Below, piece after piece: positions 1 to 37,996 of a stretch of DNA of 37,996 bases (positions are counted from its first letter, which is position 1; every line of letters begins with the position of its first letter). The notes below the pieces were generated by a model that saw only the letters and a list, made by a program, of their open reading frames with translations, did not search any database and had not been told where the DNA came from. This DNA comes from Phycisphaerales bacterium (GTDB lineage: Bacteria; Planctomycetota; Phycisphaerae; SM23-33), in assembly GCA_018644725.1 (NCBI GenBank), contig JABGPZ010000035.1, positions 1-37,996 on the forward strand. The letters run 5' to 3'. A program made the position numbers and the translations under genes.

Positions 1-508
1 CGCCAGCGATGGCGCTTCGTGCGACGTCGAGCATGTCTCGCCCGGCGGTGAGGTGACTCGAGAGCAGTAGGTAGAGTTTGCGGCCTTCGAGAGTGGCTGC
101 GGCGCGGAGGCGTTCGAGCAGTGACTGTTCGAGCGTGTAGGCGCGGTAGCGCGTTTGTTCGAGTTCGGCCGCGTGGGCAGGGGCTTCGATCTTGGCGTAT
201 TCTTCGAGTGTGCGCAGGGCCTCGGTGAGTCGCTTGGCGGCGGCGGTGGCCACTTCGGCAACCGACGAGCGCGATTGTTCCACGTCACAGGTCACGGAGG
301 TGCCCACATCGGCGGTGGTGTCGCGTGCGGCGAGCAGCAATCCCCGGCCGACCTCGTCGGCGAGGTGCTTGAGGGTCTGGCGCATCTGTTTGCATGCGGA
401 CACCACGTCGCGGTCGTCGAGAAGAAACCGGCCTGCGTCTTCGAGAACGCGGACCGCCTCGCGTGCGCGATTGAGATTGGCGTCCAGGATGCGATGGATG
501 TTGGGCAT
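1..508 (-). CDS. thiE: ThiD2-ThiE type thiamine-phosphate synthase, N-terminal part (runs off the window)
   Basis: The reading frame starts at the ATG at 508 and stays open to the window edge, giving 169 residues with the C-terminus missing. The protein begins MPNIHRILDANLNRAREAVR and continues with RVLEDAGRFLL; further on come RYRAYTLEQ and the start of a barrel strand (GRKLYLLLSS). This is the helical N-terminal domain known as ThiD2, which precedes the ThiE barrel in some bacteria. ThiE joins HMP-PP and thiazole phosphate to make thiamine phosphate. The ThiD2 domain has been proposed to supply the HMP-P kinase step, so the full protein may be bifunctional. It lies downstream of glyA on the same strand, beyond the glyA terminator. 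No clear Shine-Dalgarno precedes the ATG. The ThiE active site is outside the window. Confidence 0.75.
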   Translation of the reverse strand, partial: MPNIHRILDANLNRAREAVRVLEDAGRFLLDDRDVVSACKQMRQTLKHLADEVGRGLLLAARDTTADVGTSVTCDVEQSRSSVAEVATAAAKRLTEALRTLEEYAKIEAPAHAAELEQTRYRAYTLEQSLLERLRAAATLEGRKLYLLLSSHLTAGRDMLDVARSAIAG

Positions 509-520
509 GCGTGTGTCTTC

Positions 521-550
521 AAATAAAAAGGCGGGCCATGCGACCCGCCT
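521..550 (-). terminator. Intrinsic terminator of glyA
   Basis: Read on the minus strand, a 7-bp perfect stem AGGCGGG/CCCGCCT with an 8-nt loop is followed by TTTTTATTT. It sits 21 bp after the glyA stop and just before the thiE start. Confidence 0.85.
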
Positions 551-570
551 ACGTCCGATGGAATGGCGGG

Positions 571-1821
571 TTATTGCTTGGTCGGAATTGGGAATTGGGC
601 GCACAGCGCACCAATGGCTCCCTTGGCCGTGGCAATGACAGACTCGTTGCCCTCGGAGGTGAGGATCGAGTCGATGCTTTCGGCGATGAGTTTGACTTCT
701 TCGGTTCCCATGCCGCGCGAGGTGATCGCGGGCGTGCCCAGACGCAGTCCCGAGGTCTGCATCGGCGGGCGCGGGTCGAAGGGGATGGAGTTTTTGTTGC
801 AGACGATTTCGGCGTCCCGCAGCCAGTTCGCGGCGGTGTCGCCGGTGGTTTCGGGCATGCGGCTTCGCAGGTCGAGAAGCATCAGGTGGTTGTCGGTCCC
901 GCCCGAAGTCAGTCGCCACCCGCGGCTGGTGAGTTCGCTCGCGAGGGTGTTGGCGTTGTCGATGACCTGTTGTTGGTAGGTTTTGAAGTCGCCGGAGAGA
1001 GCTTCTTTGAAGCAGACGGCCTTGGCGGCGATGGCGTGTTCCAGCGGGCCACCTTGGAGGCCGGGGAAGACAGCGACGTCGATCTTCTTCGCCCATTCTT
1101 CCGTGCACATGATCATCCCGCCTCGGGGGCCGCGGAGGGTTTTGTGGATGGTGGTGGTGATGAAGTCGGCGTGGCCCACGGGCGAAGGAGCCAGTCCGGC
1201 CGCGACGAGACCCGCGATGTGCGCGATGTCGGCCATCAGCAAACAGCCCGCTTCCTTGGCGATCGCACCGAAGGCTTCAAAGTCGATCGTGCGCGGATAG
1301 GCCGACGCGCCAGCGATCAGCAGCTTGGGACGTTCGGCGAGGACTTGCTCGCGGATTTTGTCCATGTCGAGAACTTCGGACCCTTCTTCGACGCCATAGC
1401 TGGCGACTTCGAAATATTTGCCCGAGAAGTTGATCCGCATGCCGTGGGACAGGTGTCCGCCGTGGGCGAGGTCCATGCCCATGATCTTGTCGCCGGGTTT
1501 GAGGCAGGCGAGGAAGACGGCCGTGTTGGCGTTCGCGCCCGAGTGCGGCTGAACGTTGGCGTGGGCGACTCCGAAGATCTGCTTGGCGCGATCGATGGCG
1601 ATCTGCTCGACCTGGTCGACCTGCTCGCAACCAAAGTACCAGCGTCGGCCGGGATAGCCTTCGGCATATTTGTCGGTCAGGCACGAGCCGAGTGCTTCGA
1701 GTACGGCCGGCGAGACGTGGTTTTCCGAGGCAATCAGCCCCAGCGAATTGTTTTGACGGGCGTGTTCTTCCTGGATCAGCGCGTGGATGTCCGGGTCAGC
1801 CTGAAGAAGCGTTTGTGTCAT
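571..1821 (-). CDS. glyA: Serine hydroxymethyltransferase
   Basis: This is a cytosolic PLP enzyme of 416 residues that interconverts serine plus tetrahydrofolate with glycine plus methylene-tetrahydrofolate, the main source of one-carbon units. Visible signatures are the N-terminal NSLGLIASENHVS, the substrate and PLP region YAEGYPGRRWYFGC, the QPHSGANAN loop, and the PLP lysine in TTTIHKTLRGPRGG (K227, close to E. coli K229). The length matches the family. The frame is open further upstream, but the ATG at 1821 is chosen because AGGAG lies about 10 bases before it and the family N-terminus begins there. It has its own promoter at 1865-1893 and an intrinsic terminator, so it is probably monocistronic. 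Confidence 0.97.
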   Translation of the reverse strand: MTQTLLQADPDIHALIQEEHARQNNSLGLIASENHVSPAVLEALGSCLTDKYAEGYPGRRWYFGCEQVDQVEQIAIDRAKQIFGVAHANVQPHSGANANTAVFLACLKPGDKIMGMDLAHGGHLSHGMRINFSGKYFEVASYGVEEGSEVLDMDKIREQVLAERPKLLIAGASAYPRTIDFEAFGAIAKEAGCLLMADIAHIAGLVAAGLAPSPVGHADFITTTIHKTLRGPRGGMIMCTEEWAKKIDVAVFPGLQGGPLEHAIAAKAVCFKEALSGDFKTYQQQVIDNANTLASELTSRGWRLTSGGTDNHLMLLDLRSRMPETTGDTAANWLRDAEIVCNKNSIPFDPRPPMQTSGLRLGTPAITSRGMGTEEVKLIAESIDSILTSEGNESVIATAKGAIGALCAQFPIPTKQ

Positions 1822-1864
1822 CGAAAAGTCTCCTGAATGTCTTGGGGGGACGGGTTGAAAGAGA

Positions 1865-1893
1865 GATTGTAGCACAACGCCAAGGCTGTCGCA
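1865..1893 (-). promoter_or_regulatory. glyA promoter
   Basis: On the minus strand TTGCGA (1893-1888), a 17-bp spacer and TACAAT (1870-1865) form a good sigma-70 type promoter. The predicted start is near 1858, giving a leader of about 37 nt. I see no glycine-riboswitch-like structure in so short a leader. Confidence 0.7.
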
Positions 1894-1992
1894 AGTCGCG
1901 TTGGGCCCCGGAGCGATGCTTTCTTTCTGTCGCGGCGGGTCCAAAAAGAGCGTGCGAAATGGATTCTGAGATTGCCTGCCGCCCGCAATCGT

Positions 1993-2030
1993 AAAAAAAA
2001 AGCGCGACGCGAAATGAATCACGTCACGCT
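1993..2030 (-). terminator. Intrinsic terminator of the FHA gene
   Basis: On the minus strand GCGTGACG pairs with CGTCGCGC (one U-G pair) across a 12-nt loop and is followed by nine Ts. It lies 17 bp past the FHA stop codon. Confidence 0.8.
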
Positions 2031-2046
2031 GTGGTGTTGGCAGAGG

Positions 2047-2703
2047 TCAGTCGCTGAGCGACTGGAGCGCGGCGAGGGGGTCGTCGTCATCCGCGTCGTC
2101 CTCATCGGCGAGCGAGGCCAGCACGTCGAAGTCATCGCCGGGGGCGTCTCCGCCGCCCAGGCCCGCGAGTGCCGCGAGGGGGTCATCATCGTCGAGGTCC
2201 GGACCGCCACCGCCGCCGAGTGAGGCGAGGGGGTCTGCGTCACTGGCGCCTTTGTCTTCGCTGATGATTGCGAAGATGTCCTCGTCGTCGTCTTCGGTCA
2301 GTGCCGCGCCGGGTGCTTCCACGACGGGGACTTCATCAATGGTATCGCTGACGAGTTCTTCCTGTTCGGCCTTGACCGGGGCGGGCGCCTGGGGTTTGCT
2401 CGATGCGGATACGCCGTCGATGCAAACCGTCAACGTCACCGGGCCGATGGTGATGCGGTCGCCTGGGGAGAGGACCACTTCGTCGCTGGGTGTGTTGTTG
2501 ACGACCGTGCCGTTGGAGCTGTTCAGGTCGCGCAGGGTCAGTGTTTCGTTTTCAAGGATCAACTCGCACTGGCGTCGCGAGCAACTCTCGATGGGGATCC
2601 GAAGGTCACAATCCTTTGCACGGCCGATGATTGTCGATGCGGCGGTGAGTGGAATGTCTTTGGTCGCGCCATTGTCTTTGGAATAAATCAGTTTCACGTC
2701 CAT
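2047..2703 (-). CDS. FHA domain protein with acidic DPLAAL-repeat tail
   Basis: This 218-residue soluble protein has an N-terminal forkhead-associated domain (about residues 1-97), a fold that binds phosphothreonine peptides. The hallmark segments are visible: IIGRAKDCDLRI, the SRRQCEL turn (a Q where many members have H) and LRDLNSSNGTVVNN. Residues about 100-145 form an acidic, Pro/Ala-rich linker. The last 65 residues carry four short motifs of the form D-[P/V]-L-A-[A/S]-L (DPLASL, DPLAAL, DVLASL, DPLAAL) separated by Gly- or Asp-rich spacers. The ATG at 2703 is preceded by AAAGG, so the upstream in-frame extension is not used. No kinase is adjacent, so the partner is unknown. The gene is divergent from hemW. 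Confidence 0.85.
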   Translation of the reverse strand: MDVKLIYSKDNGATKDIPLTAASTIIGRAKDCDLRIPIESCSRRQCELILENETLTLRDLNSSNGTVVNNTPSDEVVLSPGDRITIGPVTLTVCIDGVSASSKPQAPAPVKAEQEELVSDTIDEVPVVEAPGAALTEDDDEDIFAIISEDKGASDADPLASLGGGGGPDLDDDDPLAALAGLGGGDAPGDDFDVLASLADEDDADDDDPLAALQSLSD

Positions 2704-2748
2704 GGTCTGCCTTTCATGAAGATGCGTGTATTTCAAATTTGAATCTGT

Positions 2749-2763
2749 TATATTCTAAAGTCA
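2749..2763 (+). promoter_or_regulatory. -10 element of hemW, leaderless arrangement
   Basis: TATATT (2749) overlaps TATTCT (2751-2756). With TATTCT as the -10 box, +1 falls exactly on the A of the hemW ATG at 2763. No Shine-Dalgarno precedes this ATG and no good -35 is visible. Confidence 0.5.
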
Positions 2764-3980
2764 TGGAAGATCACCGCAAGAGAAATTTTGATGATTCGCA
2801 AAGAAACCACGGAATTTCCTTCCGGGACACTGTGGCCGAGGAGCCTCCCCGGGCGCTCTACCTGCATGTTCCGTTTTGCGTTTCGAAGTGTGCGTACTGC
2901 GATTTTTATTCCCATTCGGCCTCCGACGAGGTCCTTGCGCGATATCATTCTGCGGTTTGCAGGGAATTGGAACGGCTGGCGATCCGCGACCTTCCGCCGT
3001 TGGATACGATTTATTTTGGTGGGGGGACGCCGACGCTACTTTCCGCCCAGCAGCTCGAGGAGTTGTGCGGTGCGGTGGGGGGCTGTCTCGCCGAGGGTGG
3101 CGAATTCAGTGTTGAGGCAAACCCTGCGACGTTGGATGCGGCGAAGATTTCTGCGATGGTTGGCGCGGGCGTGAATCGTGTGACGTTGGGGGCGCAAAGT
3201 TTTTCTTCGCCCGAGCTGGCCCTTCTCGGGCGGATTCACACCCCCTACGACGTGAGCGAGAGCGTTGGGCTGTTGCGGCGTGGCGGAATCGAGAATATCG
3301 GGCTGGACCTGATCTACGCGATTCCCGGCCAGTCACTCGCGAGTTGGGAACGCTCGTTGCATGCGGCGACGGAGTTGGGCATCGAGCATTTGAGTTGCTA
3401 TGCGTTGAGCTTTGAGACGGGTACGCCGTTGGGTGAGCGTCTTGGGGCGGGGGAGCTGGCGGAAGTGGATGACGAACTTCAGCGCACGATGTTCGAGCGC
3501 ACGGGTGTGGTGCTTTCGGCGGCGGGGCTGGCGCAGTATGAGATATCGAATTATGCGCGACCCGGGCGCGAGAGTCGTCATAATCTGGTCTACTGGCACA
3601 ATCGGCCGTATGCGGCAATTGGCCCGGCGGCGGCGGGATATGTCGGGGGGCGGCGCTGGACGAACAGGCCGGATCTTGCGGCGTGGCTTGCAGCGGTCGA
3701 GGCCGGGCACCAGCCGCCATGCGAGGCCGAGACGTTGACTGGCGCGTTGGCGATGGCCGAGACGGTGATGCTGGGGCTGCGGCTGGTCGAGGGGATCGAT
3801 TGCGACGCGTTCGCCGCACGCTATGGCCGGGCCCTTGAGGAGGTTTTTCCGCGCTCGCTCGAACGACATACCCGCGCGGGAACCGTGTTGCGAACGCAGG
3901 GGAAGATTCGTCTCGCGCCCGAGGCCATGTTCATCAGCGATTCAATTTTTGCAGATTATATTGACGAGGCCATCGGGTAA
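2763..3980 (+). CDS. hemW: Radical SAM HemW-like protein (heme chaperone / coproporphyrinogen oxidase-like)
   Basis: This 405-residue protein belongs to the HemN/HemW radical SAM family. The cluster motif CxxxCxxC is present as CVSKCAYC (C39, C43, C46), followed by YFGGGTPTLL, a SAM-binding glycine motif. The segments FSVEANPAT, VNRVTLGAQSF, GLDLIYAIPGQ and HLSCYALSFETGTPL are typical of HemW. HemW proteins bind and deliver heme rather than decarboxylate coproporphyrinogen; placing this one in HemW rather than HemN rests on its length and motifs. The C-terminus (FISDSIFADYI) matches the usual wing domain. The start is uncertain: the ATG at 2763 has no Shine-Dalgarno but sits at the predicted transcription start, while GTG at 2832 would give a more usual N-terminus. 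hemB of the same pathway lies at 23.4 kb. Confidence 0.9.
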   Translation: MEDHRKRNFDDSQRNHGISFRDTVAEEPPRALYLHVPFCVSKCAYCDFYSHSASDEVLARYHSAVCRELERLAIRDLPPLDTIYFGGGTPTLLSAQQLEELCGAVGGCLAEGGEFSVEANPATLDAAKISAMVGAGVNRVTLGAQSFSSPELALLGRIHTPYDVSESVGLLRRGGIENIGLDLIYAIPGQSLASWERSLHAATELGIEHLSCYALSFETGTPLGERLGAGELAEVDDELQRTMFERTGVVLSAAGLAQYEISNYARPGRESRHNLVYWHNRPYAAIGPAAAGYVGGRRWTNRPDLAAWLAAVEAGHQPPCEAETLTGALAMAETVMLGLRLVEGIDCDAFAARYGRALEEVFPRSLERHTRAGTVLRTQGKIRLAPEAMFISDSIFADYIDEAIG

Positions 3981-4017
3981 GGTGTACAATCAGCTCCAAG
4001 AAGGAGTGTCCGATCGA

Positions 4018-4407
4018 ATGATCAAAGCAAGCACAATCCTGTTGTTGCTGGTCGCTGTCGGCTGTGAAAGCGGCCAGGCTCTCCGTGCTCGTCGCCTAGA
4101 GCAGGAGCGCGCGGTGTTGCCAGAAATTCGGGCGTTGCGAATTGAGGTTCGCAAGCTGGAAAAGGAAAACAACAAACTCAAGATGGACTCGGAACTTCTT
4201 CAGGGCCGTTGCGGTGATCTGGTCAAGCGTGCCGAACACCTTGCACGGGCACTGCATACGCTTCAGGAAAAACACGAGTACACCCGGTCGATCCTCGACG
4301 CGGTGAGCGATGCGCCGGCCGAGCGAGACCTTTATAAAGCCGAGCTGGACAAGGCGCAGGAAAAAATTGAACAGTTGGAGAAATCCAAAGTGCCTATAAA
4401 GAAGTAG
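4018..4407 (+). CDS. Small coiled-coil lipoprotein
   Basis: This 129-residue protein has a lipoprotein signal peptide (MIKASTILLLLVAVGC, predicted lipid-modified C16). About 110 residues of charged helix follow, rich in E, K, L and R with heptad-like spacing (for example EVRKLEKENNKLKMDSELL), predicting a long coiled coil. I recognise no family. It has a strong Shine-Dalgarno (AAGGAG) and starts 38 bp after hemW, so it could share that transcript. A structural or scaffolding role at the membrane is plausible but is only inference. Confidence 0.8.
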   Translation: MIKASTILLLLVAVGCESGQALRARRLEQERAVLPEIRALRIEVRKLEKENNKLKMDSELLQGRCGDLVKRAEHLARALHTLQEKHEYTRSILDAVSDAPAERDLYKAELDKAQEKIEQLEKSKVPIKK

Positions 4408-4491
4408 GCTTTGCACGGTTGAGTGCAACCCGCTTCCCAAGCAACCGCGTGACAGAGAAATTTCACGGAAAGGACCCTCGGCAGAGACATT

Positions 4492-4686
4492 ATGGCAGCA
4501 TACGGAATCATTTTGTGGGCGTTGGCGGGCGTGTGGTTTCTCTTTGGAGAGTCAGTGCGGGATAATCCGCGGATTTCCTTTGTGGTCTATAATCTGTTGA
4601 AATACCTGGTTCCTATCGGTGCGCTGGCGCTTCTTGCGGGGGGAGGCTGGTGCCTCTATCAAGGCCTTGTCGTCGAGATGGAATAG
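4492..4686 (+). CDS. Small two-helix membrane protein
   Basis: This 64-residue protein has two hydrophobic segments, about residues 3-19 (IILWALAGVWFLFG) and 36-56 (LLKYLVPIGALALLAGGG), separated by a short charged loop (ESVRDNPR). It ends in an acidic EME tail. GGAAAGGA lies upstream, though further than usual (about 17 bp), so the start is not certain. The preceding 84-bp gap holds a 6-bp hairpin TTGCAC/GTGCAA near 4413-4428 with no T-run. I do not recognise a family. Confidence 0.6.
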   Translation: MAAYGIILWALAGVWFLFGESVRDNPRISFVVYNLLKYLVPIGALALLAGGGWCLYQGLVVEME

Positions 4687-4762
4687 TCCAGAGGGGTCTG
4701 CCAATTTGTGTGTTTTGGCTTGATTTAGTCAGTTTGGCAGGATTTCTCAAGAAGAGATAATT

Positions 4763-4791
4763 TTGTAACTGGTTTATTTAAAAGGGATAAC
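4763..4791 (+). promoter_or_regulatory. Promoter of the receiver-like gene
   Basis: TTGTAA (4763-4768), a 17-bp spacer and GATAAC (4786-4791) predict a start near 4798. That argues against the in-frame TTG at 4797 as the translation start. The surrounding 4687-4832 stretch is AT-rich and otherwise empty. Confidence 0.5.
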
Positions 4792-4832
4792 AGTATTTGG
4801 CGCGATGTTTGCAAACTGTTGCATGGATCCTT

Positions 4833-5261
4833 ATGCAATTTCTCATGGAACAACAATCCGAGCCCCTCGAGCTGGTAGTCACCGGCGAGGCGGAGTATTG
4901 GCTGGACGCGCTGAAACGCACGGTCGGGCCGCAGTGGCTTCGTATTCGCGTGGTCCGCGATGGCGATGCGCTGCTTGTGGCGGTTCAAACCAGCCGTGTC
5001 GATGCGGTCGTCGTTGACGATCAGGCGTATGGCGTGGATTCGCCGGAGCTTCTGATTCGGAAGATTCGGCGTGTTCGCCCGGTGATGCCGGTGATTCTCG
5101 TCAGTGATCGGAGCGACCGTCAAAGCCTCGAAGACGCGATGCGGTTGGCGGTATTCACGGTTCTCGCGCGCCCTGTGGGCTTTGAGATGCTGCTGCGGCA
5201 GATTCACGGAATCATGCTTCGGCTTGCAAAAGAGTTGTATCCTTGGGAGAATTCCCTATAA
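4833..5261 (+). CDS. Degenerate response-regulator receiver domain protein
   Basis: The roughly 142-residue protein has the alternating hydrophobic strands of a CheY-like receiver: LELVVTG, VDAVVVDD, MPVILVSD and VFTVLARPV. There is no DNA-binding or enzymatic output domain. It departs from active receivers at key places. The acidic pair after strand 1 is reduced (TGE), and the conserved Lys after strand 5 is Arg (ARPVGF). An Asp after strand 3 (VVVDDQ) is in the right place for phosphorylation. ATG at 4833 (weak GGAT before it) or 4845 are both possible; I prefer 4833. The stop codon overlaps the groES -10 box. It could be a pseudo-receiver adaptor, and its partner is unknown. Confidence 0.65.
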   Translation: MQFLMEQQSEPLELVVTGEAEYWLDALKRTVGPQWLRIRVVRDGDALLVAVQTSRVDAVVVDDQAYGVDSPELLIRKIRRVRPVMPVILVSDRSDRQSLEDAMRLAVFTVLARPVGFEMLLRQIHGIMLRLAKELYPWENSL

Positions 5262-5294
5262 TATTCGGCCCCTTCAGCTCGGACGTCCGCGCTG
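5235..5294 (+). promoter_or_regulatory. groES-groEL promoter with operator-like palindrome
   Basis: TTGTAT (5235-5240), a 16-bp spacer and a perfect TATAAT (5257-5262) predict +1 near 5269. A 20-bp near-palindrome CAGCTCGGACGTCCGCGCTG (5275-5294, symmetric at 18 of 20 bases) lies at about +7 to +26, a repressor-like position. It is not the CIRCE element bound by HrcA. The -10 box overlaps the stop codon of the upstream gene. Confidence 0.65.
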
Positions 5295-5348
5295 AACTAC
5301 ATAACTAGAAACAACCCATTTTTCTCTAAACCAGAAGGAGCGACGATT

Positions 5349-5654
5349 ATGGCAAAGGCCAAATCTCCCGCGATTCGCCCGCTCGGCAGCAAAGTTCTCG
5401 TCCAGCGGCTCGAAGCAGAAACCCAAACCGCCGGCGGCATTATTTTGCCCGACTCGGCCAAGGAAAAACCCGCCCAAGGCACGATCCTCGCCATCGGCGA
5501 CGGCAAGACCCTCGCAGACGGCAGCAAGGCCGCCTTCCAGGTCGCTGTCGGCGACACCGTGATGTTCACCAGCTATGCCGGGACCGAAATCAAGGTCAAC
5601 GGCGACGAATACATGTTGATGGACGAGGGTGATATCCTCGCGGTCCTCGCTTAA
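5349..5654 (+). CDS. groES: Co-chaperonin GroES
   Basis: This 101-residue subunit forms the heptameric lid of the GroEL folding chamber in the cytosol. The family motifs are clear: [16 protein letters not shown] at the N-terminus, the mobile-loop region [17 protein letters not shown], and a C-terminal [17 protein letters not shown] strong AGAAGGAG precedes the ATG. groEL follows after 26 bp, so the two form the usual bicistronic operon under the promoter at 5235-5262. Confidence 0.98.
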
Positions 5655-5680
5655 CCCATCCGTTTACCAGGAGATTTATT

Positions 5681-7324
<1,644 letters not shown>

Positions 7325-7348
7325 CCCCAGCTGCACTGACTGCAACTC

Positions 7349-7387
7349 AAAGCCCGGTGGAAATCGCAAGATTGTCATCGGGCTTTT
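7349..7387 (+). terminator. Intrinsic terminator of groES-groEL
   Basis: AAAGCCCG pairs with CGGGCTTT across a loop of about 22 nt and runs into a six-T tract. It sits 25 bp after the groEL stop. Confidence 0.75.
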
Positions 7388-7412
7388 TTATGCGCTTTTT
7401 GCCAGTCCCTCA

Positions 7413-7441
7413 TTTATCTTTCATGTGGGTTTGGCTACAAT
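7413..7441 (+). promoter_or_regulatory. Possible promoter of yjbQ-HAD
   Basis: TTTATC (weak -35), a 17-bp spacer and TACAAT (7436-7441) predict a start near 7448. The -10 box is good and the -35 is poor. Confidence 0.4.
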
Positions 7442-7494
7442 AATTGGAATGGCATCGCGTTATCCTGAGAGAGCATACACATATGGGAGATGGA

Positions 7495-7911
7495 ATGCTG
7501 ACACACGAAATCGAAGTCAAGACGCTCCGGCATGACATGATGCTGGACATCACGGCCGACGTTGTTCGGGCGGTGGCCGCTAGCGGCGTGACCCACGGCG
7601 CGGCGATTGTGTATTGTCCGCACACCACCGGCGCGATCACCATCAACGAAAACGCCGACCCCGACGTCACCAACGACATGCTCCAGCAGCTGGGGAAAAT
7701 GGTTCCGTGGAACCAACCGTTCTACGCCCACGACGAAGGCAACTCGGCCGCGCACGTCAAATCGAGTATGTTCGGCTGTAGCGAAACCATCCCCATCGTC
7801 GACGGCAAGCTCCTCCTCGGCACATGGCAGGGGATCTACTTCTGCGAGTTCGACGGCCCACGCCCGCGCCGCGCCATCGTCCAAATTCTCGACGGAGGTC
7901 AACCCGCGTGA
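7495..7911 (+). CDS. yjbQ: YjbQ / UPF0047 family protein
   Basis: This 138-residue protein has the standard length of the UPF0047 family. Hallmarks are HTTGAITINENADP, the GNSAAHVKSSMFG segment with its conserved His, and the C-terminal LLLGTWQGIYFCEFDGPR. Members form trimers, and E. coli YjbQ was reported to have weak thiamine-phosphate synthase activity; the true role is unsettled. The ATG at 7495 is chosen because GGGAG lies 5 bp upstream and the family N-terminus starts there; upstream in-frame ATGs at 7483 and 7444 lack this. Its stop overlaps the GTG of the HAD gene by 4 bp (GTGA), so the two are translationally coupled. Confidence 0.93.
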   Translation: MLTHEIEVKTLRHDMMLDITADVVRAVAASGVTHGAAIVYCPHTTGAITINENADPDVTNDMLQQLGKMVPWNQPFYAHDEGNSAAHVKSSMFGCSETIPIVDGKLLLGTWQGIYFCEFDGPRPRRAIVQILDGGQPA

Positions 7912-8570
7912 AGCAATACGACCTCATCCTGTTCGATCTCGACCACACGCTGACCGACCCCAGCGAAGAGATGCTCGCCTCGGCGCGCTATGCCCTCGCG
8001 CAGTTCGGCGTGACGGAGGTGCCGCCGGCGATTCTCGAACGGTTTCTCGACACGCCGCTACTGGCGGTCTTTGAGCAGGAATGCGGCATGACGCTCGATC
8101 AGTCCAACCAGGCGTTCCAGCATTATTGGTATTATGCGGGGTCGATGGGCCTGCCGAAGAATCGCCCGTATGACGGCGTGAAGGAAATGCTCGCGGAACT
8201 GGTGGCCGACGGGCGGGAGCTGGCAATTTGCACGGCGCGGCCTGTGTCGATGGCCGAGAAAATTGTTAAGGCCGTCGGGATCAATCAATATTTTACGCAC
8301 ATCTACGGGACCTGTGAAGACTCCCAGCGGCAGAACAAGAAGCTCGTGATTTTTGACGCGCTGATGCACTATCCCGACCTCGCGCCCGAGCGCGTGGTGA
8401 TGGTCGGCGACCGCACTGCTGACATTTTGGGCGCGAAGGACAACGGCGTGGATTCCCTCGCGGTGGTCTTTGGGTCGGAAACGGCCGAGCAGCTTGCACG
8501 CGTCAAACCGACCTACCTCGTGGATACCGTCGCCGACATGGCCGACATTTTGTTGCTGCGCCAACCGTAG
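7908..8570 (+). CDS. HAD-superfamily phosphatase (phosphoglycolate phosphatase-like)
   Basis: This 220-residue protein carries the HAD motifs. Motif I is LILFDLDHTLTD (nucleophile and acid-base Asp), motif II is the Thr in LAICTARPVS, motif III is a Lys in QNKKLVIFDALM, and motif IV is VMVGDRTADILGAK. A helical cap domain between motifs I and II fits subfamily IA, with phosphoglycolate phosphatase (Gph) or nucleotide-phosphatase relatives. The substrate cannot be read from sequence. The start is GTG at 7908, after a GGAGG, overlapping the yjbQ stop by 4 bp. The coupling suggests a shared task with YjbQ; if YjbQ makes thiamine phosphate or a similar ester, a phosphatase partner would make sense, but that is inference. 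Confidence 0.88.
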   Translation: MKQYDLILFDLDHTLTDPSEEMLASARYALAQFGVTEVPPAILERFLDTPLLAVFEQECGMTLDQSNQAFQHYWYYAGSMGLPKNRPYDGVKEMLAELVADGRELAICTARPVSMAEKIVKAVGINQYFTHIYGTCEDSQRQNKKLVIFDALMHYPDLAPERVVMVGDRTADILGAKDNGVDSLAVVFGSETAEQLARVKPTYLVDTVADMADILLLRQP

Positions 8571-8579
8571 TTTCTTACT

Positions 8580-8831
8580 GTAGGGGCGAATCCTCTTTTT
8601 CTGTCATGTTGAGCGCAGTGAGCTTGCGAACGAAGTCGAAACATCTCTGCGCACGAATTGGTTCCAGCGGGTTGCGGCTACGGTTTGACGCGAATGATGT
8701 CGAGAGATTCCTCCACTTCGCTTGCAGACTCGCTCCAGTCGGAATGACACGGTGGATTTCTTTCGCGTAATGTTTCGTTGCAGGGATTTCTCCGAACACG
8801 AAAATATGGGCGGAAGATTTTCCGCCCCTAC
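8580..8831 (+). repeat. Composite palindromic intergenic repeat
   Basis: The 285-bp gap between the HAD gene and apt holds nested inverted structures and no credible gene. The outer ends are GTAGGGGCG (from 8581) and CGCCCCTAC (to 8831). The right end is itself a perfect 8-bp hairpin, GGGCGGAA-GATT-TTCCGCCC (8808-8827). Inside, TGTCAT (from 8603) and ATGACA (to about 8750) bracket a segment with AGCGCAGTGAGC and CTTCGCTTGCAGACTCGCT-like short repeats. This looks like a mobile, non-coding repeat family with one element nested in another. Confidence 0.65.
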
Positions 8832-8855
8832 GCAAACAGGACCAACCGACAAAGT

Positions 8856-9380
8856 TTAGTTTACGTCGATGGCGGCTTCGACACGCAGGCCGGTCTCTTC
8901 GAGTACGCTTCGGCCGGGGAGGAAGGCCAAGTCGATCAAAAACGTCGCGCCGACAAGTTCACCGCCGAGGCGCTGGATGAGGCTGCACGCGGCCTTGGTC
9001 GTCCCGCCCGTGGCGAGCAGGTCGTCGACGATCAGAACGCGCTGGCCCTTGCTGACCGCGTCGATGTGGACTTCGATGGTCGCCGTGCCGTATTCCAGGT
9101 CATAGGTTTCGCTGATCGTTTCGTAGGGCAGCTTGCCGGCTTTGCGGATCGGCACGAAGGGGACTTTCAGCACTTCGGCGATGTGCGTGCCGAAGAGGAA
9201 CCCGCGCGATTCGATGCCGACGACGACGTCGATCTGCTCGTTCGCGAAGGGCGCGAGCATGGTGTCGTTGGCTTCGGCGAAGGCGGCCGGCGAGGCCAGC
9301 AGCGGTGTGATGTCTTTGAAGAGGATGCCCGGCTTGGGGAAGTCTGGCACGTCGCGGATAAAGGATTCAAGATTGGCCAT
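8856..9380 (-). CDS. apt: Adenine phosphoribosyltransferase
   Basis: This 174-residue cytosolic purine-salvage enzyme converts adenine plus PRPP to AMP. Visible features are FIRDVPDFPKPGILFKDITP at the N-terminus, the GIESRGFLFG region, IRKAGKLPYET and the PRPP-binding loop VLIVDDLLATGGTTKA. The length is typical. The ATG at 9380 follows AAGGAG; the upstream in-frame extension is not used. It starts 10 bp after the cdsA stop on the same strand, so the two are probably co-transcribed from the cdsA promoter. Confidence 0.97.
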   Translation of the reverse strand: MANLESFIRDVPDFPKPGILFKDITPLLASPAAFAEANDTMLAPFANEQIDVVVGIESRGFLFGTHIAEVLKVPFVPIRKAGKLPYETISETYDLEYGTATIEVHIDAVSKGQRVLIVDDLLATGGTTKAACSLIQRLGGELVGATFLIDLAFLPGRSVLEETGLRVEAAIDVN

Positions 9381-9390
9381 AGTGGGCTCC

Positions 9391-10380
9391 TTAGATGAAG
9401 ATGCTAGGTAGGCAGTGTGCCAAGAGTGTGAGGATTGTTGAATAGAATGGCGCGGCAATCAGGGGCGAGTCGAGCAGGTCGAGTACGCCGCCGAATTCGG
9501 GAATCAGTGAGGCCGAGTCTTTCACCCCCGCAGAGCGTTTGAGGAGTGATTCGCACCAGTCGCCAAATTGGCCGACCAGGCCCAGCGCTGCTCCAATCAA
9601 GCAAATGATCCAGTCTGGTCCCCAACAGAAATACATCATTAATTTATTGATTTTTTCATGACGCATTTGATCCAAGGGGCTGGAGATAAGGCGGTCGGTT
9701 TCCCAATTTAGATCGATGCAGTAGCTGAGCGCGAGGAAAACCAGTGCGGAAAACGCGAGGCCGCCGAAGAGGCCTTCCCACGATTTTTTCGGGCTGATCG
9801 TCGGCATGAGTTTGTGCTTGCCGATGGCCGACCCGACGAAGAACGCGCCGATGTCAGCCGACTTGATGGTTAGAAGGAAGATGATGAAAAATATTGAGCT
9901 GAAGTTGAGGCGGATCGATAGGAATACTCCCCCCAGCACGCCGATATAGATGATTGTCAGCAACGAGGCCATGATATGCTGAATTGCATTCTCGGTTCGG
10001 TGGCGGAGCATCTGCTCGAGGAACAGAAAGACGATGATAAATGGTATGCTGGCTAGCAGGGTACAGGCGTATAAGAGCGATGAAAGAAGGGTATCGTCGT
10101 GTACTGACCAGGCATAGGCGTGAAAGCTGAATAGCCTAAGCGATAGCATAAGGACAACGGCAACGATTGTCGTAATCGGCAGGATGTCATAGCCAGCGGA
10201 TTGCACGAGCTTGCGCATTTCCAGCACACCCACGAGTAGCATGGCCGTGAGAACTCCTGCGACGAGGACGCCATCCCACTGGCTCCCCCGTGATTGAAAG
10301 TCAAAATAGAACAGGCCGCCGAGGATGAGGATCATCGCCGAACCGAAGCCGAGACGTTTTTTGAGGGTTGCTGCGTTCAT
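9391..10380 (-). CDS. cdsA: Phosphatidate cytidylyltransferase (CdsA family)
   Basis: This 329-residue multipass membrane enzyme makes CDP-diacylglycerol from phosphatidate and CTP, the branch point of phospholipid synthesis. About eight hydrophobic segments are present. The catalytic C-terminal part includes SPKKSWEGLFGG, GQFGDWCESLLKRSAGVKD and PEFGGVLDLLDSPL. Compared with the textbook CDS signature (GHGG followed by DRxD), this protein has FGG and DLLD, a divergence to note. The ATG at 10380 has no Shine-Dalgarno; a TATACT box is placed so that +1 is this A. apt follows. Confidence 0.9.
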   Translation of the reverse strand: MNAATLKKRLGFGSAMILILGGLFYFDFQSRGSQWDGVLVAGVLTAMLLVGVLEMRKLVQSAGYDILPITTIVAVVLMLSLRLFSFHAYAWSVHDDTLLSSLLYACTLLASIPFIIVFLFLEQMLRHRTENAIQHIMASLLTIIYIGVLGGVFLSIRLNFSSIFFIIFLLTIKSADIGAFFVGSAIGKHKLMPTISPKKSWEGLFGGLAFSALVFLALSYCIDLNWETDRLISSPLDQMRHEKINKLMMYFCWGPDWIICLIGAALGLVGQFGDWCESLLKRSAGVKDSASLIPEFGGVLDLLDSPLIAAPFYSTILTLLAHCLPSIFI

Positions 10381-10392
10381 GGAAATAGTATA
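10380..10392 (-). promoter_or_regulatory. cdsA -10 box, leaderless arrangement
   Basis: On the minus strand TATACT (10392-10387) is followed by ATTTCC and then the cdsA ATG, so +1 coincides with the A of the start codon at 10380. No -35 consensus is evident. This promoter is divergent from the trp promoter. Confidence 0.5.
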
Positions 10393-10473
10393 CGCAAAAC
10401 GAGGGTGGAAGTATAGGGATAGAAAGAGGATCAGCGTAGAAGGTGTCGCAAACAAGAAGATGTATTTTCTTTC

Positions 10474-10502
10474 TTGACATCGTCTTGGTGATGCGTAATA
10501 CT
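10474..10502 (+). promoter_or_regulatory. trp operon promoter
   Basis: A perfect TTGACA (10474-10479), a 16-bp spacer and TAATAC (10496-10501) predict +1 at 10508-10509, which is the ATG of the leader peptide. No TrpR-like operator palindrome is obvious. Confidence 0.75.
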
Positions 10503-10508
10503 ATGTGC

Positions 10509-10565
10509 ATGCAAGATACCGCAAATAGCACGACGACGCGTTTTTGGTGGTGGCGTACCTGGTAG
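10509..10565 (+). CDS. trpL: trp operon leader peptide
   Basis: This is an 18-residue peptide, MQDTANSTTTRFWWWRTW, with three consecutive Trp codons and a fourth just before the TAG stop. Ribosome stalling at these codons when charged tRNA-Trp is scarce would switch downstream RNA folding, as in classical attenuation. An upstream in-frame ATG at 10503 would add two residues, but the promoter places transcription start at about 10509, so translation is probably leaderless; there is no Shine-Dalgarno. Beyond the stop, GGGGACGCT (10569-10577) can pair with AGCGGTTCCCC (10616-10626), and a terminator lies at 10651. The exact antiterminator pairing is not resolved by eye. Confidence 0.85.
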   Translation: MQDTANSTTTRFWWWRTW

Positions 10566-10650
10566 ACCGGGGACGCTGGCGGATTTTGTAGTACAAACAA
10601 CAAATGACGGCCGTGAGCGGTTCCCCGCTTGCGGCTGGTTGCGTATACTG

Positions 10651-10681
10651 GCTGTAAAGCGAATTGCTTACAGCTTTTTTT
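10651..10681 (+). terminator. trp attenuator (intrinsic terminator)
   Basis: GCTGTAA pairs with TTACAGC, extended by an inner GC/GC pair past one bulged A, followed by seven Ts. It lies between the leader peptide and trpE, 25 bp before the trpE ATG, which is the position expected of an attenuator. Confidence 0.85.
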
Positions 10682-10705
10682 ACAGACAGATCAGAAAGGC
10701 GAATC

Positions 10706-12193
10706 ATGCAGATTCAGTCATTCCCACAACGCGAAGAGTACCTCGACCTCGCCACCGAGGCGAACGTGATCCCCGTCTGCCACCAGATCCTCGCCGACCG
10801 CGAGACTCCGGTGTCGCTGATGGAGCGCTTCGCCAAGGCCGGCCGCCCGTTTTTCCTGCTCGAAAGTATGGAAGGCGGCGAGCGGTGGGGGCGCTACAGC
10901 TTCCTGGGGTCCAAGGCGTTTGGCCTGGTGAGGATCTACGCCGACCGCGTCGAATTTGAGCGCAACGGCGAAATCGAATCGATTTCTCACGGCGGCGACC
11001 CGCTGGGCGTATTGCGTGAGATCATGGCCGAATATATCCCGGCCGACATGGGCGAGGCTCTTCCGCGCTTCTGGGGCGGGCTCGTGGGCTATTTCACCTA
11101 CGAAATGGCGAGCTTCTTCGAGCCCCGCGTGCCCAATCGCCTCCCGGCCGAGACGCCGCTCGCGAGCTTCATGCTCCCCGAAGAACTGCTCATCATCGAC
11201 AATCAAATGCATACGCTGACGTGCGTCGTGTTGACCTATCTCGACGACGATGCCGATGTGGCCGCTGCCCACGCCGCCGCGAGCAAGCGCGTCGAAGCCC
11301 TCGCTTACGAGATCGACCACACGCCGCTTGAGCGTTCGATCACGGCCGCGGGGCTGCGCGATTTCTCCCTGGCCTGTTCGACGGCCGACGAGGATTTCTG
11401 CAAGAAGGTCGAGATCGTTAAGGAACACATTTTCGCCGGTGACATCATCCAGGCGGTGATCTCCCAGAAGTTCGTCGGCCCCGCGCCCGAGGACATGACC
11501 AGCTTCTATCGCGCACTGCGCTTTATCAACCCCTCGCCGTACCTGTTCCACATTCAGCTCGACAATACGACGATTGTGGGCTCCTCGCCAGAGACGATGG
11601 TCCGCGTCGAAAACGGAACCGCGTGCGTCCGCCCGATCGCCGGGACGCGCCCGCGCGGGGAAACGCCGCAGGACGACCTCGATCTTGAGGTCGATCTTCT
11701 CGCGGATGAAAAGGAACGCGCCGAGCATTTGATGCTGGTCGATCTAGGCCGCAACGACCTTGGACGCATCGCCAAAACCGGCACGGTCAAAGTGACCGAC
11801 TTGATGATGATCGAGCGCTACAGCCACGTCATGCACATCGTGTCCAACGTCACCTGCGACATCGAAGACGACAAAGACGCATTGGACGTTCTCGCGGCGA
11901 CCTTCCCGGCTGGGACGCTTTCGGGCGCGCCCAAAGTGCGCGCGATGGAAATCATCGCCGAGCAGGAAGACCAGCCGCGCGGCGTGTACGGCGGGTGCGC
12001 GGGCTATATCTCGTTCGATGGAAATCTCGACATGGCCATCACCATTCGCACCGCCGTCGCCGAGGCCGGTACCATCGTCGTCCAGGCCGGAGCGGGCATC
12101 GTCGCCGATTCCGTCCCCGCCAGCGAGCACCAGGAAACCATCAACAAAGCCATGGGCCTCTCCCGCGCCCTGAAATTCATCGAGCAAATATAG
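10706..12193 (+). CDS. trpE: Anthranilate synthase component I
   Basis: This 495-residue chorismate-using enzyme makes anthranilate with ammonia supplied by TrpG, the first committed step of tryptophan synthesis. The feedback-inhibition motif LLES (51-54) is intact, predicting inhibition by Trp. The chorismate-binding domain shows IAGTRPRGE, LLADEKERAEHLMLVDLGRN and FPAGTLSGAPKVRAMEII, all canonical for TrpE. The ATG at 10706 follows AAAGG; the upstream frame belongs to the attenuator. It is the first structural gene after the leader and attenuator, and trpG follows after 10 bp. Confidence 0.98.
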   Translation: MQIQSFPQREEYLDLATEANVIPVCHQILADRETPVSLMERFAKAGRPFFLLESMEGGERWGRYSFLGSKAFGLVRIYADRVEFERNGEIESISHGGDPLGVLREIMAEYIPADMGEALPRFWGGLVGYFTYEMASFFEPRVPNRLPAETPLASFMLPEELLIIDNQMHTLTCVVLTYLDDDADVAAAHAAASKRVEALAYEIDHTPLERSITAAGLRDFSLACSTADEDFCKKVEIVKEHIFAGDIIQAVISQKFVGPAPEDMTSFYRALRFINPSPYLFHIQLDNTTIVGSSPETMVRVENGTACVRPIAGTRPRGETPQDDLDLEVDLLADEKERAEHLMLVDLGRNDLGRIAKTGTVKVTDLMMIERYSHVMHIVSNVTCDIEDDKDALDVLAATFPAGTLSGAPKVRAMEIIAEQEDQPRGVYGGCAGYISFDGNLDMAITIRTAVAEAGTIVVQAGAGIVADSVPASEHQETINKAMGLSRALKFIEQI

Positions 12194-12203
12194 GAACACG
12201 ACC

Positions 12204-12784
<581 letters not shown>

Positions 12785-12788
<4 letters not shown>

Positions 12789-13804
12789 AGTATGACGAAT
12801 TACTGATGGGTGTGATTTCGGGCAAGAATCTGTCCGAGGAGGAAATGGCGGACGTGATCGGCCTGATTCTCGCGGGGGAACTCAGCGATGTGCAGATCGG
12901 CGCGTTTCTCGCAGCGATGGCGTGCAAGACCGCCAGCGAGGCCGAAATTGCCGGCGCGGCGCGCGCCATGCGCGACAAGGCCGTGCGGGTGACGACGAAG
13001 GATCCCGACACGATTGACACCTGCGGCACGGGCGGCGATGGCGTGGGGACGTTCAATATTTCCACGGTCGTCGCACTGGTCGCAGCCGGCGCGGGGCTCA
13101 CGGTCGTCAAGCACGGCAATCGCAGCGTCTCCAGCAAGTGCGGCAGCGCGGATGTCCTCGAAACGCTCGGCGTGAAAATCGACGCGGACCCCTCCGTGGC
13201 CGAGGGCGCGGTCAACACCATCGGCGTGGGCTTCCTTTTCGCGCCAAAGTTCCACAGCGCGATGCGCTATGTCATGCCCACCCGGCGCGAGCTGGGTGTG
13301 CGGACGATGTTCAATCTCCTCGGGCCGCTGGCCAATCCCGCAAACGCAAAGTATCAGCTCGTAGGGATTTACGACCCGACGATGCTCGAACGATATGCGG
13401 GCGCGATGAAGCGTCTCGGCATTGAGCGCGCGATGGTGGTCCACGGAAATGACGGCCTCGACGAGATCACAACGACCGCGACGACGCAGGTGGCGGAACT
13501 GGCCGATGGCGAAATTACCCGCTACGAAATCAACCCTGCCGACTACTTCAACACGCTCGCTACGAGTGGCGATTTGCTCGGCGGTGACGCGGAAGAAAAT
13601 GCCGCCATCGCCCGTGCGATTCTCGCGGGAGAAACCGGCCCGAAGCGGAACATTGTGTTGCTCAATGCGGCGGCGGCGTTGCGTGTTGCCGGCAAGGCTT
13701 GCGATTTGACCGACGGCATTGCCCGCGCGGCCGACGCGATTGACTCGGGCGCGGCGATGGCAAAATTGGACGCGCTGATTGCCTATACCCAGGAGAACGG
13801 CTGA
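12785..13804 (+). CDS. trpD: Anthranilate phosphoribosyltransferase
   Basis: This 339-residue enzyme transfers phosphoribose from PRPP to anthranilate. The PRPP loop DTCGTGGDGVGTFNIST, the KHGNRSVSSKCGSADVLE segment, FLFAPKFHSAMRYV and RTMFNLLGPLANPA are all present, as is VVHGNDGLDEITTT. The length is normal for a free-standing TrpD. It is translationally coupled at both ends: 4-bp overlap with trpG and 1-bp overlap (TGATG) with trpC. Confidence 0.98.
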
Positions 13805-14583
13805 TGGATTTTCTCTCGACGATTGTTCGTGACAAACGTGAAGACGTTGCCGCCGCGCAAAGCCGGATCCCGCTGGACGAGATGATCGCCCGGGCGCGTG
13901 ATCGTGGCAGTGTGCGCGATTTCAACGCGGCCATGGCGCGCGAGGAGGTGAACATCATCTCCGAGATCAAACGCGCGTCGCCTTCGAAGGGCCCGATCCG
14001 ACTGGATCTCGATCCCGTCGAGCTTGCGACGGCCTATGCCGAGGGCGGGGCGGCGGCGATTTCGGTGTTGACCGAAGAGCGCTATTTTCTCGGATCGCTG
14101 GCAGACCTCCAGGCGGCACGGTCGGCGTGCGCCTTGCCCGTACTGCGAAAAGACTTCACCCTCACAGACTATCAGGTCTACGAGTCGGCCGCATCGGGCG
14201 CCGATGCGCTGCTGTTGATCGTGCGCCTGTTGGAACGCAATCAGCTCGACGACCTTCTCGGCCTGACGCACGATTTGGGGCTCGAAGCGCTGGTGGAACT
14301 CTATGACGAGGCCGACCTCGAAACCATCGAAGGCCTCGCGCCGGCGGTCATCGGCATCAACAATCGCGACCTCAAAACGTTCCAGACCGACCTGGCGATT
14401 TCCAAGCGAATCGCCGCTCAGCTCGACGAGCGCCACATCCCCGTCGCGGCGAGCGGGATCTTTACACGCGCCGACGTCGAGGGCAATTTGGACCTTGGCA
14501 TTCGCGGGTTCCTCATCGGCGAAAGCCTCGTTCGCAGCGACAATCCTGCGGCGATGCTCCGCGAGTTGCGAGGCGTACAATGA
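13804..14583 (+). CDS. trpC: Indole-3-glycerol phosphate synthase
   Basis: This 259-residue TIM barrel closes the indole ring to make indole-3-glycerol phosphate. Catalytic motifs are EIKRASPSKGPI (Lys and Glu), AISVLTEERYFLGS, PVLRKDFTL (catalytic Lys) and GINNRDLKTF. The last strand AASGIFTRADV precedes the phosphate-binding GFLIGESLVRS. It is monofunctional, not fused to TrpF as in enteric bacteria. Starts within TGATG at the trpD stop and overlaps trpF by 4 bp. Confidence 0.98.
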   Translation: MDFLSTIVRDKREDVAAAQSRIPLDEMIARARDRGSVRDFNAAMAREEVNIISEIKRASPSKGPIRLDLDPVELATAYAEGGAAAISVLTEERYFLGSLADLQAARSACALPVLRKDFTLTDYQVYESAASGADALLLIVRLLERNQLDDLLGLTHDLGLEALVELYDEADLETIEGLAPAVIGINNRDLKTFQTDLAISKRIAAQLDERHIPVAASGIFTRADVEGNLDLGIRGFLIGESLVRSDNPAAMLRELRGVQ

Positions 14584-15317
14584 GCGCGTCCATCGAAATC
14601 AAGATTTGCGGTCTGACGCGAGTTGACCAAGCGGCCGCGTGCGTCGAGGCCGGGGCCGACGCGCTCGGGATGATTTTCTATCCGCCGAGTCCGCGCGATC
14701 TTTCCGCGCAGCTGACGGTGGCCGCAGAAATTTCCCGCGTAGCCATCCTTCGTGGTGTAGCCGTCGTGGGCGTGTTCGTCGATGAATCCCTCGAGACGAT
14801 TTTGCACATTGCCGCCGAGGCCGAGCTTTCGGCCGTCCAGCTCCACGGCAACGAAACGCCCGACCTGGTCGAGCAGTTGCGCCAGCGCGGCCTTCATGTT
14901 GTGAAGGTGCTGAAAACCGCTGGCGAGGCGCTCGTCGATCAGGCCCACCTTTTTCCGGGCACACCCATCCTTGTCGAATGCGGCAAGGGCGTTTTGCCCG
15001 GTGGCAACGGTGTGGTGTGGGACTTTGCTGGCGCGGCGTCTCTCGGCGGAGTTCAGCCGTTCGGCATTGCGGGCGGGCTCGCCATCGATACCATTGCCAG
15101 TGCCATCGCGGCCGCACAACCCGACGCAATCGACCTCTCCAGCGGCGTGGAAACCGCTCCTGGCCTCAAAGATATCGCATTGGTCACCGAGCTGATTGCC
15201 GCGGCAAAACAACGTTCCCCCGGCCGTGAACTTCGGCCAGTGTTCCACTCTGAATTGATATCCAATATGGACGATGCCATCCTCTCGAATTTACCCTCAG
15301 GAGTCCCCAATGACTGA
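14580..15317 (+). CDS. trpF: Phosphoribosylanthranilate isomerase
   Basis: This 245-residue TIM barrel performs the Amadori rearrangement of phosphoribosylanthranilate. The catalytic Cys lies in EIKICGLTR, with [23 protein letters not shown], a phosphate-binding FGIAGGLA and the closing [16 protein letters not shown]. It is longer than most TrpF proteins by about 30 residues, all in a C-terminal tail (after ELIAAAKQ) of no recognisable function that runs into the trpB start region. Its stop lies 8 bp inside trpB, which suggests the tail partly reflects drift of the stop codon. Confidence 0.95.
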
Positions 15318-16518
15318 ACGAATTGACTTTTCCCAACAGCCCGACGAACGCGGGCACTTCGGAATTTACGGCGGGCGCTATGTCGGCGAAACGCTGATGC
15401 CGGCGCTACTCGAAGTCGAGGCCGCTTACGAAAAATATCGCAACGATCCCGACTTCGTCGCCGAATTGAAGATGCTGCTGAAGCATTACGTCGGCCGTCC
15501 GTCGCCGGTGTATCACTGCAAGCGTCTCAGCGAGGCGTGCGGCGGGGCGCAGATTTATCTCAAGCGCGAAGACCTGCTTCATACCGGCGCGCACAAGGTC
15601 AACAATACCGTCGGGCAGGTGCTCCTCGCCAAGACGATGGGCAAGACGCGCGTGATCGCCGAGACGGGCGCGGGCCAGCACGGCGTGGCGACCGCGACGG
15701 CCGCAGCGCTGATGGGGCTCGAATGCACCGTGTTCATGGGCGAAGAAGACATCCGCCGCCAAGCGCCCAACGTTCAGCGCATGGGCCTGCTCGGCGCAGA
15801 GGTCATCAGCGTCACCAGCGGCCTCGGCACGCTCAAAGACGCGATGAACGAGGCGCTGCGCTATTGGACGGGCGTGGTCGAAGACACGTTCTATGTCATC
15901 GGCACGGTCGCCGGGCCCCACCCATACCCGCTGATGGTGCGCGAATTTCAGAAGGTCCTCGGCGAAGAAGCGCGCGAGCAGATCGTCGAACTCGCGGGTC
16001 GGTTGCCGGACGTACTCGTCGCGTGCATCGGCGGCGGCAGTAACGCCATCGGCCTGTTCTATCCATTCCTCGATACCGAGTGCGAAATCGTCGGCGTCGA
16101 GGCGGCGGGCAAGGGCATCGAAACCGGCGAACATGCTGCGTCGCTGTCCCACGGCAAACTCGGTGTGCTTCACGGCACGAAGAGCTATCTGCTGCAGGAT
16201 GACGGCGGGCAGATTCACGAAGCCTATTCGATCTCGGCCGGGCTGGACTATCCCGGCGTTGGCCCGGAACACGCATTCCTGAAGGACGTTGGCCGGGCGC
16301 GCTATGACACGATCACCGATGTCGAGGCGATGGATGCCTTCGACAAATTGTGCCAATATGAAGGGATCATTCCCGCACTCGAATCCAGCCACGCACTCGC
16401 GCGCGGCATGCAAATTGCAGCCGAGCGACCCACCGATCAGATCATCCTGATCAACCTCTCGGGCCGCGGCGACAAAGACCTCTCGCACGTTGTGCAGATC
16501 AAAGGAGAGAATGTATGA
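15310..16518 (+). CDS. trpB: Tryptophan synthase beta chain
   Basis: This 402-residue PLP enzyme condenses indole with serine to give tryptophan within the alpha2-beta2 complex. The PLP lysine is K96 in [18 protein letters not shown], and the phosphate-binding loop is [10 protein letters not shown]. The segments [31 protein letters not shown] and [12 protein letters not shown] are typical TrpB1. The ATG at 15310 follows AGGAG and overlaps the end of trpF by 8 bp. It overlaps trpA by 4 bp, as expected for subunits made in equal amounts. Confidence 0.98.
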
Positions 16519-17312
16519 ACCGGTTTGACGCAACGTTTACCGCACTGAAACAGAATAATGAGACCGCTTTGGTGGGCTTTGTCTCGGCGGGCGATCCCGA
16601 TTTTGACACGTCTCTGGCAATCATCGACGCGATGGCGTCGGCCGGGCTGGACGTGCTGGAACTTGGCATTCCCTTTTCCGATCCGACGGCCGACGGGCCT
16701 GTGATCCAGCGCTCGTCCCAGCGTGCGCTCGAGAACGGCATGAGCCTCTCGCGGGCGATGGACATGGTCGCCGCGATCCGCGCCAAGCACCCCGAGTTGC
16801 CGATTGTGCTGTTCAGCTATTACAATCCGATCCTCGCGATGGGCCAGAACGAATTCTACGCCAAGGCGACCGCCGCCGGGGCCGACGGCGCGTTGATCGT
16901 CGACTTGCCGCCGGAAGAAGCGCCCGAGCTTACCAGCCAGTTTGACGGCGAGTTCCCGCTGATTCATCTCGTCGCGCCGACGACCTCGCCCGAGCGCCAG
17001 AAGCAGATTCTCGCTTCGGCCGAGGCGTTTGTCTATCTCATCAGCCGCACGGGTGTCACCGGAAGCGGCGAGCTGGACACTTCCTCCATCGCCGGGCACG
17101 TCGCAGAAATTCGCGATGCGACCTCCGCGCCGATCTGTGTGGGCTTCGGGATTTCGACTCCGGATCACGTCCGTGCCATTGGCTCCGACGCCGACGGCGT
17201 GGTCATCGGTAGCGCGTTCGAACGGATCATCGAAGACGGCCTCGACGTACCGGCCGAGTTGCCCGAAAAACTCGGGGCCTATGTGCGCGATCTCAAAGCT
17301 GCCTGCAAGTAG
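16515..17312 (+). CDS. trpA: Tryptophan synthase alpha chain
   Basis: This 265-residue TIM barrel cleaves indole-3-glycerol phosphate and channels indole to TrpB. The catalytic acids fall at E49 ([11 protein letters not shown]) and D60 ([11 protein letters not shown]), the same numbers as in Salmonella. The loop [11 protein letters not shown] and phosphate site [10 protein letters not shown] are present. It is the last gene of the trp cluster; the ATGA overlap with trpB couples the two. I see no strong terminator after it; the msrB promoter begins 3 bp beyond the stop. Confidence 0.98.
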
Positions 17313-17314
17313 AT

Positions 17315-17343
17315 TTGGAATTTTCCACTATTGACGATAGGAT
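17315..17343 (+). promoter_or_regulatory. msrB promoter
   Basis: TTGGAA (17315-17320), a 17-bp spacer and TAGGAT (17338-17343) predict a start near 17350, only about 12 nt before the msrB ATG and right at its Shine-Dalgarno. Read-through from trpA is also possible. Confidence 0.55.
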
Positions 17344-17361
17344 GATCCGAAAGGAGCGGTT

Positions 17362-17949
17362 ATGAAATTTGCTGAACTTCTCGCGAATCAGTTGCCCACG
17401 GCCGGCATGGTTGTTGCGGCCGCGTTGATGGGTGTGATGTTGGTGTTGCTCCTTGGCTGCGACTGTGAATGCGGCAAGGACGCTCCCGTGCCAGAGGAGG
17501 GCGATAAGTCTGTCGAGGCGCGTGCGGCGGCGTTGTGGGCGAAAATTCAGTCGCCCCTCTCGGCCGAGGAAACGCGCGTGATCCGCCAGCAGGGCACCGA
17601 GCGCTCCGGCCCGGGCGGTTATACCAACGCCGACAGCAAGGGGCTGTACGTCTGCCGCGCGTGCGGAAGTTCGCTCTATCGCAGCGAATCGAAGTTTCAC
17701 AGCGGGTGCGGCTGGCCTGCGTTCGACGACGAAATTAACGGTGCCGTGCGCTATTTGCCCGACCCCGACGGCGCACGAACGGAAATTCGCTGCGCTGCGT
17801 GCGATGGCCACCTCGGCCACGTCTTTACGGGCGAGGCCTTCACCGAGACCAACATGCGCCACTGCGTGAATTCGATTTCCATGCTCTTCATCCCGGCCGC
17901 CATCGTCGACGAATACACCAAACTTCGCGCGGCACAATCCGACCAATAA
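17362..17949 (+). CDS. msrB: Membrane-anchored peptide-methionine (R)-S-oxide reductase
   Basis: This 195-residue protein reduces the R-epimer of methionine sulfoxide in oxidised proteins. The MsrB domain spans about residues 55-190. It has two CxxC zinc pairs (VCRAC and CAAC), SGCGWPAF with a candidate resolving Cys, and the catalytic Cys in MRHCVNS. The first 33 residues are a hydrophobic export signal ending in LVLLLGC, a good lipobox, so it is probably a lipoprotein facing the cell envelope. The sequence after it (DCECGKD) is Cys-rich. AAAGGAG precedes the ATG. An exported MsrB needs a reductant; DsbD, 2 kb away, is a candidate. The 43-bp gap to the convergent gene holds no convincing terminator. 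Confidence 0.93.
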   Translation: MKFAELLANQLPTAGMVVAAALMGVMLVLLLGCDCECGKDAPVPEEGDKSVEARAAALWAKIQSPLSAEETRVIRQQGTERSGPGGYTNADSKGLYVCRACGSSLYRSESKFHSGCGWPAFDDEINGAVRYLPDPDGARTEIRCAACDGHLGHVFTGEAFTETNMRHCVNSISMLFIPAAIVDEYTKLRAAQSDQ

Positions 17950-17992
17950 AAAACGCCGTTTTTAGATTATTTTTGCGAAGCGAGCGTTTTGG

Positions 17993-19423
17993 TTAGCGAC
18001 GGCGCGGCGGGCCACCTTGTGGCGGGCCGGACGGGGCTTCGTCGGAAGAGATAAACCCGTCGGAATTTTTGTCGAGGTGGCCGAAGTGGTTGCTCGGGCC
18101 GTCGAATTCGGCCTTGGAGACTTTGCCGTCGTTGTTCTTATCCAGCCGGTTGATGAAGCGGCTGATGCGCGGGTCGTCGCTGTCGGGGGCGGGGCGTTGA
18201 GGCTCGTTGCCGCCTTGTGGCCGTCGTCGCTGCGTGGACGAGGCGGGCAACAATTTCGGCCCGGTGGTTTTGGGGGTGGCCGCGCCGCCGCGGACGAGAA
18301 GCACATAGTTCTTGATGCGGACCTGATCGCCTTGGGGCCCGTGTCCTTCGGAAAAGCGAGACGCGTCGCCGGTTTTGGGATCGCTGCGAACCGCGCCCGC
18401 GCCGTGAGCGTCCATCTTTTGGCCGTTGTAGGTCCACTCCGAGAGCGCCTTGCCGAAGCAGACGTAATAGGCGCCGCGCGTTTCGAGGTGCGTCGTTGAA
18501 CTCCAGCACCACGCAGAATTGTCGGTGAGTTTGAAGATCGGATCGATCGCCGGGCCGCGTTTTGTCTTGTCCTTGGCATCCGGCGCACGGTCATAGTCGA
18601 CGAGCGTTTGCAGCTCTTTGATGTTCGGCAGTCGCCAGTCGCTCTGCCCGGCAAAGCTTCGCCCCTCGGCATACTTCAGTGCGGCGGGCCAATCCATGGA
18701 TTTGGCAGAGGTCTTCTGCGTCCAGATCAGGCCGGTCGCGTTGTCGCTGATCGTGCCATCTTTGTTGTCGACGAACTTGTTTTCGCCATAGGCCTTGCCG
18801 CGTACGCAGCGCAGGAACAGGGTACCGACTTTGCGGCCACTGACGGGATAGCCCTTGATTCGGCCGTCGGCAAAATTGAATCCGAACGCGCTTTGGTCGC
18901 TGCGCATCGTCGTGCCGAGGTATTTGTTGCTCGACCAATATTGCCCGTCCATGTCGCGTCCACCGTCGGCTTCGGTCGGCCAGTGGAAGTCGAACGCACT
19001 GTGGAGATAGGGCGTTTTGGTGTGCTGGTTGCCTTCGAAGTGCGCGATGGAAAACAGTTCTTTCATCGTCGGCATGCGCCAGTCGGTCTTGCCACCGAGG
19101 TTGAGCGCGTTGGCGTGTTTGGCCGCATCTGGCCAAGAGCGTTTTTTGAAGTCGGGCGTTTTTTCCCAGATCAGACCCGTGACCTCATCGGTGATCGTGC
19201 CATCTTTGTTGTCGGTATAGCGCATGGCGTTGCCGCTGTATTGCGCGTCTTGCCCGGCGTAGGCGGCGCCTGTCTTCGGGTAGGCGATTTCCTTCGTCGA
19301 GTCATAACAGCGCGTCTGGCCAGTGTCCACGACGGGGTAGGAGAGCTTCGCGGCCGGCGCGGCGAGCAGGGCACTTGCGCTGGCGAGAATCAACATTGAC
19401 AGGAGTGTGGTGTGGGATTTCAT
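17993..19423 (-). CDS. Secreted DUF1566 (Lcl C-terminal) double-domain protein with EF-hands
   Basis: This 476-residue protein begins with a signal peptide (cleavage near residue 22). Two DUF1566-like domains follow, about 65-215 and 220-390. Each opens with a calcium-loop-like DNKDGTI motif, then TGLIW, a W-rich core (TDWRMPTMKELFSI; SDWRLPNIKELQTLV) and a closing LRCVRG or LLVRGG strand. After a Pro/Arg-rich linker come two canonical EF-hand loops, DKNNDGKVSKAE and DKNSDGFISSDE, and a PPRRR tail. Known DUF1566 proteins are surface or periplasmic; the function here is unknown, with calcium binding strongly suggested. GGAGA precedes the ATG. It is convergent with msrB. Confidence 0.85.
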   Translation of the reverse strand: MKSHTTLLSMLILASASALLAAPAAKLSYPVVDTGQTRCYDSTKEIAYPKTGAAYAGQDAQYSGNAMRYTDNKDGTITDEVTGLIWEKTPDFKKRSWPDAAKHANALNLGGKTDWRMPTMKELFSIAHFEGNQHTKTPYLHSAFDFHWPTEADGGRDMDGQYWSSNKYLGTTMRSDQSAFGFNFADGRIKGYPVSGRKVGTLFLRCVRGKAYGENKFVDNKDGTISDNATGLIWTQKTSAKSMDWPAALKYAEGRSFAGQSDWRLPNIKELQTLVDYDRAPDAKDKTKRGPAIDPIFKLTDNSAWCWSSTTHLETRGAYYVCFGKALSEWTYNGQKMDAHGAGAVRSDPKTGDASRFSEGHGPQGDQVRIKNYVLLVRGGAATPKTTGPKLLPASSTQRRRPQGGNEPQRPAPDSDDPRISRFINRLDKNNDGKVSKAEFDGPSNHFGHLDKNSDGFISSDEAPSGPPQGGPPRRR

Positions 19424-19532
19424 GATGGTCTCCGATCTGGTAAGGGGTCGCGCTTGATCTACAGGGATCGTAACCGGACTGTCATGAGAAAAGAATGAGA
19501 GAGGCGAGAAAATTTTGCCTGTTCATGAAAAA

Positions 19533-19605
19533 AGCCGATGGTGGGACTCGAACCCGCAACCTCAGCTTTACAAAAGCTGTGCTCTACCAATTGAGCTACA
19601 TCGGC
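19533..19605 (-). tRNA. tRNA-Thr (anticodon TGT)
   Basis: A full cloverleaf of 73 nt: 7-bp acceptor stem GCCGATG/CATCGGC, D-arm with AATTGGTA loop, anticodon stem CAGCT/AGCTG with loop TTTGTAA (anticodon UGU, Thr), and a T-arm with TTCGAGT. The discriminator is U. CCA is not encoded, and a T-tract follows directly and could terminate the transcript. Confidence 0.96.
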
Positions 19606-19655
19606 GATGGGGAAGAATTGTACAGACCTGGGGCGTGTGCGTCAAGGGTGAATCA

Positions 19656-21521
19656 TCACTTTGCGGGAGCGGAATGTCTCGCGGCGGCCTGGATCATGGC
19701 CTTGAGTTTCTCCAGGTCGAGGTCGACGGTGGTTTCTCCCGGGCCATCGCCGGGGGGATAAACGTAGGTGCGCGGGACGGCAAGTTTGTAGTCCGTGGCG
19801 TTGAGGAAGGCCCGCGCATCGGGGTTGGAGTCGATGGTGCCTTTGAAATAGGCGACGTTGCGGGCCGTAAAGAGCTCTGCCGCGTCGGGCGTGTTAAAGA
19901 CCTCGGCCTCTTGCTTGCGGCATTCGAAGCAGGAATAGGAGTCGAATTTGACCACGACAATGCGTCCCTCTCCGCGGGCGGCTGCGACGGCGGCGGGGGA
20001 ATAGGTCTCGGGCGTGGTGTAGTGCGTCGCGCTTTCATCTGGCAACAGATAGAATCCGCTGGCGACCACCAACAAGACCGCCAGGCCGCGAATGCGGAGC
20101 TTTTTTCCCAGGGGCGCGTCGAAGCGAATCCAGCTTCCCCAGATCCACAGCCCGAACGCCAGCACGACGCACCAGCCGAGCACGGCATAGGGATAGGTCG
20201 CGCCGTCACCGCGCAAAAAGCTCAGCAGGTAGACCGCCACGAGCAGGACCACGAACCCGCAGGTCTGCTTGAACTGTTCCATCCAGACACCGGGTTTGGG
20301 GAGATATTTTTGCAGGCCGGGGAAGAATGCGATCAGCAGGTGCGGACTGGTCATCCCCAGGCCGACCACCAGCAGGACCCCCGCGCCAAAGCCGACCGAG
20401 CGCGTCTGCACATAGCCCATCACAAACGCCAGCGGCCCGAAGCTGCACGGCGTGGCGAGCACGGCCATCATGAATCCCAGCAGCATCGATTTGCCGTGTC
20501 CTTCTTGCCTGGATTCGATGGCGATTTCGGCGTTGGCGATGTTCGACGGCACGAGGACGTTGAACAGCCCGAAGAGGTTCGCCGAGAGCGCGACGAGGAC
20601 GGCGATCAGCACGACCAGCACCGGCCGATTTGTCAGCAGCAGATTCAGCGACACGCCCTGGGTGCCGGAGGTGGTGAGTTTGAGGAACAGGTGCAGGCCC
20701 ACGAGCCCGATAAAGAACAGCATCATGCCTCCCGCGAAGGCCAGCGCGAGGGTGATGTAGCGGCGGCGCGATTCGCCCGCCATTTGCGCGAGGGAGTAGA
20801 TTCGCAACGGAATCACCGGCAAAACGCACGGCATGATGTTGATCATCAGACCCGCGAGCAGGGCCATTGCGAGAATGTAGATGTCGGAGCGGTTGGCGAG
20901 TTCGACGGAGTGTTCGTCGGTGTCCACCACCTGTGCGGCGGGGGTGGGGAGCGTGGCTACGAAGGCGGGATTGGCCGTCCGCGCTCCACGAGTGACGGTA
21001 ACGGGCGGGGTGAGGAATCGGAAGGGCAGGCATTGATTGCTCGCGCCGCCGCAGAGCTGGCCGCCCCATTGCAGGGTGATTGGCGAAGCGGTGGCGGCCG
21101 GGGCAAGCTGGACTTTCGCGAGGATTCTTCCGCGCGCGGGAAGGTAATAGACATAGACCGTCTTGCCCGTGCTGGGGTCTTCGATGGCGGTTTTTTCGGC
21201 CGGGGGATAGTGGACCGAAATCAGCGTTGCGCTCGCGCCAAAGCTGGTGGTGATGCTGGACGGCAGGGCCCAGTCGACCGCTTGGGACGGGCCGTAGGTG
21301 TGCCACGATGGCTCGATGGTGTAGTCGATGGCGACGTAGAACGGCTCGTCGGTGTCGATGGCCGTGACCTGGGGCGTGGCGGCGGTGATGGTGAGAAATT
21401 TGCCCGCTCCCTCGTTGGCGGGTTTGGGCGCGAAGGGGTCGAGCCCGTCGAGGACGCCAAAGTCCTGAGCGGGCGCAACACTCACAAGGGCCAGAAGTAG
21501 CAATAGGGTCAGACGGTTCAT
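19656..21521 (-). CDS. dsbD: Thiol:disulfide interchange protein DsbD
   Basis: This 621-residue inner-membrane protein moves electrons from cytosolic thioredoxin to the periplasm. The order of domains is: signal peptide (1-18); an exported N-terminal DsbD-alpha-like domain with paired Cys (QLCGGASNQCLPF); about eight membrane helices holding the two redox Cys (NIMPCVLPVIPL and VLATPCSFGPLAFVMG); and a C-terminal thioredoxin-like domain with the CxxC SYSCFECRKQE. The ATG at 21521 follows GGAGG; the in-frame upstream part is excluded. Clients could include the exported MsrB at 17.4 kb. It lies upstream of tRNA-Thr on the same strand with no clear terminator between. Confidence 0.95.
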   Translation of the reverse strand: MNRLTLLLLLALVSVAPAQDFGVLDGLDPFAPKPANEGAGKFLTITAATPQVTAIDTDEPFYVAIDYTIEPSWHTYGPSQAVDWALPSSITTSFGASATLISVHYPPAEKTAIEDPSTGKTVYVYYLPARGRILAKVQLAPAATASPITLQWGGQLCGGASNQCLPFRFLTPPVTVTRGARTANPAFVATLPTPAAQVVDTDEHSVELANRSDIYILAMALLAGLMINIMPCVLPVIPLRIYSLAQMAGESRRRYITLALAFAGGMMLFFIGLVGLHLFLKLTTSGTQGVSLNLLLTNRPVLVVLIAVLVALSANLFGLFNVLVPSNIANAEIAIESRQEGHGKSMLLGFMMAVLATPCSFGPLAFVMGYVQTRSVGFGAGVLLVVGLGMTSPHLLIAFFPGLQKYLPKPGVWMEQFKQTCGFVVLLVAVYLLSFLRGDGATYPYAVLGWCVVLAFGLWIWGSWIRFDAPLGKKLRIRGLAVLLVVASGFYLLPDESATHYTTPETYSPAAVAAARGEGRIVVVKFDSYSCFECRKQEAEVFNTPDAAELFTARNVAYFKGTIDSNPDARAFLNATDYKLAVPRTYVYPPGDGPGETTVDLDLEKLKAMIQAAARHSAPAK

Positions 21522-21574
21522 GGTAAGCCTCCGAAACATTATAACCCTCTCAAGCAATGGAAGTTGCCCTGCAT

Positions 21575-21600
21575 AAAAAAAATCCCGCCGAAGCGGGATG
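21575..21600 (-). terminator. Intrinsic terminator of the PEGA lipoprotein gene
   Basis: On the minus strand ATCCCGC-TTCG-GCGGGAT is followed by TTTTTTTT, starting 11 bp after the stop codon at 21611. Confidence 0.9.
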
Positions 21601-21610
21601 GAGTGATCGA

Positions 21611-22033
21611 TTATTTTTCTTTCGGTGGTTCGGGCTGGTTGGTTTCCTTGCGGAGTTCGTCGGCGGCTTTGATGAGTTCAGCATCGGAAATGGGTTTGCG
21701 CTTGCGGAGGGTGAACAGTTTTTCTTGCCGGTCGTAGAATTTGTGCCAGCCGATCTCCGCGAAGAAGTCGATGCCCGGCTTTTGATACCAAGGCGATTCG
21801 AAGTTGAACGAAGTTTTCAGCGTTTCGTAGCCTTCCTTACGGAGCTCGATGTCATATTCGCCGGAGTAGGTAACGGTGATGGTCACGGGTGTGCGGCCAA
21901 CTTCCTGATGCGAGACATACGCAATCGCGCCCGAGGGCACAGAGGTGATGGTCATTTCGCGAGTGACTCCGCCGCCGCAACCGCCAAAGCCGGTGCAGGC
22001 GAGGATCAACAGGATGAGTAGTGTGTGTTTCAT
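21611..22033 (-). CDS. PEGA-domain lipoprotein
   Basis: This 140-residue protein has a lipoprotein signal peptide with the lipobox FGGC (C19). A PEGA-type beta domain follows (about 25-75), recognisable from ITSVPSGAIAYVSHQEVGRT, PVTITVTYSGEYDIELRKEGYET. PEGA domains are small surface modules of unclear role, often in S-layer or envelope proteins. The C-terminal 65 residues are charged, with a possible helix (DAELIKAADELRKE) and a Pro/Lys tail. Its start lies just inside the boundary of the 58-bp tandem repeat array, and no good Shine-Dalgarno is visible before the ATG. Confidence 0.82.
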   Translation of the reverse strand: MKHTLLILLILACTGFGGCGGGVTREMTITSVPSGAIAYVSHQEVGRTPVTITVTYSGEYDIELRKEGYETLKTSFNFESPWYQKPGIDFFAEIGWHKFYDRQEKLFTLRKRKPISDAELIKAADELRKETNQPEPPKEK

Positions 22034-22046
22034 AGTACGAGAATTA

Positions 22047-22198
22047 TCGACAATTTTCAGTGGCCGTCAATAGAAAACTGCGTTTTCGGGAGTTCGTGAC
22101 GCACTCGACAATTTTCAGTGGCCGTCAATAGAAAACTGCGTTTTCGCGAGTCCGTGACGCACTCGACAATTTTCAGTGGCCGTCAATAGAAAACTGCG
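22047..22198 (+). repeat. Three tandem copies of a 58-bp non-coding repeat
   Basis: Copies begin at 22047, 22105 and 22163, exactly 58 bp apart; the third stops after 36 bp. The copies differ only at three or so positions. Each complete unit contains a perfect hairpin GAAAAC-TGC-GTTTTC. 58 is not a multiple of three and no ORF spans the array. It fills the gap between two minus-strand genes. Confidence 0.9.
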
Positions 22199-22223
22199 GA
22201 GCGGGTCGGCGGCGGGTAGGTCG

Positions 22224-23324
22224 CTAGAGTCGCGATTGGCGCAGAAGCTCGAAGCCCAGGATTGACTGGGTGATGATGAGTTTATCGCCAAGGATTTGAA
22301 TGGTCCCTTTGCCGATAGGGTCCCAGAAGTCTTTTCCGATGGAGTTTTTGACGATGTCGACGATGGCCTCTCGCCGTTTTTCCTTGAGCTCCACCTTCGT
22401 CGGCTCGCTCTTGGTGGTGTTGTCGTCGGTCTCTTTGAAAAGGGACTGGCTAGAGCCCGAACCGCTACCGCCCGTGTTCGCGCCAGAATTCTGGCCGATG
22501 GAGTCGACATTGACTCTCGGGCCGCGGAAGCTGGGCTGCAGCACGAGGAGGTCCGCGATGGGATAGACCTTGGTGCGCATCTTCGTCTGGAAGGCAGTGC
22601 CCGTGGAGATCAGGACGATGCCCTTGTCGATGGTCCAGTAGACCCGCGCGAGTTTGTCGTCGGGGGTAGTGGAAATCGAGTCGCACACGAGGTCCAGCGC
22701 ACGGGTCGTCGAGACGTTGCTGACGTTGATCGTCACGGGCGTTTTGCGGGTGATGTTCTCGGCCTCAAGGGCGGCCCAGCTGACGTGGAAATTCACGCCG
22801 GTCTGTTTGCGGAAGACGGCGATGACGTCTTCGAGTGCTGTTTTGTCGAACTGGATTGTCATGCCGCTTGCGGGGCGAGGGCGGGGACGAGTGACCGCCG
22901 GGGCGGCTTTGCGGGGTGCTTGGCCCGCGGCAACGACGGTGGAGCTACCGGAATTGAGCGTCATGGCCTTGGGCTGGGTCGTGACCCACATCGTCGAGTT
23001 GTAGGTCATCCAGACAATCGGCTTGCCGGCCTTGGAGACCTTCGCGAGCATCAGCTCAATCAGGTCGCCCAGCGCGGTGTTCTTGGCGTTGATCGTCAGC
23101 GTCGAATGGCGCGTGACGCCCGCTTTGTCCAAGGCGTCCCAGTCCACATGGATGGGCTCTTTGGTCTGTTTGGCCAGGGCAGAAATCGCCGAGTCCAGCG
23201 TCCCCTGATGATTGAACGAGGCAATGATCCGCTCGGGGCCGGTGGTGGGGGTGTCGGATTTGGGCGCACCCAATGCGAGCGCGGCGACACACAGCAGGGC
23301 CAAAATGGTTCGTTGAATTCTCAT
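22224..23324 (-). CDS. Secreted protein with two secretin/TonB short N-terminal (STN)-like repeats
   Basis: This 366-residue protein has a signal peptide (1-19) and two related modules, about 33-120 and 152-245. Each reads as an amphipathic strand, a conserved hydrophobic helix (LDSAISALAKQTKEPIHVDW; LEDVIAVFRKQTGVNFHVSW), an A-L-[D/E]-x-x-[G/N]-[V/I]-T-R segment, T[L/V]TIN and a closing hydrophobic strand (VWMTYNSTMWVTT; VYWTIDKGIVLIST). This pattern resembles the N-domains of secretins, and similar free-standing proteins occur in planctomycetes. There is no secretin pore domain. A KVYPIADLLVLQPSF segment and a Gly/Ser-rich linker lead to a C-terminal KDFWDPIGKGTIQILGDKLII domain like those preceding secretin pores. 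GGGAGG precedes the ATG. Confidence 0.72.
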   Translation of the reverse strand: MRIQRTILALLCVAALALGAPKSDTPTTGPERIIASFNHQGTLDSAISALAKQTKEPIHVDWDALDKAGVTRHSTLTINAKNTALGDLIELMLAKVSKAGKPIVWMTYNSTMWVTTQPKAMTLNSGSSTVVAAGQAPRKAAPAVTRPRPRPASGMTIQFDKTALEDVIAVFRKQTGVNFHVSWAALEAENITRKTPVTINVSNVSTTRALDLVCDSISTTPDDKLARVYWTIDKGIVLISTGTAFQTKMRTKVYPIADLLVLQPSFRGPRVNVDSIGQNSGANTGGSGSGSSQSLFKETDDNTTKSEPTKVELKEKRREAIVDIVKNSIGKDFWDPIGKGTIQILGDKLIITQSILGFELLRQSRL

Positions 23325-23351
23325 CGTTGCCTCCCTCTCTATGTAGTTGTC

Positions 23352-24347
23352 TTATCCCAGCCAGTCGGCGACTTGCTCGGCATAGTAGGTGATGATCAGT
23401 TGGGCTCCGGCGCGTTTGATCGCCGAGAGCGTTTCGAACACCGCGCCGCGTTCATCGATCCAACCATTTTGCGCGGCGGCTTTGAGTTGGGCATATTCGC
23501 CGCTGACCTGATAGGCCGCGAGCGGTGCGTCGGTGGTGTCGCGCAGTTGCGCGAGGATGTCCAGATAGGCACCGGCGGGTTTGACCATGAGGATGTCGGC
23601 CGATTCGTCGAGGTCGAGCGCGGCTTCGGCGGACGATTGCGATGGTGTGCGATAGTCCATTTGATAGGTGCGCCGGTCGCCAAATTTTGGCGGGCTTTCG
23701 GCCGCGTCACGGAACGGGCCATACAGGCTCGACGCGAACTTCACCGAATAACTCATGATCGGCGTTTTCTCATAGCCCGCTGCATCGAGGGCCTCGCGGA
23801 TCGCGCCGACCTGGCCATCCATCATCGACGAAGGCGCGACGATGTCCGCACCGTGTTTCACCTGATTCACGGCGGTCTGGGCGATGAGGTCCAGCGCGGC
23901 GTCGTTGTCGATTTCGGTTTGGCCGTGGAGAGTCCGCACCGGGCCACAGTGTCCGTGCGAGGTGTATTCGCACAGGCAGGTGTCGGCGATAATCAAAAGC
24001 TCGTCGCCAAAGCGCTCGTCCAGCGCACGAGTGAGGGTTTGCACGGGCGCGTCGTCGGCCCAGGCTGCAGAGCCCAGATCGTCTTTGGCCGCCTCGTCGA
24101 CAATTCCGAACAGCAGGACCGCGCGGATGCCCTTGGAGAGCAGTCGCGCCGCATACTCCACAGCCGTGTCGACGGAATATTGATTCTGCCCCGGCATCGA
24201 GGCAATCGGCTTGGTGAGGCCTTCGCCCCCGCGCACAAAAATCGGCGCAATCAAATCGTCACAGGTAACTTGCACCTCCGCGAGCATGTCGCGCAGGGTC
24301 GGGTTGGTTCGCAATCGCCGCATGCGACGTTGTGGGAATGGACTCAT
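23352..24347 (-). CDS. hemB: Delta-aminolevulinic acid dehydratase (porphobilinogen synthase)
   Basis: This 331-residue cytosolic enzyme joins two aminolevulinate molecules to make porphobilinogen for heme. It has the zinc-cysteine site DTCLCEYTSHGHCG (C124, C126, C134), so it is the zinc-dependent type, and the two active-site lysines K203 (SVKFASSLYGPF) and K256 (ILMVKPAGAY). The N-terminus RRMRRLRTNPTLRDM is typical. The ATG at 24347 follows GGAGAG; the longer in-frame start is not needed. It has its own promoter at 24370-24398. Confidence 0.98.
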   Translation of the reverse strand: MSPFPQRRMRRLRTNPTLRDMLAEVQVTCDDLIAPIFVRGGEGLTKPIASMPGQNQYSVDTAVEYAARLLSKGIRAVLLFGIVDEAAKDDLGSAAWADDAPVQTLTRALDERFGDELLIIADTCLCEYTSHGHCGPVRTLHGQTEIDNDAALDLIAQTAVNQVKHGADIVAPSSMMDGQVGAIREALDAAGYEKTPIMSYSVKFASSLYGPFRDAAESPPKFGDRRTYQMDYRTPSQSSAEAALDLDESADILMVKPAGAYLDILAQLRDTTDAPLAAYQVSGEYAQLKAAAQNGWIDERGAVFETLSAIKRAGAQLIITYYAEQVADWLG

Positions 24348-24369
24348 AGAATGCTCTCCAGTTTGATCA

Positions 24370-24398
24370 ATTGTAGGGTGGGATCGCGGATTCGTCAA
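24370..24398 (-). promoter_or_regulatory. hemB promoter
   Basis: On the minus strand TTGACG (24398-24393), a 17-bp spacer and TACAAT (24375-24370) form a near-consensus promoter. The start is predicted near 24363, about 16 nt before the hemB ATG. Confidence 0.75.
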
Positions 24399-24413
24399 GA
24401 CACAAGGGGTGCG

Positions 24414-25118
24414 TCACTCGATTTCGATGGAGCGAATCCCGGGGACGTCCTCGGCGAGTTTGCAGGGCGAGGGCAGGGCGAGTTTCGAGTGAATCGACAC
24501 GGAATAGCGCAGGGTCTGCGTGTCGTTTTGATAGTCGAGTTTGCTCGCGTGAAGATTCGGCCGGACGTCACAGCCCGACAAAGCCGCTTCAATGGCCTGG
24601 GCGCCCGCGCCATTGTCGATGGGCAGGACAATGGTGATCCGGCGGGTTCGTTTGGTGGGGATACGCGGTTCGAGTTTGCCCAGAATGATCAGCGTCGCCA
24701 AGACGATCAGCGTACACGCGATGGCGGGGACGAAAATTCCGAACCCGCATGCCAGGCCCACCGCGGCCGTACACCACAGGCTCGCGGCCGTGGTGAGTCC
24801 CCGAACCGTCATGCCCGAGTGGATAATCACGCCGCCGCCGAGGAACCCAACGCCCGCCATGATGCCATAGGCCATGCGCCCCGCGTCAACCTGAGGCCCG
24901 CCGCTTTGCGAGGGAACCGCCAACAGGCTCACCAGCGCCGCCAGTGCCGCGCCCAGCGAGACGAGGATCTGCGTCCGCAGCCCAGCACCGCGACCGTGAT
25001 GCTCGCGTTCGAGGCCGATGAGTCCACCCAGAATCGCCGCCACTCCCAGTCGCCCGAGGTGCGGCCAGACGTTCGGCTCGACAAGCCAGTCCATTGAACT
25101 TAGTATCTCAAATGTCAT
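24414..25118 (-). CDS. MgtC/SapB family membrane protein
   Basis: This 234-residue protein has the MgtC membrane domain in its first 150 residues: LGGLIGLEREHHGRGAGLRT, LVSLGAALAALVSL, AYGIMAGVGFLGGGVII and TTAASLWCTAAVGLACGFG, giving four to five helices. The C-terminal 85 residues form a soluble ACT-like domain (RRITIVLPIDNGAGAQ to DVPGIRSIEIE). MgtC proteins affect growth at low magnesium and inhibit F-ATPase in pathogens; in environmental bacteria the role is unclear. GGAGG lies 9 bp before the ATG at 25118. It is divergent from nrdR and ends 15 bp from the hemB promoter. Confidence 0.92.
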   Translation of the reverse strand: MTFEILSSMDWLVEPNVWPHLGRLGVAAILGGLIGLEREHHGRGAGLRTQILVSLGAALAALVSLLAVPSQSGGPQVDAGRMAYGIMAGVGFLGGGVIIHSGMTVRGLTTAASLWCTAAVGLACGFGIFVPAIACTLIVLATLIILGKLEPRIPTKRTRRITIVLPIDNGAGAQAIEAALSGCDVRPNLHASKLDYQNDTQTLRYSVSIHSKLALPSPCKLAEDVPGIRSIEIE

Positions 25119-25138
25119 AGTTATTTGCCTCCACTGGC

Positions 25139-25144
25139 ATTATA
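25139..25144 (-). promoter_or_regulatory. mgtC -10 box
   Basis: A perfect TATAAT on the minus strand, about 20 bp before the mgtC ATG. No convincing -35 lies 16-18 bp upstream. Confidence 0.45.
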
Positions 25145-25172
25145 CCGGATTATTCCGAAATGGAAGATGAAT

Positions 25173-25203
25173 TGTGGAGAAATTGTGGGGAATTTGTGGA
25201 AAA
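25173..25203 (-). promoter_or_regulatory. Three DnaA-box-like sites at 11-bp spacing
   Basis: On the minus strand TTTTCCACA (25203-25195), TTCCCCACA (25192-25184) and TTCTCCACA (25181-25173) lie in the same orientation at exact 11-bp offsets. The first matches the TTWTNCACA DnaA consensus; the others have two and one differences. They lie between the mgtC and nrdR promoters. Confidence 0.45.
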
Positions 25204-25227
25204 TTCGTGCGATTTGAAAAAAATCAC

Positions 25228-25255
25228 TTGCGACTCTACATGTAGTCTTTAGAAT
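25228..25255 (+). promoter_or_regulatory. nrdR promoter with NrdR-box-like palindrome in the spacer
   Basis: TTGCGA (25228-25233), a 16-bp spacer and TAGAAT (25250-25255) predict a start near 25262. The spacer contains ACTCTACATGTAGTCT (25233-25248), with a perfect CTACATGTAG core. It agrees with the known NrdR-box pattern ACACWATATATWGTGT at about 12 of 16 positions. A bound repressor would block both promoter elements, which fits autoregulation. Confidence 0.6.
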
Positions 25256-25297
25256 AGAAGCATAGCCCTGCATATAGTGCCTAACGGAGTAAGCGCA

Positions 25298-25819
25298 ATG
25301 CAATGTCCATTTTGCACCCGAGATAACGACAAGGTCATCGACTCACGCAGCAGTGAGGGCGGTAAGGTTGTACGTCGCCGCAGATTGTGCCTGAACTGTT
25401 CACGACGGTTCACTACTTATGAGCGCGTGGAAGAATCGATCCGCCTCAACGTGGTCAAAAAGGATGGCACGCGCGTGCCCTACGAGCGCGACAAAATGTT
25501 CAAGGCGCTCAATATGGCCTGTTTCAAACGTCCGGTCCACCCCAACCAGCTTCAGGCGATTGTCGAGGCGGTCGAGGAGTATGTGTTCCGGCGGTTCGAC
25601 AAGGAAGTCCAGTCGAGTATTATCGGGGATGAGTTGTGCGATCGTTTGCGGGAAGTAGATAAAATCGCGTATGTCCGGTTTGCGAGTGTCTATCGCGAAT
25701 TCCAGGACGTGGGCGAGTTGATTGATGAAGCCGAAGAGGTCAAGGATGATCCAGTGGTCGTACCCGACCAAGGCATGTTGTTCAGGGAGGAACGCGGGAA
25801 TGACAATTCGAACAATTGA
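25298..25819 (+). CDS. nrdR: Transcriptional repressor NrdR
   Basis: This 173-residue nucleotide-sensing repressor normally controls ribonucleotide reductase genes. A four-Cys zinc ribbon (C3, C6, C31, C34) in MQCPFCTRDNDKVIDSR and RRRRLCLNCSRRFTTYERVE binds DNA. An ATP-cone follows (about 49-137; VVKKDGTRVPYERDKMFKAL, then KIAYVRFASVYREFQDV) and senses dATP/ATP. About 20 extra acidic residues follow the usual end. The ATG at 25298 follows CGGAG. No nrdAB or nrdJ gene is in the window. The downstream gene, another ATP-cone protein, starts 20 bp before this stop. Confidence 0.97.
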   Translation: MQCPFCTRDNDKVIDSRSSEGGKVVRRRRLCLNCSRRFTTYERVEESIRLNVVKKDGTRVPYERDKMFKALNMACFKRPVHPNQLQAIVEAVEEYVFRRFDKEVQSSIIGDELCDRLREVDKIAYVRFASVYREFQDVGELIDEAEEVKDDPVVVPDQGMLFREERGNDNSNN

Positions 25820-26345
25820 GGTATCCAAGCGTGACGGCAGCGTGGAACCGTTCTGTGAGCAGAAGCTTTCTGGAGCGATGTGGCGCAGCCTGCAAATTAC
25901 TACCGGCGACTATCACATGGCGTTGGAATTGTCTCGGGCGATCGGCCTGTTCCTCCAGCGTCAGGCGACGGACCGCGTAGACAGCGTTGTATTGTTTGAG
26001 CTTGCGCTCAAGGCGCTTCGGCGGATTCGTCGCGGCGACGCGGCAGAGCGGATGGAACTGTTCCACACCCTGCGCAGTGTCCGGCGGCGGCTTGTTGATG
26101 TCCATCATCCCTGTGGAGAAATCACGCGCTGGGACAAGGGCTGGTGCGCGAAGCTCGCGGTGTCGATGTGGGGTCTGCAAATCACAACAGGGCGGCAAAT
26201 CGCCAGCGAAATCGAACTCGAACTGCTCGACAACCAGCACATCACCGTCGACCGCAGTTTTGTCGTCGACCGCATCAACGAGAAGGTCAGCGAGTTTGGC
26301 CTCGCCGAAGCCATGCCTCTCCATCCCGCTCAGTATTCCGCGTAA
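25800..26345 (+). CDS. Twin ATP-cone protein coupled to nrdR
   Basis: This 181-residue protein opens with an ATP-cone like those of NrdR and NrdA: IEVSKRDGSVEPFCEQKLSG (5-24), then a helical region to about 76. Residues 107-168 look like a second, degenerate copy. Compare KLSGAMWRSLQITTG (22-36) with KLAVSMWGLQITTG (118-131), including an identical LQITTG. The second copy lacks the basic K-R-D-G loop, so it may not bind nucleotide. There is no zinc ribbon, reductase or other effector domain. The ATG at 25800 follows GGGAGG and overlaps nrdR by 20 bp, so the two proteins are probably made together. A dATP/ATP-sensing partner of NrdR is a reasonable guess but unproven. Confidence 0.78.
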   Translation: MTIRTIEVSKRDGSVEPFCEQKLSGAMWRSLQITTGDYHMALELSRAIGLFLQRQATDRVDSVVLFELALKALRRIRRGDAAERMELFHTLRSVRRRLVDVHHPCGEITRWDKGWCAKLAVSMWGLQITTGRQIASEIELELLDNQHITVDRSFVVDRINEKVSEFGLAEAMPLHPAQYSA

Positions 26346-26425
26346 CTCCGCTGCGACATTTCAAAAATTGGGATCCCTTTTCATGTGAAACCAAGAAGAT
26401 GCTATTTATATCTTGTCCCATTACT

Positions 26426-26482
26426 AATTATTAACACAATGAATAATTCTTCCTTGATTTTGCGATTTTGATTCCCTAGGAT
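26426..26482 (+). promoter_or_regulatory. Promoter of small membrane protein gene, with upstream dyad
   Basis: TTGATT (26454-26459), a 17-bp spacer and TAGGAT (26477-26482) form a good promoter. Just upstream is a perfect 7-bp inverted repeat AATTATT/AATAATT (26426-26432, 26442-26448). The 26346-26506 stretch is AT-rich and holds no other feature. Confidence 0.55.
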
Positions 26483-26506
26483 ATGTCTAGAAAAGGAATT
26501 CGCTTG

Positions 26507-26779
26507 ATGGAAAAATCGATCCCATCTTCAATGTTTGCAATCGCGGCTTTGGTCCTTCTGGCCTGCGCGGCAGTCCGTTTCTTTATGATCACTGGCGCCG
26601 TGGTCGGAACGTTCCTCGATCAGGAAATGGTGCTTCTTTTCGGCGGGACATTGATTTCCGGCCTGTCCATTGTTGCGGGGGGATTGTATCCCGAGGAGTA
26701 CGCAAAACGGAGCGCGGCATTTGTGTGCATGATGTACATGGCCGCCTTTACGGTTCTGTCCGTCACCGCAACAATCTGA
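26507..26779 (+). CDS. Small three-helix membrane protein
   Basis: This 90-residue protein has three hydrophobic segments: about 9-27 (MFAIAALVLLACAAVRFF), 44-66 (MVLLFGGTLISGLSIVAGGL) and 73-89 (AAFVCMMYMAAFTVLSV). I recognise no family. The ATG at 26507 is preferred over the one at 26483 because AAAAGGA sits 9 bp before it and because the promoter predicts transcription starting near 26489. It lies 134 bp upstream of top6A, which has its own promoter. Confidence 0.65.
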   Translation: MEKSIPSSMFAIAALVLLACAAVRFFMITGAVVGTFLDQEMVLLFGGTLISGLSIVAGGLYPEEYAKRSAAFVCMMYMAAFTVLSVTATI

Positions 26780-26800
26780 TTGTCTGGCGGCGATTTTGCA

Positions 26801-26898
26801 TTGGATTCACGGGGGCGAATCTGTATAATTGGACCTTGAGCCCTGCGGCAGGAGGCCGTAGGATACCTCCTTCAAATGGACTGATGCCGCCGCGCGGC
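26801..26898 (+). promoter_or_regulatory. top6A promoter and structured 5' leader
   Basis: TTGGAT (26801-26806), a 17-bp spacer and perfect TATAAT (26824-26829) predict +1 near 26836 and a leader of about 78 nt. The leader contains AGGAGG/CCTCCT (26850-26855, 26866-26871), a competing small stem CCTG/CAGG (26842-26852) and a GC-rich hairpin GCCGC-CGC-GCGGC (26886-26898) just before the top6A Shine-Dalgarno. Confidence 0.65.
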
Positions 26899-26913
26899 TG
26901 AGGGAACACTGAT

Positions 26914-28008
26914 ATGGCTAAGACTGCAAACCCACCTATTCTTAAGAAAATTGTCGCCGAGGCGAAGATCGTCCGCGACAAGATCAATACCCGCAACAAG
27001 CCGGAAATGAAGTTGCCGATCCGTTCTTTGTCGAACGTGCGCTATCATCCCACCAAGGGTCACTTCCAGCTTCTCGGCAAGAACAAGGTCCGCACGCTGA
27101 CGGTCAACACCGTCAAGACGTTCGCTCAGACTCTCAAGATGCTTGCGATGAGTAAAGACCTCGTGCAAACCGGCCGACACTCGACCAAGCGAGAAGCCTA
27201 CTATCAGGCGTACAACTGGGGCGATGCGTCGTTCAGTGCCCAGGAAGAGTCCGACACCGTCATGGACGACGTCGAGGCGATGCTCGGGGTCAACCGCGAG
27301 CAGATGCACTTCCGCGCGGATGAGCACGGCGGGGAAGTCGCCGGCGAGCTGATCGTGATCGACAAGGACCGCCGCACGAAAAAACCCATCCGCATCGACT
27401 GTACCGCGTTTGGCTCGGGCGCCTATTCCGTACCGACCGTCGTCGAGGATTTGAAGTTCGAGACCAAGGCCAAGTTCGTCCTCGCCGTGGAAACCAAGGG
27501 GATGTTCGAGCGTCTCGTCGAGGAAGATTTCTACGACGAGTACCACTGCATTCTTGTTTCGATGGGCGGCGTGCCCTCGCGCGCGTGCCGGCGATTCATC
27601 CGCCGTCTCAGCGACGAGCAGGACATTCCGGTCTACGTCTTTACCGATGGCGACCCGTATGGCTATTTCAACATTTACCGCACACTCAAGGTTGGCAGTG
27701 GCAACGCCGCACACCTCAACGAATATTTCTGCGTCCCCAAGGCCCAGTTCATCGGCGTCACGCCCGACGACATCAAGACCTACGACCTGCCGACCCACGC
27801 GCTGAAGGACGTCGATATCAAACGCGCCAAGGATGCGATCAAGAACGACCCGTTCATCCAGCATTACAAGCAGTGGCAAAAGGCCGTCCTGAAGATGCTC
27901 AAAATGGGCGTCCGTGTCGAACAGCAGGCCCTCGCCAAGCATGGCCTCGAGTTCGTCGCACAGAAATACCTCCCCGAAAAACTCAAAGCCGGAAAATTTT
28001 TACCGTAG
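26914..28008 (+). CDS. top6A: DNA topoisomerase VI subunit A / Spo11 family
   Basis: This 364-residue protein is the DNA-cleaving subunit of a type IIB topoisomerase. The winged-helix part carries the active-site tyrosine in STKREAYYQAYNW (Y97 likely). The Toprim part has E193 in FVLAVETKGMFERLVEE and the DxD pair D245/D247 in VFTDGDPYGYFNIY. Other landmarks are SGAYSVPTVVEDL and the C-terminal AQKYLPEKLKAGKFLP. The length is close to archaeal subunits. In archaea and most bacteria that have it, top6A is adjacent to top6B, the ATPase subunit; here both neighbours are unrelated. AGGGA precedes the ATG and a strong terminator follows, so it is a single-gene unit. Confidence 0.93.
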   Translation: MAKTANPPILKKIVAEAKIVRDKINTRNKPEMKLPIRSLSNVRYHPTKGHFQLLGKNKVRTLTVNTVKTFAQTLKMLAMSKDLVQTGRHSTKREAYYQAYNWGDASFSAQEESDTVMDDVEAMLGVNREQMHFRADEHGGEVAGELIVIDKDRRTKKPIRIDCTAFGSGAYSVPTVVEDLKFETKAKFVLAVETKGMFERLVEEDFYDEYHCILVSMGGVPSRACRRFIRRLSDEQDIPVYVFTDGDPYGYFNIYRTLKVGSGNAAHLNEYFCVPKAQFIGVTPDDIKTYDLPTHALKDVDIKRAKDAIKNDPFIQHYKQWQKAVLKMLKMGVRVEQQALAKHGLEFVAQKYLPEKLKAGKFLP

Positions 28009-28049
28009 GGACGAGGGGACGATTCAACCTATCAAAATGATTCAGATGT

Positions 28050-28078
28050 AGGGGTGCTTCGCGAGGCACCCCTTTTTA
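28050..28078 (+). terminator. Intrinsic terminator of top6A
   Basis: AGGGGTGC pairs perfectly with GCACCCCT (28050-28057, 28066-28073) across an 8-nt loop and is followed by TTTTTATTT. It lies 41 bp after the top6A stop and touches the end of the convergent gene. Confidence 0.9.
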
Positions 28079-28741
28079 TTTCAACGTTTCGTCGTGTGCC
28101 CAGCGGCGCAGGGGGCAGTCGGCGCAGTTGGGGCGGGGTTTGCAGAACTGTTTGCCCGTTTCGACGATCTGCGCGTGATAGTCGTTGAACAGCTCCGCAT
28201 CGGCGGGCAGGAGTGCGAGGAACAATGCCTGAATTGCGTGATAGTCTTTCTCATCCGGCGAAATCAGGCCGTGCCGCCGGAAGAGTCGCCCCGTGTAGGC
28301 ATCGACGACGACCGCCGTCCGCCCGGCCGCGTAGAGCAGGATCGAGTCGGCCGTCTCCGGGCCGATGCCTTTGATCGCCAGCAGCCGCTCGCGCAGGGCA
28401 GCCGTCTCGCCGTGGAAAAACTTCGCCAACCCGCCGGCCGCCACCACGGCATCGATAAAATTCCCCAGCCGCTCGGCCTTGACGTTGAAATACCCCGCCG
28501 GTCGAATCAGCTCCGCCAGCGCGCCGCGCTCCAGCGCCGCCAGCCGCCGCAAGGACAGCACCCGCGCACGCTTGAGATTGCCGATGGCCCGTTCGACGTT
28601 CGACCAATTCGTATTTTGCGTGAGGATCGCGCCGACGCAAATCTCCAGCGGCCCGTCGCCCGGCCACCAGTCACGATGCCCAAACCGCGCGCGCATCGCG
28701 TCATACATCGCCATCAGTTTGTCGGCCATCCGTTTCGCCAT
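28076..28741 (-). CDS. HhH-GPD DNA glycosylase, MagIII/endonuclease III-like
   Basis: This 221-residue base-excision repair enzyme has the HhH-GPD fold: ILTQNTNWSNVERAIGNL, the helix-hairpin-helix LAIKGIGPETADSILLYA, and the catalytic Asp in VVVDAYTGRLF. In endonuclease III the hairpin carries a Lys (GRKTAN) needed for strand cleavage; here that position is Glu (GPETAD). That matches MagIII-type monofunctional 3-methyladenine glycosylases. The C-terminal iron-sulfur region keeps only three Cys (FCKPRPNCADCPL), so a normal 4Fe-4S cluster is doubtful. The ATG at 28741 has no Shine-Dalgarno but lies at the predicted +1 of TATACT. Divergent from serS. Confidence 0.87.
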   Translation of the reverse strand: MAKRMADKLMAMYDAMRARFGHRDWWPGDGPLEICVGAILTQNTNWSNVERAIGNLKRARVLSLRRLAALERGALAELIRPAGYFNVKAERLGNFIDAVVAAGGLAKFFHGETAALRERLLAIKGIGPETADSILLYAAGRTAVVVDAYTGRLFRRHGLISPDEKDYHAIQALFLALLPADAELFNDYHAQIVETGKQFCKPRPNCADCPLRRWAHDETLK

Positions 28742-28753
28742 ATGCGCAGTATA
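28741..28753 (-). promoter_or_regulatory. -10 box of the MagIII-like gene, leaderless arrangement
   Basis: On the minus strand TATACT (28753-28748), six bases and ATG (28741) give +1 on the A of the start codon, the same layout as cdsA. Confidence 0.5.
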
Positions 28754-28823
28754 CAAAAACCCGTGCAATTTCGGCCGAAAATGTGTATTCTATGGCCTCA
28801 AATTTACTCCAAAGGAACCGACC

Positions 28824-30095
28824 ATGATCGACATCAAACGTATCCGAGAAACGCCCGCCATCTTCAAACAGGCCGCCATCGACAAGTGCTTCAACGTCGA
28901 TATCGATGCGCTGCTGGACTTCGATGCTCAGCTCCGCGTCGCCAAGCAGACCCTGCAGGACACCAAGACCGCCCAGAACGCGGCCGGCAAGCAGATCGCC
29001 CAGCTCGACGGCGAAGAGAAGGCAGCCGCCATCGCCACGATGGCTGACCTGAAGAAGACTGCCGCCGCCACGCAGACGGCCATCGACGAGCTCCAGCCGC
29101 AGTTCGACGCGCTGATGATGCTCGTCCCCGCGCCCGCCGCCGCCGAAGTCCCCCTCGGCAAAGACGACACCGAAAACGCCGAGATGCGCACCGTCGGCGA
29201 GATTCCCACATTCGATTTCGAGCCCAAGGATCACGTCGAACTCGGCGAAACGCTCGACATCATCGACATTCCGCGCGGCGTGAAAATCGCCGGCTCGCGC
29301 AACTACATTCTTAAGGGCGCCGGCGCGATGCTCCACCAGGCCGTGCTGCGCCTCGCGAGCGACCTGCTGATCCAGCGCGGCTATGAATTGCTGACCGTGC
29401 CCGTGCTCGTGAAGGAAGAGGTCATGCGCGGGACGGGCTATTTCCCGCTTGGCCGCGACCAGGCCTACCTCGCCGAGCGCGACAACAAGGCGCTTGTCGG
29501 AACGGCCGAAGTCCCCGTCACGGCCTATTATTCCGGTGAAACTCTCGCCGAGGCCGATCTGCCGAAAAAGTTTGTCGCGATGAGCACCTGCTTCCGCCGC
29601 GAGGCCGGTGCCGCCGGCAAAGACACCCACGGCCTGTACCGCATCCACAGCTTCGACAAGGTCGAGCAGGTGGTTTTGTGCAAGAACTGCGAGGAAACGT
29701 CGAAACAGTTCCACGCGGAAATCCTGCAGAACTCGGAGGACGTGATGGCCGCGCTCGAGCTGCCGTACCGCGTCGTGAACGTGTGTACTGGCGACCTCGG
29801 CCAGGGGCAGATCCAGAAGTTCGACATCGAGACGTGGATGCCCAGCCGCAAGAGCTATGGCGAGACGCACTCGGCGAGCCGGTTTTATGACTTCCAGACG
29901 CGCCGGCTGAACATCCGCTATAAGGACGCCGACGGCAAGATGCATTTCGCGCACTCGCTGAACAACACCGTCGCCGCCAGCCCGCGGATTCTCATCCCGA
30001 TCATTGAGATGAACCAGAACGCCGACGGCAGCGTCAACGTCCCGGCAGCACTCCAACCCTACATGAACGGCATCACAAAAATCGAAGCCAAATAG
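28824..30095 (+). CDS. serS: Seryl-tRNA synthetase
   Basis: This 423-residue class II synthetase charges tRNA-Ser. Residues 1-105 form the tRNA-binding coiled-coil arm, starting MIDIKRIRETPAIFKQAAID. The core has HVELGETLDIIDIPRGVK, motif 2 CFRREAGAAGKDTHGLYRIH with FDKVEQV, and motif 3 NNTVAASPRILIPIIE. AAAGGA precedes the ATG at 28824; the in-frame upstream extension is not used. TATTCT at 28786 may be its -10 box. It is divergent from the MagIII-like gene. Confidence 0.98.
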   Translation: MIDIKRIRETPAIFKQAAIDKCFNVDIDALLDFDAQLRVAKQTLQDTKTAQNAAGKQIAQLDGEEKAAAIATMADLKKTAAATQTAIDELQPQFDALMMLVPAPAAAEVPLGKDDTENAEMRTVGEIPTFDFEPKDHVELGETLDIIDIPRGVKIAGSRNYILKGAGAMLHQAVLRLASDLLIQRGYELLTVPVLVKEEVMRGTGYFPLGRDQAYLAERDNKALVGTAEVPVTAYYSGETLAEADLPKKFVAMSTCFRREAGAAGKDTHGLYRIHSFDKVEQVVLCKNCEETSKQFHAEILQNSEDVMAALELPYRVVNVCTGDLGQGQIQKFDIETWMPSRKSYGETHSASRFYDFQTRRLNIRYKDADGKMHFAHSLNNTVAASPRILIPIIEMNQNADGSVNVPAALQPYMNGITKIEAK

Positions 30096-30125
30096 GGGGG
30101 CAGGGGGTGGCAGAACCGCAACTCT

Positions 30126-31190
30126 TTATTTCTCTTTCTCGCTTTCCGATTTCGCTACTAGCCGGTCAACCATGAGGTCCTTAAACGCCTCTATATCTTT
30201 CCACTCTGTCGCAACAGACATCTTTTTTGCGTTCGGATCGATACGGGTAAATCCTTTCTCATCGACACGAATTCCTAACTCTTCCATTGTACAGAAGTCT
30301 TGACGAAAGCATAAAAACACAGAGAGTGTGTCAAATAAAGTGCTACTGGCCGTCTCAAAAGCATTCGCTTTTTTAGGTTTTGTTGCGCACCATATCTTGT
30401 AATTCTCCATAATTGCTTTGGGTAAAGCCCGGGTCGATTCAGATATTTTCCTATACCGTTCGTCTTTTAATATGATTTGACCGCAGGTGTCAACCGGTGT
30501 AATCGTCATAGGCCACTTTGCCTTAAATACAGCTTGGGCAGATGGAATATCCACTTTAATATTCCATGTGGCGAATGGTTTTGGTTTTCCAAATAGTCCT
30601 TTTCGAATACTGCCATACATTCCCACAAGCTTGACCTTGGACCCAATTTCCGGTTGTCTTCGAAGGGCTTCGGCAAGATTGGGCAATGGGCCGATACAGA
30701 GGAGGGTAATCGGCTCGGGAGAATTCATGATGAGATCAATCATCTGCTGAACACCGTCTTTGTGAATTTTCCCTGGATAGGTCTCAATATCAAAGTCCTT
30801 GATCCAAGGGGTCATGCGCCGATGGTTCGTGCTTTTCTTATCGATTCCCATTCCGATTGGGATATCAGTACGCCCGGCGATATCCAGAAATTTCGCCACT
30901 ACTTTACTTCTGTATTCCGGTTTGCCGTTGTCCGTAAGAATGAGCTTCACATCGAGCTCCTGGCTTTGGAGCAGAAGGGCCAGAGCCCAGGCATCATCCA
31001 TATCATCACCGATATCGGTATCCAAAATGACAGGGATCTTCTTCGTTGCCTGCACGGGTTTACCGGCGGTGCAGCTCGCATTGATGAGAGCCAGTGAAAT
31101 ACAGAAAAACAAGAAAACCACTTTTCCTGGCTTGGTGATCAGGGGAATTCCCATGCCCTTAGGAAGAGTTAATTGGAATGGGTGTGACAA
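30126..31190 (-). CDS. Nucleoside hydrolase (IUNH family) lipoprotein
   Basis: This 354-residue protein has the nucleoside hydrolase calcium/ribose signature IPVILDTDIGDDMDDAWAL (near residue 53) and the family helix PITLLCIGPLPNLAEAL. The family cleaves the N-glycosidic bond of nucleosides. A hydrophobic signal segment ends in LALINASC, a lipobox, so the enzyme is probably exported and lipid-anchored. The TTG at 31190 is chosen as start because AAAGGAG lies 7 bp before it; the next ATG (31154) has no usable site. The gene is distinctly AT-richer (roughly 45% GC by eye) than its neighbours and uses different codons, which suggests recent transfer. The C-terminal third is not typical of the family. 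Confidence 0.85.
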   Translation of the reverse strand: MSHPFQLTLPKGMGIPLITKPGKVVFLFFCISLALINASCTAGKPVQATKKIPVILDTDIGDDMDDAWALALLLQSQELDVKLILTDNGKPEYRSKVVAKFLDIAGRTDIPIGMGIDKKSTNHRRMTPWIKDFDIETYPGKIHKDGVQQMIDLIMNSPEPITLLCIGPLPNLAEALRRQPEIGSKVKLVGMYGSIRKGLFGKPKPFATWNIKVDIPSAQAVFKAKWPMTITPVDTCGQIILKDERYRKISESTRALPKAIMENYKIWCATKPKKANAFETASSTLFDTLSVFLCFRQDFCTMEELGIRVDEKGFTRIDPNAKKMSVATEWKDIEAFKDLMVDRLVAKSESEKEK

Positions 31191-31281
31191 AATTAGACTC
31201 CTTTGGTTGCGATAACGTCCTCAATCTTTTTCCATTGTGGCATCTCTTGGGAGTGGGATTATAGTGCTACCGTTGAGTTTG

Positions 31282-31309
31282 ATTATATGAAGGATTGTCA
31301 AAATAACAA
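31282..31309 (-). promoter_or_regulatory. Promoter of the nucleoside hydrolase gene
   Basis: On the minus strand TTGTTA (31309-31304), a 16-bp spacer and TATAAT (31287-31282). A second TATAAT (31263-31258) closer to the gene lacks a good -35. The leader would be 70-90 nt. Confidence 0.5.
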
Positions 31310-31353
31310 GTTTAATATGACAGCGGGAAATGGAAATTGGGTGGAGTAGGCAT

Positions 31354-31431
31354 AAAAAAGCGACGGGAAAGGGAGAAATCCCGTCGCAGGTGGGAACCGT
31401 TCGCCTGAAGGGAGATAAAGGCAAACGATCT
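31354..31431 (-). ncRNA. Candidate small RNA with twin UCUCCCUU hairpin loops
   Basis: A compact transcription unit of about 78 nt with no ORF. The predicted start is 31431-31433. Hairpin 1 has a 9-bp stem CGTTTGCCT/AGGCGAACG (one wobble) around a 12-nt loop (31407-31418). Hairpin 2 has a perfect 8-bp stem GCGACGGG/CCCGTCGC around another 12-nt loop (31368-31379) and ends in six Ts, making it the terminator. Both loops contain the identical octamer UCUCCCUU, the complement of a Shine-Dalgarno-like AAGGGAGA. This is the architecture of base-pairing regulatory RNAs that expose C-rich loops. I recognise no named family. Confidence 0.7.
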
Positions 31432-31437
31432 GTAAAC

Positions 31438-31466
31438 AATATAGCAAGGTGATCGGACAATATCAA
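31438..31466 (-). promoter_or_regulatory. Promoter of the candidate small RNA
   Basis: On the minus strand TTGATA (31466-31461), exactly 17 bp, then TATATT (31443-31438): near-consensus in both boxes and spacing. Confidence 0.75.
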
Positions 31467-31586
31467 GTTTAAATTTCTCTCAGCGGGCGTGTTGTGTTCC
31501 CTGATGCGGAAATGAGACGTTTTTTCGGCGCATTTTCGGCGTGTTTTCGGCCATTGGGCGACGGGACGCGGCCTGTCGGAGTGGGC

Positions 31587-31618
31587 ATAAAAAAACCCGC
31601 AACGAATGCTACGGGTTC
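31587..31618 (-). terminator. Intrinsic terminator of tRNA-Val
   Basis: On the minus strand AACCCG pairs with CGGGTT around a loop and is followed by a seven-T run, directly after the tRNA gene. Confidence 0.8.
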
Positions 31619-31623
31619 TTGAG

Positions 31624-31697
31624 TGGGCCAAACAGGACTTGAACCTGTGACCTTCCGCGTGTCGGGCGGACGCTCTAGCCAACTGAGCTACTGGCCC
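31624..31697 (-). tRNA. tRNA-Val (anticodon GAC) with C33
   Basis: A 74-nt cloverleaf: acceptor GGGCCAG/TTGGCCC (one G-U), D-arm GCTC/GAGC, anticodon stem TCCGC/GCGGA with loop CCGACAC, T-arm ACAGG/CCTGT with TTCAAGT, discriminator A, CCA not encoded. The loop places GAC at 34-36 (Val). Position 33 is C instead of the nearly invariant U. All stems are otherwise intact. Confidence 0.9.
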
Positions 31698-31885
31698 TCA
31701 AGTGGTCGGAAAGTATATGGATATGGGGCCGGGTTGTCAAGCCCAAAAATCGAAGAACTTTGCGAAATTGGATTTGGCGCAGAATCGGCCGGAAACCATT
31801 GGACATTTTCCACCGAATTGGCAATACTGGACGGCCTTACACCGTTGATCTCTACACCATCGCCCATCATCCAAGGAGAGAATTG

Positions 31886-33436
31886 ATGCGATCCGCAATC
31901 CGACTCGCAACCCTGTGTTTTTCCCTCGCGGTGAGCTTCGCCGCGCCCTCGGCCGAGGCCGTCGAGCCCAAGGCCTTCGCCACCGTCACCGTCAAAGGCG
32001 TCAACAAGGCCGGCAAGGCCATCGACTATGCGTACCGCCTGCTCCGTCCGGCAAAAATCGACCCGAAAAAGCGCTACCCACTGATCGTCTTCCTCCACGG
32101 CATGGGCGAGCGCGGCAGCGATAACGTCCGCCATCTCGGACACGCTGCCAAGCATCTTCCCGAGGCGTTCCTCGCGAAGAGTCCGTGTTTCGTGCTCTGC
32201 CCGCAGTGTCCGAAGGACGATGTCTGGTCGAAGATCCCGCGCGCCGGCCGCCGCGTTGGGGCCGTTAAACCGGGCGAATTGTTGACCGCCGAGCCCACGG
32301 CCGCGATGAAAAACGCCATGGCCGCGATCAAGAAGACCGTCGCCACCGAGCAAATTCACACCGACACAATCTCGCTCACCGGCCTGTCGATGGGGGGCTT
32401 CGGCTCGTGGGACCTCGCGATGCGTCAGCCTGGCTGGTTTTCAGCCGTCGCGCCGATCTGTGGCGGGGGGGATCCCAAATACGCCGACCGCTTGCTGGGA
32501 ATGGCCGTCTGGAGCGTCCACGGCGGCGCAGACCCCGTCGTGCCCGCCAGGCTGTCCCAGACCATGAATACGACCTTGACTGCCCTCGGCCACCCGCGCA
32601 ACAAATATACCGAACTGCCCGGCGTGGGGCACAATTCCTGGGACACCGCCTACGGCAAGCTCGGCGTGTTCGCCTGGCTGCTCGAGCACAAAAACACCCT
32701 CGCCGAAGGGGAGCTCGCCGGTGCGCTGGCGCTGGCGGCTCCGACGACTCCGCTGGAACCCAACGAGAAAATCCTCTTTCTCGGCGATACGATCACACTC
32801 AACGGCGGCTCGGAAACCGGGTTCGTGACCCTGCTGAACCAAACGCTCGCCACCCGGAAAAAAACGAGACAAGCAAAGCTGGAAGTCGTTGGTGGCTCCG
32901 GGCATATGAGCAACCATCTCTATAAGCGGTTCGAGGCCGATATCCTCGCCAAGAACCCTACGATGGTCGTGATCTATACCGGGACCTATGACGCGTGGGG
33001 CAGCACCATGGACCGCGCGCCCGATCAGGCGCATTATCGAAAATGGCTGGGCGTGATGTTGGACCGCTGCCGGAAGCGATCCATTTCGGTCGTACTCGCG
33101 ACGCCCGCCGTGATGGGCGAATATCACAAAAAAACCAACAAACGCGATGCGCTGATCGACTCCTATGCAAAGATAAATCGTGAATTGGCAAAGGAATATG
33201 GCGCGACACTCTGTGATTTACGCAAGGAATTTCGCGACCGCCTGCCGATTCACAATCCCGCTGATCGTCAGTTGGGCGCATTTACGCGCGACATGATCAA
33301 GATGAATACGCGCGGACACCGTCTGCTGGCGGACTGCTTCGGCCAGGCCATCACACAGGCTGCCCATACGCGTTTCGCCGCGTCGCAGAGCAAGCTTTCT
33401 ACCAAAACGCCACCGACCCCGAAGAAAGAGAAGTAG
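31886..33436 (+). CDS. Exported alpha/beta-hydrolase esterase fused to a degraded SGNH domain
   Basis: This 516-residue protein has a signal peptide (1-25). An alpha/beta-hydrolase domain (about 28-270) follows, with FLHGMGERGSDN, nucleophile S168 in GLSMGGFGSW, D216 in VHGGADPVVP and H249 in GVGHNSW, a complete catalytic triad as in predicted peptidases and feruloyl-type esterases. The second domain (about 293-490) has the SGNH/GDSL layout, but block I reads FLGDTIT (Ser to Thr at 301-302), block III reads TGTYDAW where GxND is expected, and block V reads DMIK where DxxH is expected. It is therefore probably non-catalytic, perhaps carbohydrate-binding. AAGGAGA precedes the ATG. The tail is Lys/Pro-rich. 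Confidence 0.85.
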   Translation: MRSAIRLATLCFSLAVSFAAPSAEAVEPKAFATVTVKGVNKAGKAIDYAYRLLRPAKIDPKKRYPLIVFLHGMGERGSDNVRHLGHAAKHLPEAFLAKSPCFVLCPQCPKDDVWSKIPRAGRRVGAVKPGELLTAEPTAAMKNAMAAIKKTVATEQIHTDTISLTGLSMGGFGSWDLAMRQPGWFSAVAPICGGGDPKYADRLLGMAVWSVHGGADPVVPARLSQTMNTTLTALGHPRNKYTELPGVGHNSWDTAYGKLGVFAWLLEHKNTLAEGELAGALALAAPTTPLEPNEKILFLGDTITLNGGSETGFVTLLNQTLATRKKTRQAKLEVVGGSGHMSNHLYKRFEADILAKNPTMVVIYTGTYDAWGSTMDRAPDQAHYRKWLGVMLDRCRKRSISVVLATPAVMGEYHKKTNKRDALIDSYAKINRELAKEYGATLCDLRKEFRDRLPIHNPADRQLGAFTRDMIKMNTRGHRLLADCFGQAITQAAHTRFAASQSKLSTKTPPTPKKEK

Positions 33437-33536
33437 CGTCGACTTTTCATTGCATCGGAATGAAATCCCGATACAATATTCTTCCTCATTCTGCCACTCC
33501 TACTCACCACCATCAACGGATGGAACGGGAGACCCG

Positions 33537-34964
33537 ATGATCCAGTTCATGTGCCCCCACTGCGGGGAAATTTATCGCCTGCCAGACAGCCAAGCCGGCA
33601 AAGCCGCTCAATGTGCCTGCAGCAAGAAGCTCCTTGTCCCTCCGCCGCTGGAGGATGCGCCCGCCGCGGCCGCGCCTGCGGTTGTCACTCCTGTCGCGCC
33701 TGCGCCGCCTCCTGTCGCGGAGGCCCACGCGCCGGAAGTGTCGCTGGGTTCGCTGGCGGACAAAATGGGTGCGCCTGTGGAACTGGATTTGTCGCTGAGT
33801 TCGCTGGCGGAAGAAATCGCTGCGCCCGTGGAACTGGATTCGTCGCTGGGTGAGCTTCACCAGGCCATCGAAACGCGGGAGGATTCGGAGCCGGTGTCGC
33901 AGTCCTTTTCGCTGGGCGCGGTCTTTGCCGTGCTGGCGATTCTATCGGTGATTTTGGGGGGGTACTATGTCTATCAGACCAACCAGACGATCCCCAGGGA
34001 GGATCTGAAATTGTCAGAGACGGTCGTCAAGGCACCCGCGAAGTCGGAGAGGGACCTTGCGTCGCTTCTGCCGCCCGTTCCGCCCAGGCCCAAATCCTCG
34101 GCCGGTCGGATGAGCGCGGAAGAGCTGCTGAACAATCTGCCCGCAGGCCGTTCGTCAGTGTTTGATTTCACTAATACGCCTCGGCCAAAGCCTGCACCCG
34201 CGCCAAAGCCCGTCCCCGTGCCGGAGGCCCCATCGAGCATGGTCCCCGATACCAAGCCCGAACCTGAACCTGCTCCCGAACCCGATCCTGTTCCCGCGCC
34301 CACTCTCACGCTCGGGAAGAAACCTGCCGTGGGTGGCAAGGGCCTGTTCGATTATCCTGAGGACACGAAGCCCGCGCCGGCCACGAAAAAACAATCCACG
34401 CCCGCGCCATACAAGATCATTGACTCGAAAACGTTCAATACGAGTAAGCGCAGCCTGAGTGTTCGCCTGAGCAGGAAAGTGTCCAAAAAGGCTTTGCGGG
34501 ACATTGCGCTTACATTGAAATCTCAAGATCCAAACGATTACGAGCGAACATTAATCGTCTATTACCTGCCCGAAATGGAGATCAAATCGGGAGCCTGGGC
34601 TACGACTCATTTTGATTCGAAACTAGAGGTGAAAATTCTCGGTTTAACCATCGAGGAAGAGACGAAACTTCTGAATGAACCGCTGCCCACTGACCGGACT
34701 GTGATTGGCCGGTGGATTGATGAAAGCCCTTATGTGTCCGGTCGTATTACAATGTATAGCAAAGAGGCGAAATTTTTCATTGAAACAAAGTTTAAGGATG
34801 GTAGTGTGTTACAGAGGGAGTTGGTTGAAACCAAAAGTGTAAAGGGAAGACGGTTTGAAAAAGAAGAAGGGTCTGCGGTTGGCGATTTCTATCTTCTCGA
34901 TTCGGAGGGGAACTTACAGATGTGGGATAATACGGGCCTGATTGTTACCCTCAAGAAGAGTTGA
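33537..34964 (+). CDS. Zinc-ribbon single-pass membrane protein with Pro-rich linker
   Basis: This 475-residue protein starts with a small zinc ribbon (C6, C9, C26, C28; MIQFMCPHCGEIYRLP then QCACSKKLLVP), a type frequent in planctomycete membrane proteins. Residues about 70-120 hold 2.6 copies of a 17-residue repeat (SLxSLAxxxxAPVELDx). A single membrane helix lies near 123-145 (LGAVFAVLAILSVILGGYYV). A long Pro/Lys/Glu linker (KPAPAPKPVPVPE and PEPEPAPEPDPVP) spans about 150-300. The C-terminal 165 residues form a folded domain I do not recognise (SLSVRLSRKVSKKALRDIAL to LYLLDSEGNLQMWD-like end), with lower GC than the rest. By topology the zinc ribbon is cytosolic and the C-terminal domain outside. 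GGGAG precedes the ATG. Confidence 0.8.
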   Translation: MIQFMCPHCGEIYRLPDSQAGKAAQCACSKKLLVPPPLEDAPAAAAPAVVTPVAPAPPPVAEAHAPEVSLGSLADKMGAPVELDLSLSSLAEEIAAPVELDSSLGELHQAIETREDSEPVSQSFSLGAVFAVLAILSVILGGYYVYQTNQTIPREDLKLSETVVKAPAKSERDLASLLPPVPPRPKSSAGRMSAEELLNNLPAGRSSVFDFTNTPRPKPAPAPKPVPVPEAPSSMVPDTKPEPEPAPEPDPVPAPTLTLGKKPAVGGKGLFDYPEDTKPAPATKKQSTPAPYKIIDSKTFNTSKRSLSVRLSRKVSKKALRDIALTLKSQDPNDYERTLIVYYLPEMEIKSGAWATTHFDSKLEVKILGLTIEEETKLLNEPLPTDRTVIGRWIDESPYVSGRITMYSKEAKFFIETKFKDGSVLQRELVETKSVKGRRFEKEEGSAVGDFYLLDSEGNLQMWDNTGLIVTLKKS

Positions 34965-35008
34965 TGCGGATGGGGCTTGACGATCCAGGGCCACGAAGGA
35001 TGACACAA

Positions 35009-35040
35009 AAAAACACCCACGGCGAACCGTGGGTGTTTTT
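35009..35040. terminator. Bidirectional terminator
   Basis: A 9-bp perfect stem ACACCCACGG/CCGTGGGTGT with a CGAA loop is flanked by an A-run on the left and a T-run on the right. It serves both the zinc-ribbon gene (plus) and tig (minus), which converge here. Confidence 0.92.
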
Positions 35041-35084
35041 CTATGCGGGTCGAATCGGACGAGCCGATCACCAGTTGGACGAGA

Positions 35085-36566
35085 TTATTTTTCGTCTTTC
35101 TTGGTGGTCTTTTTGGTCGTCTTCTTCGTGGTTTTCTTCGTTGCCTTTTTGGTCGTCTTCTTGGCTTTGGTTTCGCCGTCGGCCTTCTTGGTGGTCTTCT
35201 TGGTCGACTTCTTCGCGGTCTTCTTTTTGGCCGGGGCGTCTTCAATTTTCGCGCCTTCGATCAGCAGGTCGATGGCCTTGTCTTCGCGAATCGACACGGC
35301 GAGGTGCTGGAGCGTGCCATCTTGGCTCAGCTCGTGACGCAGGCGCTCGGGACGACGGTTGTACATCTGCGCCATTTCCGCGATGCGCGAGTTGATCTCG
35401 CTTTCGTCGACGGAAATTTCCTTCTCTTCGGCGTACTTGCCGAGCAGGAAGGACATCTTCAGCTCGCGGATTGCCGTTTCTTCGGCGGCCGACTGCATTT
35501 CAGCGATGTTTTCCTGAACCTGCTCGCGGGGCATGCCGCTCTGCATCATCTGCATGACCTGGCGCTGGAGGGCCGAGGCGCTCTGGCGCTTGACGATGCC
35601 CTCGGGCAGCTCGAAGCTGGTGTTCTCGAGGAGGAAGTCGCATGCCTGCTTGCGCAGCTTCTGCTGGGTGTCCTGCTCGAGGCGTTGGCCGAGAATCGTG
35701 GAGATGAATTCGCGGTATTCCTTGAGGCTGTCGAAGCCGGCCTTGGAGGCGAACTCTTCGTTCAGCTCGGGCAGGACGCGACGCGAGATTTCATTGATCG
35801 TCAGCGCGATTTCAACGCTCTTGCCTTGCCACGCTTCGGTGGGGTGCGTGTCGGCGACGTCGGCTTTGAGGGCCACGGTATCGCCGAGCTTCTTGCCGCC
35901 GAGGTCCTTGGCGAGGTCGGCGAAGGGGATGCCTTCGATCACGCCGGGTGCGACGCGGACGGTGACGCGCGGGGCGTCAAAGTCGATGTCTTCGCCGGTG
36001 ATCTTGGCCGAGCCAACGATCATGTCGCCTTCAGTGGCGGCGTCTTCGGTCTTTTCGTATTGGGCCTGGCCCTGGCGCATGTTTTCGAGGTACTCGTCGA
36101 CGCGTTCGTCGGTGAGTTCGGCGTCTTCGCGGGCGAGGGTCATCGTGCTGACGTCGGGAAGGTCAAAGTCGGGTTCGATTTCGACTTCAAAGTCGAACGT
36201 CAGGTCACCTTCTTCGGGAAGTTCGATGTCTTCGAGCTTCAGGTCGGGCTCGCCGAGGGTCTTCAGGTCGCTGTCGTCGAGGGCTTCGCCGAGGGCTTCG
36301 CCGATGAGCGAGTTGCGCACGTCGCCGGCGACGTCTTTGCCGAATCGCTTTTCGATGAGGCGCTTGGGCGCGTGGCCGACGCGGAAGCCGGGCAGGGTGA
36401 CCGAGCCTTGCAGTTCGCCATACATCTCGTCATACTTTTCGGTGATCGCGGCGGCGGGGATGGTCACGGAGACCTTCTTCTTCAGCGTGCCAGCGTCCTC
36501 GATGGTGACGGGGAACTTGGGGGTAGACTCTTCGGTAGCTTCGGGGGTGGTGGTGTCTTTAGACAT
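35085..36566 (-). CDS. tig: Trigger factor with lysine/threonine-rich tail
   Basis: This 493-residue ribosome-associated chaperone has the three usual parts. The N-terminal ribosome-binding domain (about 18-150) carries the ribosome loop as LPGFRVGHAPKRLIEKRFG. The PPIase-type FKBP domain (about 160-255) is recognisable from EGDMIVGSAKITGED and VIEGIPFADLAKDLGGKKLGD. The C-terminal helical arms run to about 440 (LPEGIVKRQSASALQRQVMQ, FLLGKYAEEKEISVDESE). Beyond that is a 50-residue tail made almost only of K, T and A (AKKSTKKTTKK, KKTTKKATKK), resembling histone H1. GGAG precedes the ATG. The promoter is at 36668-36696, giving a GC-rich leader of about 95 nt. Confidence 0.95.
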   Translation of the reverse strand: MSKDTTTPEATEESTPKFPVTIEDAGTLKKKVSVTIPAAAITEKYDEMYGELQGSVTLPGFRVGHAPKRLIEKRFGKDVAGDVRNSLIGEALGEALDDSDLKTLGEPDLKLEDIELPEEGDLTFDFEVEIEPDFDLPDVSTMTLAREDAELTDERVDEYLENMRQGQAQYEKTEDAATEGDMIVGSAKITGEDIDFDAPRVTVRVAPGVIEGIPFADLAKDLGGKKLGDTVALKADVADTHPTEAWQGKSVEIALTINEISRRVLPELNEEFASKAGFDSLKEYREFISTILGQRLEQDTQQKLRKQACDFLLENTSFELPEGIVKRQSASALQRQVMQMMQSGMPREQVQENIAEMQSAAEETAIRELKMSFLLGKYAEEKEISVDESEINSRIAEMAQMYNRRPERLRHELSQDGTLQHLAVSIREDKAIDLLIEGAKIEDAPAKKKTAKKSTKKTTKKADGETKAKKTTKKATKKTTKKTTKKTTKKDEK

Positions 36567-36667
36567 GATACAACTCCATACTGTAGCCCATCGCGACCAG
36601 GCGACCTACGCGGCCGCCCCCAGCGACAGACCCCGCCTGGCGGCGGTCCTGTTGAATAGGTGGCGAG

Positions 36668-36696
36668 ATAATACATGCTATTATACGCTCCGTCAA
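36668..36696 (-). promoter_or_regulatory. tig promoter
   Basis: On the minus strand TTGACG (36696-36691), a 17-bp spacer and TATTAT (36673-36668), near consensus. The predicted start is about 36661. Confidence 0.7.
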
Positions 36697-36830
36697 CGTG
36701 TTTTTGTCGAAAACGGGGAAATCCGTGGAAAATCCCGTGGAATTAGGGAAAAACCCTTCTTTTTATAGAACATTAAGTTTCTCACGATGGAAAAGTAGAC
36801 GATAAGATTTTTTCTGTCTGTTTGTGTGAA

Positions 36831-37026
36831 TTGAGGCCTGAAAGGCCGGCCGTCGATAGCCGGGGGCGTAAGCCCCCGGACCCGTGCAGAATTATTCGAG
36901 CCCCGAAGGGGCGGCAGACATTGGGCTGACTATTTATCTGTCGCCCTTTCAGGGCTCAATTGGTTGGGCCGTCTACCGGGGGCTTACGCCCCCGGCTATC
37001 CACTGTCGCGCCTCCGGCGCTGAAAC
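36831..37026. repeat. Cluster of six palindromic repeat modules in inverted order
   Basis: Perfect hairpins lie at 36835-36847 (GGCCTGAAAGGCC), 36860-36879 (CCGGGGGC-GTAA-GCCCCCGG), 36900-36912 (GCCCC-GAA-GGGGC), 36943-36955 (GCCCTTTCAGGGC), 36976-36995 (CCGGGGGC-TTAC-GCCCCCGG) and 37008-37020 (GCGCC-TCC-GGCGC). The right half repeats the left half's modules in reverse orientation, including TTGAG...CTGAAAGG versus its complement and GATAGCCGGGGGC versus its complement. The region from about 36700 to 37149 holds no gene. Its left part (36700-36830) is AT-rich and featureless apart from the tig promoter. Confidence 0.8.
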
Positions 37027-37149
37027 AGATGCAAGAATACAACAGAGCCATACCATGTTCTATACAGGACATAAAAACTTTATCAATAGTGAGGAATTCT
37101 AGAATTATGGGCTTTGAATCGGTATAGTTGAGCAAACGGGAGGAACCTG

Positions 37150-37996
37150 ATGGACACGAACATGAATGATCGGATTGTGCTGTATTGGTTTTCGGGCACG
37201 GGCAATACGTTCGCGGTGACGCGGGCGATGGCTGACGTGTTCGAGGCCGCCGGCAAATCCGTCGAGCTGGTCGCCATGGAAGACGGCCCACCGGCAGAGA
37301 GTTCGCCGGGGACGACGGTCGGCCTGGCTGTCCCCGTTGCGTGCGGCAATACCTATGACCTGTGTTGGGAATTCATCATGGCGCTACCCGATGGCGGCGG
37401 GGCGGGGTGCTTTCTCGTCGATACGCTCGCAGCCCATTCCGGCGGACTTCTCGGCCCGGTGCGCGACGTGGTGACCGCCAAGGGCTATCAGCCGCTCGGC
37501 GCGCGGGAAATCCGCATGGCCAGCAATTTTCTCACCAAGCCGAAATCTCCCGAGAAGGTTCAGCGCATCAACGTCGCCGGCCTGGATGCGGCGCGTGGGT
37601 TCGCGAAGGAGCTGCTTGATGGGAGCGCGACGTGGCGGGGGAATTCCTTTTTCCAGCGGCTTGCGAAGAAGATCGCCCGCTCGCGGGGGTGCTGGCGCGT
37701 GACGCGATGGCTGGCGAAGATTCGCATCGACGCGGCCAAGTGCACTGGCTGTGGCCTGTGCGCCGAAATTTGCCCCACCGACGCGATCACGATGATCGAC
37801 GTGCCCGATTCCCCCGCGATTTCTGATGGGCAGGGGAGTGGAACGTTGGGCCGGCCGGAACATGGGGGACATGTGTCTGAAAACGAAAACACAGATGCGG
37901 GAAAACAGGACACCAGTCCCCGCTTTATTGCGTCTATCGATAAGAAAAAATGCCAAGTTTGTTTGCGCTGCGCCGGACGTTGCCCCGCCAAGGCCA
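37150..37996 (+). CDS. EFR1-type flavodoxin/ferredoxin fusion protein (3' end outside window)
   Basis: The frame runs from the ATG at 37150 (after GGGAGGA) to the window edge, 282 codons. The N-terminal half is flavodoxin-like, with the FMN phosphate loop YWFSGTGNTFAVTR. The C-terminal half has two 4Fe-4S ferredoxin motifs, KCTGCGLCAEICP and KCQVCLRCAGRCP. This is the EFR1 family layout, of unknown role in electron transfer. Between the two motifs lie about 57 residues, against roughly 18-20 in ordinary ferredoxin pairs. The extra segment is low in hydrophobics (GHVSENENTDAGKQDTSP) and coincides with an inverted-repeat DNA element, which suggests an in-frame insertion. An upstream promoter is not clear. 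Confidence 0.88.
   Translation, partial: MDTNMNDRIVLYWFSGTGNTFAVTRAMADVFEAAGKSVELVAMEDGPPAESSPGTTVGLAVPVACGNTYDLCWEFIMALPDGGGAGCFLVDTLAAHSGGLLGPVRDVVTAKGYQPLGAREIRMASNFLTKPKSPEKVQRINVAGLDAARGFAKELLDGSATWRGNSFFQRLAKKIARSRGCWRVTRWLAKIRIDAAKCTGCGLCAEICPTDAITMIDVPDSPAISDGQGSGTLGRPEHGGHVSENENTDAGKQDTSPRFIASIDKKKCQVCLRCAGRCPAKA
37865..37921 (+). repeat. Inverted-repeat element inside the EFR1-type gene
   Basis: GGGGACATGTGTC (37865-37877) and GACACCAGTCCCC (37909-37921) are inverted repeats matching at 11 of 13 positions, 31 bp apart, and fall within the extra segment between the two ferredoxin motifs. The reading frame stays open through it. Confidence 0.55.

Follow-up and report, generated by a model that had tools for sequence, protein, structure and literature searches.

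A predicted two-copy small RNA family with repeated CU-rich hairpin loops in a Phycisphaerales bacterium

A putative small RNA gene of about 78 nt, composed of two hairpins of which the second is an intrinsic terminator, was identified on the minus strand of the window (the whole stretch of 37,996 nucleotides analysed here), and a diverged paralogue is present elsewhere in the same genome. Compensation in the stems, loops that are nearly unchanged, unrelated flanks, placement behind tRNA genes and terminator tails of the type found in this genome together make it very probable that these sequence signals mark a real small RNA gene family. Both loops of both copies display the same C/U-rich octamer, UCUCCCUU, and it is probable, as a prediction, that the RNA represses by antisense pairing at ribosome-binding sites, through redundant loops and independently of Hfq.

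Promoter, hairpins and terminator

The first-pass annotation had described a near-consensus promoter without stating its strand. The promoter is present and lies on the minus strand (Table 1), with 8 nt between the end of its -10 element and the start of hairpin 1. The minus strand folds with an energy of -32.5 kcal/mol (z = -6.5). Loops of 12 nt had been claimed for both hairpins, which is correct for loop 1, whereas the terminator loop has 10 nt, and the terminator stem, previously given as 8 bp, is 9 bp by folding. The shared octamer stands as described: UCUCCCUU occurs exactly twice in the window, in the minus reading only, once in each loop. The interval had also been described as free of open reading frames, and no conserved reading frame was found in it; the two copies differ by insertions or deletions of 2 nt and 1 nt, and a peptide-coding reading was dropped because the frames shift between them.

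Table 1. Features of the putative RNA gene, its upstream context and its candidate targets. Positions are those of the window.
Feature	Positions	Strand	Evidence or remark
Sigma-70-type promoter, TTGATA-17-TATATT, TG before -10	31438-31466	-	10/12 matches
Putative small RNA gene, ~78 nt, two hairpins	31354-31431	-	Fold z = -6.5; paralogue by DNA search and covariance model
Hairpin 1, 12 bp with wobbles, 12-nt loop UUAUCUCCCUUC	31395-31430	-	Folding; every pair kept in paralogue
Single-stranded linker, C-rich CCACC common to both copies	31388-31394	-	Alignment of the copies
Intrinsic terminator hairpin, 9 bp, 10-nt loop UUUCUCCCUU, then TTTTTT	31360-31387	-	Folding; 9 pairs
Terminator U-tract and genome-typical tail TTTTTTATGC	31350-31359	-	RTG statistics of hairpin-linked T-runs
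tRNA-Val(GAC), own promoter and terminator (upstream context, outside the RNA)	31623-31697	-	
Candidate target L176, membrane protein			AAGGGAGA at SD; 12-nt perfect match to loop 1
Candidate target L202, LRR protein			AAGGGAGA at SD
Candidate target L168, VWA protein			AAGGGAGA at SD
Candidate target L170, M28 peptidase			AAGGGAGA at SD
Candidate target L174, HEPN/AbiU2 protein			AAGGGAGA at SD
Candidate targets L152, L201, L203			AAGGGAGA at SD

A search of 0.71 Mb of this genome for paired hairpins with CU-rich loops, the second running into a terminator T-run, returned just this copy and its paralogue. The same architecture was found neither in 1.29 Mb of related genomes, leaving aside a duplicate of the window among those sequences, nor in the reverse-complement control; its occurrence is far beyond chance. 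In a scan of genomes of the family, pairs of octamers 24-54 nt apart were at chance level against a reversed control, and such pairs form a pair of hairpins only in the two copies described here.

A paralogue with compensated stems

A single RNA had been implied by the first-pass annotation; DNA search and covariance model both identify one further copy in the genome (C102:47226-47306), making this a two-copy family. Weak matches on contig C12 were rejected as copies, since they share only terminator tails. The bodies of the two copies are 88% identical, while their downstream flanks have no significant similarity and the similarity of the upstream flanks is marginal (12, with a mean of 8.3 after shuffling; p ~0.03). 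The promoter of the paralogue is the weaker of the two, the aligned site, read by eye, being CTGACT-16-CACAAT (8/12).

From this copy to the paralogue, hairpin 1 changes from C-G to U-A once and from U-G to U-A twice with no pair broken; inspection by eye adds a change from A-U to G-C in the next pair outwards. The innermost pair of the terminator likewise goes from A-U to G-C, the rest being unbroken. A shuffle control on this compensation gave 139 out of 500, a test that is powerless with just two sequences; structures slid along the alignment have 40-53% of cells paired, compared with 100% for the true structure. In loop 1 one base differs between the copies and in loop 2 one U is missing, the octamer is unchanged, and CUCCCU is present in both loops of both copies.

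Conserved loops on varying stems would also be expected of a protein-binding site, and duplicated sites are typical of sponges, so that the small RNA might be real and yet use its CU-rich loops to bind a protein, such as an RNA-binding protein of cold-shock or S1 type, and not to pair with mRNA. This is an unlikely reading: repeated CU-rich loops are a better match to known antisense RNAs, and a sponge for CsrA in particular is contradicted by the absence of GGA from the loops of the transcribed strand, although CsrA is present.

Genomic context

This copy is located 191 nt downstream of tRNA-Val(GAC), and the second copy approximately 208 nt downstream of tRNA-Arg(ACG); both tRNA genes have their own terminators. 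Both RNA copies thus lie about 200 nt behind unrelated tRNA genes on the same strand (L002:1507-1588 and 1796-1870; window 31354-31431 and 31623-31697).

A nucleoside hydrolase gene (31190-30126) starts 164 nt downstream of the RNA on the same strand, for which the RNA might be a cis-acting leader with an attenuator. This is improbable, because the paralogue has no same-strand gene for several hundred bases downstream, the next gene running the opposite way, and because the nucleoside hydrolase gene has a promoter-like site of its own (31309-31282). Alternative pairings of the two hairpins, as in an attenuator, were also not seen. The presence of two copies, each behind a tRNA gene, and the absence of the sequence from every other genome searched could instead suggest a duplicated terminator-bearing repeat or the relic of a mobile element with no regulatory role. 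A relic is highly improbable, given that the flanks have no convincing similarity, that the changes are compensatory and that the loops are more constrained than the stems; even decay would be expected of a relic.

Strand of transcription

The alternation between U-G and U-A preserves base pairs in a minus-strand transcript only, and both copies end in a terminator with the tail of this genome; together these argue strongly for an RNA gene on the minus strand. A plus-strand RNA that would sequester CsrA through a GGGA in each loop is extremely unlikely. CsrA is encoded, both loops of such an RNA would show AAGGGAGA, and the plus strand of copy 2 folds about equally well. In this copy, however, the plus strand folds worse (-26.9 against -32.5) and the U-G pairs become A-C mismatches on it; it has neither a good promoter nearby nor a T-run, and in each copy it is the minus strand that carries the terminator tail signature.

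Distribution

No credible homologue was found by covariance model in 34 other genomes of the family, in 397 genomes of the class and 392 of the phylum, or in the 25 genomes nearest by SerS, all comparison genomes being from other genera, with no second genome of the same genus in the set. Because the filters were tighter in the large searches, these may have overlooked a very divergent relative. The neighbouring seryl-tRNA synthetase is at most 72% identical to that of the closest Phycisphaerae genomes, in line with a planctomycete host. Nothing comparable follows the tRNA-Val gene in 29 genomes of the family, and no match to the RNA was found in phage and plasmid collections. Since these searches returned no homologue beyond this genome, the RNA is known from this lineage only. 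Lack of conservation in relatives, which had been named beforehand as counting against the RNA, is therefore what is seen between genera and not what is seen within the genome, where the paralogue is conserved.

Several matches were rejected. Covariance matches in L034 (26.8 bits), L115, L116 and L236-L238 (the last three near-identical and from a single genus) were set aside, as none combines the full set of two stems and two loops with a T-run. DNA matches in L003 and L006 are coding-like and due to chance, and a viral contig (L205) matching the hairpin of loop 1 does so in a repetitive, collagen-like stretch.

Comparison with known small RNAs

The diverged paralogue, the compensatory stem changes and the conserved loops support the claim of a previously unnamed gene for a small RNA whose loops repeat a C-rich motif, and in Rfam no family attains its gathering score for this RNA. 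Neither 6C (RF01066) nor RsaE/RoxS matches at E values up to 1. The best sub-threshold shape is LhrC (RF00616), whose model scores 25.8 and 39.4 bits, far short of its cutoff of 110. LhrC is induced by cell-envelope stress through LisRK. The anti-hemB RNA of Burkholderia (RF02837) also has two hairpins, with CUCCCU in the first loop, but its model gives 15.9 bits here, where 49.5 would be needed.

Like LhrC1-5, which are multicopy RNAs of two hairpins with CU-rich UCCC motifs in loop A and the terminator loop and which act at the ribosome-binding site (PMC4132741), the RNA described here has UCCC in both loops, including that of the terminator. In Listeria, both loops of LhrC have been shown experimentally to bind lapB mRNA, with Hfq dispensable (PMC4132741). 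The planctomycete RNA is shorter and from another phylum, and the resemblance is one of shape, probably arrived at by convergence. The alpha-r14 or cuckoo RNAs are similar in presenting a redundant anti-SD motif in several hairpins, independently of Hfq, with stems that diverge while the motif stays (PMC10746234). They are, however, alphaproteobacterial (rhizobia), NfeR1 has three hairpins, and their motif is CCUCCUCCC, which is not found in unpaired regions here, where the loops carry UCUCCCUU. The 6C RNA, or B11, of actinobacteria has two redundant C-rich loops and no known chaperone (PMC10470900); the target of B11 is a run of six G, whereas only three consecutive C are present here, and the combination that marks 6C (two hairpins, at least six C per loop and an Rfam match) is not seen. 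In RsaE/RoxS and other Firmicutes RNAs, UCCC pairs with SD sequences (PMC4132741), as might happen here, although the phylum is different and there is no covariance match. By analogy, a mode of action like that of RsaE, 6C or LhrC is likely; the RNA would be a further example of a known functional kind of regulator, outside the known sequence families.

Seed and candidate targets

Gene-level statistics were taken from a 0.71-Mb sample, 28% of the genome, in which the SD consensus is AAGGAGA, with AGGAG upstream of 42 out of 250 starts and in 0 control segments. The octamer had been called anti-Shine-Dalgarno, and it does fit a rare SD variant, AAGGGAGA, its perfect partner; with the consensus AAGGAGA it pairs only via a bulge, and at ribosome-binding sites it has no advantage over other pyrimidine octamers. 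The mean duplex energy is -3.92 in the 22 nt before starts, compared with -2.64 in upstream and -3.08 in coding controls, and shuffled pyrimidine octamers equal or beat the octamer at ribosome-binding sites. Because the consensus pairing is bulged and shuffled octamers do equally well or better, the RNA has no general anti-SD role and, if it acts at ribosome-binding sites, would select a minority of them. Anti-SD action is plausible, with no specific favour from the duplex numbers.

AAGGGAG occurs at SD distance before ATG 36 times genome-wide, against 16 for the reversed pattern, and about eight candidate genes carry AAGGGAGA at the SD position (Table 1). Several of their products look exported or membrane-bound. 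The 12-nt match in L176 is not significant, with approximately 0.3 expected by our own estimate (17 sites, four loop variants).

The proposed mechanism is that of a trans-acting small RNA, in two copies, in which loop 1 and the terminator loop present one and the same C/U-rich seed. The seed would pair with the Shine-Dalgarno region of mRNAs with AAGGGAGA-like sites, and this pairing would block translation initiation without Hfq. No Hfq was detectable in the genome and CsrA is encoded, which fits an Hfq-free RNA. That the RNA is transcribed, pairs with mRNA in the cell and represses it, and which mRNAs it would target, is inferred from the sequences. A further step would be a planctomycete-specific, Hfq-free family in which one SD base, distinguishing AAGGGAGA from AAGGAGA, defines the regulon and which originated next to a tRNA gene and spread by duplication; this is speculative and at present doubtful.

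Almost no such regulators have been described so far in the planctomycete phylum. In the open-licence literature no paper combining planctomycetes, small RNA and anti-Shine-Dalgarno was found, and for the whole group of PVC bacteria a 2022 survey counts 8 distinct sRNAs (PMC9029176). If the LhrC-like layout evolved independently here, repeated CU-rich loops, including the terminator loop, would be a recurrent Hfq-free antisense solution. The RNA supplies a defined seed and a short list of candidate targets for testing.

Terminator tails and other elements

In the 0.71-Mb sample, RTG directly follows 59 out of 128 hairpin-linked T-runs (ATG 29, GTG 30), against 71 out of 1676 T-runs without a hairpin; in related genomes the counts after hairpin-linked T-runs are 1 out of 46 and 1 out of 12. 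The final G is mostly 8-9 nt after the stem. Examples on the minus strand of the window are at 31359-31350 and near 31590, in the tRNA-Val terminator, and a subset of the tails extends as TATGCCYAC. From its sequence distribution, the RTG tail looks like a lineage-specific terminator element and is perhaps an RNA polymerase pause signal (pyrimidine then G) at the point of release.

Downstream of copy 2 and facing the RNA gene, L146:6445-6900 (+) is a small gene whose product resembles an antitoxin-like DNA-binding protein, with a weak DUF6290 match. In the window, 26914-28005 (+) has a strong match (2e-136), below the curated cutoff, to the archaeal-type DNA topoisomerase VI subunit A, in a bacterial host. 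Two inverted Acido-Lenti-1 RNAs (RF01687) are also present, at 36834-36879 (-) and 36976-37021 (+), each with a palindrome of the type CCGGGGGC-TTAC-GCCCCCGG, and a further copy is at L131:8038-8083; these look like dispersed REP-like palindromes and not a unique RNA gene.
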